Notes under the pieces: model-generated
Database searches by the model: none
Told to the model about the DNA's origin: nothing
What the model saw: the letters and a program-made list of their open reading frames with translations, nothing else
NCBI GenBank assembly: GCA_014240375.1
Contig: JAAZXB010000001.1
Location: 1 to 58,579 of the forward strand
Length of the DNA: 58,579 nt
Origin: Planctomycetota bacterium
GTDB lineage: Bacteria; Planctomycetota; UBA8108; UBA1146
Reading direction: 5' to 3'
Part shown: positions 1-58,579 of the stretch, one piece after another
Layout of the letters: every line of letters starts with the position of its first letter
Numbering within the stretch: the first letter of the stretch is position 1
Made by a program: the position numbers and the translations under genes

Positions 1-3000
1 TGTCGGTGGCTGTGTAGGTGACCGTCGAAACCCCCGATTGGAATTGGCTGCCCGATAGGAAATCGCTGGTCAGCGAAGCCATTCCACAGTTGTCGGTGGC
101 CATCGGCTCGTTCCAGAGAGCGATGCTGCTGCAAACTCCAGGTTCAGTCGTGATGTTGATCGAACTGGGAGTCCCCAGGATGATCGGGTTTTCTTCATCC
201 GTCACGGTGATACTGAATGACAAACTACTGCTATTACCACTCTCGTCAATCGCAGTGTAGGACACCACCGTCTCCCCCTGTGGGAAAGTTGATCCACTGA
301 TGTGAGTGCCACTGAAGTAGAACAATCCGCAGTTATCGATCGCTGTGGGCAGGGGCCAGTTCACCACGGCTCCGCAATCGCCTGCGTCTGTGCTGACGAG
401 TAGATCCGAGGACCCCCCGGAGATCGTTGGCTCCTCGACATCCTGCACCGTGACCGTGAAGAAACTCGACGAAGAATTTCCATTCCCATCCAGTGCGGTG
501 TAGGTCACCACTGTCGATCCAACCGTGAATTCACTACCCAGTAAGTGGTCAGAACTCAATGTTACTGATGCGCAGTTGTCACTGGCGGTGGGTTCGATCC
601 AGGTCGCCGGGGCACTACAGGTTCCACTGGTGTTCTCCAGAGTCAGGTCCCCAGGCATTGCGGCGATGATCGGGTCTTCATCATCGATCACGGTGATGGT
701 GAAGGACACCGACGTACTGTTGGAACTGGCGTCAGAAGCCACATACGTCACGGTTGTGAGCCCGAGAGCGAAACTACCACCCGAGGCATGATCACTGACC
801 CAGCCCTGGATGCCGCAATTGTCCGTGGCCACCGGCTCAATCCAACTGGCATTGGCACTACAAGTTCCTGGAGAAGTTGAAATCTGCATGTCCGCAGGAA
901 CGCCAGAAACGGTCGGCTCTTCTACATCACTCACCGTGATGATGAAGGATCCGCTGGTCGTGTTCCCGCTCTCATCGGTGACGAGGTAACTCACAACCGT
1001 ATCTCCCATGGCAAAAGTTGAGCCGCTGAGATGATCACCTGCGAGACTTTGCACCGAACAGTTGTCGCTGGCAACAGGCTCCGTCCAGGTCGCCACGGCG
1101 CCACAAGTTCCAGGATCGTTATCGATGATCAGATCCCCGGAAAGCCCAGTGATGGTCGGGCTCTCGCTGTCGAGGACGGTAATCGTGAAGGAATTTGTTG
1201 TGGTGTTCCCGCTCTCATCGGTGGCGAGGTAACTCACTACCGTCAGTCCCTCCGAAAAGACGGATCCGCTGACATGGTCACTCGTCATACTCAGCACAGC
1301 ACAATTGTCGCTGGCTGTCGGCTCGGCCCATATCGCCACTGCATCACAAGATCCCGGAGTATTATCAAGAACCTGGTCAAGAGATAGTCCAGAAATCGTC
1401 GGCATCTCGGTATCGAGAACAGTCACTGTGAAGAAACTGGTCGACGAATTTCCGGAACTATCAGTGGCCGTATAGTTCACATTTGTCGATCCAATCGGGA
1501 AACGAGACCCGGGGCGTTGATCGGCTTCCAGTGTGGCAGAACCACAGTTTTCAGAGATCAGGGGATCGACCCAACTGACCATTGCACTACAGGTTCCTTT
1601 AGTATTCTCAACCGTCATATCCGTCGGCATCCCCGAGATGATCGGTGCCTCTTCATCGGTCACGGTGATCGTGAACGAGACGACCATCGTGTTCCCATTG
1701 TCATCGATGGCGGTGTAAGTAACGGTTGTCATTCCCCGGGGGAAACTCTCACCAGATGAATGGTCTCCAGACAGACTCGCAATACCACAGTTGTCGATTG
1801 CGACGGGTTCACTCCAGGTGGCGATTCCACTGCAAAGACCAGGATCGGTGGAGATCTCGATGGCCGTTGGAATGGCGATCAACGTCGGGTTCTCGGTATC
1901 CCTTACAGTGATCATGAAGGAAGCAGGGCTAGTATTTCCGCTGTCATCCGTGGCGAGATAACTCACCACCGTGTCACCAATGGGGAACATCGTTCCGCTG
2001 AAGAAGTCACTCGTGAGGCTCGGTGCTCCGCAGTTATCACTGGCAGTCGGTTCCGTCCAGGTCACCACAGCACCACAAGATCCGGGATCATTTTCGACAT
2101 CCATATCGTTGGGCATCCCCGAGACCATCGGGCTCTCGCCATCGAGCACAGACACGGTGAATGAACTGGTCGAGGTATTTCCCGCCTGATCCATGGCGGT
2201 ATAGGTCACGGTGCTGATGCCCTGAGCAAAGATCGACCCGGACATCTGATCACTACTGATCTCTGAACCGGGGCAATTGTCCTCCACCAGTGGCTCACTC
2301 CAGGTCACCATCGCTCCGCACGACCCGAGGTCGTTCTCGACGGTCAAGTCGGCTGGCATTGCAGAAATCGTCGGATCTTCTCCATCCTCGACCGTGATCA
2401 TGAATGCAAAGGTACTGCTGTTGCCGCTGTTGTCGGTCGCGGTGTAGGTCACCGTTGTAGTACCGATCCCAAAGGTATCCCCGGATGAAAAATCAGATCC
2501 GCTGCTGGCCACTCCACAATTGTCGGTGATCAAGGGCGAGGCCCAGTTGGCCATCGCACTGCAGGATCCTGGTTCACTCTGAAGTGACATCTCTGCTGGC
2601 AATCCACTGATCGATGGAGATTCCAGATCATGGACCGACACGGTGAAGGAACTGGAGATGGTATTGCCGTGAATATCGGTGGCGCTGTAGCTCACCGTGG
2701 TAGCACCCAGTGCAAAGGTATCGCCAGATTGATGATCCGAGGTCAATGTCGCCACTCCACAGTTGTCGATGGCAGTCGGTGCGTCCCAGACATGGATTGT
2801 AGAACAAAGGGCAGGACTGCTGTCCAGGTCGATGTCAGACGGCATGCCGATCAGTTGGGGAGGTTCTTGATCTTCCACGGTTACCGAGAAGGAACTGGAT
2901 GTTTCATTTCCTGCGAGATCGGTCGCGATGTAAGTCACGAGGGTTTCCCCCACCGGAAATGCATCTCCAGAAAGATGGTCACTCACCAGAGTCGAGAGGC

Positions 3001-3970
3001 CAAAGTTGTCAGTGGCTGTCGGCTCGATCCAACTGGCAATCGCCTGGCATTCTCCTGGATCTGTACCGAGGAGCATGTCCAGCGGCATGTCAAGAATCTC
3101 TGGAGCTCCCTCATCCGTCACGACGACACAGGAACTACAAATTGAAGTGTCTTCTCCACCTGGCCCGGTCACGACCAGTGTCACCTGATAGGTTCCGGGT
3201 TGCTGATAGAGATGGAACGGACTGGCCAGATCAGAACTGTTCTCGGATCCACTATCTGGATCTCCAAAGTCCCACAACCTGGAACTGATCAAACCGCTCG
3301 ATTGATCGGTGAACTCGACTTCAAGGGGTCCAGCACCGCTGGTCGGAGTGGCAAGGAAACCTGCCACCGGAGGTGGGTCGAGCACGGTGATGCAAGAATC
3401 ACACACCATCAAGTCGCCACCACCTGGACCGGTCACCGTCAGGGACACACTGTAACTTCCAGCCGCGGTGTACAGATGAGTCGGACTCGCCTCGTCAGAG
3501 GTAGTTCCGTCGCCAAAATCCCACAGTCTCGAACTGATGACTCCGGTGGAGGCATCGGTGAAGGAGACCAGAAGATCGTAGGTACCACTGGTTGGGGTGA
3601 CATCGAAACCTGCGGTGGGAGGCAACTCCTGCACCTGGATGCATGAATCGCAGGTGAAGGTATCCTCTCCTCCTGGGCCTGTCACGGTCAAGGAAACGGA
3701 GAATGTTCCAGGAGTCGTATAGGTATGAGTTGGATCCTGCTCGGTAGAAGTACCTCCATCTCCGAAGTCCCATTGCCTGCTTTCGATCTCCCCGATGGTG
3801 TTCTCGGTGAAGGTCACTTCCAGGTCGTAGGTTCCGCTGTTCGGAGTGGCAGTGAATGCCGCCTCCGGAGCGATGATCGCACTGGAGGACCCACCACCTC
3901 CACCACACCCTGAAGCGAGCATCGAAACGATGCAGATCACGCTCAAGACAACCTTTGATCTCGACTTCAT
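1..3970 (-). CDS. Giant PKD/HYR repeat lipoprotein (C-terminus beyond window)
   Basis: The reading frame starts at the ATG ending at 3970 and runs off the left edge, giving about 1,323 visible residues. The N-terminus has a hydrophobic stretch and a lipobox (LASGC, Cys22), then a Gly/Ser linker, so it should be an exported lipoprotein. Three PKD domains follow (about residues 35-280), each with the WDFGDG-type core. After them come 13 HYR repeats of about 81 residues (243-bp period), each opening with a D/E-x-P-x-I turn and closing with V-T-Y-x-A-T-D. PKD and HYR domains are Ig-like beta-sandwiches found in adhesins and secreted enzymes. No catalytic domain is visible, but the C-terminus is missing. 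The role is probably adhesion or surface scaffolding; that part is inference. Confidence 0.85.
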   Translation of the reverse strand, partial: MKSRSKVVLSVICIVSMLASGCGGGGGSSSAIIAPEAAFTATPNSGTYDLEVTFTENTIGEIESRQWDFGDGGTSTEQDPTHTYTTPGTFSVSLTVTGPGGEDTFTCDSCIQVQELPPTAGFDVTPTSGTYDLLVSFTDASTGVISSRLWDFGDGTTSDEASPTHLYTAAGSYSVSLTVTGPGGGDLMVCDSCITVLDPPPVAGFLATPTSGAGPLEVEFTDQSSGLISSRLWDFGDPDSGSENSSDLASPFHLYQQPGTYQVTLVVTGPGGEDTSICSSCVVVTDEGAPEILDMPLDMLLGTDPGECQAIASWIEPTATDNFGLSTLVSDHLSGDAFPVGETLVTYIATDLAGNETSSSFSVTVEDQEPPQLIGMPSDIDLDSSPALCSTIHVWDAPTAIDNCGVATLTSDHQSGDTFALGATTVSYSATDIHGNTISSSFTVSVHDLESPSISGLPAEMSLQSEPGSCSAMANWASPLITDNCGVASSGSDFSSGDTFGIGTTTVTYTATDNSGNSSTFAFMITVEDGEDPTISAMPADLTVENDLGSCGAMVTWSEPLVEDNCPGSEISSDQMSGSIFAQGISTVTYTAMDQAGNTSTSSFTVSVLDGESPMVSGMPNDMDVENDPGSCGAVVTWTEPTASDNCGAPSLTSDFFSGTMFPIGDTVVSYLATDDSGNTSPASFMITVRDTENPTLIAIPTAIEISTDPGLCSGIATWSEPVAIDNCGIASLSGDHSSGESFPRGMTTVTYTAIDDNGNTMVVSFTITVTDEEAPIISGMPTDMTVENTKGTCSAMVSWVDPLISENCGSATLEADQRPGSRFPIGSTNVNYTATDSSGNSSTSFFTVTVLDTEMPTISGLSLDQVLDNTPGSCDAVAIWAEPTASDNCAVLSMTSDHVSGSVFSEGLTVVSYLATDESGNTTTNSFTITVLDSESPTITGLSGDLIIDNDPGTCGAVATWTEPVASDNCSVQSLAGDHLSGSTFAMGDTVVSYLVTDESGNTTSGSFIITVSDVEEPTVSGVPADMQISTSPGTCSANASWIEPVATDNCGIQGWVSDHASGGSFALGLTTVTYVASDASSNSTSVSFTITVIDDEDPIIAAMPGDLTLENTSGTCSAPATWIEPTASDNCASVTLSSDHLLGSEFTVGSTVVTYTALDGNGNSSSSFFTVTVQDVEEPTISGGSSDLLVSTDAGDCGAVVNWPLPTAIDNCGLFYFSGTHISGSTFPQGETVVSYTAIDESGNSSSLSFSITVTDEENPIILGTPSSINITTEPGVCSSIALWNEPMATDNCGMASLTSDFLSGSQFQSGVSTVTYTATD

Positions 3971-4479
3971 GATTGCTGAAAATACTTGCAACATAACTCT
4001 GACTCCATCCGACCGTTTGGATTTCATGTCCATCTAAATACCCCCGTCACAGACGTATTCCCACCCGGATATAGTCAGGAGGTAAATCCCAACTTGCCCG
4101 TGATTCATCTGTCGTCTGCCTACACTTCCTCGAACCAGTGGGCGATAGAACTCGGCCACTACTCGCTTACTATCAATAAGTAGCCTCACGCCACATCTTG
4201 TCTATATATATTCATGATCGGCTACATGGTAGATCCAGATTGGATACTTATCTTGCATGGCAGGAATGGTCGACATGACGCTGGAGTCACCATCCAGTAC
4301 TCCTGGGAGGACCCAAGGAGTTCACGGTTCGCTGGACCCGATCATCGATGAATGACTTCGGATCGCTCACGGAATGGTCAGGATGGGATGGTCAGGATGG
4401 TCAGGATGGTCAGGATGGGATGGACAGTGCCACTCACCACCCCCTGCAGGAGCGACTCGCCCACCATCTGGGATTCGCT
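3971..4479. other. Non-coding gap upstream of the PKD/HYR lipoprotein
   Basis: About 500 nt with no convincing gene. It should hold the promoter of the minus-strand lipoprotein; an AT-rich stretch around 4198-4215 is the only obvious promoter-like composition. It also holds a 9-bp tandem repeat (4374-4423). Short plus-strand frames here run antisense into the thioredoxin-like gene and have no family resemblance. Confidence 0.5.
4374..4423. repeat. 9-bp tandem repeat (ATGGTCAGG)
   Basis: Exact units ATGGTCAGG lie at 4374-4382, 4388-4396, 4397-4405 and 4406-4414, with partial ATGGG units at 4383 and 4415. The array sits about 60 nt beyond the stop codon of the thioredoxin-like gene and about 400 nt upstream of the lipoprotein start, between two minus-strand genes. 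Its function is unknown; slippage-prone repeats of this kind can vary in copy number. Confidence 0.8.
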
Positions 4480-5442
4480 TCAGCGGCGCCGTGCCGCCAT
4501 GATCTTGTCGGCAAAAGCCTGCAGATGCGAAGCGATTCGAGCGACCTGAGCATCATCGAGTTTGCTACGTGTCTTCCCGATCATCTCGATGAAATGAGCG
4601 CGTTCCCCTTCGGAGACGGGACAACCGATGTTCCCCTCCGGTCCATCTCCCGTGATCAGTTTTTTTCCTGATCCATCGAGGATCGCCATCCAGGGGATTC
4701 CGCCACGCTCCGTTTCGCGGATTCTCGCTGCCACTTCTTTACCGTGGATCATCCGGTCGGTATCGATCTTGAGGTCGATGTAGTCGTGCTTCATCAACGC
4801 AGCCACTTCGGGGGTGCCGAGGAACTCCTCGAGCTTGCCACACCATCCTCACCATGGCGCACCGAGGTGAAGGAGAATCTTTCTTCCATCCTTGCTCGCC
4901 TGCTTCAAGGCCGTTGCCAGGACCTGTTCCGCATCCACAGGAGGAGACTTCTGTGCCTGCAGGAACTTTTCCACCTTGACGCTATCATGGTGATCCCCCT
5001 CTTCCAGATCCCCGGTATTCTGATGGGCGACGACCTTGCCATCTCCATCGAGCACCGTGATGTAGGGAACACCCTTCTTCTTGATCATGGCACCGTACCC
5101 GTCGACGAGTCCGATGTTCTTGTCGAATTTCCCGATATCGACCTTCACCACCTCGTATTCGTAGCGGATGGTTCGAGAGACGGTTCGATCCTTCTTGAAG
5201 AACTCATCGAGTTTCACGCACCAGCCACACCAGTTGCCACCGTAGACGACCAGTACCCGCTTGTGTTCCTTCTTCGCCCGCTCCACTGCAGCGGCGATGT
5301 CAGCGGCGGCATCGGCCTCGGTATCGTAGACGGGAGGTGCCTTCTTCTGCGCCTTCTCAGACTCTTGCGCCAGCGAGAGGGATCCCGAGTTGAGCGAGAG
5401 TATCAGCCCCATGATGACCAGTAGTTGTCTTCGAATATTCAT
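4480..5442 (-). CDS. Secreted double-thioredoxin protein, probable selenoprotein (UGWC motif)
   Basis: The frame from the ATG at 5442 encodes a signal peptide (about residues 1-25) and a first thioredoxin-like domain with C72-G-W-C75 and cis-Pro P126. A TGA codon follows at 4849-4851, and the same frame continues 122 more codons to 4480. Those codons complete a second thioredoxin domain with cis-Pro P250. The TGA falls exactly on the first Cys of the second redox motif: domain 1 reads NWCGWCVKL and domain 2 reads PW-TGA-GWCGKL. Read through, the protein has 320 residues with Sec198-G-W-C201. A bSECIS-like hairpin starts right after the TGA. Known thioredoxin-fold selenoproteins carry UxxC motifs. 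The alternative is a nonsense mutation that leaves a 197-residue protein. It is probably a periplasmic disulfide or peroxide redox protein. Confidence 0.72.
4813..4848 (-). promoter_or_regulatory. Candidate bacterial SECIS element
   Basis: On the minus strand, directly 3' of the in-frame TGA (4849-4851), the RNA can fold an upper stem CGAGG/CCUCG (4827-4831 with 4818-4822) closed by the loop AGUU. A lower helix GGUGU/GCACC (4840-4844 with 4813-4817) can also form. The apical loop starts 22 nt after the UGA and has G as its second base. Bacterial SECIS elements are usually described with a 16-37 nt spacing and a G in the first two loop bases, so the match is good. The equivalent bases of domain 1 (CTC GAT GAG TTC TTC) cannot form this stem. 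No folding programme was run. Confidence 0.55.
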
Positions 5443-5694
5443 CGGTCTCCGATCCTTTCCCTGTGATCCGGTCCCTGTTCCACCCGATCACGGTCCCACC
5501 CGATCACCCTGCAGTTACTTCTCATCTGCCACGATCGTCTGCAATGTACTCCCCCGACCGTTGTGGATACAGGATTATCAGCGGCGGGAGGGGTTCCTCG
5601 TCGACATCGCCCCTTCCAGGCCCGCAGTGACAGAGAGTACTGGAATGAACCTGCTTTTTGGAGGATGCTGCCCGCTACAGAAGGGCAGCAGAAG

Positions 5695-6183
5695 ATGGAC
5701 GACCGATGGATCGATGAGCAGATCGACAACTGGGTCTCGGACTTTCTCATCGACGATGCGGGAGATCGAGTCAGCAGTGAGGTTGTACCCCATGCCCAGG
5801 CGATCCTCACCACCTTCCTGCGACACGCCTGTTCCATCCGGGGGATCTCTCCGGAGGGCATCGAAGAAAGTGATGTAAGGGCGGGTCTCCTCGACGGCTT
5901 GAAGTCGATATCGATTTCGAATCCGGTTCAGGAACAGGTCCCGGCTCTCATCGGTGAATTTCTTGCCGACCTCACGAGGCGGGGTCGGCTCGCGGATGGA
6001 GAATCTCATCAGCGAGTCATCGATGTGCTGCGAGATGAATATCTGCGCACGACCCGCTCCGAGGTGAAGTCCATCGAGAGGGTTGCCTCGAAGATCGGGC
6101 GCAATGAGCCTTGCCCCTGCGGTAGTGGCAAGAAGTACAAGAAGTGCTGCATGAACTTACTCGATACAGATCTGCACAACTGA
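5695..6183 (+). CDS. SEC-C motif protein
   Basis: A 162-residue protein ending in a SEC-C zinc-binding motif ([17 protein letters not shown]), the module that ends SecA and many small accessory proteins. The part before it is acidic and mostly helical and is not recognised. The start is uncertain. The ATG at 5695 gives a protein opening MDDRWIDEQ and has a GAAGGG sequence about 11 nt upstream. The frame stays open further upstream to 5563, but that extension is Arg/Pro-rich and looks non-coding. It lies 22 nt before the VOC gene on the same strand, so the two may be co-transcribed. The role is unknown; SEC-C motifs usually bind zinc and mediate protein contacts. Confidence 0.7.
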
Positions 6184-6205
6184 TCGAGAATCGGGAGGAG
6201 GTCTC

Positions 6206-6601
6206 TTGGAAAAAGTAGTGGGTATCGGCGGTGTCTTCGTTCGAGCGAAAGACCGCAAGGCGCTGGCAGGTTGGTACAAGGATCATCTAGGACTCGACAT
6301 CGATGATGCATGGTTCGGGGCAATCCTCCCCGGCATCTCCGAGGGTCAACCTGATGTGGGAGGAGGCTTGTGGAGTGCATTCGAGGAGGAAACCGATTAC
6401 TTCGGAGCACGGGAGAATCAATTCATGGTCAACTTCCGGGTCGCCAATCGTGACGCCATCCTGAACCAGTTGAAGAACGCCGGCTGCAATGTCGATGAGA
6501 AGATCGGGGATAACGAATTCGGCCACTTCTGCTGGGTGACCGATCCCGAGGGGAATCGTGTGGAACTGTGGCAACCTCCAGCAACCCCGGCCCGGTCATG
6601 A
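6206..6601 (+). CDS. VOC superfamily (glyoxalase/bleomycin-resistance fold) protein
   Basis: A 131-residue single-domain VOC protein. It begins with a TTG at 6206, chosen because GGAGGAG lies six bases upstream (6194-6200). The first beta-alpha unit reads GGVFVRAKDRKALAGWY and the last strand reads DPEGNRVELW, as in many small glyoxalase-like proteins. The usual first-strand metal His is absent (Val in its place), while the C-terminal Glu is present, so glyoxalase I activity cannot be assumed. Its stop codon overlaps the sulfatase ATG (ATGA at 6598-6601), which suggests translational coupling. Confidence 0.82.
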   Translation: MEKVVGIGGVFVRAKDRKALAGWYKDHLGLDIDDAWFGAILPGISEGQPDVGGGLWSAFEEETDYFGARENQFMVNFRVANRDAILNQLKNAGCNVDEKIGDNEFGHFCWVTDPEGNRVELWQPPATPARS

Positions 6602-8067
6602 AAACTGTTCTGAGTGCATTGCTCGTACTGGCTGGCTCACTCGGAAGTTTCTGCGCGGCGCAGATCCCCGCCGACAAGTCCCCACCCAACATCCTCTTCG
6701 CCATCGCCGATGACTGGGGTTGGCCTCATGCCGGTGCCTATCTCGATCCAGTGGTGAAAACTCCTACCTTTGATCGCCTCGCTAGAGAAGGAGCGCTCTT
6801 TCATCACGCCTATGTCTCCTCCCCCTCCTGCACACCGTCGAGGAGCGCCATCTTGACCGGGCAGTGGCACTGGAGGCTCGAGGGTGCGGCCAACTTATGG
6901 AGTGTTCTGCCCGACAAGTTCAGAACTTATCCAGAGATTCTCGAGGATGCAGGATACGTGACCGGTTCAAAGAGCAAGGGCTGGGGTCCCGGAAAAACCG
7001 AGACCGCTGGCCGCCACCCTGCAGGTACTCCCATCGCATCTCCCGACTCCCAGGCTCTGGCAGATTTCATCGAAACGGTCCCGGATGGGAAATCTTGGTG
7101 TTTCTGGCTCGGGAGCCACGATCCACACCGAGGCTTCATCAAAGGTTCCGGCGAGCGCAGCGGCATGGATCTGTCGAAGATCGAGTTGTTCGGCCACTTT
7201 CCAGACAGTGCAGAGGTGCGCGGCGATGTTGCGGATTATTACCTGGAGGTGCAGCGCTTCGATCGAGTGGTCGCAGCGGCAATCGCCACTCTTGAGGCCA
7301 ATGGTCAGCTCGACAATACCATCATCGTGATGACCGGGGATCACGGCATGCCCTTTCCTCGCTGCAAGAGCAACAACTACGACAGCGGAGCTCGAGTGCC
7401 GCTGGCCATTCGCTGGCCAGAGAGGATCAAGGGAGGAACTGTGGTGAACGATTTCGTCAGTTTGGTCGATCTCGCTCCCACATATTTCGAAGCCGCAGGT
7501 GTTGCGATCCCGAACGAGGTTTCTGGTCGTAGCTTGCTCCCGCTGCTCGGGGGCGAGGACCACGGTGATCGAGAATTCGTCCTGCACGGCAAGGAAAGAC
7601 ATGTTCCTGGCCAGGAAGCTGCCGATCTTGGAGGCTATCCAACCCGAGCACTGCGTACTCATCGGTTTCTATATCTGCACAACTTCCTTCCGGATCGTTG
7701 GCCCGCCGGCACTCCTCGCCATCAGAAATCGTCGATTCCAGGTGCCTGGCTCGCCGACTGTGATAACGGCCCGACCAAGAGTTACATCGTCGAGCACCAG
7801 GATCGAGATGACGAACACCGACGCTTCTATCAGCTCAGTTTTGGCAAGCGCCCCGCCGAGGAGTTGTACGACCTCTCCATCGATCCACACCAACTGGTCA
7901 ATGTCGCAGCGGACCCCGAATACACGGATCCGCTACGGCGCTTGAAGAAGAAGTTGTTCGCCGAATTGAAGAGGACCGCTGATCCTCGTGTGACGGGAAC
8001 GGGACCGGACTTTGATCGGTTCCCCTACCTCGGTGGTGCTCCCCGGTATCCAAAGAAGGCCGAGTAG
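6598..8067 (+). CDS. Exported formylglycine-dependent sulfatase
   Basis: A 489-residue sulfatase with a signal peptide ending near residue 21 (SFCAAQ). The metal site opens with NILFAIADDWG (D38, D39). The active-site signature C78-T-P-S-R82 should be converted to formylglycine by a sulfatase-modifying enzyme that is not in this window. A later T-G-D-H-G supplies further metal ligands. The overall pattern resembles N-sulfoglucosamine sulfohydrolase-type (S1) sulfatases, which remove sulfate esters or N-sulfate from polysaccharides, and planctomycetes carry many of them. The ATG at 6598 is preferred over the in-frame upstream ATG at 6568 because it starts the signal peptide and overlaps the VOC stop codon. 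The substrate is unknown. Confidence 0.93.
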   Translation: MKTVLSALLVLAGSLGSFCAAQIPADKSPPNILFAIADDWGWPHAGAYLDPVVKTPTFDRLAREGALFHHAYVSSPSCTPSRSAILTGQWHWRLEGAANLWSVLPDKFRTYPEILEDAGYVTGSKSKGWGPGKTETAGRHPAGTPIASPDSQALADFIETVPDGKSWCFWLGSHDPHRGFIKGSGERSGMDLSKIELFGHFPDSAEVRGDVADYYLEVQRFDRVVAAAIATLEANGQLDNTIIVMTGDHGMPFPRCKSNNYDSGARVPLAIRWPERIKGGTVVNDFVSLVDLAPTYFEAAGVAIPNEVSGRSLLPLLGGEDHGDREFVLHGKERHVPGQEAADLGGYPTRALRTHRFLYLHNFLPDRWPAGTPRHQKSSIPGAWLADCDNGPTKSYIVEHQDRDDEHRRFYQLSFGKRPAEELYDLSIDPHQLVNVAADPEYTDPLRRLKKKLFAELKRTADPRVTGTGPDFDRFPYLGGAPRYPKKAE

Positions 8068-8109
8068 AATCGAGTCTTCTCGCCACTGATCCGCTGTATT
8101 GGTACTCGA

Positions 8110-8799
8110 TCAAGTTTCCAGCTGGTAGAGCAGTGGTAGTTCGAGGGTCGAGGAGACTGGAACACCGTCTCTGGTCGCCGGGACGAAGCGTAACCTCTCG
8201 ACACTCCTGACCGCGGCACGATCGAGCAGGCGATGGCCGCTGCTTTGCAGGACCTCTACCGACAACACATCTCCATCGGCAGACACCTGCACCATCAGTA
8301 TTACTTCTCCCTGCTGTCCTTTTCGGATGCACTCGCGTGGATAGATCGGTTGCCACTCCAGCGCCACCGTGGCGGGTTCGAACACCTCGACCCGAATTTG
8401 AGGAGCGATCTCCACTAACGGCTTCGCTGGCTCTGGAACTTCCATCTCGTCGACTTCCTGAGGAGGTGTCGCATCGGCAACCAGCACCGGGGATGGCGCC
8501 ACCGGATCATCGGGGCGTGGGGCGGGCAGAGGATCGGGGATCCGTTCCAGCGGTAGAGGCTCCGCTGCTGGTTCTCCAGGGGTTTCGGTGATCTCCTCGA
8601 GAAGTGGATCCTCGACCCGCTGTAGAGTCCGGATGGGAGGACGCGGCTCCCAGCGAATGATGGGAACCTGGGCTTCCTTCCTTGGCCGGGGCTGCTGCTG
8701 TGGAATCGAGATCACCACCCCCGATAACACCGCAGCCATCACGCCATGCAGGGTGACCGAGGCGAGTAGTGGCCAACTTCGGGAGATGGTACGGGGCAT
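8110..8799 (-). CDS. tonB: TonB-family energy transducer
   Basis: A 229-residue protein with one N-terminal membrane segment (about residues 10-31), then a long Pro/Glu-rich periplasmic spacer (about 35-140). The C-terminal TonB domain (about 145-229) contains YPRECIRKGQQGEVILMVQV and SSGHRLLDRAAVRSVERLRF, which are typical of the family. TonB couples the inner-membrane proton gradient, through ExbB/ExbD (not seen here), to outer-membrane receptors. Its ATG overlaps the receptor stop codon by one base (TGATG), so it should be co-translated with that receptor and is probably its dedicated partner. Confidence 0.9.
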   Translation of the reverse strand: MPRTISRSWPLLASVTLHGVMAAVLSGVVISIPQQQPRPRKEAQVPIIRWEPRPPIRTLQRVEDPLLEEITETPGEPAAEPLPLERIPDPLPAPRPDDPVAPSPVLVADATPPQEVDEMEVPEPAKPLVEIAPQIRVEVFEPATVALEWQPIYPRECIRKGQQGEVILMVQVSADGDVLSVEVLQSSGHRLLDRAAVRSVERLRFVPATRDGVPVSSTLELPLLYQLET

Positions 8800-10892
8800 C
8801 AGAATCGAGTTTCCATCCCGGTCACCAGGCTCATTCCGGCCTCATTACTTCCAGATCCGTGAAGTCGATAATCGACGTCCGCTAGATTGGTCAGCCCCAG
8901 ATACAGATGAGTTGTGGAAGTGGCTTGCCAACGTCCCTGCAGGTCGACCACCGCATACCCTGGAGTCCCTCCCGGAGGGATCCTCTGGACATCGGCCAGA
9001 TCTCTGCTGGACAGATGAGTCTGCTTTCTGGCCATCGTGATGGCGGCCTCCAGCGTGACATCATCGGACGGAAGGTAACGCAGTGCAATCCTCGCCATCG
9101 CTGGAGCCAGCCGAGACAGCGGCTGAACCTGCTCGACTGCGGGGGCCACCGGCGTCTCCACCTCTCCGGTGATCCAGGAACAGGAAAATTGGCCCCTCCA
9201 GTGCCTCGAGAAATCGCGCTTCATTCTCAGGTCAAATCCACTGGCTCTCCCGGCCCCGGCATTTTCCTTGGTCACGATGTCATTTCCCTCGGAATCGAGA
9301 TCACCAGTGGGATACCTGACCACCAGCGAATCGAGCCAACTGTGCCACAACACCCCCTCGATGCCCCAGTCATCCAGCGAGTAATCCAACCCGAACTCTG
9401 CCGTGAGGAAGTGTTCCGGATCGAGCCCAGGCGTCGGGATCTCACTTTCACCACTGGCTGCGAGATCGAACCGTGTCAGATCGGAGAGATTGGGCGCCCT
9501 GAACGCCTGGGACAGCCCGCCGTGCAGTTGCATCTCATCCGAGTACTGATGGACTGCGTGAGCAGTTCCCACGACGGCGGACCAGCGATCCTCGATCGGA
9601 CCGATCACCTCTGAATCGGACAGGTCGGGATCGACCACAGTTGCATCCACTTCGGCACTGGCCCATCTTCCTCCGATGACCAGGCTCGTCACAGGATCGA
9701 GGGCAATGGTGTCCTGCAGGTAGATTCCAAAGCGATCGTATCGAGAATCATCCGCCACCGCTCCTCGCGGCGCCACCAATGACAGCGATCCATCGAGTGC
9801 GTATTCGCTGCGATATGAATCGACTCGATCGCGATAAAATTCCAATCCACTGCTGATCTCACCCCAGGGAGATTCACCAGTCCATCGGTAGGTGATCCCC
9901 AGGGTCTCGTCGGAGAGCCCCTGAACCTTGCGCAAACCGCTGGCTCGGATTCGATCCTCCTCCTCCGAGATCCGGTGGCTGGAGAGGGTCCACTGCGACT
10001 GAGCTCCGTCATCGTGACGCCAGATGAAGCGGCTGTAGATCAGTTCTCGTTCCCCATCGATGTCACGCTTCAGGTCACTGCCATGAACCAGGCCATTCCA
10101 CTGACTACCGTAGATGGTCGAGTGTGTACGAGGGACATCGAGTTGCCGATGGGACTGGATCCCGATCACCAGGTCGAGGTCATCATGGATCTCGTGGGTG
10201 AGTGAGAGATCCCCACTCCACTCCCGGTATCCGGTTCGTGGCTGAAGACCTTCCCCTCGTCCCGCCGTGTAATCACCGTGGTCCTTGAAACTGGCTCCGA
10301 AGCGAATCGCAGTCTTTTCTCGGATCATGATCTGATCGACCCGGCTGATCGATGAGTCCTCAGCACTGACAAAGCTGTGGGACACGATGGTCTGATCCTG
10401 CGGGTGGGATGATGGTTCGACACCGTGTCCTTCCAGCAAGATCGTGCCTCCGGCGGCATCGCTTCCGTACAGCACTGAACCGGGGCCAAAGACCACCTCG
10501 GTGCGGGTCAGGGCCAGTGGATCGACCAGGCCCAGGTATTGATTGGGACCCGATCGATAGATGGCATTGTTGAGACGAATCCCGTCGACCAGAACCAGCG
10601 TACGAAATCCGGTCATCCCCCGGAGGTAAGGAGAAAACTGACCGCGGGCTGTTTTCTGGAGGTGAATACCGGGCACCTGATCGAGCAGATCTCCGAGGGT
10701 TCCAGGCGCCACGGTCGATCGGTCGTGCCGATCGAACAGTCGAAGGCGATCTCGGGATTCCTGGCGGGCATCTGCCCAAGGGGCGCGGATGACGATCGGC
10801 TCGAGGCGTAGTTTCTGCGGATCATCGGATGAAGTCGAATCTTGCCCGGCTCCCAGTAATGGTAGGAGTAACAAGAACTCAAGCACGGACAT
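8799..10892 (-). CDS. TonB-dependent outer-membrane receptor
   Basis: A 697-residue receptor with a short signal peptide (about residues 1-16), then a TonB-box-like region (LRLEPIVIRAP). The plug domain includes PYLRGMTGFRTLVLVDGIRLN and the VFGPGSVLYGSDAAGG segment. A long beta-barrel follows and ends with an aromatic residue (GMETRF), as outer-membrane proteins do. The plug sequence is closest in style to heme/vitamin B12-type receptors, but the ligand cannot be read from sequence. The start may be the ATG at 10892, which GGAG directly abuts, or the GTG two codons later, which has better spacing. It is followed immediately by its own tonB. Confidence 0.92.
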   Translation of the reverse strand: MSVLEFLLLLPLLGAGQDSTSSDDPQKLRLEPIVIRAPWADARQESRDRLRLFDRHDRSTVAPGTLGDLLDQVPGIHLQKTARGQFSPYLRGMTGFRTLVLVDGIRLNNAIYRSGPNQYLGLVDPLALTRTEVVFGPGSVLYGSDAAGGTILLEGHGVEPSSHPQDQTIVSHSFVSAEDSSISRVDQIMIREKTAIRFGASFKDHGDYTAGRGEGLQPRTGYREWSGDLSLTHEIHDDLDLVIGIQSHRQLDVPRTHSTIYGSQWNGLVHGSDLKRDIDGERELIYSRFIWRHDDGAQSQWTLSSHRISEEEDRIRASGLRKVQGLSDETLGITYRWTGESPWGEISSGLEFYRDRVDSYRSEYALDGSLSLVAPRGAVADDSRYDRFGIYLQDTIALDPVTSLVIGGRWASAEVDATVVDPDLSDSEVIGPIEDRWSAVVGTAHAVHQYSDEMQLHGGLSQAFRAPNLSDLTRFDLAASGESEIPTPGLDPEHFLTAEFGLDYSLDDWGIEGVLWHSWLDSLVVRYPTGDLDSEGNDIVTKENAGAGRASGFDLRMKRDFSRHWRGQFSCSWITGEVETPVAPAVEQVQPLSRLAPAMARIALRYLPSDDVTLEAAITMARKQTHLSSRDLADVQRIPPGGTPGYAVVDLQGRWQATSTTHLYLGLTNLADVDYRLHGSGSNEAGMSLVTGMETRF

Positions 10893-10937
10893 CTCCTACC
10901 GAGGGAAAAAGAACATGACTCGTGACCGGTAAACGCA

Positions 10938-11480
10938 TCATGGTGAACTCTCCCCTGTTGGTTCGAGAATTCTCTTCACGATGGCTACATGATGGCGACT
11001 GTGCACCAGGGCAAATCGCAGCCACTGCCTGGCCCCCATCTCGCCCACTGCGAAGTGGCTGAGTACCTGGCCACGATCGTCGAGCCGTGAAGCATCCCCG
11101 ACCAGATCCCCACACATCTGAAAGACCTTGAGCCGTAACGATTCCAGTTCAGCGACCCCACGCCCAGCGGTCGGCTGTACGTATTCTGGAGCCTCAGCCG
11201 ATCCCAGCGGAATCATCCCGACATCGAGACATGCCTTGCCGCCCGCGGTGAGTCCCTCGGAGGGAGCCTGACCCCGTCCCAGAACGAGTATCCGGATCGC
11301 CTTCAGGTTCAACAGCGCTGCCGTCAACAGGTGATCGAGTTGCTCCCCCACCGACCAGTGCGATATCTGGATTTTGCGAATGGTGACGATCTTCTCATCG
11401 GTGGTCCAGATCGCCATCTCCTGCAGTTCTTCGATCAGATGATCGAGGTCCGCGGTGTCGGTGCCGAACTGAAGATCCAT
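10938..11480 (-). CDS. DinB-like (DUF1569-type) protein
   Basis: A 180-residue all-helical protein. The C-terminal part HFAVGEMGARQWLRFALVH, followed by RHH, matches the DUF1569/DinB-like family, where conserved histidines form a metal site; HWSVGEQLDHL near residue 41 gives another. DinB-like proteins include thiol-dependent S-transferases and many uncharacterised members, so no reaction is assigned. It follows a hairpin at 11503-11534 and lies 45 nt upstream of the TonB receptor on the same strand. No strong ribosome-binding site is visible before the chosen ATG. Confidence 0.75.
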   Translation of the reverse strand: MDLQFGTDTADLDHLIEELQEMAIWTTDEKIVTIRKIQISHWSVGEQLDHLLTAALLNLKAIRILVLGRGQAPSEGLTAGGKACLDVGMIPLGSAEAPEYVQPTAGRGVAELESLRLKVFQMCGDLVGDASRLDDRGQVLSHFAVGEMGARQWLRFALVHSRHHVAIVKRILEPTGESSP

Positions 11481-11502
11481 CGCCGATTCATTTCAATAGA
11501 AC

Positions 11503-11534
11503 GGGAGCCGACAGAATCACTTCCGTCGGCTCCC
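11503..11534 (-). terminator. Hairpin after the lipase-like gene
   Basis: A perfect 10-bp inverted repeat, GGGAGCCGAC / GTCGGCTCCC (11503-11512 and 11525-11534), with a 12-nt loop. It lies 22 nt beyond the stop codon of the large minus-strand lipoprotein and just before the DinB-like gene. No real T-run follows on the minus strand, so it may be a weak or factor-assisted terminator or an RNA-stabilising hairpin. Confidence 0.5.
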
Positions 11535-11555
11535 TCGATTCGAGTTCATTGGCCG

Positions 11556-14500
11556 CTAGAAGCCTGACAAGATCGTATCGTCACCGGTCACACCAGGGGA
11601 TCCTGGCATCTGGGCAACTCCAGTGGTGGTAACGGAGATGCCATTACCCCCGGATCCCGCAGTCACCTGCTGAGAAAAGGTAAATCCATTGAGCAATCTC
11701 ACCTGGTCGCCATTTTCATCGACCAGCACCAGCCAGGCACGAATCTGGAATCGATCACCGATGGTCGACACGTTGCCAATCCACGGTCCGACATTGTAGA
11801 CCAGGGAGGACTGCACCGCTGGATCTCCGACGCAGGGATCGATTCCGGCGGGGGTGGGCGCACCTGAGTTGTTGGTGAACTCCCGGACACAGTAATAATC
11901 GACCGCGGACTCGTTTTGATCCGCAGCAAAGTCGCCCGGAGGTGCCTGTACTTCGTTCCACAGCCACGGCTTGTCATCGGCGTAGATTCCGTTGTTGGCA
12001 AAATTCGCCGACTGACCGGTTCCACCACTGGGTGGATCGATTCTCGGCACCGTCAGCAAGGATCCAGTCGAAGCGAGATCGCCGCTGACGGCCCTCTCCG
12101 GATCATCGTCGGTGGTGATCAACTGGTACCAGTTGAAGTGATGGCCACCCAGAGCCGCAGCCGCTGCCCCGAGAGTTCCTGCATCTCCGACCGTCTCGAA
12201 GGATGCTTCGATGGGGCTATCGGGGTCACCGGTCTCGATCAGGGTGATCCTCCCAAGCCTGGTTTCGCCCGACATCACGGCGATCTCTGGATCGGATGAA
12301 TCCAGGGAGAAGTCGGTCGGATCGACCAGAACACTGGCGCTCTGGATGTTTCGAAGTTTTCCTTCGAACATCGCCCACCCGACCCCTTCCGATTGCATCA
12401 GAGCTCCGACGGTCGCAGTAGGATCTGCAAACGATCCGTGATTCCCTGCGTTGTAATTACTCGCCCCCCCAGTGTGAAAATCGGGAGGGAAGTTCTTGAT
12501 TTCAACCCTGTTGTGCACCGGCAGCGAACCGATCCGGATCATCGGAAAGGAACCGCCAAGGTGACTGGATTCGACAACACCGGTGTAATACTTGGTCACG
12601 CACTCAGCGTCCTGAATGATTCCATCGGCGATGTTGTCGATGCGTCCATCCACGCAGGTGGGATCACCATTGGGAAGCAGCGAGGCATCTGTTCCGACCA
12701 TGAGGCCGTAGAGTCCATTCCCCAGACTGTTGGTGCTGACCACGGTGTCCGGGAGTTCGAATCCAAACATCCCCCCAGAAGGCCTGCCCCCCTTGATCAC
12801 TCCCATGTGAACCGCTGAGTTCGCTGCGGCCCGGCGAATGTGCACCACCGGATCGATCCCATCTGCGATGGCGGAGATCACATTGAGCGCCTGTTCTGCA
12901 CGGGTCGATCCTTGCACCAGCCCTTCGCCTGCAAAGAAGTCCATCAATCGTGGATTGTAGACCGGCGAGTTCTCGAGCATCTTCGCCACTCCTCCACCGG
13001 TGACATTCAGTTCGGCGGTGGTGACGCGGCCCGGCGCCATGGCACTGATGAAGGTGGTTCCGATCAGCCCTCCGAGCGACATTCCGACGTAGTGAACCTC
13101 GTCCGTGAAATCTGCTCCATTGATGCCGGTCAGTGGGTCACCATCGAAATCCCAGGTTGGCAGGGTCTCGGTCAGCATCGCCAGGTCACAGACCGCCTGC
13201 ATCCACACCGATCGGGAACTGATCAGGCTGGGAAAATTCAGGAAGTACGCCCCGCTGGGATCGGGGACCATGTCCCCCACCGGATATCCGTTTTCATCGA
13301 GGTCGGCGATTCCATCCATGTTGGCATCGATGAAACTGCCGGAATTATTTCCGACGCGGTCGATTCCAAGGGTTCTCTCTTCACCGGCCTGTCCGGGAGC
13401 CGAGGAGCCATGACCCGCCCAGTACGGATTCCCCTCGGTGGTGCCATGAAGCGGTGCATCCATCGACACCACAGCAAATCCAGCAGTGCAGAGCAATACG
13501 GAGAAGGCGGCCCCATCAAAACGACTGCGGGTGATTCCATGCTGGAAGATCACCACTGGATATGGGCCAGCCACATGATTCGGAGTCATCACCAGCACCG
13601 GGACTTCATGAGGAGGACCCTGGGGAACTGCGATCGGTGAATAGCGCGTGGGAAAGGAGTCGTTGGGTGCTGCACTGGCGGACTGGTACACCTTGTTTCC
13701 ATCGGTCCAGTATCCGGTCACTGCATCTTCCCACCCGGCCGGACCCGATGAGTCTCCCGGATAAAAGGTCGGCAAGGTGATGGTACCCTGGGCCAGATTG
13801 GCGTTGTAGGGCAAATCAGCAGGGCTGTTTATGGCACCCACCAGGGTGAGGAAATCTCCTACAGTATCGACGCCCGAAATCGCGACTCCCGGCGTCGTCG
13901 CAGCCGGCGCCTGGGCGAGGGTGGCGGCCACTCCCGCATCCAGTACGTCGGTGACACTCTGGCAGGTGAAGTAATTGGTCACCACCACGCTATCGGGATT
14001 CACTCCCGCCTGAGCGGCGAGCAGGCCGAGGCTACTCTGAACCGCAGCTCCGATCGCATTGGCAAATCCATCGGTCGCGGCGTTCCCGGTGTTGTCAGGA
14101 ATTCCTGCGGCCATCCGCGCGTACTGATCCGATCGAATCACCGCATTGCCGCGGAAATCTCTGACGCCGTTGGTCACCATCACGAGGATCCCCCGCGAAA
14201 GCCCGCCGAGAGTGACATTGTCTGAAGCGGGCCATGGCACCTTTGGCTTGACCATCACCTGGTACTGAACACTCTTTGCCAGCGTCACGCTGTAGTCGAC
14301 GTCCGCTTGCAACTCCCGGATGATTCCCGGCGCACCGGAAGTGGGACCGACCGGAAGTGAAATCGGCAGACCGATGGCAGCCATTGCATCGGTCGGCGGC
14401 AAGATCGAGATCTCGAATACCCGCACCGTCTCCCCTGCCACGACACTGGTAGGATCGATGTTGTGAGTGAAATCGATTTGCATCGGCATCGTGTTGGAGA

Positions 14501-14789
14501 ATCCATCGAGGAATCCCTGGGCCACCAGCACATCACCGGTATCGGATGCGTCGGTGGCGCTCGGGATGATCGGCGTGTTGGTGATGGAGGCGCCCGGAGC
14601 ACCCCCGGCCATCAATGCGCCCTCGTTGAGCCCCGCATAGGTGATGAACAGGTCAGAAGGAAACGGTACCGAGAAGGCACCGGTCGAGAACTCCGCCTCG
14701 GTCGGCGTAGGGGTGAACTTGCTGTTGTTACAACCTGCAGCACTGACGACCAGCATCAGAGCAAAGGTAACCATCGCAATACGGCTCAT
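11556..14789 (-). CDS. Large lipase/esterase-like lipoprotein (alpha/beta hydrolase)
   Basis: A 1,077-residue exported lipoprotein with a signal segment ending in the lipobox VSAAGC. Next comes a PFPSDLF segment like that at the N-terminus of the bacterial virulence-factor lipase (VolA/Pla-1) family. The alpha/beta hydrolase core has VVIFQHGITRSRFDG (oxyanion-hole region) and the nucleophile elbow G-M-S-L-G-G. The long C-terminal region is unassigned. The ATG at 14789 is chosen because GGAGG lies seven bases upstream; the in-frame ATG at 14867 would place 26 basic residues before the signal peptide. Probable role: surface or secreted hydrolysis of lipids or esters. The catalytic Asp and His were not placed. 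Confidence 0.8.
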   Translation of the reverse strand: MSRIAMVTFALMLVVSAAGCNNSKFTPTPTEAEFSTGAFSVPFPSDLFITYAGLNEGALMAGGAPGASITNTPIIPSATDASDTGDVLVAQGFLDGFSNTMPMQIDFTHNIDPTSVVAGETVRVFEISILPPTDAMAAIGLPISLPVGPTSGAPGIIRELQADVDYSVTLAKSVQYQVMVKPKVPWPASDNVTLGGLSRGILVMVTNGVRDFRGNAVIRSDQYARMAAGIPDNTGNAATDGFANAIGAAVQSSLGLLAAQAGVNPDSVVVTNYFTCQSVTDVLDAGVAATLAQAPAATTPGVAISGVDTVGDFLTLVGAINSPADLPYNANLAQGTITLPTFYPGDSSGPAGWEDAVTGYWTDGNKVYQSASAAPNDSFPTRYSPIAVPQGPPHEVPVLVMTPNHVAGPYPVVIFQHGITRSRFDGAAFSVLLCTAGFAVVSMDAPLHGTTEGNPYWAGHGSSAPGQAGEERTLGIDRVGNNSGSFIDANMDGIADLDENGYPVGDMVPDPSGAYFLNFPSLISSRSVWMQAVCDLAMLTETLPTWDFDGDPLTGINGADFTDEVHYVGMSLGGLIGTTFISAMAPGRVTTAELNVTGGGVAKMLENSPVYNPRLMDFFAGEGLVQGSTRAEQALNVISAIADGIDPVVHIRRAAANSAVHMGVIKGGRPSGGMFGFELPDTVVSTNSLGNGLYGLMVGTDASLLPNGDPTCVDGRIDNIADGIIQDAECVTKYYTGVVESSHLGGSFPMIRIGSLPVHNRVEIKNFPPDFHTGGASNYNAGNHGSFADPTATVGALMQSEGVGWAMFEGKLRNIQSASVLVDPTDFSLDSSDPEIAVMSGETRLGRITLIETGDPDSPIEASFETVGDAGTLGAAAAALGGHHFNWYQLITTDDDPERAVSGDLASTGSLLTVPRIDPPSGGTGQSANFANNGIYADDKPWLWNEVQAPPGDFAADQNESAVDYYCVREFTNNSGAPTPAGIDPCVGDPAVQSSLVYNVGPWIGNVSTIGDRFQIRAWLVLVDENGDQVRLLNGFTFSQQVTAGSGGNGISVTTTGVAQMPGSPGVTGDDTILSGF

Positions 14790-15019
14790 GAAGATCCTCC
14801 TGATTTGATTAGCATTCTTTCGGATGATTCGAATCGGTCCAGATCTGCAAGAGGATGGAACTTCCAAAGGACGGCCCGAGTGGCCGGTGGATTCTCCAAA
14901 CTGTTGCTCCTGCGGTTGCGGATCCGCTGTCGAATCGTCGTATCTCCTCTGGTCATCGGCTTACAGATCATTTGCAGCCGGAAACTCTCTTCATGGTCTA
15001 CGAGACCCCCGGCGAGATG

Positions 15020-15484
15020 TCAATCGTGGAACCCCTGATTGGCTCGATTCCAGCGCTCCAGAAGCTCCTCCTGGAGCCTCCCCATCGCCTCCGCTTGTGC
15101 TGGATGCAGATCGTCATGCCCCAGCAGGTGCAGCAATCCGTGGATGACGTAGAGATGGGTCTCCTCCAGAGGGCCGAGATGATGCTCTGGCGCCTGGCGG
15201 ACGGCAGTTTCGGTCGAAATCACGATTTCCCCATCGAGGTGGCCCGAGCGCCTCTCCTCGAGTGGGAAAGTGATGACATCGGTGACCGTGGGATCATCCA
15301 TGAATTGCAGATGAAGGCGGGAGATCTCCTCGTCCTCAACGAAGCAGAGACCGACTCGCCCCTGGTGCTGCTGATCCTTGAGAACAAAATGGACCAGATC
15401 GATGATCCGATCCTGATCCAACTCAACCGCAGTCTGGAGATCCTCGATCTCCACCTCGATGCCGCAAGGCTCTGAAGAACTCAT
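15020..15484 (-). CDS. ybeY: Endoribonuclease YbeY
   Basis: A 154-residue protein with the YbeY zinc motif HGLLHLLGHDDLHPAQ (family pattern HGxLHLxGYDH). A preceding segment, DPTVTDVITFPLEER, is equally typical. YbeY acts in 16S rRNA 3'-end maturation and ribosome quality control. It overlaps the start-side gene by 4 nt and follows phoH and a pgpH-like gene, the standard phoH-pgpH-ybeY order. The final motif His is replaced (GHDDLH), with another His three residues later that could serve as ligand. Confidence 0.93.
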   Translation of the reverse strand: MSSSEPCGIEVEIEDLQTAVELDQDRIIDLVHFVLKDQQHQGRVGLCFVEDEEISRLHLQFMDDPTVTDVITFPLEERRSGHLDGEIVISTETAVRQAPEHHLGPLEETHLYVIHGLLHLLGHDDLHPAQAEAMGRLQEELLERWNRANQGFHD

Positions 15485-17082
15485 GAACGCCGTGTCGCGA
15501 CCGGCGAATCAGGGGAGGTGGGATCGGTAGTTCCTACTGCTGGGGAACTGATTTCTTCCTCCCCGGGGTACTTGACCCGACCGTGGTGAATCGCCGACAG
15601 AACCCTCACGAACGCATCTTCGATGCGATGCAAGTCGCTCATCGTCAACTCACATTCATCCAGTTGCTCCTCGAGGGAGCGGGCCTGGATGATGTTTTTT
15701 ACGTGCTGACGCACCCGCGTCGGAGTCGGATCGGAGAGGGTCCTCGAAGAGGCCTCGACACCATCCGCCAGCATCAGGATTCCCGCCTCACGGAAGGTGG
15801 GCTTGGGTCCGGGATAGCGGAACGCCTCGCGGGTTCGATCCGCTTCCTGCTCGTCGACCTGCTGCGCCCTCTTCTGAAAGAAAAACTCCACCACCGATGT
15901 CCCATGATGCATCGGAATCATGTCGACGATCGGCGACGGAAGGTGTTCCTCTTCGGCGATCCTCATGCCGTCCTTGACGTGAGCGATGATGATCAATCTC
16001 GACATCTCGGGGGACAGCCGATCGTGTATGTTATCTCCCCCTTGCATGTTCTCGACGAAGTAGCCCGGTTTCATCATCTTGCCGATATCGTGATACAGCG
16101 CTCCGACGCGGCAGAGCAAGCCATTGGCTCCGATCGAGGAAGCGGCCTCTTCCGCCAACTGACCCACCATCAGTGAGTGTTGAAAGGAACCTGGAGCCAG
16201 CAGCGAGAATTCGTTGAGCAGCGGTCGGTGAGTGTCGGAGAGTTCCATCAGACGGATCTCCGTCAGCACATCGAACCACTTCTCGAGGAACGGGAGAGCG
16301 CTGGTGATGAGGACTCCGGCGGCGATTCCGTTGATCAGCCCCCACGTCGCATCTTTCAGCCAGATGTTCGATGAAAAATTGGCCAGAGTCAGTTGTTGAA
16401 ATTCCGCCGTATGCAGCAACAGCGTCGCCACCGCCATCGTCAATCCTGAAAGAAATCCGACGGTGAGGATTCGAGTCCGAGATCTGACCCGCTGGACTCC
16501 TTGTATCGCCACCAGACTGCCGAGGAACATCGCCACCGACATCGCCACCGGATGAGCCTCGAGATTGAGATCGAGCCGCTCCGAGACCATCAGCGTAGTC
16601 AGGGCGATCGCCACCATCGAGACCAGTACCGCTCGGCGGATGGGCAGCAAGAATCCCAGTACCATTCCCAGCAGCGGCACCGGTAACAGCATCACCGAAA
16701 CTTCCGGCTGCTGCAGGATGACCCAGTTCGCCAGCAGGAAGCCGTGGATCAGCAGGAAGCAGCGTCCGATCTGAAGAGGAGTCTTGTGGCGCTGCACCCG
16801 CTGGGCGCGGGACATCAGAAGTGCGCCGGCGTGGATCAGCAGTACTGCGGCGAACAGATCTCCCCAGTGCCACGGGTCGATCACAGCGAAGAGCTCGATA
16901 TCGAACCGTGTCCAGCCGACCAGAAGGGTCGCCGCGACCACCTGGAGCGACAGCACCAGAAATACTCGCAGTCTCCGGGCCGACAGCTGATCCGCCGCGA
17001 TCTGTCCCGATCGCGTGGTCCTCCGGCCAAATGAGAGTCTTTGCCAGGTCTTGCGACCGGCTCGACCGCGTACGGTCGCCAT
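15481..17082 (-). CDS. PgpH-like membrane HD phosphohydrolase, lacking the extracellular domain
   Basis: A 533-residue protein with about seven predicted membrane segments (residues 40-265) followed by an HD domain. The HD domain begins GSFQHSLMVGQLAEEA and contains the metal pair in GALYHDIGKMMKPGYFVEN, then HVKDG and MHHGT. This matches the C-terminal half of PgpH/YqfF, a cyclic-di-AMP phosphodiesterase. Typical PgpH proteins have 700-900 residues and a large extracytoplasmic 7TMR-HDED domain after the first helix; that domain is missing here. It sits between phoH and ybeY, as in Firmicutes, and overlaps ybeY by 4 nt. Whether it degrades c-di-AMP is inference. Confidence 0.85.
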   Translation of the reverse strand: MATVRGRAGRKTWQRLSFGRRTTRSGQIAADQLSARRLRVFLVLSLQVVAATLLVGWTRFDIELFAVIDPWHWGDLFAAVLLIHAGALLMSRAQRVQRHKTPLQIGRCFLLIHGFLLANWVILQQPEVSVMLLPVPLLGMVLGFLLPIRRAVLVSMVAIALTTLMVSERLDLNLEAHPVAMSVAMFLGSLVAIQGVQRVRSRTRILTVGFLSGLTMAVATLLLHTAEFQQLTLANFSSNIWLKDATWGLINGIAAGVLITSALPFLEKWFDVLTEIRLMELSDTHRPLLNEFSLLAPGSFQHSLMVGQLAEEAASSIGANGLLCRVGALYHDIGKMMKPGYFVENMQGGDNIHDRLSPEMSRLIIIAHVKDGMRIAEEEHLPSPIVDMIPMHHGTSVVEFFFQKRAQQVDEQEADRTREAFRYPGPKPTFREAGILMLADGVEASSRTLSDPTPTRVRQHVKNIIQARSLEEQLDECELTMSDLHRIEDAFVRVLSAIHHGRVKYPGEEEISSPAVGTTDPTSPDSPVATRRS

Positions 17083-17189
17083 GGCATTCCTTTCGCCCGG
17101 GCAGCGCCTGGGCTACTGGTGGATCCCCATGGATCCAGCCAGGGTGCCATTGTCCGATCAAACCACCATTCTGTCCAAGGGAAGCCAGG

Positions 17190-17231
17190 AGTGCTCGGCA
17201 AATAAATCGTAAACTATTTAAATATAAAGAC
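17190..17231 (-). promoter_or_regulatory. AT-rich putative promoter region before pgpH-like gene
   Basis: In an otherwise GC-rich stretch, about 40 nt between the phoH stop codon and the pgpH-like gene are very AT-rich. On the minus strand they read TTTATATTTAAATAG and then TTTACGATTTATTT. This is the longest break (149 nt) in the downstream part of the serS-ybeY run and could hold an internal promoter for pgpH-ybeY. No exact -35/-10 pair is claimed. Confidence 0.3.
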
Positions 17232-18241
<1,010 letters not shown>

Positions 18242-18245
<4 letters not shown>

Positions 18246-19138
18246 TGGTCCAGCACGATCCTCAACCAGAACACCAACGGCATCACCAGGATCAAACTAT
18301 CGATCATGTCGAGGGCACCTCCGAGCCCCGGAATCGTCGCTCCGGAGTCCTTCCTGCCGACTCTTCTCTTCAATGCCGATTCCTGCAGGTCGGAGATCTG
18401 CCCGACCACTGCGACCAGAACACCGATGAACAGTGCCATCCCCGGTGTGAAACCCGGATCGGCCAGCAGTTCGGCGTAAAGGTAGCCGATCGCCGATGCG
18501 CTGGCGATGCCTGCCAGCAGCCCCTCGATCGTCTTCTTCGGACTGATCGGATGGAGCGGGCGCCGGCCAAAGTTACGGCCGACAAAGTAAGCCCCGGTAT
18601 CGCTGCCCTTGACCATCAGAACGGTGCACAGCACCAGATGGATCCCGCTCGATTCCATTCCCTCGAGGGAAGCCAGCAGTAGTGTGCAACTGATGGGGAT
18701 CGACAACCACAGCACAGTGAGTAGCGAATAGACGCGAGCCCAGAGTATTCCCTTCGAGCGGTTCGATACGAAACCCAGCGTAGTCGACACCAGCGTGCTC
18801 AACAGCAGCACCGCCCCGAGCAGCGAAGAGGAAATTTCGACCGCAGTAGACCTCCCGAATGTAGTGACCGCACCACCGGATGCTGGTGTACACGACTGCA
18901 CCAGGTAAGTGACCACCATCGCGTAGACCAGAATCCAGCTCAGTTGGCGTAATCGCAGGGATCCTCGCGGCATGGTAGGGAAGGAGATCGCCTCGAAGAT
19001 CGCCGCAGCACCAAAGGTCAGGGACAAGATCCACAGGCCATGACCATCGAGCCAGCCGTACAAGTCTGCAGAGAGCAATCCAACCGAGATGATCAGGATC
19101 GGAACTCCCCACTTCATTCGATTGGCCAGTCCCTTCAT
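18242..19138 (-). CDS. cdsA: Phosphatidate cytidylyltransferase
   Basis: A 298-residue integral membrane protein with about eight hydrophobic segments. The C-terminal signature reads [20 protein letters not shown] followed by GALDMIDSL, matching the CDP-alcohol cytidylyltransferase pattern; Met takes the place of the common Arg in D-R-x-D-S. It makes CDP-diacylglycerol from phosphatidate and CTP for phospholipid synthesis. It overlaps uppS upstream and phoH downstream by 4 nt each; uppS-cdsA is a widespread gene pair. Confidence 0.92.
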
Positions 19139-19905
19139 GCATCCCCTCCTGAGGTGGTCGATGAGACCGAGCCAAATCGACGAGACCTACGAGAGTACTC
19201 CTCGAGTGCGGCGGTGAAATCAGCAGTCGCGAAATCTGGCCACAACACCGGGGTGAAGTACAATTCTGCGTAAGAAGAGTGCCACAGCAGGAAATTTGAC
19301 AGACGCATCTCGCCACCGGTGCGAACCAGCAGATCGAGATCAGGCATCGCAGGGTCATACAACTGAGCAGCCAGAGCAGACTCCTTCTGAGCACCGATCA
19401 GCGACCGATCACCCGCTCCAGCAGAGCAAAAGGCATCGGCCATCTCGGCCCGACCTCCGTAGTTGACCGCCAGTCGAAACACCAATCCCTGATGCTCGCT
19501 GGTTTCACTCTGAGCTTTCTCGATGGCGTCGATCAATCTCCGGGGTAACTCCTGCAGGCGGCCGATGGCTCTGAAACAGATCTGCAGCCGTTCCATCTCC
19601 TCGCGTTCCTGCTCCAGGTGATCGGCCAGCAATTCGTACAGAAACTGGAGTTCTTCCGCGGGGCGTTGCTCGGAGTTCTCGGTCGAAAGGGCGAAGCAGG
19701 TCACCTCTGCGATCTCTTGTTCTCGAGACAGACGAAGAACTCGACGCAGCGCCTCGGCCCCCTCGGCGTGGCCATCGGTTCTCGGCAACTGACGCTGTTG
19801 AGCCCAGCGGCCATTGCCATCCATGATGAAACCCAGATGACCGGGTCGATCTCCCGCGGGCTTCCGCGCTTCCACCGATCGCTGCGAGTCTCCCGTTCGA
19901 CTCAA
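19135..19905 (-). CDS. uppS: Undecaprenyl diphosphate synthase
   Basis: A 256-residue cis-prenyltransferase with the catalytic LGFIMDGNGRWAQQRQLPR motif (Asp of MDGNGRWA), a following GH motif (TDGHAEGAEAL), and the C-terminal PDLLVRTGGEMRLSNFLLW region (RTGGExRLSNFLLWQ-type). It adds isopentenyl units to farnesyl diphosphate to make the lipid carrier for cell-wall and envelope glycans. It overlaps purA and cdsA by 4 nt. Confidence 0.95.
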   Translation of the reverse strand: MSRTGDSQRSVEARKPAGDRPGHLGFIMDGNGRWAQQRQLPRTDGHAEGAEALRRVLRLSREQEIAEVTCFALSTENSEQRPAEELQFLYELLADHLEQEREEMERLQICFRAIGRLQELPRRLIDAIEKAQSETSEHQGLVFRLAVNYGGRAEMADAFCSAGAGDRSLIGAQKESALAAQLYDPAMPDLDLLVRTGGEMRLSNFLLWHSSYAELYFTPVLWPDFATADFTAALEEYSRRSRRFGSVSSTTSGGDA

Positions 19906-21176
19906 GCCAGTTCCCCTTCGGCCTTGAAAGGTTCGAAGATACAGACTTCATCGCGCCGCTTGCCCGTCGAGAGGATCGAGACGGGGATCCCGGTCGCCTG
20001 ATGTAAGCGTTCGATGAATGGTTGCATCGACTGTGCGTCGACCTTTCCCCATCCGGGCCACTGCTCGATCACCGGTTCCAGGCCTTGCACATCGGTCAAG
20101 GAATCGGGGAACTTGTCGAGCAGTTCGCCATCGAGACGATATCCGGTCACGACAGGGATCGTTTCCCAGCCATCGAGGACGTCCGCCTTGGTCAGTGCAA
20201 AGGAGTCGAGATCATTGAGTTCTGCGGCAAAACATAGTGCCGGAATATCGAGCCACCCGACTCTTCGGGGACGCCCTGTGGTGGTGCCGAATTCGCCACC
20301 CGCCTTGCGCAAAGCATCGGCCTCTTCACCATGGATCTCCGAGGGAAATGGTCCTTCTCCGACCCGCGTGCAGTAGGCCTTGGTCACTCCGACCACGTGT
20401 TCGATCTTTCTCGGAGAGAAACCGGTGCCCGGGCCCACTCCCAGAAACGAAGGGCTGGAAGAGGTGACGAAGGGGTAGGTGCCAAAATCGATGTCGAGCA
20501 TGCAGCCCTGGGCACCCTCGAAGAGCAGTTTCTTACCCTCCGAGTCGAGCCGTTGCAGCAGTCGACGGGTGTCGGTCACTTGATGGGACAATCGATCCCT
20601 CAGTTGTGTGCAAATTCGAACCGCTTCATCGATTCCGTCTCCAGCGACTCCCAGCGCCGCGGAATGATCAGCCAGTCGTTTGGGGAGCACCTCTTCGATG
20701 AATCCGGGCTCCATGATGTCACCCATACGGATACCGATTCGACCGTACTTGGCCTGGTACGCGGGTCCGATCCCGCGCAGCGTGGTCCCGATCGGTCGTT
20801 CGGCTCGCTCCTCGTGCAACTTCTCCACCGCACAATGGTAGGGAAGCACCACATGGGCGCGATCAGAGATGCGGATCCGCTGCACCGCTTCCTCGGGGAT
20901 CGAGTTGACTTCATCCAGAAGTTTGAGCGGTTCGAGGACCATTCCATTGCCGAGGACTGCGAGGATCCCCTCGTGTAGCACGCCCATCGGCAGGTGATGC
21001 AGTACATGACGTACATCTCCGATGTAGACGGTGTGCCCGGCGTTCGCTCCACCCTGGTACCGGACCACCGCATCGACATCCGTCGCCAGAACATCGACGA
21101 TCTTGCCCTTACCTTCATCTCCCCAGTTCAATCCCACAACGCAGACATGCTGCATCGACTTCTCCAGTTCCATCAT
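19902..21176 (-). CDS. purA: Adenylosuccinate synthetase
   Basis: A 424-residue PurA with the GTP-binding GLNWGDEGKGKIVD motif, QGGANAGHTV, and VRTRVGEGPFPSE-like and SILSTGKRRDE segments. It converts IMP, aspartate and GTP to adenylosuccinate in AMP synthesis. The listed start (21176) overlaps the serS stop codon by 4 nt. The ATG at 21155 (MQHVCVVG) has GGAG six bases upstream, matches the usual N-terminus better and may be the real start. Confidence 0.95.
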   Translation of the reverse strand: MMELEKSMQHVCVVGLNWGDEGKGKIVDVLATDVDAVVRYQGGANAGHTVYIGDVRHVLHHLPMGVLHEGILAVLGNGMVLEPLKLLDEVNSIPEEAVQRIRISDRAHVVLPYHCAVEKLHEERAERPIGTTLRGIGPAYQAKYGRIGIRMGDIMEPGFIEEVLPKRLADHSAALGVAGDGIDEAVRICTQLRDRLSHQVTDTRRLLQRLDSEGKKLLFEGAQGCMLDIDFGTYPFVTSSSPSFLGVGPGTGFSPRKIEHVVGVTKAYCTRVGEGPFPSEIHGEEADALRKAGGEFGTTTGRPRRVGWLDIPALCFAAELNDLDSFALTKADVLDGWETIPVVTGYRLDGELLDKFPDSLTDVQGLEPVIEQWPGWGKVDAQSMQPFIERLHQATGIPVSILSTGKRRDEVCIFEPFKAEGELA

Positions 21177-22459
21177 GAACCGCCATCATTGTCGGTCGGA
21201 ATAATTTCAGTGAGTCCACCCATGTACGGTACCAGCACCTCGGGGATCTTTACCGATCCATCGGCACGCTGGTTATTTTCAAGAATCGCAATCAGTACCC
21301 TCGGTGTCGCGATCGCCGTGTTGTTGAGGGTGTGGCAGAAGTGAACCTTGCCATCTTCTCCCCGGTAACGCAGGTCCATCCGTCGCGACTGATAATCATG
21401 GAACCGAGAGGCCGAGTGAGTCTCCCCCCACCCTCTGGAGGGCATCCAGGCCTCGATGTCGAACTTTCGCACCTGACCCACCCCGAGATCTCCGGTACAG
21501 ACATCGACGACTCGATAGGGGATCTCCATCGCCTGCAGAATATCCTCTGCGTTGTTCCGGATGAACTCGTGGTGCTCGATCGACTCCTCGACATCGTTCT
21601 TACAGATGATCACCTGTTCCACCTTGTTGAACTGGTGAATCCGGTAGAGCCCCTTGGTATCTCTCCCTGCCGCTCCCGCCTCACGGCGGTAGCAGGTCGA
21701 CCAGCCGGCATAGCGGATCGGCAACTGCGATTCCTCCAGCAATTCGCCGGAGTGAAATGCAGTGACCGGGACCTCGCTGGTACCGGTCAGGTACAGGTTG
21801 TCTTGCGGGATCTCATAGGTCTGATCCTCACCGCCGGGAAAGTAGGCGGTTCCAAAGAGTGGCTCATACTTGACCATCGTGGGAACGATCATCGGCGTGA
21901 AGCCACGCCCGACCACCTGGTCGAGAGCAAATCGAAGCACTGCCAGCTCGAGTAATGCCCCGGCCCCTTTGAGTATGTAAGTCTGAGAACCTGCCAGTTT
22001 GGAAGCGCGAGCGAAGTCGACGATTCCGAGGGCTAGCCCTAACTCGACATGATCCTTCGGTTCGAAGTCAAATTCAGTGGGAGTTCCCACCACTTTCAGT
22101 TCGACATTTTCGCCATCATCTTTTCCGACAGGAACCTTGGGATCGGCGGGCATCGGTACTCTCGATTGGATGTCGTGGAGTTTGTCGACCACCGATCGGA
22201 GTTGATCACCGAGAGTCTTGACCCGATCCGAGACCTCACCCATCCGCCCGATGGCCTCCTGCTTGGCAGATCCATCGAGAGTGGCGATCTCCTTGCCCGC
22301 GTTTTTCTGCTCATGTCGCATTTGCTCCTGCTCGGTGAGCAATTGCTTGCGCTCGTCATCGAGTTGGACCAGTCGATCGAGATCCACCTCGAAGCCCTTA
22401 TCACGGGCACCCTGGCGAATTCGCTCCAGGTCAGAACGGATGAATTTGATGTCGAGCAT
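21173..22459 (-). CDS. serS: Seryl-tRNA synthetase
   Basis: A 428-residue class II synthetase. The N-terminal coiled-coil arm (about residues 25-100) binds the long variable arm of tRNA-Ser. Motif 2 reads TCYRREAGAAGRDTKGLYR, then HQFNKVE; motif 3 reads LNNTAIATPRVLIAILENNQ. The ATG at 22459 is chosen (MLDIKFIRSDLERIR, the normal SerS start) with GGAGG nine bases upstream; the frame is open to 22549 but that extension is not family-like. Confidence 0.96.
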   Translation of the reverse strand: MLDIKFIRSDLERIRQGARDKGFEVDLDRLVQLDDERKQLLTEQEQMRHEQKNAGKEIATLDGSAKQEAIGRMGEVSDRVKTLGDQLRSVVDKLHDIQSRVPMPADPKVPVGKDDGENVELKVVGTPTEFDFEPKDHVELGLALGIVDFARASKLAGSQTYILKGAGALLELAVLRFALDQVVGRGFTPMIVPTMVKYEPLFGTAYFPGGEDQTYEIPQDNLYLTGTSEVPVTAFHSGELLEESQLPIRYAGWSTCYRREAGAAGRDTKGLYRIHQFNKVEQVIICKNDVEESIEHHEFIRNNAEDILQAMEIPYRVVDVCTGDLGVGQVRKFDIEAWMPSRGWGETHSASRFHDYQSRRMDLRYRGEDGKVHFCHTLNNTAIATPRVLIAILENNQRADGSVKIPEVLVPYMGGLTEIIPTDNDGGS

Positions 22460-22559
22460 CGAAGTGCCTCCGGAGGATGTGCTCGATACCCGACCCCGGA
22501 TTCGAGACTCCCGCCGGGCGAGGATAGACTGCGATTCGCCTCGCTTCAATCGAGGCAGG

Positions 22560-24365
22560 TCAGGGAGTCGAAGATCTCCCCGCTGCGGCCCGCACCGTAT
22601 CGACCCCGATCTGGCACCACCGGGCGATTTCCGCCGCCCCCTGCTCCAACAGGTCGAGGTCCTGAGGGTCTGCCCCGATCAGTGCTGGGAGCAATAATTC
22701 CCGTGCTGCAGCCAGATCTCCCGTGGCTGCCAGCGATCGAGCCTCCTGCAGCCGGGTCCTCAGGCGCTGCCGGGCAATCTCATCGGCCCGGATTTCCAGC
22801 TGGTGGTCGAGGGTGGCTCGTAGCTGGTGGCTCGCCCGATCGAGATCCGTGCCGATGACCGTCATTCCTTTTCTCTGGGAGTCCTCAGGGCTCAGAACCA
22901 CTTCCACCTCGATCACCTCAACGGTCTGCTGCCCCCTGAGATCGATCACCAGAAACGGCAGCCTGCCGATCAATCGCCACTCTTCCCCGACCGGAACCGA
23001 GTCCCTCTGGTCCCAGGTGGTTCGCCAGCGCCTCGCCGGACTCCCAGCGATACGTCGGGCGAGTCGCCACGCTTCTTCGAGACAAAAGGAACGCCGTGAA
23101 CTGAGCAGTGCTGCATCCACCGGCGTCGCCTCGGTCCAGCGCTGGGTCAACTGAAGGATCTGGTCGATCAGTTGAGCCCATCGCCTCACATCCGCCGAAT
23201 GAGCGGGAGAGCGACTCCAGCGTCGACCACTCTCTCCCCAGCGGCCGATCCTATCGCCAGTGCCGGAGGCCCGTTGCCTACGGACGGTGGCCACTCCCGA
23301 TCGGATCAGATAAGTCGACCCTTGCTCCGCTGCGGGTGGAATCCAACCGCGATAGATGATCGGTCGCAACGGCAATTCGATGCGGGATCTCAATCGGTCG
23401 AGACGATCCCCGACCTCGACTCCTGATTCGAGCAACGTTGCGACCATCAACAGCGCGCCACAAGGCTGCTGCGATTGAAGCAATTCCTCGGCACCAGCGA
23501 GTAACTGCTGACGAGCCCAGTTTCCCTGGAGGATTCCCTCCCGGTCGTCGGACTCGAGTGCCAGCAGTTGATTCTCTGCGGCGAGTACTGCCACGGGATC
23601 CTCCAACTGACGGCCCTGCTGCAACTGTGCCCGGATGTTGTCGACCACCTGGTCGTGCAACTGTTGGATGTACTCCTCGAGCAATGGATCCGCGGGTGCT
23701 CGATGAAGAAACGGCTCCAGCAGCGTGACCGCCTCGACCCGATCTCCCTGACTCAGTTTCTGTTCAGCCAGTTGGATGGCTTCATCCGACTCGACACGCA
23801 ACTCGATTCGACGAGTCCAGTGCTTCATCACCGATTCGTGTCGTGCAGGAGTGGCAACCCCGGAAGCGATACAGACGATGGGAATCCTCTGTAATCGTGG
23901 ATAGAGCCCTCTCATCTCGACCGCCCCTCGAGGCCGATCGGCACATGCCAAGCGATCACGCAGGTGTCGCCAGGCGCGATCACGCACCTGGTCGATCACG
24001 GCCTTTTCGGGCCGGGTAGGATCGACGAGAGAAACAAATCTACGCAGCGATGCGGGGATCTCCAGTATTCCGAGCAAGGCATCTTCCCACCGAGCCTCTT
24101 CGACCGCTGTGCTGATCTCATCGACTTTTTTGAGATCGGACCCTCGCACTTCAGGGAGATCTGCATCGGCGATGAAGGGATGGCTGAAAGTGGGACTCAG
24201 ACCGATGACAGCGGTGAGACCTGCGGTGATCAGGATGGCTCTCTGGAATCGCAAGTCGGAACCCCATCTGGTCGCCCCGGAACGACTCCGAGGCTTCGGT
24301 GACCTACAGGATCCGGCGATACCGGACCCCAGAAGGGTACCATCCAGAAGGCCGATCGGTCTCAT
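22560..24365 (-). CDS. Unrecognised membrane-anchored protein
   Basis: A 601-residue protein with a basic N-terminal ~40 residues and one hydrophobic segment (about 42-62, AILITAGLTAVIGLSPTF). A long Arg/Leu/Glu-rich, mostly helical exterior part follows, possibly TPR-like around residues 200-300. Near the C-terminus, a helical stretch like AARELLLPALIGADPQDLDLL is again TPR-like. I recognise no family. It lies between ribD (20 nt upstream) and serS (about 100 nt downstream) on the same strand. It may be an envelope-associated protein specific to the lineage. Confidence 0.6.
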   Translation of the reverse strand: MRPIGLLDGTLLGSGIAGSCRSPKPRSRSGATRWGSDLRFQRAILITAGLTAVIGLSPTFSHPFIADADLPEVRGSDLKKVDEISTAVEEARWEDALLGILEIPASLRRFVSLVDPTRPEKAVIDQVRDRAWRHLRDRLACADRPRGAVEMRGLYPRLQRIPIVCIASGVATPARHESVMKHWTRRIELRVESDEAIQLAEQKLSQGDRVEAVTLLEPFLHRAPADPLLEEYIQQLHDQVVDNIRAQLQQGRQLEDPVAVLAAENQLLALESDDREGILQGNWARQQLLAGAEELLQSQQPCGALLMVATLLESGVEVGDRLDRLRSRIELPLRPIIYRGWIPPAAEQGSTYLIRSGVATVRRQRASGTGDRIGRWGESGRRWSRSPAHSADVRRWAQLIDQILQLTQRWTEATPVDAALLSSRRSFCLEEAWRLARRIAGSPARRWRTTWDQRDSVPVGEEWRLIGRLPFLVIDLRGQQTVEVIEVEVVLSPEDSQRKGMTVIGTDLDRASHQLRATLDHQLEIRADEIARQRLRTRLQEARSLAATGDLAAARELLLPALIGADPQDLDLLEQGAAEIARWCQIGVDTVRAAAGRSSTP

Positions 24366-24384
24366 GAGAGGCGCAGAAACGCCT

Positions 24385-25512
24385 CTATCGAGCCTCTTCT
24401 CCGAGGCCCTCGGGAGTCACGGCCCCCTCCAGCAGCAGATCATCGTCGATCTGGCTCCATCGGTGGTGAATCAGCGGCACCGCACGGTTCATCGCCTCGA
24501 TCCCGGACCCCCCGATCGGCCCCGGTGCCGCGGCTCCGCCGACCAGTTTCGGCGCGATCAGGATCTGTACCCGATCGATCAGGCCTGCAGTGAGGAAGCC
24601 TCCATGAGTTTCCGCTCCCCCCTCGACCAGCAGATCTTGCACTCCCCGCTGCGCCAGTTGCTCCAGCAGCAGTTCCAGTGCGATCCGATCCCCGGACCCA
24701 TCGAGACCGATCAGTTGCGCGCCCGCATCCTGCAACCGATGCGCAGCGTCGCTGTCGAGTTGCTGAGCGTGACAGAAGATGAGAGCTGCTGCAGGGGCCT
24801 TGAGGATTGCCGCCTCGACCGGAGTTCGACAGTTGGGATCGATCACCACCCGCAGCGGGTCCACCGCATCTGGCGGGTCGCTGGTCAGGCGAGGATCGTC
24901 CGCGATCACCGTCTGAACCCCGACCAGGATGGCATCGATCTCACTCCGGGCTTGCCGTGTTCTGGCCCGGGTCAACTCCGAGGTGATCCATTGTGAATCG
25001 CCGCTCTCGCAGGCGATCTTGCCATCGGCGGTCATCGCCCACTTGGCGGTCACCAGAGGTCGACCGTATCGAGTTCGACAGAGGTACGGCGCCGCCAGCC
25101 AGCGTCCCTGCTCGGCGAGCAGTTCTCGCACCACCTCGATTCCCGCATCCTCCAGTAATCGATAACTGACCCCTGCGGTCACCGGGTTGGGGTCATCGAC
25201 GGAAACGATCACTCGCCCGATGCGAGCCTCGATGATCGCCTCGACGCAGGGCGGGGTCTTGCCGTGGTGGCCGCACGGTTCGAGGGAGATGTACAGATCT
25301 GCACCGGTGACATCGATTCCAGCGGATCGAGCGGCTGCGAGACAGTTGATCTCGGCATGATGCCCTCCGTGGTGCGTATGCCATCCCTCGGCAACATCGG
25401 TTCCAGCGACCAGCAACGCACCGACGGGAGGATTGGGAGCCACCCGTCCCAGACCGTTGCGCGCCAGTTCGATGGCACGCTCCATTCGCAGTGGATCGGG
25501 CCGGCCTCTCAC
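24385..25512 (-). CDS. ribD: Riboflavin biosynthesis deaminase/reductase RibD
   Basis: A 375-residue bifunctional enzyme. The N-terminal deaminase has the zinc motifs H-A-E-I-N and PCGHHGKTPPC; the C-terminal reductase begins around residue 150 (RPLVTAKWAMTADGKIA) and includes LVEGGAETHGGFL. It performs the second and third steps of flavin synthesis from GTP. It starts at GTG, overlapping the miaB stop codon (GTGA, 25509-25512). No other rib genes are in the window. Confidence 0.94.
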   Translation of the reverse strand: MRGRPDPLRMERAIELARNGLGRVAPNPPVGALLVAGTDVAEGWHTHHGGHHAEINCLAAARSAGIDVTGADLYISLEPCGHHGKTPPCVEAIIEARIGRVIVSVDDPNPVTAGVSYRLLEDAGIEVVRELLAEQGRWLAAPYLCRTRYGRPLVTAKWAMTADGKIACESGDSQWITSELTRARTRQARSEIDAILVGVQTVIADDPRLTSDPPDAVDPLRVVIDPNCRTPVEAAILKAPAAALIFCHAQQLDSDAAHRLQDAGAQLIGLDGSGDRIALELLLEQLAQRGVQDLLVEGGAETHGGFLTAGLIDRVQILIAPKLVGGAAAPGPIGGSGIEAMNRAVPLIHHRWSQIDDDLLLEGAVTPEGLGEEAR

Positions 25513-26924
25513 AAAACTGACGAATTCGGAAGGATCGGTCGTGGCGACGGTCCTGCGACCCTCTGGCCATACAGGGTCGCTGCGGATGCACGGTCGACCT
25601 CGACCACGACGAATGAACCCGCGACTTCATCATCCTGGGCATCCCAGATGACGGTGCGATGATCTCGTGCCTTGCCCGCCCAGCGAGTGTCATTGGAGCG
25701 CGACGTCCCCTCGGCAATCACCTCGACCTGGCGACCGAGGAATCGCTGATTGCGCTCCTCGCCCGATGAGGAGATCCGTTCGAGCAATTGATGATTACGC
25801 TGCTTCTTGATCTCGAGGGGAATGTCATCATCCATCTGGTGGTCGCTGACGGTCCCGGGCCGCGGAGAGTACTGGAATACATACCCATGGTCGAATCCAA
25901 CCTCATCGATCAACGACAGGCTCTCTTCGAACTCGTCCTCCGTCTCACCAGGAAAACCGACGATGAAATCGGTGGCCAGGGTGATGTCGGGAATCTGCTC
26001 GCGCAATCGATCGATGACATGGAGATAGAAGGATCGATCATAGGTCCGCTTCATGCGTGCCAGCATCGAGTCACTTCCAGACTGCACCGGCAGGTGCAGG
26101 TAATCCATCACCTTGGTGCATTCGGCCATCGCCTGGATCAACTTCGGCCTGAGAAATCTAGGATGCGAGGTGATGAAGTGGCAGCGCTCGATGCCGTCGA
26201 TCTCCTCGACACCTCGCAAGAGCGTATCGAGCCCCACCCCTGCGCCAAGTCGCTTGCCGTAGGAGTTGACCGTCTGACCCAGAAAGGTGATCTCCTTGAC
26301 TCCTGTGTCTGCGAGACGCCGGACCTCGTCGAGAATCATCTCGGGTGGGCGGGAGACTTCTTTCCCTCGGGTGGTCGGCACTATGCAATAGGTACAAACC
26401 ATGTCACACCCTCGCATCACCGACACGAAAGCGTGCCACGGCTGCGGTCCAAGGTTGCGCTGACGCACGAACTCCAGCGGTGAATCCATCTCGGTCGCCA
26501 GCACGGTATTGCGCTGACCTCTCGCCTCTTCGATCAACTCTGGTAGACGATCGAATTCACGAGTGCCGATGATCAGGTCGATCCACGGGGCTCTTTCGGT
26601 CAGTTCGTCTTGCTTGTGCTGTGCCACACAGCCGGTCAAGCCGAGAATCAAGTCGGGTTCGCGCTTCTTTCTGCGCTTGAAACTGGTCATCCGCATCACC
26701 GCCCGTTCCTCAGCGTGCTCTCGCACGGAACAGGTGTTGTACAGGATGACCCCGGCATCCTCTGGATCGTGGACCAGGTGATAACCACGGTTGGTCAGTC
26801 CCTCAAGCATCAGTTCTGCATCGAGTTTGTTCATCTGGCAGCCGAACACCTCGAAGTAGACCCGATGAGATCGAGGTACATCGGCTGCGATCGGGGTAGT
26901 CTTCATCGGGTAGGTCAGTTTCAC
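25509..26924 (-). CDS. miaB: tRNA (N6-isopentenyl adenosine-37) methylthiotransferase MiaB
   Basis: A 471-residue radical-SAM methylthiotransferase. The N-terminal MTTase domain has FGCQMNKLDAE and further cluster cysteines (NTCSVREHAEERA, TGCVAQH). The radical-SAM cluster is C-D-M-V-C-T-Y-C followed by IVPTTRGKE, and a TRAM domain ends the protein. It thiomethylates A37 of tRNAs reading UNN codons. The GTG at 26924 is preferred because AGGAG lies six bases upstream; an in-frame ATG at 26963 has none. Confidence 0.94.
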   Translation of the reverse strand: MKLTYPMKTTPIAADVPRSHRVYFEVFGCQMNKLDAELMLEGLTNRGYHLVHDPEDAGVILYNTCSVREHAEERAVMRMTSFKRRKKREPDLILGLTGCVAQHKQDELTERAPWIDLIIGTREFDRLPELIEEARGQRNTVLATEMDSPLEFVRQRNLGPQPWHAFVSVMRGCDMVCTYCIVPTTRGKEVSRPPEMILDEVRRLADTGVKEITFLGQTVNSYGKRLGAGVGLDTLLRGVEEIDGIERCHFITSHPRFLRPKLIQAMAECTKVMDYLHLPVQSGSDSMLARMKRTYDRSFYLHVIDRLREQIPDITLATDFIVGFPGETEDEFEESLSLIDEVGFDHGYVFQYSPRPGTVSDHQMDDDIPLEIKKQRNHQLLERISSSGEERNQRFLGRQVEVIAEGTSRSNDTRWAGKARDHRTVIWDAQDDEVAGSFVVVEVDRASAATLYGQRVAGPSPRPILPNSSVL

Positions 26925-27053
26925 GGTCTTCTCCTGAACAGGTAGTCGATGGCTCCAGTGCAAGGTGCAGGGCCTGAAGGTTCATCCGGATGGTAGGAAC
27001 TGAGCGGGCACGGGTCAACAGTACCTGCTCCGAACCAGTAGCCTGAATCGAAC

Positions 27054-28685
27054 CTATCGCCCCTGCCAGGGGGAGTAATACCCTACCAGGATCCTGGCGA
27101 CCAGCCCTCCGGCCACCACCAGGGCGATCAGCGCCATCCACAGGTGATCGGTGGTAAAGAGCATCGTTGCACAGAGCAACCCGGCTGCAGCGAGCACCGA
27201 ATCCACCACCCGCCGACCTGTGGCGTCGATCCGGCGCGCCAGTCGATCCATCCCGACGATCTCCGATTCCACCCGGAGGCGTCCTCGGGTCGCCTTTCGA
27301 AGCGCCTCGGAAACCAGTTCTGGCAAGTCTGCCAGCATCTCGATGTTGTCAAGGGTCTGGTCCGCCGTTCTCCTCAGCAGTTGGTCCTGCGATGTCTTCT
27401 GCTGCATCAGATCGACCAGCAGTGGTTCCAGTTCACTGGCGGTATCAAAACCAGGATCGAGGATTTCGGTCAACCCCTCCAGCAGTACCAGTGAGCGTGT
27501 CATGCGCACGAAACCGGAAGCGATTTCGATCCGATGCTCGGTGGCGATCTCGATGATGCAACGAAGTAGCGCCGGGAGATCGACCTCTGACAGTTTCAAA
27601 CCCACATAGGGATCGAGTCGATTGGCGATCGACTGGGTCAGGGCAAAGGAGTCCGCATCACCGTGACAGTACCCGACATGGAGAACTTGCTGAGCGAGGT
27701 CCTCGTAATCCCTGCTGACCAGGGCCTTCAGCATCCTGGAGAGACGCATCCTCAGTTCTTTTGTGAGGAGCCCGGTCAGTCCGAAGTCGATCCAGGCCAC
27801 TCTTCCCTCGGAGGTCCAGATGAGATTGGACGGATGAGGATCACCATGAAACTGGCCATGGACGAAGATCATCGTGAACAGAGATTTGGCACAGATCTGT
27901 GCGATGCGATGCCCCATCTCTCCACTCACCTCAAGACGTCCGATGGAAAGCCCTTCGACCCAGTCCATCACCAGTACTTCTCGACTGGAAACTTCGGGAT
28001 GAGTGCCAGGAATCAGCACATCGGCATCGCCTTCAAATGAAGTGCGAATTCGATCGATGGCGTTCTTCTCGAAGTTGAAATTGACCTCGGTTTCGAGAGC
28101 CTGTTTCAACTCATGAACAATCCCGGAAGGATCAAATCCACCCGACTCGGGCTCCTTGGCCAGAGCCTCGGCAAACAGGTCCAGCAAACCGATGTCCTGC
28201 TCGAGCATCCGCTCGATACCAGGCTTTCGGACCTTTATGGCAACCCTATGACCGTCGAGAGTCATCCCCTTGTAGACCTGGGCGATGGATGCACTGGCCA
28301 CCGGTTGTTCATCGATCTGGCGAAAGCAGTCGGCCAGATCACGGCCCAGAGAACTCTCGATGACCTGACGCATCTCGCTGAAGGGAATCGGATCGACGTC
28401 ATCGCGCAATCGCTCCATCTCGGAGACCAACGGGGCTGGAAAGATGTCGGGGCGACTGGCGATCAACTGTCCCAGTTTGATGTAGAGCGGGCCGAGGTCT
28501 TGTAGCGCCGATCGAAGTCTGCGCGGGAACGAATTCTCGGAGCGTGCGGACCCACCCAGTAACCTCACCCGAAGACCCGCACCCAATCGGGATGCCAGAT
28601 CGACCAGGCCATGGCGTGCCAGGATCAGGGTGATGTCCTTGAGTCGTGGAATGTTGCGGAGAGTTCGCAGAGGTGTCACCACCAT
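27054..28685 (-). CDS. UbiB/ABC1-family atypical kinase
   Basis: A 543-residue ABC1/ADCK protein. It has the KxGQ motif (LYIKLGQLIASRPD), the Ala-rich loop VASASIAQVYKG with VAIKVRKPG, the catalytic HGDPHPSN and the metal D-F-G. Two C-terminal hydrophobic segments (about 490-540) should anchor it in the membrane. UbiB-family ATPases support quinone synthesis and lipid handling. The upstream phasin-like gene ends 6 nt before its ATG, and AGGAG overlaps that gene's stop codon, so the two are likely co-translated. Confidence 0.92.
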   Translation of the reverse strand: MVVTPLRTLRNIPRLKDITLILARHGLVDLASRLGAGLRVRLLGGSARSENSFPRRLRSALQDLGPLYIKLGQLIASRPDIFPAPLVSEMERLRDDVDPIPFSEMRQVIESSLGRDLADCFRQIDEQPVASASIAQVYKGMTLDGHRVAIKVRKPGIERMLEQDIGLLDLFAEALAKEPESGGFDPSGIVHELKQALETEVNFNFEKNAIDRIRTSFEGDADVLIPGTHPEVSSREVLVMDWVEGLSIGRLEVSGEMGHRIAQICAKSLFTMIFVHGQFHGDPHPSNLIWTSEGRVAWIDFGLTGLLTKELRMRLSRMLKALVSRDYEDLAQQVLHVGYCHGDADSFALTQSIANRLDPYVGLKLSEVDLPALLRCIIEIATEHRIEIASGFVRMTRSLVLLEGLTEILDPGFDTASELEPLLVDLMQQKTSQDQLLRRTADQTLDNIEMLADLPELVSEALRKATRGRLRVESEIVGMDRLARRIDATGRRVVDSVLAAAGLLCATMLFTTDHLWMALIALVVAGGLVARILVGYYSPWQGR

Positions 28686-28691
28686 GATCTC

Positions 28692-29015
28692 CTAGCGAGA
28701 GCGGAGCTGTTTTTCCAGCTCCTCGACACGAGCCTTCAACGCTTGATGCTCTTCCTGACTCACCGGTACCATCTTTTGAACCACCCGGACCCACTCCTCG
28801 GAAGTGGTGCTGGAAGGAGGAGAAGCGGTCGGTGCAGGTTCCTCCGATTCGAATGAGGAGTCGGCTTTTCGTTGCCAGGCATCGAGCACAGCCTGCGCCT
28901 GATCTCGGTTGATGGTGCCTTCCTCGACCAGATCATCGACGGCATGTCGAAGACCCGATCGGGTCCGTTCGATCATGTCGAGACCGGCATGTATCCACTG
29001 GCGTACAGCATCCAA
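28692..29015 (-). CDS. Small phasin-like coiled-coil protein
   Basis: A 107-residue protein. Residues 1-50 form an amphipathic helix with the pattern DDLVEEGTINRDQAQAVLDA, resembling the PhaF/phasin-type 'LVxxGxLTxEExxxLL' element. A Pro/Ser/Thr linker follows, then a short C-terminal coiled coil (HQALKARVEELEKQL). It starts at TTG (29015) with GAGGG seven bases upstream. Small phasin-like proteins are often encoded next to ABC1 kinases. The partner role is inference. Confidence 0.65.
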   Translation of the reverse strand: MDAVRQWIHAGLDMIERTRSGLRHAVDDLVEEGTINRDQAQAVLDAWQRKADSSFESEEPAPTASPPSSTTSEEWVRVVQKMVPVSQEEHQALKARVEELEKQLRSR

Positions 29016-29102
29016 GATTCAACCCTCTTCTCGCTCTGGTGGGTCGGATATCCTAGCGGATCGAGCACCTTTCGGCGACCGACGACCACTTCCTCGATGG
29101 GC

Positions 29103-29139
29103 AAAAAAATAGGGAGCCCGTTGAGAATCAACGGACTCC
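29103..29139 (-). terminator. Rho-independent terminator
   Basis: On the minus strand, a 12-bp stem with one G-U pair (29128-29139 with 29113-29124) closes a 3-nt loop and is followed by CTATTTTTTTG. It would end transcripts that come from the aminotransferase and MA-peptidase genes or from an RNA made within the 29140-29421 gap. Confidence 0.85.
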
Positions 29140-29421
29140 GCGGGAAAGGGGGGGAGTGCAAGTTTGCGAGGAGTTTCATCCTCACCTGAACCTAAGCAAT
29201 CGCCGTGCCACCATCCGAGTTCCAGGCAATATTCCGTAAGCGCCATGGACTAGTCAGGTTACACACATCGGGTCTGTCGCGTTTGTCAGCGGTGGAGCGG
29301 CAATTGAACCCGAGTCGGTAGATTTGCCATGTCACAACTTCCGATGTTGATGGCGACCCGCCCAACGACACCGCCCTGCAACGTGGAACCGGCCGCCGCT
29401 TCCCCTCTTGGCCGCAGAACT
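29140..29421 (-). other. Non-coding stretch between aminotransferase and terminator
   Basis: About 280 nt with no convincing protein. The only minus-strand frame (29192-29425, 77 codons) is rich in Arg, Cys and Trp and resembles nothing. The region ends in a strong terminator, so it is transcribed either as a long 3' UTR or as a separate small RNA. A tRNA T-arm-like piece (GGGTTCAATTGCCGCTCC, around 29294-29311 on the minus strand) lacks the C61 pairing and a matching 5' half. Confidence 0.4.
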
Positions 29422-30426
29422 TCAACTCTTCTCGATCACCTCACCAAGCGCCTCGAGCGCCTCCTGTAACGGCTCCTGCGCCAGCCCGAAAGCGATGCGC
29501 ACATGATCGGGGGCCCCGAAGAAACGCCCCGGAGTCAGGTTGACTCCGTGCTCGAGACAGCGCTGCTGGAACTGATCGCCGTCGAGTCCTGCGATCGGAA
29601 CCCGGGGAAAGCACACCAGGCCCCCCGCGGGTGCGACCAGTTCGATCGAGTGTTGCTCTAACCAGCGAGAGAATACCTGCCACCCTTCGGTGGCGAATTT
29701 CCGACCCCGCTGGCGCAATGGCTGGTAGCGCTTCATCGCCGCTCGAGCCACCTGATCGGTGAGACAGGAGTTGTGCAGTGTCGTGGAATCGAAGACCCGG
29801 CGGGCCAGATCGACCAACGGCTCGGTCGCCATTCCCCAACCAAATCGAATCTGTGAGACTCCATGAACCTTGTTCAGCCCACCGATGCTGATGATGGATG
29901 GATGCCTTCGACAGAGGGGGCCGGGATCCGGATCGAGGAACGGTCGATACATCTCATCGACGATGACATGGCACCCCTCCTCCTCTGCGATGACAGCAAT
30001 CCCCTGCTCCTCTTCGACCGACAGGCGAACTCCACTGGGATTGTGCAAGTTGGTCAGGAGTACCACCGCAGCGGAATTGTCCGCTACCGTGCGGGCCAGC
30101 AGATCGAGATCGATTCGATAGTGCTGATCAAACCTCCGCGGGAAGGGAACCGTATTCACCCCCACCACCGACAAGGCATCGACGATCGGCAGATATCCAG
30201 GAACCTCGTGCACCACCGTTTTTCCTGGACCCGCCAACGCCGCTGCGAAGCAGAAGTGGGCATGGGAGGCACTGGATGCGAGCAAGACCCCGGCGGGATC
30301 GACCCCCCAGAGATCGGAGATGTCGTCCATCACTTCGGTCGGACCATAGGGTGTGAACTCGAACAGTTGCAAGGAAGATGGATCGAGTCCGATCTCATGC
30401 CAACCGACAGGAGGCACCGCACTCAT
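29422..30426 (-). CDS. PLP-dependent aminotransferase (fold type I, class I/II)
   Basis: A 334-residue aminotransferase. Substrate and PLP-site motifs include TNLHNPSGVRLS, VDEMYRPF (PLP ring contact) and SIGGLNKVHGVSQIRFGW with the Schiff-base Lys. The ATG at 30426 (MSAVPPVGWHEIGLD) is chosen because it lies 2 nt after the MA-peptidase stop codon; the frame stays open further upstream into that gene. The amino donor and acceptor cannot be read from sequence. The total length is short for class I (usually 370-400). Confidence 0.85.
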   Translation of the reverse strand: MSAVPPVGWHEIGLDPSSLQLFEFTPYGPTEVMDDISDLWGVDPAGVLLASSASHAHFCFAAALAGPGKTVVHEVPGYLPIVDALSVVGVNTVPFPRRFDQHYRIDLDLLARTVADNSAAVVLLTNLHNPSGVRLSVEEEQGIAVIAEEEGCHVIVDEMYRPFLDPDPGPLCRRHPSIISIGGLNKVHGVSQIRFGWGMATEPLVDLARRVFDSTTLHNSCLTDQVARAAMKRYQPLRQRGRKFATEGWQVFSRWLEQHSIELVAPAGGLVCFPRVPIAGLDGDQFQQRCLEHGVNLTPGRFFGAPDHVRIAFGLAQEPLQEALEALGEVIEKS

Positions 30427-30428
30427 CG

Positions 30429-31424
30429 TCAGACGATGTCTTCCCCGCTGTCCGTCCGATTTTGCCCATCGGATGTAGGGTACCTCTGAGAGTGCCACCG
30501 TTCTTCCTCCTCCATCTGTCTCAACCTGGATCTGCGTCTCATGATTTGAACCACGAAGGCGATAATGACCAGTAGTGCGAGACCATTCCACGACAGAATC
30601 AGGTCGAGGATCAGCCCCAGGAACACATCGCGATCCGCCAGCTCCGTGATCCAGTCTCGGGTCGCCTCCTCGATCGTCAACCCTGTTTCCAGTTCGAATC
30701 CTTGGTGCCAGTGGCTTCCCTCCTTGCAACGAGCCAGGATCCGCGCATGAAGTCCGGGTTCAAAATTTCGCCGAGTCCAATCGATGAAGGATAGAGCCTC
30801 GGCATAGAGCAGCGATGCTCGGCCGTGGGTCCGCGGAAGGTATTGATCCAGTTCAGTGATGGGAACCAGTGAGTCTCCCCGCGCCAGCATGGTCAAGGCC
30901 CGGCTCGTCGATGGGTCGGGTCGTTGATGGGCTGCGGACTGTGCGAGCCCCTCATGAACCCAGCGAGGTAACGGCCCTCCCGCTTCTTCCAGCACCAGGT
31001 GCGCCAGTTCATGGGTGACGGTGGCTCCGCCCCCGATGGGATGGCGCACCAGATAATGAGAGTCGATGATGATGATGGATTTACGGGTCAACGCCACCGC
31101 AGGCACCCACTCGGGAACTCCCTCGCCTTGATAGTGTTCCAGCGCATTGTTGAGCCCTGCCGAGGTACTGACCAGCAGCACCAGTGGTCGGCGGGTGGAG
31201 CGAGAACCAAGCCACTGCCTCAGGTCCTTCAGTGTCGATTCCACCAGCGAGGCGAGCTTCTCCGAAGGGGGCCCCACAGCAGAAGAATGGGCCCAGTCGA
31301 CACTGACGCCCTCGACCGTGAGAAAGCCATCCGGCGGTGAAGGAGTGTCGCTGGCGATGGCCCACGAACTGACCCACAGCAACAACAGCAGCCACCACGA
31401 TGTTCGGCAAAGAAATCGGATCAA
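30429..31424 (-). CDS. Membrane-anchored MA-family peptidase-like protein
   Basis: A 331-residue protein with an N-terminal signal or anchor (WWLLLLLWVSSWAIA) and a gluzincin-type metal motif, HELAH (in TVTHELAHLVLEEAGG), followed by WVHEGLAQ. The downstream Glu in that segment is a plausible third ligand, as in peptidase_MA-like domains. A C-terminal membrane helix lies near residues 285-305. The TTG at 31424 is chosen: GGAG lies seven bases upstream, and the longer frame from 31481 would run through the terminator hairpin at 31440-31479. Confidence 0.72.
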   Translation of the reverse strand: MIRFLCRTSWWLLLLLWVSSWAIASDTPSPPDGFLTVEGVSVDWAHSSAVGPPSEKLASLVESTLKDLRQWLGSRSTRRPLVLLVSTSAGLNNALEHYQGEGVPEWVPAVALTRKSIIIIDSHYLVRHPIGGGATVTHELAHLVLEEAGGPLPRWVHEGLAQSAAHQRPDPSTSRALTMLARGDSLVPITELDQYLPRTHGRASLLYAEALSFIDWTRRNFEPGLHARILARCKEGSHWHQGFELETGLTIEEATRDWITELADRDVFLGLILDLILSWNGLALLVIIAFVVQIMRRRSRLRQMEEEERWHSQRYPTSDGQNRTDSGEDIV

Positions 31425-31439
31425 AACAACTCTCCGATG

Positions 31440-31479
31440 AAAAAGAGGGGGTGCGAAGCCTGTCGCTTCGCACCCCCTC
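31440..31479 (-). terminator. Rho-independent terminator of the actin-like operon
   Basis: On the minus strand, a perfect 15-bp stem (31465-31479 with 31445-31459) with a 5-nt loop is followed by TTTTTC. It lies 26 nt beyond the stop codon of the actin-like gene, so it should separate that gene from the MA-peptidase gene. Confidence 0.92.
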
Positions 31480-31505
31480 ATGATCGTCAGAATCAGTGAC
31501 CGACG

Positions 31506-32732
31506 CTAGGCACTCTCGGAGAGAGAAGCGACCAGGCAGCCCTTCGAGACGCTGTACAGTGGATCCTCGGCGAGACGGATCTCCTTCACCTCGAGCGGGA
31601 ACTGGATCTTGTCGAACTCCTCCTGGAAGACCTCGACAAAGCCACCCACCATGCTGGTTCCACCCGCGCAAACGATGCTCACCGGATCGGGGAACTTCGG
31701 CATCGTGGCGGAGGACTCAAATCGCTCCTTGATGTTCTTCAGGGTGTAGGCGATCAGGTTGCGGTAGTAGATCTCGACCGCTTCTTCTTCACGTCCCTGA
31801 GGATTGGTCAGGTCGATACCCTTCTCCTTCATGCCACAAGCGCGACTGGAACTGATTCCAAGGACGCTGGCGACGTTATGGTCGATCCAGTCACCACCAC
31901 GGGTGGTCGAGAAGGAAAGAGCGGGAATCGATTTGTAGGCGACGCAGACATTGAACATTCCGCCACCGCAGGAGATTCCGATTCCGGTGAAGTCATCTTC
32001 GGCGAGTTCCGAGAAGACCACAGCGTGTCCCTCGATCAGCGGCTTCGGCTCGTATCCGAGGCCCTTGAGCAATCCACCGAAGACACCCTGGTGGTAAACC
32101 ACATTCAGGTCGGCATCGATCGGCTCGGCAGGAACGGAGTAGTAACAAACTTCACCCTGCTGCTGCGGCTGTCCCAGAAGAGTCTCGAGAAGCATCTTCT
32201 CGATCGGCAGTGCGTCCGACTCGTCGGGACTGATCATGCCGTCCTTCATCGGGCGACGTGTGTTGCGATTGAAGATGTTGGCGAGTTCAAACGCCGGATC
32301 ACCGACCACAACCATGCGGTTGTTGACCACGACATACTGAACACCAAGGCGAGTCAGCATGTTACGAGTGTAATCATCGCAATCGATGTCGATGAATGCA
32401 TTGCGCTGGATCTTGAGGTTGACGTTTCCGGTGCTGTCCTGACAGGACGAGACCAGATTCGCGGTACCAACATCGAGACCACGACCGAGGGCGACACCGG
32501 CACCTGCGGCAACAGGAGTCGAGGCACTTTCAGTGGTCGCAGCAGCAGGTACTGCAGCCACTGGAGCGGCCTTCGCGGCGGCTTTGGTCGTCGTGTCTTT
32601 GGCCGGATAGTTCACTGCGTTGAGCGCATCAGCCTCTTCGATACCAAACGCGACTTCTTTTTTCTTGCCGGCATTCACCTTGGGACCGTGATCCTCAAAG
32701 TTCTTGCGGGCGTAATCTTCGTAATCACCCAT
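31506..32732 (-). CDS. Actin-fold ATPase of unassigned subfamily
   Basis: A 408-residue protein. The first ~85 residues are Ala/Pro/Thr-rich and probably disordered. An actin/MreB/Hsp70-type core follows: phosphate-1 loop RGLDVGTANLV, phosphate-2 loop GIGISCGGGMFNV, adenosine motif IVCAGGTSMVGGF. The segment RRPMKDGMISPDES resembles the loop after strand 3 in MreB and PilM. It is neither a clear MreB, FtsA, ParM nor PilM. A coiled-coil gene precedes it by 6 nt and a strong terminator follows. It may form a filament or a scaffold used in cell shape, division or cargo positioning (inference). Confidence 0.78.
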   Translation of the reverse strand: MGDYEDYARKNFEDHGPKVNAGKKKEVAFGIEEADALNAVNYPAKDTTTKAAAKAAPVAAVPAAATTESASTPVAAGAGVALGRGLDVGTANLVSSCQDSTGNVNLKIQRNAFIDIDCDDYTRNMLTRLGVQYVVVNNRMVVVGDPAFELANIFNRNTRRPMKDGMISPDESDALPIEKMLLETLLGQPQQQGEVCYYSVPAEPIDADLNVVYHQGVFGGLLKGLGYEPKPLIEGHAVVFSELAEDDFTGIGISCGGGMFNVCVAYKSIPALSFSTTRGGDWIDHNVASVLGISSSRACGMKEKGIDLTNPQGREEEAVEIYYRNLIAYTLKNIKERFESSATMPKFPDPVSIVCAGGTSMVGGFVEVFQEEFDKIQFPLEVKEIRLAEDPLYSVSKGCLVASLSESA

Positions 32733-32738
32733 TCCCCA

Positions 32739-33434
32739 TCACTCACTTTCATTCTGGAGGCCTCGCAATTTGGCCAGACTGGCCGCGACACCTCCCGCTT
32801 TCGCGTTCTTGACCTCGACCTGATCGAGGTTGTTTTCGAGTTTTCCCCCCGTCTCCTTGGAGAAAAGAGCAACAAGCGCTTCCTCCGACGGGGCTTCACT
32901 TACCTTTTTGAATCCTCCACCCTGCGGCGAATTTCCAACGCGCTGGGCCAGGTTATCGATGCTCTGGCGGATACCTTCGATCTCTTCGCCAGAGCTCTCC
33001 TTTGAACCGACGCCGGCATCTTCGACCGCAGCCTTGACCACCGATCGAAGTTGATCCGCATCGATGCCGGGAGTCGCAGGAGCAGGGCAGGAACGAGCAT
33101 CTTGTAGCTGTCCTTCGAGCGTCACCGCCTGCTCCCTGAGGGACTCGATCCGCTCCTCGTAGTTCTTCTGCTGTTCCAGTTGCTCGGACTTACGCTCCTT
33201 CACCAGACGAGTGAATTCGCTTCGAGCCTCGTTGCGGATCTGCTGTTGATCGACATCGCTGATCTCGGTGAGGCGTTCTTCAACGACCTTTTCCACCGCT
33301 TCATCGATCATCCGGAGAATCGTGGATCGATCGAGAACCTTGACAGTTCGCAGCCCACGGCGGGCCAACTCTTCGACAGATACGGTGTTGGCACTCTTCT
33401 GGAGGGCGTCTGGTACATCAAAGGTCTGACTCAT
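32739..33434 (-). CDS. Coiled-coil partner of the actin-like protein
   Basis: A 231-residue hydrophilic protein. Residues ~40-120 form a long Glu/Gln/Lys-rich coiled coil (VEERLTEISDVDQQQIRNE and on). A Pro-containing break and a second helical segment follow (DADQLRSVVKAAVEDAG), then a short basic tail ending AASLAKLRGLQNE. There is no signal peptide or membrane segment. It ends 6 nt before the actin-like gene, so the two form a two-gene operon and probably interact. I recognise no family. Confidence 0.7.
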   Translation of the reverse strand: MSQTFDVPDALQKSANTVSVEELARRGLRTVKVLDRSTILRMIDEAVEKVVEERLTEISDVDQQQIRNEARSEFTRLVKERKSEQLEQQKNYEERIESLREQAVTLEGQLQDARSCPAPATPGIDADQLRSVVKAAVEDAGVGSKESSGEEIEGIRQSIDNLAQRVGNSPQGGGFKKVSEAPSEEALVALFSKETGGKLENNLDQVEVKNAKAGGVAASLAKLRGLQNESE

Positions 33435-33647
33435 CGGTCAACCGTCCTGCTCGGGCGCAACTGCGGAGATCCCGAAGATCTCCACCGCAATGCGCTGGGG
33501 TCGATCGCAAGATCAACCCGACCACGAAGGCCCCTGACTTGAGGCCAAGAAGACTAACATCGGGTATCAAAAGCAGGCAAACCGCGGGCCGCGGCCTGCA
33601 TCGGGAGAATATCCCCAGTGGCGTGTCAGGGGCGTCAGAAGGCTCTT
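33435..33647. other. 213-nt intergenic region with GC-rich palindromes
   Basis: This separates the coiled-coil gene from the small lipoprotein gene, both on the minus strand. It contains CCGCGGGCCGCGG (within 33582-33598) and other short repeats, but no strong terminator or gene is seen. It should hold the promoter of the actin-like operon. Confidence 0.35.
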
Positions 33648-34379
33648 TTAGATCTCTGCGTCATTGAGCCTTTGAGCATATAGACGGATTCGAGACTGGA
33701 TCTCTCGGCGATCTGCTGAGGAGAGTTTGGTACCAAACACCTCGAGCAAATTGATCAGCGTGGTTCGCGCTCCGGAGTAATCCCCCAGCGCGACATCGAT
33801 CTGCTGAAGATCCCAGTACTGCTTGGGATCCTGGTAGGCGGGGGTGGTCGATCGGAGATGGAAATCCATGTCCCTTCTGGCCAGTTTGAGCCACTTGTTC
33901 GCCCCGATTTCCGCTTCTGCGCGGCGCTGGAGTTGATCTTGCGGAGGAGTGGCACCGGACTTTTCATAGGGTGTGCACTGTTCATCGGCCTTGGCATACA
34001 GCGCCTGGTATCCCGCTGCGATCCGCTGTCTCAGGATGAATCGCTCCATCCGCGGCTGAATCGACTCTCCCGCCAGTTGGACCGCTTCATCGAGGAGTAC
34101 GATCGCCTCCTCGTAACGACCGACACCCACCAGGATGCTGTCGGCATCATCGAGATTGACATCCTCCATCACCGACCGAACGATCTTGTTGACCTTGGCT
34201 CGGTTCTTCGTGATGGTTTGGGCCGATTCGACCGCATCTTCTTCCTCGCGAACATCTGTGGACGGATTGCATCCGACCAGTGCGACCAGCACTGCCAGCC
34301 CCATCACCTGGATGAAGAGAGGAAAGATCGACTTCCTCCGGTAGAAACGCGGAGAATCTGACATCTGGAATTCAAGCAT
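33648..34379 (-). CDS. Small helical (TPR-like) lipoprotein
   Basis: A 243-residue protein with a basic, hydrophobic N-terminus and the lipobox ALVGC at about residue 37. A mostly helical body follows in which YEEAIVLLDEAVQLAGES and GDYSGARTTLINLLEVFG look like TPR units. The ATG at 34379 is used because AGAGGA lies eight bases upstream, supplied by the last copy of the 17-bp repeat; an in-frame ATG at 34364 lacks such a site. It probably sits in the envelope as a scaffold. No family is recognised. Confidence 0.7.
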   Translation of the reverse strand: MLEFQMSDSPRFYRRKSIFPLFIQVMGLAVLVALVGCNPSTDVREEEDAVESAQTITKNRAKVNKIVRSVMEDVNLDDADSILVGVGRYEEAIVLLDEAVQLAGESIQPRMERFILRQRIAAGYQALYAKADEQCTPYEKSGATPPQDQLQRRAEAEIGANKWLKLARRDMDFHLRSTTPAYQDPKQYWDLQQIDVALGDYSGARTTLINLLEVFGTKLSSADRREIQSRIRLYAQRLNDAEI

Positions 34380-34383
34380 CTAT

Positions 34384-34485
34384 TGGGTCCTCTGCATGAT
34401 TGGGTCCTCTGCATGATTGGGTCCTCTGCATGATTGGGTCCTCTGCATGACTGGGTCCTCTGCATGACTGGGTCCTCTGCATGAC
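34384..34485 (-). repeat. Six 17-bp tandem repeats, each a Shine-Dalgarno plus ATG
   Basis: Six head-to-tail copies of a 17-bp unit begin at 34384, 34401, 34418, 34435, 34452 and 34469. On the minus strand each reads CAGAGGACCCA, then ATC or GTC, then ATG, that is a Shine-Dalgarno-like AGAGGA, a 7-nt spacer and an ATG. The last copy supplies the ribosome-binding site of the lipoprotein gene (33648-34379). Because 17 is not a multiple of 3, the six ATGs fall in all three frames. Confidence 0.95.
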
Positions 34486-34579
34486 AGCGAGACGGGTCTC
34501 TGAGATCGACCGTCCAGTCTAGTGCCATAGTGCTGGATGGGAAGTGTGATGATCCTATCGGAGTCGTAAATTGTGCGGA

Positions 34580-36124
34580 TCAACTCTCCAGATCGGGGAC
34601 GCTGACCGACGATAAACCGTCCTCACGAGGGGTAACCAGGTATTCTCTCTCGCGGTGGATTCGCACCTTTCCCGGCGGAAGCCCCTTCGGTTTCCTGACA
34701 TTCTTGGCCTCGGTCCAGTGGACGATCGCCGTACCGGGTCCCCTCCACCCGGAGAGGTAGGCCGCCACGTAAGCGGCATCCTCGATACTCTCCGGCGCCG
34801 CCACCCGACCGCGGTCGACCCGCAGGATCACGTGGGCTCCTGGCCGGTGGGCGACATGGAAGAACAGGTCATTGCCGCGGGCGGTCCGAATACTCAGTTC
34901 GTCATTTTCTCGAGCACTGCGACCGGCCAGGATCTCGAGCCCTTCCCGACTGCGATACTTTCGAAAACGAGGCGCTTCAGCGACTTGTGAAGATCCTCGC
35001 GGGGTAACCCTCCGTTGCTGCCTCTTCTTTCCATATCGACTTCCCAGGCTTCTCGCCTCGGAGCAACACTGCTCGACCGACTGGTGGTCCAACAGTTCCA
35101 GCTGTTGTTGCTGCTCGATCGATTCCACTCCTTGCTCGAGCTGGGAGATGGCGGCCAACGCCTGGTCCCTTCTCTCTCCGAGCACCACCAGCGATCGCTT
35201 TCCTTTTCTCGATCGCCGAAAACAGCGCTCGATGTTCTGCATCGGAGTTCGATCCTTCTCGAGTGGAATCTCGACCAGCGGCGCGCCCTCCTGATACCAG
35301 TCTTGAACCTCGATCGAGTTCATCCCTCTCGATATGCGCGGGATGTTCCCCTTCAACAGTTCACCGTATCTCTGCCACTGCTGCCACAACGCACCCGCTT
35401 CCAGATCCTGATCCAACTTGCGAGTTCGCCTCCGGAGTAGTCTCAATGCCCGTTTCAGTGACTGCTGTTCAACTCTCAACAGTGCCCGCAGATGATTCTG
35501 CTGTTCTCGCTGCTGCAATCGTGGAAAGAGCCACTGATGGAGCGGGGCCTCGCCCCCTCGCTGATCGCTGGGAATCGCCTGGATCGGATCGAAAGGCATG
35601 GTGGCAGTGGGTCCCGATGGATCCAGATCCCGCGCTCCATCGGGCAATACGTACGGATCTCCACGGCCGACACCGGTGCGACCGCTGACCAGCAACACCC
35701 GACGTGAGCCGCCCTCGATCACCACCAGGCGCCCCATACGGCCAAACAGTTCGACGATCAGTTCCCTGGTGGGTCCTGCTTTCCCTCCTCGTGAAAGGAC
35801 CAGTCGCATCACCCGATCCCCCCCGGGTTGGTCGACTCGTTCTACGCGTGAAGCAGACAGCAGTTCCCGCAGTGCCGTGGCCAGTTCACCAGGTGATGGT
35901 GTGGCCGCGGGAGGATCGTCCCACAGAATCATCCTCGCTGTTTCTGGATGAAGTGAGATCAACAGGTGCCTTCGGGTGGACCCCGATCCGATCACGATCC
36001 TGAGATTCCCATCGGGAGCGTCAAACACCTTACCCACATGCTGTCCCACCACCAGATCAGACAACTCATCGATGAGGCGCGTCACCTCTTCTCGTCTCAA
36101 TCCTCGTGGGGCGTCTTTATTCAC
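34580..36124 (-). CDS. rqcH: Rqc2/RqcH homologue (NFACT protein)
   Basis: A 514-residue NFACT-family protein. The NFACT-N domain (about 20-180) keeps the D103-R104 pair (PGGDRVMRL) needed for tRNA binding in RqcH. A coiled-coil middle (about 200-350) follows, then the NFACT-R domain with NDELSIRTARGNDLFFHVAH, PGAHVIL and HWTEAKNVRKPKG. RqcH adds C-terminal Ala tails to nascent chains on stalled 50S subunits. The GTG at 36124 is chosen because AAGGAG lies seven bases upstream; an ATG-like extension to 36160 runs into a palindrome. Confidence 0.88.
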   Translation of the reverse strand: MNKDAPRGLRREEVTRLIDELSDLVVGQHVGKVFDAPDGNLRIVIGSGSTRRHLLISLHPETARMILWDDPPAATPSPGELATALRELLSASRVERVDQPGGDRVMRLVLSRGGKAGPTRELIVELFGRMGRLVVIEGGSRRVLLVSGRTGVGRGDPYVLPDGARDLDPSGPTATMPFDPIQAIPSDQRGGEAPLHQWLFPRLQQREQQNHLRALLRVEQQSLKRALRLLRRRTRKLDQDLEAGALWQQWQRYGELLKGNIPRISRGMNSIEVQDWYQEGAPLVEIPLEKDRTPMQNIERCFRRSRKGKRSLVVLGERRDQALAAISQLEQGVESIEQQQQLELLDHQSVEQCCSEARSLGSRYGKKRQQRRVTPRGSSQVAEAPRFRKYRSREGLEILAGRSARENDELSIRTARGNDLFFHVAHRPGAHVILRVDRGRVAAPESIEDAAYVAAYLSGWRGPGTAIVHWTEAKNVRKPKGLPPGKVRIHREREYLVTPREDGLSSVSVPDLES

Positions 36125-36140
36125 CGGTCCACTCCTTGCC

Positions 36141-36166
36141 GACGCAGTGAGATCTCTCACTGCGTC
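36141..36166. terminator. 26-bp palindrome between ndk and rqcH
   Basis: A 12-bp inverted repeat (GACGCAGTGAGA / TCTCACTGCGTC) with a 2-nt centre lies 10 nt beyond the ndk stop codon and 17 nt before the rqcH GTG. There is no T-run on either strand, so it may be a weak terminator, a processing site or an operator. Confidence 0.5.
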
Positions 36167-36175
36167 GACTCGCCA

Positions 36176-36628
36176 TCACTCTGCTGCGTTCCAGCAGTCG
36201 TCGACGAGCGGGTAGGAGTGAAGATCGTCTGCTCCGAAGAACAGCTCCAGCTCACGTTGGGCCGCCTCGGGACTGTCCGATCCGTGGACCAGGTTGAATC
36301 CGTTTGAAATTCCAAAATCCCCGCGGATGGTTCCGGCGGTGGCGTCGCAGCCAAAGGTCTCCCCCATCAGCTTGCGACAGACGGTGATCGCCTGATTCCC
36401 CTCGAGAGCGAGCGCCACGACCGGTCCAGACGTCATGAACTGGACCAGCCCGGCGTAGAACGGTTTCCCCTGGTGTGCCTCGTAGTGGGTTGCGGCCAGT
36501 TGGTCACTGATCTTCATCAGTCTCATGCCGATCACCTTGAGCCCCTTGCGCTCGAATCGTTCGATAATCGGGCCTACCAGGCGCCTCTGAACGGCATCTG
36601 GCTTCAGCAGGATGAGAGTACGCTCCAT
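36176..36628 (-). CDS. ndk: Nucleoside diphosphate kinase
   Basis: A 150-residue enzyme with the family start ERTLILLKPDAVQRRLVG and the phosphohistidine site NLVHGSDSPEAAQREL (family pattern NxxHGSDS). It transfers gamma-phosphate from ATP to other NDPs. The ATG at 36628 has AAGGA eight bases upstream; a long frame continues upstream to 37321 but antisense to the sigma-54 activator and is not family-like. Confidence 0.97.
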   Translation of the reverse strand: MERTLILLKPDAVQRRLVGPIIERFERKGLKVIGMRLMKISDQLAATHYEAHQGKPFYAGLVQFMTSGPVVALALEGNQAITVCRKLMGETFGCDATAGTIRGDFGISNGFNLVHGSDSPEAAQRELELFFGADDLHSYPLVDDCWNAAE

Positions 36629-36646
36629 CGATCTGATCCTTCCACA

Positions 36647-36660
36647 GGGTGAATTCACCC
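36647..36660. promoter_or_regulatory. Perfect 14-bp palindrome upstream of ndk
   Basis: GGGTGAATTCACCC lies 18 nt upstream of the ndk ATG in the 215-nt divergent region shared with the sigma-54 activator. A perfect palindrome at this place could be an operator. No matching regulator is identified. A second hairpin, CACGAGGA/TCCTCGTG, sits at 36750-36768 nearer the activator gene. Confidence 0.35.
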
Positions 36661-36843
36661 CGGATGGTATGCTTCTTCGCCGCAGGAATCGTACCCGATG
36701 TACGGACCTGGGGTGGTTCCGGGAATACTGCCCGGAAATGACTCCCCGGCACGAGGATGCTCCTCGTGTGCAGGGGAAGGTGATTCTCACCCCTGAGTGC
36801 TCGATTGCCAGTAGATCGAGCGGGGGCAGAGGGAGGTCCAGCG

Positions 36844-38421
36844 ATGGAGTCCGCTCGCGAAGCCCAGAATCCAGCGCTCCTGCACGAGATCCTCGCGCAG
36901 GATGGGACCGGTTCGGCCACGGCTCTGGCTGCGATGCTGGCACAATCGGACCCCCAGAAGTCGCTGCGAGCGCTGCTCGATCTGGCCATCGAGAGTGTCG
37001 GTGCCGAACGAGGATTCCTGCTACGTCCCTCCCAGGATCATCCCTGGCAATGCCTGCTGGCTCGGGACCTCGATCGAGAAGAATTGCGAAACCCACTCGA
37101 CAAGATCCTCGAGCCGCTGGTCCACCGTGCGATGGAACAGAACTCCCCATGGTCCTGCAACGATGTCCCGGCACTACCCGATCGTGACCGCTGGGATCGA
37201 GAAAGACTTCCGCGAACCACAGCCGTCCACATCCTACCCATCGACGCGGAGCACTGGCTCTACCTCGATCACCGCTTTCAATCGCTGAATGATCCCACCC
37301 ATGAAGATGCGTGGCTGGCACTTGCGATGGTAGGAATCCAGTCGACCTTGCTTCGCACTGCGGTCGCCGACAGCAGCACCGCCCCTACCGATCACACGAC
37401 TCCTCGGCGGACGACGAACCGACCCGCTGCAACGTCAAAGGCAACCTTCAAACCAGTCTCGATCATCGGTGAGCATCCAGACATCCTTGCGATGCATCAT
37501 CTGGTCCAGCGTGTCGCTCCCAGTCAAGCACCGATCCTGGTCACCGGAGAAAGCGGCACCGGTAAAGAACTCGCAGCTCGCTCGATCCATCAACACAGCC
37601 TTCGCCCCGATGGACCCTTCATCAGCGAGAATTGCGGCGCCATCGCGGAAAACTTGCTCGAGACTGAATTGTTCGGGTGCATGAAAGGTGCCTTCACCGG
37701 GGCCACGACCGATCGTCCCGGATTGTTCGAACTGGCTCATGGAGGCACCATCTTCCTCGATGAGATCGGAGATACCTCTGCTGGCTTGCAGAAGAAGTTA
37801 CTGCGAGTGATTCAGGAAGGTGTGATCCGCCGTGTGGGTGGCCAGGAATCGATCCAGATCGATGTTCGGGTTCTTTCTGCGACCAATCGAGACCTCTCGG
37901 CAGAGGTCAAGGGGGGCCGCTTCCGTGAGGACCTCTACTACCGGCTCAATGTGATCAATGTTCACCTGCCACCATTGCGGGAGCGCGGCAATGATATTTC
38001 ACTGATCGCAAATCACTTCCTCGCAGATCTCAATCAGGAATCCGACACCGACAAGCAGATGAGCGCCGAGCTCACCGAGGCGCTGTTACAGCATGATTGG
38101 CCCGGCAACATCCGTGAACTGCAAAACGAGATCCGAAGGGTTCATGCCCTAGGAGGAGATCAACTCTCCTCCGCCGACCTGTCTCCCCGGGTGATCGAGA
38201 AGGATCACACCAGCCACCCGAACAGCACCAACAACCTCGGGCTCGACCGGGTGCGCAGTTGCGGCTCCCTCAAGGACGCCATCGAGCAACTGGAAGCGGA
38301 GTGGATCTCGGAGGCTCTCGATCGCTGCAACGGTCGCCGAGGCCAGGTGTGTGAATTGCTGGGAATCCCCAAGACCACCCTCTACGCCAAGATGCGCCGC
38401 TACGGCTTGACCGGGGAGTGA
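36844..38421 (+). CDS. Sigma-54-dependent transcriptional activator (GAF-AAA-Fis)
   Basis: A 525-residue enhancer-binding protein. A GAF-like sensor occupies about residues 10-170. The AAA domain has Walker [16 protein letters not shown], the sigma-54 contact loop GAFTGA, Walker [12 protein letters not shown] and the sensor segment [11 protein letters not shown] Fis-type helix-turn-helix ends it ([20 protein letters not shown]). It should activate RpoN-dependent promoters on a signal sensed by the GAF domain; the ligand and targets are unknown. The ATG at 36844 is chosen because GGGAGG lies seven bases upstream. Confidence 0.93.
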
Positions 38422-38632
38422 TCCGCGAGGGTGCCCGTCGATCGTATTCAAATTCGTTCCATTGCTGGACAGTCCCTCCCGAAGTCGAACCCCTGAACGC
38501 TTCAATCCGCAAATACACAGCCCTCAAGCCCACTCCTCGACCTGCGGATCCTGGCCCGATTCTTGCCATTGTTCAGGGGTCGAGGGAGCGATGGCCCCCC
38601 ACTCAATACAGCAGCGGATCAGGAGGCGCACC

Positions 38633-40276
38633 ATGAAACCATTCCAGCAGCGTTTGGAATCGTTACTCAAGAAGATCTCGGGTCGAAACGAAGTCGGCAT
38701 CGACGAGATCCTCAGTCACCTCCCTGAGGTCAAGAATAACAAGAAGAAGCTGGAAAAAGTTCATGCGCTGCTGATCAAGATCCAATGTCAGATCATTCCC
38801 TCCGAAGAAGGAGATGACGGTGATCTGGACTCGACGGAATTCAATGTCGAGGAGGCGAAGAAAGCCGAGAAGGAGATCGAGAAGGAACTGAAGGCCAGCG
38901 CCGAGGCAGAGCAGTCTGCGGTCAAAGCTCTCGACGATCCGATCCGCATGTACTTCTCACAGATGGCGGCGATTCCACTGCTGACCCGTGATGAAGAGAT
39001 TCATTACGCCAAGGAGATCGAGAAGAGTCAGGCGACATTGTCTCGCCATGTCTACCAGACCGCCATCGGCCAGGATGAATCTCTTCAACTGCTCGAGCAG
39101 ATCTCGAACCAGACTCGCCTGGTCGAAAAGAGCCTTGACCTGACTCTGTCTCGCAAAGGAGATCGCCAGGCGTTCTACGACCGTCTGGAGAAGGAACTGC
39201 CACGAATGCGCTCGCTCTTTGCCCTCAACGTGGCGGAATCCAATGACCTGGAAGATGTTCCCCTCGGAGACACCGAGGTGCGACCCGCTCTCGAAAAGAG
39301 ACTTCACAGTCGAATCCTGCGACTGGCCCGGATGCTCGAATCGTACCAGGTGAAGATGAAGTACATGACCCGCTGGCAGTCCGATGTTTCGACCATTGGT
39401 AAGAGGCTGGAGAAAGAAATCGTCGGACTGAGGATTCGTAACAAGCGTGCGATCAGTCCCGAGTTCGACGAGATCAACGAGGCGATCCTTGAGGCGTACC
39501 CGGCCTTCATCGAGCGAGCTCGCGAGATCACCGTTCAGTTCAATCGTTACGAGAGTGCCAAGGGTGGATTGTCCTCTGGAAATCTCCGGTTGGTGGTCAG
39601 CGTCGCCAAGAAGTATCGAGGACGCGGTCTCTCATTCCTGGACCTGATCCAGGAAGGGAACACCGGACTGATGCGCGCCTGTGAGAAGTACGAGTACCGC
39701 AAAGGTTACAAGTTCTCGACCTACGCCACCTGGTGGATTCGTCAAGCGATCAGTCGTGCCATCGCTGAGAAGTCTCGCATGGTCCGCCTGCCAGTCTACA
39801 TGTCAGAGACGATGAGCAAGTTGGGTGGAGTCAGCCGGGAGCACCTGCAGAAGAAGGGACGTCGCCCCGACATCCACGAGATTGCAGAGGAACTGGATAT
39901 CCCCGCGGAAGAACTGGAAGCGATGCTCAGACTCAGTCGTTCTCCGGTGTCCCTCTCGACACCGATCGGAACCGAAGACGATTCCACCTTCGGTGACTTC
40001 CTCGAGGACCATCGAATTGAATCTCCCGCCGAGGCACTCTCCATCTCAGCACTCAAGGGTCGGATGGGTAACATCCTCGAAACCCTGAGCCTGCGCGAGC
40101 GAGAGGTGATCAAGATGCGCTTCGGTATCGGTCGCGATAGCACCTTCACCCTCGAAGAACTGGGCAAGAAGTTCAAGGTAACCCGAGAACGGATTCGCCA
40201 GATCGAGATCCGTGCACTGAAAAAGCTGCGCCACCCGGTTCGCTCGCGAAACCTCGAGGGATTCCTCGACGACTAG
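38633..40276 (+). CDS. rpoD: Primary RNA polymerase sigma factor (sigma-70 family)
   Basis: A 547-residue sigma-70. Region 1.1-like helices lie at the N-terminus and region 1.2 begins around [16 protein letters not shown]. Region 2 has [39 protein letters not shown] and [14 protein letters not shown]; region 3 has RLPVYM and region 4 has [20 protein letters not shown]. The ATG at 38633 has AGGAGG six bases upstream. Its length and region 1.1 suggest the housekeeping sigma. A strong terminator follows. Confidence 0.95.
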
Positions 40277-40308
40277 ATCTGAATCAAGACACTCCCACGA
40301 AGAGGACC

Positions 40309-40366
40309 GGAACCTGACGCGCGCCCCCCCGCCAGACTGGCGGGAGTCAGGTTCCACCTCTTTTTT
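40309..40366 (+). terminator. Rho-independent terminator of rpoD
   Basis: The outer stem GGAACCTGAC/GTCAGGTTCC (40309-40318 with 40346-40355) encloses an inner CCCGCCAG/CTGGCGGG hairpin and is followed by ACCTCTTTTTTC. It stands between convergent rpoD and the hotdog-fold gene and could stop transcription from both sides. Confidence 0.92.
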
Positions 40367-40381
40367 CAATTGAGTAGCGTG

Positions 40382-40900
40382 TTAACTTTCGATGATCCCC
40401 ATCCACCAGTGAGCGGTGATGAACTCTTCGCCGCCAACGCTCACTCCACCCTCAAATTTCACCGTTTCGCTCGATTCTGAGACCTTGCTCGCACGCAGAT
40501 GCAGAAGACCGGGTATCGTCATCTCGCTCACCACATCCAGCGTCTCCACCTCCACCAGTGACGGATAGACCGACGTGGGCTGATGGCACCAGGCTGCTGC
40601 GAGAGTACTTTTCGGTTCGGATGCAGAGAGCAAGATCACCATCGCCACCTGCTCCAGTGCGTTGAGGGCACTCGTGGATGGAAAAACAAAGCCAGATTTT
40701 CGGCCCGGAGTCGCCACATCTCCTGCGGTGACCGCCTTTTGAGCCACTGCGTGGCTCCCCGGGTGAAGCGACAGCACTCGGTCGATCAGGATCCGCTTCT
40801 TCGACAACGGTAGCAGACGGACCAGATCTTCCGCATCGAGAGCGAGAATCCCACCCGAGATTTCTCGGTGCTGGCTCCAACGATCCTCATGAGTCGTCAT
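40382..40900 (-). CDS. Hotdog-fold, FabZ/ApeP-like protein without the usual catalytic His
   Basis: A 172-residue single-domain protein. The segment RLLPLSKKRILIDRVLSLHP, followed by GSHAVAQKAVT, matches the start of FabZ/FabA-type 3-hydroxyacyl-ACP dehydratases and ApeP-like members. The long central helix is present (STSALNALEQVAMVILLSAS). The FabZ 'FxGHFPxxPxxPG' segment that carries the catalytic His is replaced by ATPGRKSGFVFPS, so dehydratase activity is doubtful. The ATG at 40900 (MTTHEDRW) is chosen; the longer frame to 41005 is low-complexity. It may bind an acyl chain or act as a thioesterase-like hotdog (inference). Confidence 0.7.
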   Translation of the reverse strand: MTTHEDRWSQHREISGGILALDAEDLVRLLPLSKKRILIDRVLSLHPGSHAVAQKAVTAGDVATPGRKSGFVFPSTSALNALEQVAMVILLSASEPKSTLAAAWCHQPTSVYPSLVEVETLDVVSEMTIPGLLHLRASKVSESSETVKFEGGVSVGGEEFITAHWWMGIIES

Positions 40901-41086
40901 CTCGATCTCTGCCCTTCTGGATCGGCACCCCTCCCGATCGATGGACGATACCGAGGTTGGCTTCACCTCCTGCAACATACCCGACCCAGTTCGTGGATGC
41001 TTCACCCACCCTCTGGTAGTTTGGCGAAGACTCCCAAACCAGGTAACTGGAAAATTAATGCCGACGATGAGAGAGAGCCGATTCCG

Positions 41087-41791
41087 ATGGTCCCTTTAGA
41101 GCCTACTGGCAACAACCAATCTGCCCACTGGATGGCCTTCTCTGTGGGAGACCTGCAATTGAACCTCGAGGTACCGGAAGGCGTCTGGAAGCCGACACAC
41201 AACGGGGTCTTGCTGGCAGAAACCCTCGAATCGCTGAGCTTCTCCGGAGAGAGTGTGTTGGAACTGGGAACGGGCTGCGGCTTGCATGCGATCATCCTGG
41301 CAAAGCGTGGAGCTCGTGAGTTGCTCCTCACAGAAATTGACGATCAGATCCTGATCCACGCGCGCAAGAACCTGGATTCCCATCAGGTCGAGACTCCGGC
41401 GCGCCTACTGGTGGCGGACTGGATCCAGGTCGACGTCAGTGGCTACGACACCCTGGTCGCCAATCCTCCCTATTGTGTTTCGGGCAAACGATACCGCCGA
41501 TATTTCATTGATACACTCATCCTGGAGGCTCACAAGTTGGTCCGACCGGGCGGTCGTATCATCTTCATCCATTCAACGATGGGAAATATGCCCAAGACCA
41601 TCTCGTTGATGGAAGATTGTGGCATGTCGGTGAAGATACTTGCGGAGAAGGACTTCCCGTTCCGCGACTACTACTCTGACGATCCCGATTTCATGCTGGA
41701 AATGGCCAAAGTCCCGGGATCCTATTCGGTTCGAGATGGTGTCCATCATGAACGGCTGGCCGTCTTCGAGGGAACGCTGCCAGAGAACTAG
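41087..41791 (+). CDS. SAM-dependent methyltransferase with NPPY motif
   Basis: A 234-residue class I methyltransferase. Motif I reads SVLELGTGCGLHAIILAKRG, and the catalytic motif is LVANPPYCVSG. An NPPY motif points to N-methylation of an amide or a nucleobase (PrmC, RsmC or TrmN6-type) rather than O- or C-methylation. The ATG at 41087 gives the family-like start; the frame stays open to 40868 but that part is antisense to the hotdog gene. It converges with hutH, and their stop codons overlap by 4 nt. The target is unknown. Confidence 0.78.
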   Translation: MVPLEPTGNNQSAHWMAFSVGDLQLNLEVPEGVWKPTHNGVLLAETLESLSFSGESVLELGTGCGLHAIILAKRGARELLLTEIDDQILIHARKNLDSHQVETPARLLVADWIQVDVSGYDTLVANPPYCVSGKRYRRYFIDTLILEAHKLVRPGGRIIFIHSTMGNMPKTISLMEDCGMSVKILAEKDFPFRDYYSDDPDFMLEMAKVPGSYSVRDGVHHERLAVFEGTLPEN

Positions 41792-43353
41792 AGAACCGCA
41801 ATCTGTCCTTCTCGTACCAGCTGGGCGGCATCTTCCAGCTCATTTGCGAGGATCCGATCTCCCGACCGTGCAGGAATTCGCTGGCGGATCGCTGCGATTC
41901 TCTGCTCCAGTCGTCGACCACTTCGCAACGGTCTCCTCAACTCGATGGCGTCGAGCGCCACCAGTAATTCGATCCCGATCACGTGAGCAGCCAGCCCCGC
42001 ACATTCGGCCGCCTTCTCCGAAGCATGCGTCGACATGCTGACATGGTCCTCCGATCCCGCCGACGTCACGATCGAGTCGACTGAAGCAGGGTGGGAGAGA
42101 ACTTTCATCCGTGACACCAGCGCGGCGGAAGTCACCTGTGCCATCATCCACCCCGATTCGAGGCCCTCGTTTCGGGCGAGAAACGCAGGCAATCCCTGAT
42201 TGGTATCGGGGTTGATCAGTTTCTCTGTACGACGCTCCGAGATGGAAGAGAGATCGGCGAGCACGATCGACAGAAGATCTGCGGCGTAGGCCACTGGCGC
42301 ACCGTGAAAGTTGCCGCCAGAGAGGACTTCATCTTGCTCGGCGAAAACCAGCGGGTTATCGGTCGAAGAGTTGGCTTCCCTCTCGACGGTCTGGCCGATC
42401 CAATCGAGCGCATCTCGAACGGCCCCATGAACCTGAGGAACACAGCGCAAGGAATAGGGATCCTGGACCCGATCACAGTCGATGTGGGAGGCGGCAATCT
42501 GGCTCCCCTTCAAGAGGGATCGGATACTGGCTGCCACCACCGCCTGGCCCGGATGGGGTCGGACCTGGTGGATCCTCTCATCGAAGGGCTGCATCGATCC
42601 CAGCAGCCCCTCGATGCTGATGGCGGCGGAGAGATCCGCCGCATCCACCACTGCTCGAGCCTCCAGCAGGGCTCCCGTCAGCATCGCCACCGAGACCTGC
42701 ACTCCGTTGATCAGTGACAGACCTTCCTTGGCCTTGAGAACAATCGGCTCGAGGCCGCTTCGGCGCAAAGCGGTCTTGCCAGCGAGCCACCGACCTCCGA
42801 CCCGCGCCTCACCTTCCCCGACCAGCACCAGGGCCAGGTGTGAGAGAGGAGCGAGATCACCACTGGCACCGACCGAGCCCATCCTGGGGATCTTGGGCAG
42901 CACATCCTTCTCGAGCATCGCCATCAGCAATTCGATCACCTCGAGATGGATGCCGCTATTTCCTCGCGCCAGGGCATTGGCTCGCAACGCCAGCGCCAGG
43001 CGAACCTGGGCCGCCTCGAGCGGGGCCCCGATTCCCGTGGCATGAGATCGAATCAGATTCAATTGCAGTTTCTCGACCTCTGCCGGCTCGATCTGGACCC
43101 GACAAAAACGACCGAAACCGGTGTTGATGCCATAACTCGGCTCGGCGGACGCTGCAGCCCGGATCACCGATCGGGAGGCCGCTTTGATGCGCTGGCGAGC
43201 CAGGCGGGTCAATCGAAGGGTGGCCTCTCCTGCGGCAATCGCTGCCAGATCCTTCAATGTGAAGGAACAGCCGTCGAGACGGACCATCCTTCGCTTCTTT
43301 CCGGAGGGAGCCTGTTTCCCCGCAGATTCCTTGTTGCTGCTCAAACGAGCCAC
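41788..43353 (-). CDS. hutH: Histidine ammonia-lyase (HutH family)
   Basis: A 521-residue aromatic amino-acid lyase. The catalytic Tyr lies in SYGINTGFG, the MIO cofactor forms from A-S-G in GSVGASGDLAPLSHL, and QVHGAVRDAL and NSSTDNPLVF complete the site. HutH turns histidine into urocanate and ammonia. The GTG at 43353 is chosen because GGAAGGGAG lies six bases upstream. No other hut gene is in the window, so other lyase specificities (Tyr or Phe) cannot be excluded. Confidence 0.88.
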   Translation of the reverse strand: MARLSSNKESAGKQAPSGKKRRMVRLDGCSFTLKDLAAIAAGEATLRLTRLARQRIKAASRSVIRAAASAEPSYGINTGFGRFCRVQIEPAEVEKLQLNLIRSHATGIGAPLEAAQVRLALALRANALARGNSGIHLEVIELLMAMLEKDVLPKIPRMGSVGASGDLAPLSHLALVLVGEGEARVGGRWLAGKTALRRSGLEPIVLKAKEGLSLINGVQVSVAMLTGALLEARAVVDAADLSAAISIEGLLGSMQPFDERIHQVRPHPGQAVVAASIRSLLKGSQIAASHIDCDRVQDPYSLRCVPQVHGAVRDALDWIGQTVEREANSSTDNPLVFAEQDEVLSGGNFHGAPVAYAADLLSIVLADLSSISERRTEKLINPDTNQGLPAFLARNEGLESGWMMAQVTSAALVSRMKVLSHPASVDSIVTSAGSEDHVSMSTHASEKAAECAGLAAHVIGIELLVALDAIELRRPLRSGRRLEQRIAAIRQRIPARSGDRILANELEDAAQLVREGQIAVL

Positions 43354-43490
43354 CTCGGACTCCCTTCCGGCTGATCAGTCTCATCCGCAGGAAACTACGA
43401 CGACCCGCTGTTCACCGCAAGGAACACTCGGTCAGGTGGAATCCCTGGCCGGGCTGGATAAGATGCCGCAAACCCCGGATCGGAGCGATC

Positions 43491-45137
43491 ATGCCCATCG
43501 AGCGAGAAGAGTTGCCGGTAGACATCCTGTTCGTCGGAGCAGGCCCGGCATGCCTGACATCGGCTCTCCATCTCAAGAAGCAACTGGCCGCCATGGGTCG
43601 CGATGATGTGGAGATTGCGGTCATTGAAAAGGCCCAGACGGTGGGATCCCACATCCTCTCCGGGGCAGTGGTCGATCCTCGCCCGCTCGTGGAACTGCTC
43701 GGTGAGGACTGGCGAGACTGTGGGCTTCCCGTCGAAGCCTGGGTCGACCAGGAAGAAGTACGTCACCTCTCTGCCACTGGCACACTGCGCATTCCGGTGC
43801 CACCGATGCTAAAAAATCACGGATTTCCCGTCATCAGTCTCTCGGAGATGGTGACCTGGCTGAAGGACCGTTGTGAAGAAGCAGAGGTGATGGTCTTCGA
43901 AGGATTCCCCGGTCATCAATTCCTCCATGATGCCAACGGTCACATCGCTGGGGTCCAGACGATGGACAAGGGTCTGGATGCCAGTGGGAATCCTGGGCCA
44001 GGCTTTGAACCCGGTGCAGAGATCAGTGCCAAATGCACCGTGCTCGGCGAAGGGGTCCGGGGATCCCTCACACGACAGTTGATCGACGAGCAGGAGTTGC
44101 AGGGACGAAATCCTCAGATCTTCGGGACCGGCGGCAAGGAACTGTGGAAGTTACCCGAGGGACGCTTCCCCGCCGGCAAGGTGTTGCACACATCCGGTTG
44201 GCCCCTCTCCTCGACCCAGTATGGCGGCTCATGGATCTACGGTCTCTCCGGTGATCGAGTGTCGATCGGATTTGTCACCGCTCTGGATGCTCAACAACCG
44301 TGGACCGATCCGTGGGAAAATTTCCAGCGCTGGAAGCAACACCCCTTCATTGCAGACATTTTGGAGGGCGGAGAGATCCTCAAAGCGGGCGCGAAGTGCC
44401 TTCCAGAAGGGGGATACTGGTCGCGGCCCCGACCATGGGGAAACGGCTTTCTCATCATCGGCGATGCCGGATCCAATCTGAACGTGAGTCGGCTCAAGGG
44501 AGTGCACACCTCGATGAAGACGGGGCTTCTCGCTGCAGAAACACTTCTCGAAGCGATTCGCAAGGACGACTTCAGCGCGGAAACTCTTTGCTCCTATGAC
44601 GAGCGATTCAACAACTCATGGCTCAAGCAGGAGCTGTGGCGGGTCCGCAACTATCGCGCTGAATTTCAGGGCAGAGGGTTCTGGAGCGGTGCGATCCGCG
44701 CTGGTATCAAGTATGTACTCGGCGGAATAGGCAAGAAATTCATCCCACTGAAGGCGGATCACGATGAGATGCTGAAGATCCATGATGCCGAGCCGAAGCC
44801 AGAACCACTTGAATATGACGGTAAAAAACTGATCGACAAGGTGACCCAGGTGTACCACTCGGGATCGGTTCACTCCGAGCAGCAACCCAGTCACCTCAAG
44901 GTGGCAGACACCGATCTTTGCATCTCACGCTGCAAGGAGGAGTATGGAAATCCCTGTCAGCACTTCTGTCCGGCAAACGTCTACGAGATCGTCGACGATG
45001 ACAAGGGACAGGAAAAATTGCAGATCAATCACTCCAACTGCGTCCATTGCAAGACTTGTGATATTCTGGATCCATACCAGGTGATCACCTGGACGGTTCC
45101 CTCGGATGCCGGAGGACCGAAGTATCTGGGCCTCTGA
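43491..45137 (+). CDS. Electron-transfer-flavoprotein:quinone oxidoreductase
   Basis: A 548-residue ETF-QO. The FAD-binding start reads VDILFVGAGPACLTSALHL, and AVIEKAQTVGSHILSGAVV matches the family. The C-terminal 4Fe-4S domain carries C-P-A-N-V-Y-E and NCVHCKTCDI. It passes electrons from ETF, loaded by acyl-CoA and other flavin dehydrogenases, to membrane quinone. Its start has GGAG five bases upstream. The thiolase and crotonase further right fit a beta-oxidation role; ETF itself is not in the window. Confidence 0.95.
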   Translation: MPIEREELPVDILFVGAGPACLTSALHLKKQLAAMGRDDVEIAVIEKAQTVGSHILSGAVVDPRPLVELLGEDWRDCGLPVEAWVDQEEVRHLSATGTLRIPVPPMLKNHGFPVISLSEMVTWLKDRCEEAEVMVFEGFPGHQFLHDANGHIAGVQTMDKGLDASGNPGPGFEPGAEISAKCTVLGEGVRGSLTRQLIDEQELQGRNPQIFGTGGKELWKLPEGRFPAGKVLHTSGWPLSSTQYGGSWIYGLSGDRVSIGFVTALDAQQPWTDPWENFQRWKQHPFIADILEGGEILKAGAKCLPEGGYWSRPRPWGNGFLIIGDAGSNLNVSRLKGVHTSMKTGLLAAETLLEAIRKDDFSAETLCSYDERFNNSWLKQELWRVRNYRAEFQGRGFWSGAIRAGIKYVLGGIGKKFIPLKADHDEMLKIHDAEPKPEPLEYDGKKLIDKVTQVYHSGSVHSEQQPSHLKVADTDLCISRCKEEYGNPCQHFCPANVYEIVDDDKGQEKLQINHSNCVHCKTCDILDPYQVITWTVPSDAGGPKYLGL

Positions 45138-45183
45138 GCCGCTTCCACGGCCAGAGTTCCGAGCATTGAAGACCGTGCAGAAC

Positions 45184-45211
45184 TTGACCGGGCCCGCTCC
45201 ACTCCTATCAT
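45184..45211 (+). promoter_or_regulatory. Sigma-70-type promoter of the LeuA-family gene
   Basis: TTGACC (45184-45189), 16 nt, then TATCAT (45206-45211), close to TTGACA-N17-TATAAT. It lies 51 nt upstream of the ATG at 45263. Transcription should start near 45218. Confidence 0.55.
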
Positions 45212-45262
45212 CAGGGGTGATTGATTGCTCCCCTCGGGAGAACCCCATCACGGAAGGCTTCG

Positions 45263-46546
45263 ATGAACCCGTTTGAAGAAGAATCCTCGGACAAAGGAGA
45301 CGATCGAGCCAGGGATCTGATCCACGACTGGAATGTCGTGGAGAAGTCGCAAGCCCGCACCGAGCCGGTCGAGTTTGACGACGAGACGCTCAGAGATGGA
45401 CTTCAATCCCCCTCGGTGGTCGATCCTCCCATCGAGCAAAAATTCGAGATTCTCCGTCTGATGGATCGCCTGGGAATACACACCGCCAATGTCGGACTTC
45501 CTGGAGCGGGGCCACGTGCGATCGAGGATGTAACACGCCTCTGTCAATTGATCGTCGACGAAAATCTATCGATCACCCCCAACTGCGCAGCCAGGACACA
45601 TGAAAAAGACATCGATGCTGTCGCACGGATCAGTCAGAAGGTCGGGATTCCCATCGAATGCTGTACCTTCATCGGGTCGAGTCCCATCCGTCAATACACC
45701 GAGGACTGGACTCTTGAGAGGATGCTCGAACATACCACCTATGCATCCAAACGCTGCAGTCGTGAAGGTCTCCCACAGATGTATGTCACCGAGGACACCA
45801 CTCGCGCTGCCCCTGAGACACTACGCGCCCTCTACAGCACTGCCATCGAGCATGGTGCGACTCGCGCCTGCGTCTGCGATACCGTTGGACACGCCACGCC
45901 AAGTGGCGTCCGTTCCCTGATCACTTTCATCCAGGAGGTGATCAACGATACCGGTGTCGAGGGGATCAAGATCGACTGGCACGGCCATCGAGATCGAGAT
46001 CTCGACATCGCAAACTCCATCGCCGCTGTGGAATCGGGTGTACACAGGATTCACGGCGCAGCCCTTGGGGTCGGTGAACGCTGTGGCAACACATCGATGG
46101 ACTTACTGCTGGCCAATCTGAAACTGTTGGGCTACATCGACAACGACCTGACCCTGCTCCCCGAATATGTCCAGAAGGTCAGTGAATCGTGCCATGTACC
46201 GATTCCGAGAAACTATCCCATCTTCGGGACAGACGCCTTCGAGACCGCAACCGGAGTTCATGCTGCTGCGGTGATCAAGGCGTTTCGAAAGGGTGATCGG
46301 TGGCTCGCAAATCGCGTCTACTCGGGGGTTCCCGCCGATGAATTCGGGCTATCTCAAAAGATCAGCGTCGGACCGATGAGTGGAAAGTCGAATGTGATCT
46401 TCTGGCTTGAACAGCGTGGCATCGAACCGACTGAAGATCTTGTGAGCAAGATCTTTGTCCATGCAAAGAAGTCAGACCGGATCCTCTCCGACAAGGAGTT
46501 GCTCTCGCTGGTCTCCGAGTGCGACCCACATGCAGATCAGGGGTGA
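45263..46546 (+). CDS. LeuA-family (2-isopropylmalate/homocitrate synthase-like) enzyme
   Basis: A 427-residue DRE-TIM metallolyase. The HMGL-type motif is DDETLRDGLQSPSV (the R-D pair contacts the acyl-CoA and metal), and the metal motif is H-G-H-R-D in KIDWHGHRDRDLDIANS. The protein lacks the C-terminal LeuA regulatory domain that gives leucine feedback. It could make 2-isopropylmalate, homocitrate, citramalate or a related acid. The downstream convergent leuB-like dehydrogenase fits a leucine or isoleucine pathway, but LeuC/LeuD are not seen. The ATG at 45263 has GGAAGG five bases upstream. Confidence 0.82.
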   Translation: MNPFEEESSDKGDDRARDLIHDWNVVEKSQARTEPVEFDDETLRDGLQSPSVVDPPIEQKFEILRLMDRLGIHTANVGLPGAGPRAIEDVTRLCQLIVDENLSITPNCAARTHEKDIDAVARISQKVGIPIECCTFIGSSPIRQYTEDWTLERMLEHTTYASKRCSREGLPQMYVTEDTTRAAPETLRALYSTAIEHGATRACVCDTVGHATPSGVRSLITFIQEVINDTGVEGIKIDWHGHRDRDLDIANSIAAVESGVHRIHGAALGVGERCGNTSMDLLLANLKLLGYIDNDLTLLPEYVQKVSESCHVPIPRNYPIFGTDAFETATGVHAAAVIKAFRKGDRWLANRVYSGVPADEFGLSQKISVGPMSGKSNVIFWLEQRGIEPTEDLVSKIFVHAKKSDRILSDKELLSLVSECDPHADQG

Positions 46547-47514
46547 AACGGAAGTTGCACCTTACCGATCATCGTCAGTGAAGATCCATCTCCGGAGGTG
46601 CCCTGCCACCGTAGAGACGTCCCGACTTCGATGTGAGTCTTCTTGACCGAAGCCAGTAGCACAAATCCATCAGGACACTGCGCTACCGATGTGATGATTC
46701 CCGGGGACTTCCCCTCATCATCGACACGCTCGAGTGGATCCCCTGGCGCCACGCTTGCCGAATCGATCCCCTCGGGAAGTTCCAGATGGATGCTCCGCAA
46801 CTGACGATTTACATGGCCATAGGTACGGATTCGCGCCAGCACCTCTTGCCCCGAATAACACCCCTTGTCGTAGGAGATGGAATCTTCCAGTCCGACTTCG
46901 GGGGGCATGGAGCGATCGGTGATCTCCTGGCCGAAGCGAGGAAAACCTCCTTCGATCCGCGCTCGTTCCGCATCTTCGGCGCTACACCGGGTGACTCCCA
47001 GTGGCTCCAGCTGCTGTTCCACCGAGGCCAGTTGTTGCTGTGGAATCACCAGCTCGAAACCCGCCACCTGCGATCGACGACGCGATGCAATCCAACCATC
47101 TCTCCACGGTCTGCAGTGCAGAAAAGAGCCCGGCAATTCGCCATCCAGTTGCTCGATCACCGCACCAGAAGTGGGGCCTTGAAGGGAGATCACCGCAAAC
47201 TCGCCAGACTCGATCGACACATCTTCGAGGATCACCAGCCGGTCGAGACGGGCACGAAGAACCCCTGTCAGGGCGCTATCGACGATCAGCTGAAAACTCT
47301 GGGCCCTGCGATGGACATCGAAGAACGCCAGGATCCGTCCCTTACGGTCGAGCAAGGTGCCCCGACAACCGATCTCATCGGTGACCTTCTTCAGGTCACA
47401 GGAGATGAGACGTTGCAGGAACGGCTCCGAGTCCGAACCCGAAACGGTCACCACTTCAAGACGATGCTCTCCATCGAGCCGGGCGCACTGATCGAAAATG
47501 GTCGATTCACTCAT
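46537..47514 (-). CDS. ygfZ: Folate-binding iron-sulfur accessory protein YgfZ
   Basis: A 325-residue GcvT-like protein with the YgfZ signature K-G-C-Y-S-G-Q-E in SYDKGCYSGQEVLARIRTYG. YgfZ uses tetrahydrofolate and helps repair or assemble certain iron-sulfur enzymes, including MiaB, which is also in this window. It converges on the LeuA-family gene with a 10-nt overlap and starts 12 nt after the dehydrogenase stop codon. Confidence 0.92.
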   Translation of the reverse strand: MSESTIFDQCARLDGEHRLEVVTVSGSDSEPFLQRLISCDLKKVTDEIGCRGTLLDRKGRILAFFDVHRRAQSFQLIVDSALTGVLRARLDRLVILEDVSIESGEFAVISLQGPTSGAVIEQLDGELPGSFLHCRPWRDGWIASRRRSQVAGFELVIPQQQLASVEQQLEPLGVTRCSAEDAERARIEGGFPRFGQEITDRSMPPEVGLEDSISYDKGCYSGQEVLARIRTYGHVNRQLRSIHLELPEGIDSASVAPGDPLERVDDEGKSPGIITSVAQCPDGFVLLASVKKTHIEVGTSLRWQGTSGDGSSLTMIGKVQLPFHP

Positions 47515-47526
47515 GTTGGATTCCGA

Positions 47527-48591
47527 TCAGAGGGAACGGATCTTCTCGACCACACGGTCTCCCCATTCATCGGTGGAGATGCCACTGGCAGCACTCACCG
47601 ATGTCACATCTTTACCCTGTAAGACACTCTCCACCGCTCCCTCGACTCGAGCGGACGCACCCGCTTCTCCGAGATGATCGAGCATCATCTGAATCGCAGC
47701 GATTGCGGCGATGGGACACGAGACATTCTTGCCCTTGTACTTCGGTGCCGATCCGTGGATCGACTCGAACATCGAGACCTGTCCCGGATGGATGTTTCCG
47801 CTGGCAGCGACTCCCATCCCTCCCTGCAGTACGGCTCCCAGGTCAGTGATGATGTCACCAAACAGATTTGTCGTGACGACGGTATCGAAAGATTCCGGAT
47901 TCTTGATCATCCACATGCAAGCAGCATCAACGTAGGCATGATCCTGTTCGATGTCAGGGAATTCCTCCCCCACTTCGGCAAAGGTACGGGTCCAGATATC
48001 CTGAGCCCGGATGGCATTGGCCTTGTCGACCAGCATCAATTTCTTCTGCCGGTTACGCTTCCTTGCCAGTTCAAATGCAAAGCGGATCACGCGCTCGACA
48101 CCATGCCTTGTGTATACCATCTGCTGCATGGCCACTTCTTGGGCGGTACCCTTCTTGAGAATTCCTCCGATGCCTGCATAGGCATCCTCGGTATTCTCCC
48201 GGACCACGACAAAATCTATGTCGTCTGGCCCCTTGCCCTTGAGTGGGCAGAACTTCTCGGAGAGCAATCGGATCGGTCGCAGGTTGACGAAGAGATCGAG
48301 ATTGAATCGAAGCCCTGCGATGATGGCTCGCTCGACCAGTCCCACCTCGACTCGAGGATCTCCGATGGCTCCCAGATATGCGGCGTCCATGCCCCGAACC
48401 TGATCGAGAATTTCATCGGGCAGCAATTCTCCCGTCGCCAGGTAATGCTCGCTGCCGTGGGGATAGTCGGTTCGTTCAATCTCGAATCCGCCCATCTCGC
48501 TGACCACATCGAGAACCTTGAAGGCTTCGCGTGTCACCTCGGGTCCGATACCATCTCCACCGAAAACTGCAACTTTGTACTTCTTCGTCAC
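47527..48591 (-). CDS. 3-isopropylmalate/isocitrate-type dehydrogenase
   Basis: A 354-residue beta-decarboxylating dehydrogenase. NAD and substrate regions include YKVAVFGGDGIGPEVTREA, LRPIRLLSEKFCPLKGKG, VVRENTEDAYAG and TTNLFGDIITDLGAVLQGG. The last is the metal-binding signature of the IDH/IPMDH family. The 'RENTED' region resembles isocitrate and homoisocitrate types more than LeuB's REL, so the substrate is left open: 3-isopropylmalate, isocitrate, homoisocitrate or tartrate. It lies between ygfZ and the thiolase gene. Confidence 0.85.
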   Translation of the reverse strand: MTKKYKVAVFGGDGIGPEVTREAFKVLDVVSEMGGFEIERTDYPHGSEHYLATGELLPDEILDQVRGMDAAYLGAIGDPRVEVGLVERAIIAGLRFNLDLFVNLRPIRLLSEKFCPLKGKGPDDIDFVVVRENTEDAYAGIGGILKKGTAQEVAMQQMVYTRHGVERVIRFAFELARKRNRQKKLMLVDKANAIRAQDIWTRTFAEVGEEFPDIEQDHAYVDAACMWMIKNPESFDTVVTTNLFGDIITDLGAVLQGGMGVAASGNIHPGQVSMFESIHGSAPKYKGKNVSCPIAAIAAIQMMLDHLGEAGASARVEGAVESVLQGKDVTSVSAASGISTDEWGDRVVEKIRSL

Positions 48592-48630
48592 GTTCTCTCT
48601 CCCTTGAATCCTGTTTCTGATGTGTTGATT

Positions 48631-49824
48631 CTAAACCTCAACCAGGACAGCGATGCCCTGGCCTCCTCCGATACAGGCGCTCGCCACGCCAAGTCCTCCG
48701 CCACGACGGCGCAACTCATGACAGATCGTGAGGATCAATCGGGTTCCGGTCATCGCCAGCGGATGCCCCAGAGCGATGGCTCCACCGTTCACATTGACCT
48801 TGTCTCGATCCAGTCCCAGTTCCTTCTCGACAGCGATGTACTGCGCCGCAAAGGCTTCGTTGATCTCGAACAGTGCGATGTCTGCGATCGACAATCCCTG
48901 CGCTTCGAGCAGTCCGTTGATCGCTGGAGCAGGACCGATCCCCATGACCGAAGGATCCACACCCACGGTGTGCCATCCCTTGACGGTTCCCAGCACCGAG
49001 CGGCCCTCAGCCGCACTGGCACCTTCTGCCGCCAACACCACCGCAGCGGCGCCATCGACGATACCACTGGCATTCCCTGCGGTAACCGTTCCATCCTTGC
49101 CAAAGGCGGGTCTCAGCCTCGCCAGTTTTTCGTGAGTTGTCCCCGGCTTGATGTGATCATCGGTGTCGACCTGGATCGAGTCCTTTCGGCGCTTGACCTC
49201 GACAGAAAACATCTCGTCGGCGAAGAGTCCATTTTCCTGAGCTGCCATGGCACGCTGGATGGAGACGATGGCAAACTCGTCCTGCTCTTCACGAGAAATC
49301 TCGTACTGCACGGCCAACTTTTCTGCGGTCTGAGCCATGAAGAGTCCGCAGTAGGGATCCATCAGCGACGCCATCAGAAGATCTTCCAGCTTGCCGCCAC
49401 CGAGGTGGAACCCCTCACGGGCGCCACGGATCACATGGGGACACTGAGACATATTTTCCATGCCTCCTGAAACCACCACCTGGGCCTCATCGAGCAAGAT
49501 TTGCTGGGCGCCGGTCACCACTGCTTGCAGACCGGAACCGCACAGGCGATTGACGGTCAGAGCGGGTGTTTCGACCGGAAGATCTGCACGCAATGCCACA
49601 TGCCTGGCACCGTAAAGTGCATCCGCACTGGTCTGCATCACATTCCCCATCACCACGTGATCGACCGCAGCGGGATCCACTTCGGCTCTCCGCAATGCTT
49701 CTCGGGTGGCCAAGGCTCCCAGTTCGATGGCGCTGATGTCCTTGAATAATCCGAAGCCAGGAGTGCCGACATATTCGGCCATGGCGGTTCTGGCTCCACC
49801 GAGAATCTGTATCTTCTTGTTCAT
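48631..49824 (-). CDS. Acetyl-CoA acetyltransferase (thiolase)
   Basis: A 397-residue thiolase. Catalytic residues are visible: Cys95 in NRLCGSGLQ, His in GGAIALGHPLAMTG, and Cys in ASACIGGGQG; the GGMENMS segment is also typical. It condenses two acetyl-CoA molecules or cleaves 3-ketoacyl-CoA. The ATG at 49824 is chosen because GGAAGAG lies six bases upstream. It follows the crotonase gene by 55 nt and could form a fatty-acid or butanoate pathway with it. Confidence 0.93.
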   Translation of the reverse strand: MNKKIQILGGARTAMAEYVGTPGFGLFKDISAIELGALATREALRRAEVDPAAVDHVVMGNVMQTSADALYGARHVALRADLPVETPALTVNRLCGSGLQAVVTGAQQILLDEAQVVVSGGMENMSQCPHVIRGAREGFHLGGGKLEDLLMASLMDPYCGLFMAQTAEKLAVQYEISREEQDEFAIVSIQRAMAAQENGLFADEMFSVEVKRRKDSIQVDTDDHIKPGTTHEKLARLRPAFGKDGTVTAGNASGIVDGAAAVVLAAEGASAAEGRSVLGTVKGWHTVGVDPSVMGIGPAPAINGLLEAQGLSIADIALFEINEAFAAQYIAVEKELGLDRDKVNVNGGAIALGHPLAMTGTRLILTICHELRRRGGGLGVASACIGGGQGIAVLVEV

Positions 49825-49879
49825 GGTCTCTTCCCTGTCTGGAATCGGGCACTTCGATCGAATCGATCGTGAGCGCCGG

Positions 49880-50674
49880 CTACTGGCCCCGAAACTCCGG
49901 GGGTCTTTTCTCGAGAAAGGCACTCATCCCTTCTCGCATATCTTCAGTTTCACTGATCCGAGCAAAAAGTTCGGCTTCTATCGTCATTCCTTGTTGTTGT
50001 GATTCGTCACCTCCGCGAAGTACTGCATCGATGGCGAGTTTCAAAGCGACGGGACCACGCTTGCAAAGTGTGGCTGCAACTTCCATCACCTTCGCTTCCA
50101 GCTGATCCGGTTGCACGACTCCATTGATGAGTCCCATCTCGAACGCCGCATCTGCACTGACAAAGTCACCGGTGAGGATCATCTGTAGCGCTCTTCCTCG
50201 ACCGACGATGCGCTGCAATCGCTGGGTTCCACCGTACCCAGGGATGATCCCCAGCGTCACTTCTGGCAGACCCAACTTGGCTCGACTGGAGGCGTATCGA
50301 AGGTGACATGCGAGAGCCAACTCGCAGCCGCCGCCGAGTGCAAATCCGTTGACCTGTGCGATCACCACCTTGCCACAGCACTCGATCGAATCGAACGCAG
50401 CCTGTCCGGCAAGTGCTCGCTTCAACGCCTGATCATGATCCTGCCCGGCCAGTTGCTGGATGTCAGCACCCGCAACGAATGCCTTGTGGCCAGCCCCCGT
50501 GACGATCACCACGCGGATCGAAGAATCGCGGGAAATCGCTTTGAAGGTGCGATGAATCTCCGCCACGGTCTCATCATCGAGAGCATTCAATTGCTCCGGC
50601 CGATGGACCGTGACCTTCAGCACGCCCTCGGTAGGATTGTCGATCTGTAGGTTTTTAAGTGCCAGTTCTTCCAT
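49880..50674 (-). CDS. Enoyl-CoA hydratase/isomerase (crotonase)
   Basis: A 264-residue crotonase. The oxyanion loops are FVAGADIQQLAG and ALGGGCELALAC, and the second catalytic Glu is in LGLPEVTLGIIPGYGGTQRL. The first catalytic Glu is also present (GGCELA), so hydratase activity is likely. It lies 11 nt after the PPIase stop codon and upstream of the thiolase, suggesting beta-oxidation or crotonyl-CoA metabolism. Confidence 0.93.
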   Translation of the reverse strand: MEELALKNLQIDNPTEGVLKVTVHRPEQLNALDDETVAEIHRTFKAISRDSSIRVVIVTGAGHKAFVAGADIQQLAGQDHDQALKRALAGQAAFDSIECCGKVVIAQVNGFALGGGCELALACHLRYASSRAKLGLPEVTLGIIPGYGGTQRLQRIVGRGRALQMILTGDFVSADAAFEMGLINGVVQPDQLEAKVMEVAATLCKRGPVALKLAIDAVLRGGDESQQQGMTIEAELFARISETEDMREGMSAFLEKRPPEFRGQ

Positions 50675-50685
50675 CCACGACCCCG

Positions 50686-52722
50686 TTACTTCTCACCGAC
50701 CGTGAGGATCTTTGCGGGTGTGTACTCATGGTCTCGCTTGCGCTTGATGATCGCACGTCGGATGACGGTTCCCTCCTGTAGTCGATCGAGAACCTCGTTC
50801 CCTTCCACCACCTTGCCGAAAACCGTGTATGTCCCATCGAGATAAGCCAGATTATCGAGACCGATGATGAACTGTGAGCCCGCCGTATCGGGTTCAGTGT
50901 GCTTGCGCGCCATGATGAGGGTTCCCCTGAGCGCCTTGTTTTTCTTGTTGATCTCATCGGAGATGCAATAGCCCGGTCCTCCAGCACTGGTCCCATCGGG
51001 GCTTCCACCCTGGATGAAGCCGCGACTCTTGTTGGTGCTGACCTTCCGATGGAATTTGAGCCCATCGTAATAGCCACTTCCGACCAGCGAGATGAAGTTG
51101 GACACCGTGTTGGGACAATCGTCCTCGAACAGTTCCACCAGCAGTGGACCTGCTGTGGTGTCGAGCAAGATCCGTGGAAGCGGAGCACCGACAGGCCGTG
51201 GCGGAGTCTTCCCCTGATTGTCGGAGAACTGAGGCTTCTGATTGGTCGTCGAAGGTACAACCGAACCCGCAGTAGACTTCTCGACAAAAGCGTCGTCACA
51301 GGCACCCTTGATCTTGTCTGGCAACAGATCGAAGGGATATGCCAGGGAAAGGGTCAACTCGGCGGCGAGTCCCTTGGCGATTCGCTCCTGTATTCGAGAG
51401 ATCGGCTCCCCCTCCTCCAGCACCACCTTGCCACAGGAGATCACCTTTGCAGCCAGTGCCGGAGATCGACCCAGTCCAATCGAAAACTTGCGACCCAGTT
51501 TCAAACCATCTGCGCTTCCGGTGGGCATCACCGAAAATGTACCCAGTTCCATCGGGAACTTTTTCGACGGCTCGATCAACGGGCTGGATACTCCACCACT
51601 CATGCCGGGGGAGACTCCGAACTGGATCGACTGTCCCTGGGTCAGTGAAATCGGAACATTGTTGAGATTCCCCTCTCGCACCTGCTGGATGATCTCCTGG
51701 CGAAGACCCGGGATTCCAACATCCTTGACTTCGACCCAGATCCTGCCGCTGGAGAAGAGACACAAGAACCAGCGATCCTCCGGCTTCACCTCGGGGAGCA
51801 GATTGAACTGCGCCTCTTCGGAACGGTAAAAGCGCCAACGAGATTTCCAGGTCGCATAGTCAGGCTTGCCCATGATTTCCGGAGCATGTTTTTCAATCCG
51901 CCCGAAGAGCGAGTCGCCACGCCAGATCACTCTCACGATCGGCCATGGGATCGACACATCGGCGTAATCGTTGAGCCGGAAGCTACTCTCGAGGTACTCC
52001 TTGCCCCCGATCTTACGCATCTCCATCTTTTTCGAATCAAATCCCTTGGGCAGGCCCAGCGGGACATTCAATTTTCCGAACTGATAGCGAACGATCAAGC
52101 CCAGAGGCCACAGCACTGGATCCAGCACCTCCAGTGCTTCTCCACTCTTGTTGCGGACTCCGATCACCAGTTCAACATCCTCTCCTGGTAAGACCGATCT
52201 CTTGGAAAAAGCGATGGTCCATTCCAGGTCTTCATTTCGATCGCCGGCCACCGGCACCGGTGTTACCGGGTTATTCGTTGGCTGAGACTGATCTCGTTGC
52301 TGAGGCTTGGGCGGGTTTTCGATCGGCTCTCCACGAGTCTCGATGAACTGGATCACGTGCCACCCGTAGCGAGTCTTGCACTTGCCCAGCCCCATCGGTT
52401 TCTCGATGGCGAAGCCAGCGGCGCTGAATTCCGGCTCCATCGCACCGTAGTGCACCCAGCCGAGGTCGCCGCCGAGGATCTTGGTCCCTACATCGAGGGA
52501 ATATTTGCGGGCCAGAGCCTTGAAATCACGCCCTTCATCGATCACCTCGATGAGGCGATCGGCGACCTTTTCAGTAGCGACCAGGATGTGCTGAAGATGT
52601 CTCTGCTCCTGGGCTTCCGCGACGGAACAGGATGCATAGATCAGCAGCGCAACCCCCAGAATATTGCGGATCCACCGGAACCATCCTTGCTTTCGATTAC
52701 CGACTGAAAATTCAAAACTCAT
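50686..52722 (-). CDS. Exported parvulin-cyclophilin fusion prolyl isomerase
   Basis: A 678-residue protein. A signal or anchor helix (IRNILGVALLIYASCSVAEA) leads to an N-terminal parvulin domain (about 40-135) with LQHILVATEKVADRLIE, LGGDLGWVHYGAMEPEF and GWHVIQF. A ~350-residue middle part has unassigned beta-rich segments. The C-terminal cyclophilin domain (about 525-678) has NTVSNFISLVGSGYYDGLKF, RGFIQGGSPDG and AGSQFIIGL. The two domains catalyse the same reaction with unrelated folds. The ATG at 52722 (MSFEFSVG) has GGAGGA seven bases upstream. It is probably a periplasmic chaperone. Confidence 0.85.
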   Translation of the reverse strand: MSFEFSVGNRKQGWFRWIRNILGVALLIYASCSVAEAQEQRHLQHILVATEKVADRLIEVIDEGRDFKALARKYSLDVGTKILGGDLGWVHYGAMEPEFSAAGFAIEKPMGLGKCKTRYGWHVIQFIETRGEPIENPPKPQQRDQSQPTNNPVTPVPVAGDRNEDLEWTIAFSKRSVLPGEDVELVIGVRNKSGEALEVLDPVLWPLGLIVRYQFGKLNVPLGLPKGFDSKKMEMRKIGGKEYLESSFRLNDYADVSIPWPIVRVIWRGDSLFGRIEKHAPEIMGKPDYATWKSRWRFYRSEEAQFNLLPEVKPEDRWFLCLFSSGRIWVEVKDVGIPGLRQEIIQQVREGNLNNVPISLTQGQSIQFGVSPGMSGGVSSPLIEPSKKFPMELGTFSVMPTGSADGLKLGRKFSIGLGRSPALAAKVISCGKVVLEEGEPISRIQERIAKGLAAELTLSLAYPFDLLPDKIKGACDDAFVEKSTAGSVVPSTTNQKPQFSDNQGKTPPRPVGAPLPRILLDTTAGPLLVELFEDDCPNTVSNFISLVGSGYYDGLKFHRKVSTNKSRGFIQGGSPDGTSAGGPGYCISDEINKKNKALRGTLIMARKHTEPDTAGSQFIIGLDNLAYLDGTYTVFGKVVEGNEVLDRLQEGTVIRRAIIKRKRDHEYTPAKILTVGEK

Positions 52723-52927
52723 CTTCTGTTCCTCCACTGGCGCCGTGATCACGGGTTCTTCCGGTGCCTGCTTACTTGTCTGGACCCTGGGATCGATCTT
52801 GGATCGCTGCGACCCATCGGGGCACTCGAATCCAACAACATTCCCTTGGGGATTTCAGGATTGCGTGCAAGATAGCATGTAGACCCCTTCCATTGAAGCG
52901 GATCCGCGGGCCGGAAAGGTCGTAAAA

Positions 52928-53869
52928 GTGCGTTTCAGGGCAGTAAGGGCGGATCTAACGCTGGTCGCGGTGGTCATCATCTGGGGTGCGACCTTCGTCT
53001 CGGTGCAGAACGCCATCGACGAGATCCCGGTCCACAGTTTTCATCTGTTGCGGTTCGGAATCGCCACCCTCGCACTGCTGCCGCTGCTGCTGTGGCGTCG
53101 CCCCCGCAAGAAATCGCTCGGCTCCACCGCAGTGCTGTGGAAGGCGGGCTTCCTCGCGGGGCTCTCCCTGTGGCTGGGCTACTCCTTTCAGACCACCGGC
53201 CTGCTTCACACCACCCCTTCTCACTCCGGTTTCCTGACCGGCATGGCGGTGATTTTCGTCCCTCTGCTGGGGTGGTGGCTGCTGCGCCAGAAGCTGCAGA
53301 AGAGAGTGATTGTGGGGGTCTCGTTGGCGGCGCTCGGACTGGCCCTGATGACCCTTGGAGGATCCTCCACCATCGATCGTCCTCCGCCCGAGCCCGATGT
53401 CGGTTTCGGTGATCTTCTGACCCTCGTTTGTGCCGTCGCATTCGCCTTCCAGATCATCGTCAAGGCGCGCTGGGCAGCGCAGCTCTCTGCACTATCTTTG
53501 ACCCTGGTCGAACTGTTCACGGTGTTCCTGCTGTCGCTGGTCGCAGCAGTGGTACTGGAAGATATTCCTGATCCTCGGCAGCTCTCCGGTCAGGTGTGGG
53601 GTGCAGTGATACTGACCGGATTGTTCGCCACAGCACTGGCATTCCTCGCCCAGAGCTGGGCGCAGAGCACCACCACGGCGGTACGAACCGCGGTGATCTT
53701 TGCCTTCGAACCGGTCACCGCAGCGACCTTCTCCTGGCTGCTGGTGGGAGAAGTGCTCTCCGGCTGGGCCGTGCTCGGTGGAATGCTCATCCTCGCGGGC
53801 ATCTTGCGCACCGAGATTGGCGAAAACGAGATTGGCGAAAACGAGATCGGCGATGGCCAGAAGCGGTAA
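52928..53869 (+). CDS. EamA/DMT-family transporter
   Basis: A 313-residue protein with about ten membrane segments in two EamA repeats (first opens ADLTLVAVVIIWGATFVSVQ, second around FGDLLTLVCAVAFAFQIIV). DMT transporters export or import small metabolites such as amino acids; the substrate is unknown. It starts at GTG (52928) with GGAAAGG eight bases upstream. The C-terminus ends in three short E-I-G-x-N repeats (15-nt units, 53813-53857). It converges with the symporter gene, 8 nt apart. Confidence 0.9.
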   Translation: MRFRAVRADLTLVAVVIIWGATFVSVQNAIDEIPVHSFHLLRFGIATLALLPLLLWRRPRKKSLGSTAVLWKAGFLAGLSLWLGYSFQTTGLLHTTPSHSGFLTGMAVIFVPLLGWWLLRQKLQKRVIVGVSLAALGLALMTLGGSSTIDRPPPEPDVGFGDLLTLVCAVAFAFQIIVKARWAAQLSALSLTLVELFTVFLLSLVAAVVLEDIPDPRQLSGQVWGAVILTGLFATALAFLAQSWAQSTTTAVRTAVIFAFEPVTAATFSWLLVGEVLSGWAVLGGMLILAGILRTEIGENEIGENEIGDGQKR

Positions 53870-53877
53870 CTCTGCTG

Positions 53878-55635
53878 CTACTTGACCTCCGGTAGCCGGA
53901 TCTCCTCGACCATTCGAATCACCTCTTCTGGTGGATCCGCAGTGAAGGATCGAACGATTCCTGCGACCATGAAGTTGAAACAGAGGCCAACGGTGCCGAT
54001 CCCCTTCGGCGAAATGCCCCACCACCAGTTCTCCACCGTGTCGAGTTCGGGATGGAGAAACCGGAAATAGATGATGTAACTGGCGGTAAAGATCAGCCCG
54101 ACCAGCATGCCGGAGATGGCACCCTCCCGGTTCATCCGTTTCATGAAGATCCCCATGAGGATCGCCGGGAAGAAACTGGCCGCTGCCAGGCCGAAGGCAA
54201 ACGCCACCACCTCTGCGACAAATCCGGGTGGGTGGATGCCCAGGTAACCGGCGATACAGACCGCCACTCCTGCTGAGATGCGTGCGGCCAGCAGTTCTTG
54301 CTTCTCACTCAGGTCGGGGCGTAACCACTTGCGCAACAGGTCATGGGAGATGGAGGTGGAAACCACCAGCAGCAAGCCCGCCGCCGTCGACAGCGCCGCC
54401 GCCAAGCCTCCCGCTGCGACCAGCGCGATCACCCAGTTGGGAAGTCCTGCGATCTCGGGATTGGCCAGCACCATGATGTCGCGATCGACGTACAGTTCAT
54501 TGGCATTGCCAGTCGGCGTGTTCGAGAGCAGGCGCTCACCGCTGACTCCTCGTTCCTCAAGAAAACTGGGCTTGGCCGGGTCGAGGGCGTTTCCTGCCCG
54601 ATACTTCACCCGACCATCACCATCCTTGTCGACCCAGGCGATCAGATCGGTGTCCTCCCACTTGTGGAACCAGTCGGGAATTTCCGCATAACTCTTGTCC
54701 TCTACCGTGTCGATCAGATTGGTGCGAGCAAAGACTGCCACCGCCGGGGCTGTCGTGTAGAGGATGGCGATGAAGAGCAGCGCCCAGCCTGCCGACTTTC
54801 GAGCGGCGCGGACACTGGGTACCGTGTAAAAGCGAATGATCACATGAGGAAGACCGGCAGTTCCGGCCATCAGGGCAAAGGTGATGGCCAGCAAGTTGAT
54901 GGTATTGCCCGATCCGAGCGTGTACTTGGTGAAACCGAGCTGCTCATGCAACCCATCGAGCCGAGCCAACAGGCTCAACTCTTCACCATCCGGGATCGAC
55001 CCGAAACCAATCTGAGGAATCGCAGTATCCGCCACCATCAACGAGATGAAGATAGCAGGAACCATGAAGGCAAAGATCAGCACGCAGTACTGGGCCACCT
55101 GGGTATAGGTGATGCCCTTCATCCCGCCGAGAACTGCGTAGATGAAGACGATGGCCATTCCGATGATGACCCCGTTAGTGACATCGATCTCGAGAAAGCG
55201 GCTAAACACCACCCCAACTCCACGCATCTGACCGGCAACATAGGTGAAGGAGACAAAGATGGCGCAGATCACCGCGACCAGGCGAGCCGTCTGTGAGTAA
55301 TACCGCTCTCCGATGAAATCGGGCACGGTGAACTTGCCGAATTTTCGCAGATACGGCGCCAGCAACAGGGCCAGAAGCACGTAACCACCGGTCCAGCCCA
55401 TCAGGTAGACCGATCCGTCATAGCCGCTGAAGGAGATGATCCCCGCCATCGAGATGAACGATGCTGCACTCATCCAATCGGCAGCAGTGGCCATTCCATT
55501 GGCCACCGGCGGAACATGCTGGCCCGCGATGTAGAACTCTCCGGTGCTGGTCGCCCTGGAACGGATGGCGATGATGATATAGAGCAGGAACGAAGACCCG
55601 ACCAGCAGATAGGTCCAGGCGGTGACACCCATCAT
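53878..55635 (-). CDS. Sodium:solute symporter (SSS family, ActP/VC_2705-like)
   Basis: A 585-residue SSS transporter with 13 or so membrane segments. The sodium-site region and the family motif appear around GEFYIAGQHVPPVANGMATA, and GLPHVIIRFYTVPSVRAAR is typical of the acetate/pyruvate-type subgroup. It overlaps the upstream DUF4212 gene by 4 nt, the standard pairing for VC_2705-type symporters. It probably takes up acetate or a similar monocarboxylate; substrate is inference. Confidence 0.92.
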   Translation of the reverse strand: MMGVTAWTYLLVGSSFLLYIIIAIRSRATSTGEFYIAGQHVPPVANGMATAADWMSAASFISMAGIISFSGYDGSVYLMGWTGGYVLLALLLAPYLRKFGKFTVPDFIGERYYSQTARLVAVICAIFVSFTYVAGQMRGVGVVFSRFLEIDVTNGVIIGMAIVFIYAVLGGMKGITYTQVAQYCVLIFAFMVPAIFISLMVADTAIPQIGFGSIPDGEELSLLARLDGLHEQLGFTKYTLGSGNTINLLAITFALMAGTAGLPHVIIRFYTVPSVRAARKSAGWALLFIAILYTTAPAVAVFARTNLIDTVEDKSYAEIPDWFHKWEDTDLIAWVDKDGDGRVKYRAGNALDPAKPSFLEERGVSGERLLSNTPTGNANELYVDRDIMVLANPEIAGLPNWVIALVAAGGLAAALSTAAGLLLVVSTSISHDLLRKWLRPDLSEKQELLAARISAGVAVCIAGYLGIHPPGFVAEVVAFAFGLAAASFFPAILMGIFMKRMNREGAISGMLVGLIFTASYIIYFRFLHPELDTVENWWWGISPKGIGTVGLCFNFMVAGIVRSFTADPPEEVIRMVEEIRLPEVK

Positions 55636-55907
55636 TGACCGTCCTGATCTGCGGAAAACTCATCATCGAGGCGATTCATTCTCCAGGCGTAGACAAAGAT
55701 GAGGATGACGAAGACGTAGATCGATCCCTGCTGGGCAAACCAGAACCCGAGCGGAAATTCGGTACCCGGCAACTGGTACTGATTGAGCCATGGAGCCAGT
55801 GCGATGCCGAATCCGAGTGAGACCACTGCCCAGATCGTCAGCAGCAACGAAATGATCTTCAGGTTCTTCCGCCAGTACTGCCGCGCCACCTCTGAATCCT
55901 CGCTCAT
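55632..55907 (-). CDS. DUF4212 small subunit of a sodium symporter
   Basis: A 91-residue protein with two membrane helices (KIISLLLTIWAVVSLGFGI and GSIYVFVILIFVYAWRM) joined by a conserved loop, LNQYQLPGTEFPLGFWFAQQ, as in DUF4212. It precedes and overlaps its partner symporter by 4 nt (ATGA). The ATG at 55907 is chosen because GGAGTAAG lies directly upstream; the longer frame to 56024 is not family-like. Confidence 0.9.
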   Translation of the reverse strand: MSEDSEVARQYWRKNLKIISLLLTIWAVVSLGFGIALAPWLNQYQLPGTEFPLGFWFAQQGSIYVFVILIFVYAWRMNRLDDEFSADQDGQ

Positions 55908-56059
55908 CTTACTCCTCTGCGCCTCTGATGCTGGGTATACCACTGTTGAACTGGTCCAATGAGATGGTCGGAGTATCCCCAAGGGATGGGAAACCCGCAA
56001 GGTGCCTCTTGGGCTGCTCGGCACTCGAGACTACCCTGACACCCATCCAAGGAGGATCG

Positions 56060-57844
56060 ATGAATGTCACCACCCTCGCCCTCGCCAGTGCCGTGGTGCT
56101 GTGGCTCGGATACCGTTACTACGGTGCTTGGATCGCCACCCGGGTATATGGAATCGGGGAAGTCGATGATCCGCAACTGCCCAGTCACTCGCGAGAAAAT
56201 GGGGTCGATTTCGTTCCGACCCGTCGCTCCATCCTGTTTGGCCACCACTACGTGACGATCGCTGGCGCCGGGCCCATCGTCGGTCCTGCAGTTGCGGTCA
56301 CCTGGGGCTGGCTTCCGGCACTGTTGTGGGTGGTGTTCGGCTCGATCCTGATCGGTGCAGTACACGATCTGGGTGCCCTGGTGCTCTCGACCAGGAACCA
56401 GGGTCGCAGCATCGGCGACCTGTGCGCGGAGATCCTCTCCCCCAGGGTTCGCTGGCTCTTCTTGATCTTCATCCTGCTGGCGCTGTGGGTGGTACTGGCG
56501 GTGTTTGCGTTCGTCATCGCCTCGCTGTTCGTGGCCCGACCCGAGAGCCTCCTGGCGGTATGGATCGAGATCCCACTGGCACTACTGGTCGGCTGGCAAT
56601 GGATGCGCGGGAAGTCGATGGCACTGTGGGGAGCGCTGGCTCTGGTGGTGATGTACGGCTGCATCGGCATCGGATCGACCGAAAGCGTGCGCTCTCTTGC
56701 CGCCTTTGACTGGGGAGGGAACTCGGTTGGAGTGTGGCTCTCTGAAAATGCCGGGATGTTCTGGTTGCTGATGCTCTTTGGTTACGCGTGGATCGCATCC
56801 AGCCTGCCGGTACAAAAACTCTTACAGCCTCGAGATGCCATCAACTCCCATCAATTATTCCTCGCACTGGGTGCGCTTCTTGCCGGACTACTGGTGCTGT
56901 CGGTAACCGGTGGCTGGCAACTGGAAGTGGTGGCCCCTGCCATCAATCCCAATCCCCCCGCGGATGCACCACTGCTGTTTCCATTTCTCTTCATCACCAT
57001 CGCTTGCGGTGCCGTCAGTGGTTTCCATTGTATGGTCGCCAGCGGTACCACATCCAAACAACTGGCCAGTGAACAAGATGCAAGGAGCATCGGATTCGGA
57101 GCGATGGTTCTGGAGGGCGGCCTGGCGGTGATCGTCATCTTGTGCTGCATCTCTGCGGCAGGTTTCGCCAATGGAGAGGAGTGGGCCGCTCAATACTCTG
57201 CTGAATGGGTGGGCAAAGGTTCCCTCCTGGCCAGACTGTCTGGCTTCATCGATGGAGGAGCGGCCTTCATCGGAGCGGCACTACCCTTCTTCTCGCCGGA
57301 GTTCCTCGCCACCGTGATCACGGTGGTCATCATCTCCTTTGCCGCCACCACGATGGACAGCGCCACCCGAATCCAGCGCTATGTCATCCAGGAACTGGCT
57401 GAATCGATCGGCTGGAAATTCATTGCCCGGCGGCATGTCGCCACCGCCATCGCAGTGCTCTCTGCTGCGGCGCTGGCACTGCTGGCGGGCAAAGACGGAA
57501 GGGGTGGGCTGGTACTGTGGCCCATCTTCGGTGTCACCAACCAACTGCTGGCCAGCCTGACGCTGGTGGTCCTTACCACCTGGCAAGCGCGTCGCAGACG
57601 ACCGATCTTGCCGACGCTGATTCCGCTGTGTTTCCTCACCTTCACCGTCGGCTGGGCCGCCATCAGTCAAATGCAGGGGCTGCTCGGCGCCGAGGCGATC
57701 CAGTGGCCACAGGTGATCGTGCTCGGGTTCGGCATGATGTTGCAACTGTGGATGCTGACAGAAGGAGTGCTCTGTCTCACCGGCACCGATAGAAGACAAG
57801 AAGATGATCGCATCGATGCCCTTGGGGTGGTGCGACAAGGTTGA
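56060..57844 (+). CDS. cstA: Carbon starvation protein CstA
   Basis: A 594-residue protein with about 16 membrane segments. Typical CstA sequences include YYGAWIATRVYG near the start, HHYVTIAGAGPIVGPAVAV and RNQGRSIGDL. CstA imports peptides or pyruvate under carbon starvation. The ATG at 56060 is chosen because AGGAGG lies four bases upstream. It diverges from the DUF4212/symporter operon, which fits a shared carbon-scavenging module. Confidence 0.95.
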   Translation: MNVTTLALASAVVLWLGYRYYGAWIATRVYGIGEVDDPQLPSHSRENGVDFVPTRRSILFGHHYVTIAGAGPIVGPAVAVTWGWLPALLWVVFGSILIGAVHDLGALVLSTRNQGRSIGDLCAEILSPRVRWLFLIFILLALWVVLAVFAFVIASLFVARPESLLAVWIEIPLALLVGWQWMRGKSMALWGALALVVMYGCIGIGSTESVRSLAAFDWGGNSVGVWLSENAGMFWLLMLFGYAWIASSLPVQKLLQPRDAINSHQLFLALGALLAGLLVLSVTGGWQLEVVAPAINPNPPADAPLLFPFLFITIACGAVSGFHCMVASGTTSKQLASEQDARSIGFGAMVLEGGLAVIVILCCISAAGFANGEEWAAQYSAEWVGKGSLLARLSGFIDGGAAFIGAALPFFSPEFLATVITVVIISFAATTMDSATRIQRYVIQELAESIGWKFIARRHVATAIAVLSAAALALLAGKDGRGGLVLWPIFGVTNQLLASLTLVVLTTWQARRRRPILPTLIPLCFLTFTVGWAAISQMQGLLGAEAIQWPQVIVLGFGMMLQLWMLTEGVLCLTGTDRRQEDDRIDALGVVRQG

Positions 57845-57883
57845 GCCGGATGAATCTAGCCCGAGCGACGAGATTCATCCGGC
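57845..57883. terminator. Bidirectional hairpin after cstA
   Basis: A perfect 13-bp stem (57845-57857 with 57871-57883, GCCGGATGAATCT and its complement) with a 13-nt loop. It starts one base after the cstA stop codon and lies 17 nt from the FG-GAP gene's stop codon, between convergent genes. There is no T-run, so it may act with Rho or as a processing hairpin. Confidence 0.6.
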
Positions 57884-57900
57884 ATCCTGGCCCCCTGAAC

Positions 57901-58579
57901 TCAGGGGCAATTCGGGGTTTCGCAGTCGAGGGTGTCGTCGGTCGGGTCGGGGCCACACTGCTGGGGACCGGGGTCGACCGGTGATGCACCGCCGAGGAAG
58001 AGGGTGTTGAGCACGTAAATCGGATCGGCCAGATCGAACTGCCCATCATCGTTGGCATCGCAAGCGTCCAGACAAGGGATCGACAAAGCACCAATGAGGT
58101 AGGCCAAACCCTGGATCGGATCAGCCAGGTTGAAGGACCCATCGCCGTTGAACTCGCCGCGACGAAATACCGCCGGAGCGACGGAGAAGACCTGAGCACT
58201 GCCTGAAGCAAAACCATCGTTGTCAAGCGCCCACGGTGCCCCGACGATCAGATCGGCAATGCCATCACCATCAACATCACCGGCGCCACTGACTGAATTA
58301 CCGAAATAGTCACCTGCAGAATCGCCGTTGAAGGTGTAAAGGGGCGAGCCGTCGATCCCCGAAAAGACTCGAGCACTGCCTGCGAATGAAACGCCTGCTT
58401 GGATGACATTAATCGCCCCGACAATCAGATCGGCAAAACCATCACCATCGACATCGCCGGCGCCACTGACCGAACCACCGAAACGATAAAAATCACCGTT
58501 GAAGGTATAGAGGATCGAGCCGTCGATCCCCGAAAATACCCGAGCACTGCCTGTAGCAAAGCCATCGTTGTCAAGCGCC
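57901..58579 (-). CDS. FG-GAP repeat protein with dockerin-like C-terminus (N-terminus beyond window)
   Basis: The C-terminal 225 residues of a larger minus-strand protein. Two FG-GAP-type repeats of 57-59 residues are visible (AGDVDGDGFADLIVGA and AGDVDGDGIADLIVGA), each with a D-x-D-G-D-G calcium loop. A double EF-hand-like module follows (NGDGSFNLADPI, NDDGQFDLADPI), typical of planctomycete secreted proteins and similar to type I dockerin. The last residues are Cys/Pro-rich. It is probably a secreted or cell-surface beta-propeller adhesin. Confidence 0.85.
   Translation of the reverse strand, partial: ALDNDGFATGSARVFSGIDGSILYTFNGDFYRFGGSVSGAGDVDGDGFADLIVGAINVIQAGVSFAGSARVFSGIDGSPLYTFNGDSAGDYFGNSVSGAGDVDGDGIADLIVGAPWALDNDGFASGSAQVFSVAPAVFRRGEFNGDGSFNLADPIQGLAYLIGALSIPCLDACDANDDGQFDLADPIYVLNTLFLGGASPVDPGPQQCGPDPTDDTLDCETPNCP

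Follow-up and report, generated by a model that had tools for sequence, protein, structure and literature searches.

The reading frame and its domains

The window, by which we mean the whole stretch of 58,579 nt that was analysed, belongs to a Planctomycetota genome of 3.39 Mb in 120 contigs that is 94.8% complete. On its minus strand lies a reading frame of 320 residues (4480..5442), which starts with the ATG at 5442 and is interrupted at a single point, by a TGA at codon 198 (4849..4851, minus strand). This TGA is preceded by 197 sense codons and followed, in the same frame, by 122 codons and the terminal TGA at 4482-4480; the first-pass annotation had described the same succession of 197 codons, TGA and 122 codons, though without giving a strand. 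Read as selenocysteine (Sec), codon 198 would supply the first residue of a UGWC motif, and a TGA occupies the same codon in 23 genes including the window gene. An annotation ending at this codon would lose more than one third of the protein.

The frame begins with a likely signal peptide (residues 1-26, MNIRRQ...SLSLAQ, 5365..5442), judged by eye; the AlphaFold2 model has its low-confidence part at residues 1-30. Thioredoxin domain 1 follows at residues 39-147 (5002..5328), where it is matched by Thioredoxin_7 (PF13899, residues 46-132) and by PDB 3fk8 (residues 39-147, E 4.5e-19). It contains a CGWC motif at residues 72-75 (5218..5229) and, at P126 (5065..5067), the cis-Pro position, which is invariant in the 65-row alignment and for which the cis state is taken from the fold. 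Thioredoxin domain 2 covers residues 167-291 (4570..4944, with helices and strands in the model) and is matched by Thioredox_DsbH (PF03190, residues 159-262), by Thioredoxin_7 and by PDB 3ira (residues 167-255, E 4.7e-4). Its UGWC occupies residues 198-201, of which Cys201 (4840..4842) is the second member of the redox pair by sequence and homologue alignment, and its own cis-Pro position is P250 (4693..4695), more than 90% conserved in the same alignment and likewise assigned as cis from the fold. All of these features are on the minus strand.

In the read-through protein both Thioredoxin_7 and Thioredox_DsbH match over two stretches. PF13899 passes its curated cut-off of 27 with 82.5 bits over its two stretches, and PF13098 reaches 42.9 against 27 for the whole protein, although its best and only significant stretch lies in domain 1 (56-142), domain 2 being matched by PF03190. 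The AlphaFold2 model, built from the 65-row alignment with Cys substituted for Sec, has two thioredoxin-like folds with a mean pLDDT of 93.1; residue 198 directly precedes a helix (199-208) and P250 directly precedes a strand (251-255). Thus the PF03190 match, the model and P250 all bear out the earlier proposal that the codons after the TGA complete a second thioredoxin fold with its own cis-Pro. The best 50 of 1185 Foldseek matches contain no solved structure with good coverage of both domains, the highest TMq being 0.37.

Short repeats of the type GGATGGTCA lie directly downstream of the gene (4374-4425, plus strand). On its other side a divergent ORF (5563-6183, plus strand) has a C-terminal metal-binding motif, which we take to be of the SEC-C type, a name unrelated to selenocysteine. 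No gene noticed next to the window gene points to a partner.

The codon and its surroundings in relatives

Of 7996 candidates scored in a protein search, 751 qualified as homologues at E ≤0.001, and the best 120 of these were listed. Position 198 is Cys in all 112 full-length proteins among these best 120 of 751, and in 103 of them the motif is CGWC, in agreement with the earlier placement of the TGA at the first redox Cys of domain 2. The other eight end exactly before position 198 (...GAPW), where their gene callers stop; homologues ending before this codon had been named by the first-pass annotation as a refuting outcome, but the 112 continue with Cys. The eight include the window's own protein; identity over the aligned region is 67-77% for the remaining seven. 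The source names on three of them (four with P0114) read 'thioredoxin family protein' or 'hypothetical protein', hence annotations without a selenoprotein call. The short-form cluster P0002 holds six member sequences on 16 contigs, possibly including re-deposits.

At the DNA level eight related loci were found, with TGA in L019, L020, L022 and L024, TGC in L021, L023 and L025, and L026 running off the end of its contig. L019 and L020 are carried by genomes G004 and G003, which are graded as the same genus as the window genome. Matches at E ≤1e-30 occur in 39 of 392 sampled Planctomycetota genomes (41 matches), and 22 of the 41 contain the TGA, in 21 genomes that span nine different family codes. 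The non-redundant set consists of 23 TGA genes (22 from the 392-genome sample and one from another collection) and 20 Cys genes that read TGC or TGT at the site, such that both TGA and Cys codons are found where the first-pass annotation had suggested comparing homologues. Left out before these counts were the partial L026; L028, L029 and L061, which duplicate L019, L020 and L022 by contig or by sequence; and L075, whose frame breaks at the site. The break in this last homologue, from genome G278, falls right at the active site (APWSSSATAT) and reflects either an assembly error or decay. A tree of 68 rows made by a quick method has six changes between Cys and Sec, of which the starred branches force only one; its P rows are Cys forms by selection, because their gene callers stop at the TGA.

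The part after the TGA appears to evolve under purifying selection. The pN/pS ratios before and after the TGA, which are rough because some synonymous distances are near saturation, are 0.24 vs 0.25 for the window gene and L019, 0.27 vs 0.24 for the window gene and L020, 0.22 vs 0.08 for L019 and L020, and 0.25 vs 0.30 for L079 and L081; four other pairs give 0.43/0.36, 0.20/0.19, 0.57/0.53 and 0.55/0.35. The ratio after the TGA is therefore similar to or below that before it in seven of eight gene pairs, and slightly above in one or two, which argues against decay.

The TGA is followed by a predicted bacterial SECIS hairpin (4817..4832, minus strand) with a 6 bp stem and the loop AGUU (4826-4823), which starts 22 nt after the TGA. 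Its minimum free energy is -11.8 to -13.8 kcal/mol. The published bacterial model specifies a loop of 3-9 nt with G in the first two places, a stem of 4-16 bp, a distance of 16-37 nt from the UGA and a minimum free energy ≤ -7.5 (PMC13188914), and the hairpin lies within it by direct comparison; the first-pass annotation had recommended a SECIS prediction. A narrower test asked for a loop that has G and then G or U and begins 20-26 nt downstream, and for a stem of at least 6 bp. It picks out 22 of the 23 TGA genes, with stems of 6-9 bp and a loop start 22-25 nt after the TGA, vs 0 of 20 Cys genes. Because the two groups also differ in ancestry and in the residues that they encode locally, part of this contrast is shared ancestry. 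The one TGA gene outside this range, L072, has a stem of only 4 bp. In 20 of the 23 the loop sequence is AGUU and lies exactly 22 nt from the TGA, and the six innermost positions are paired in each of these 20. Two pairs of the stem have exchanges on both sides, from G-C to C-G and from C-G to U-A, in one gene each. The codons that form the hairpin in L022 and L024 are different ones.

Not every measure is as selective. A broad test close to the review's model cannot separate TGA from Cys genes, because 11 of the 20 Cys genes also give a hairpin at ≤ -7.5, in scattered places. The stem of the window gene is reached by 9.6% of synonymous recodings (P 0.096), and P falls below 0.05 in only nine of the 23 TGA genes, related genes not being independent. 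By a loose test, 109 of the 2013 TGA codons that the window has over all six frames are followed by a comparable hairpin. On these figures (109 of 2013 by the loose test, and P 0.096) we rejected the hairpin alone as proof of Sec. Nine further TGA codons in the window have open flanks and a hairpin by the loose test, with no UxxC or CxxU in the adjoining context, and Rfam gave no match within the window at the gathering score.

The GAG codon of residue 206 spans the stem and the loop of the hairpin. Residue 206 is Glu in 20 of 23 TGA genes vs seven of the 112 Cys proteins (from the best 120 listed), in which Asp and Ala prevail. We infer that the RNA element fixes this residue as Glu, the alternative being shared descent; this may be a case in which an RNA element within a coding region determines an amino acid.

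What stands in front of the Sec domain varies among the 23 TGA genes. Domain 1 has CxxC in 11 of them, CGWS in L034 and no CxxC in L074, L076, L078 and L082. In L077, L079, L080, L081, L083, L084 and L086 there is a TlpA/Redoxin-like N-terminal domain, supported by Pfam for four of the seven, with a second TGA of its own (UGPC or UPPC), and the motif of the Sec domain is UGWC, USWC or UGYC. These seven are predicted to be double-Sec proteins. L077 and L079-L081 have a degenerate middle stretch between the two domains, and by a broad test a model hairpin follows the N-terminal TGA at five of the seven sites, with none for L079 and L080. Domain 1 seems, by this comparison, dispensable or exchangeable. 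The tandem CGWC/UGWC arrangement of the first-pass annotation thus stands as described for the window gene, while relatives also have other partners for the Sec domain.

Selenocysteine machinery and readings of the TGA

All four components of the Sec machinery that the first-pass annotation had proposed to look for are present in the window genome: selA (E 4.4e-159), selB (E 5.9e-117), the tRNA-Sec gene selC (found by both Rfam and ARAGORN) and selD. The selD gene itself has a TGA (L001:2988-2990) in the context SCAG-TGA-AAK, which we take to be the Sec-site motif SCAG-U-AAK, and SelD of this genome is accordingly a predicted selenoprotein. selA, selD and tRNA-Sec adjoin one another on contig C32. 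Across the sample, selB exceeds its cut-off in all 21 TGA genomes and in 15 of the 17 Cys genomes and fails to reach it in G278, whose site is unreadable. selA at E 1e-60 is found in 18 of 21 TGA genomes, 15 of 17 Cys genomes and G278; at that threshold it was not found in the TGA genomes G005, G009 and G192, which are 82, 91 and 77% complete. Only two of the 39 genomes, G363 and G375 (96% complete), have neither selA nor selB at E 1e-60, and both use Cys. The machinery agrees with Sec but discriminates weakly because selA is so widespread, occurring in 241 of the 392 sampled genomes; with selA and selB together in 15 of 17 Cys-form genomes, co-occurrence was set aside as a discriminating test.

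If codon 198 were a true stop, the gene would be a pseudogene or a shortened single-domain thioredoxin created by point mutation of a Cys codon, with domain 2 decaying. Gene callers do end there, eight of the 120 best-listed homologues stop at ...GAPW, and the 197-residue product would contain the complete domain 1. We nevertheless consider this highly improbable: 23 genes retain the TGA, the 22 from the genome sample spread over nine family codes, the frame stays open behind it with pN/pS like that of the preceding part over eight gene pairs, Cys201 and the UGWC context are kept, and the window genome has Sec genes. The point mutation of a Cys codon named earlier as the alternative, or a sequencing error, is unlikely given this conservation of the TGA and the purifying selection after it. 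There is also very little to recommend decoding as Cys, Trp or some other ordinary residue, by a change of code or leaky read-through. The part after the TGA would evolve like coding sequence in that case too, which leaves the residue unnamed, but TGA is an ordinary stop here: it ends 10 of 18 long ORFs (picked from 42) as well as the window gene, selD and DsbD. Cys at the site in every full-length listed homologue, the SECIS-like hairpin in 22 of 23 TGA genes vs none of 20 Cys genes, and the presence of selB in all 21 genomes that have the TGA form speak against an ordinary residue.

A different question is whether Sec is inserted but the UGA serves mainly as a selenium switch, such that low selenium yields a secreted single-domain CGWC thioredoxin and high selenium the two-domain selenoprotein, with both products mattering. 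The stop comes after a complete domain 1 that has a likely signal peptide and CGWC, and therefore the short product could fold. However, it would be without a disulfide site in L074, L076, L078, L082 and L034, because domain 1 in these genes has no CxxC or, in L034, CGWS, and in the seven other genes the first TGA lies inside the TlpA-like active site; we regard such a switch as unlikely. From sequence comparison we consider it very likely that the TGA at codon 198 is decoded as selenocysteine. The product would be 320 residues long, predicted to be exported, and composed of two thioredoxin domains with CGWC in the first and UGWC in the second. Part of the extracytoplasmic redox machinery of Planctomycetota is probably mis-annotated, because gene callers end these proteins at the UGA and so leave out the Sec domain.

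Proposed function and known systems

In the thioredoxin fold the first residue of CxxC is the nucleophile. Sec198, delivered as Sec-tRNA at the UGA by hairpin-bound SelB, would then carry out the nucleophilic attack, with Cys201 as the resolving residue. Sec at the nucleophile position would be expected to attack disulfides faster and to form a selenenylsulfide with Cys201. The protein would act as a disulfide reductase or isomerase outside the cytoplasmic membrane, and our guess is that the membrane reductase DsbD would supply its electrons. Domain 1 would be a helper: some TGA relatives keep its CxxC and others lack it, and in still others a TlpA-like domain, itself with a TGA, takes its place or stands in front of it. 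The window genome has one DsbD match over the cut-off, and this gene (L088:2542, contig C11) has a TGA at the first Cys of its gamma-domain motif (FTGHT-TGA-QNC) with a GGU-loop hairpin 23-24 nt downstream. The likely electron donor is thus a predicted selenoprotein too, and of a kind already known.

For the relatives as a whole, we moderately favour a Planctomycetota-wide family in which the Sec thioredoxin domain is fixed and the N-terminal partner is exchanged: it can be an all-Cys domain with CGWC, be dead, or be TlpA-like and bring in a second Sec. The last would form a two-Sec relay in one exported chain; a Sec-bearing DsbD would be the feeder and the SECIS hairpin would dictate Glu206.

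Selenoproteins with UxxC in a thioredoxin fold are already known. A UxxC thiol:disulfide interchange protein (PF13098) is included in Table 1 of PMC13188914 (2026), and Trx-like 2 (cd02953, UxxC) appears in Table 2 of PMC2398784. These share with the window protein the thioredoxin fold, the thiol:disulfide interchange class and Sec as the first residue of UxxC, but they are listed with one motif and one Sec, whereas in the window family either two domains lie in tandem and only the second bears Sec, or a TlpA-like domain contributes a further TGA. Some of the marine sequences that were classed as Trx-like 2 in 2008 may be pieces of the window family. By its own count the table in PMC13188914 covers 119 families or subfamilies, among them also TsoB and Trx7/PDZ; it lists neither a tandem CGWC/UGWC protein nor a TlpA-UGWC fusion, and the word 'planctomycet' is absent from the text. 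Selenoproteins are reported for two planctomycetes, in general terms, in PMC4807772, and the text of PMC12013277 has none of the terms sought for the window family. Among literature titles and abstract openings, drawn largely from outside the subscription journals, none describes a tandem or TlpA-fused Sec family. The earlier judgement that UxxC Sec is known while the tandem layout is unrecognised therefore agrees with the table in PMC13188914 and, for the former, with PMC2398784. We consider the conserved predicted selenoprotein family real, and its tandem and TlpA-fused architectures unlisted in the 119-family table.

The window protein scores over the cut-off of no NCBIfam model, and the same is true of L083 and L079. 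TsoB, a Rhodanese/DsbD fusion-like selenoprotein (NF045694), shares a DsbD-like thioredoxin region, but its Sec motif is UxxxxU and the window protein reaches 55.2 bits against a cut-off of 805. The Trx7/PDZ domain-containing selenoprotein (NF041199) has a Thioredoxin_7 domain by name, with the motif CxxU, and is matched at 13.8 bits, below its cut-off of 300. ResA-like WAxxUGC proteins (NF041054) and AhpC-TSA-fold UxxC selenoproteins (PF00578) are similar to the N-terminal domain found in the double-TGA relatives; L083 scores 51.8 bits with NF041054, below the cut-off of 300, and the descriptions consulted for the two groups mention no fused UGWC domain. DsbH, a single-domain protein, resembles the window protein at the level of the domain in sequence and fold (NF043050; PDB 2ju5; PF03190), but it has CxxC rather than UGWC, and the window protein is below its model's cut-off (54.2 bits against 190). 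The same two-domain layout is found in the tandem all-Cys thioredoxin family proteins of planctomycetes (P0003 and kin, 42-56% identical among the full-length matches listed), which differ in having Cys at the Sec position. With Cys and Sec versions of one architecture available, the effect of Sec in a thioredoxin could therefore be tested side by side.
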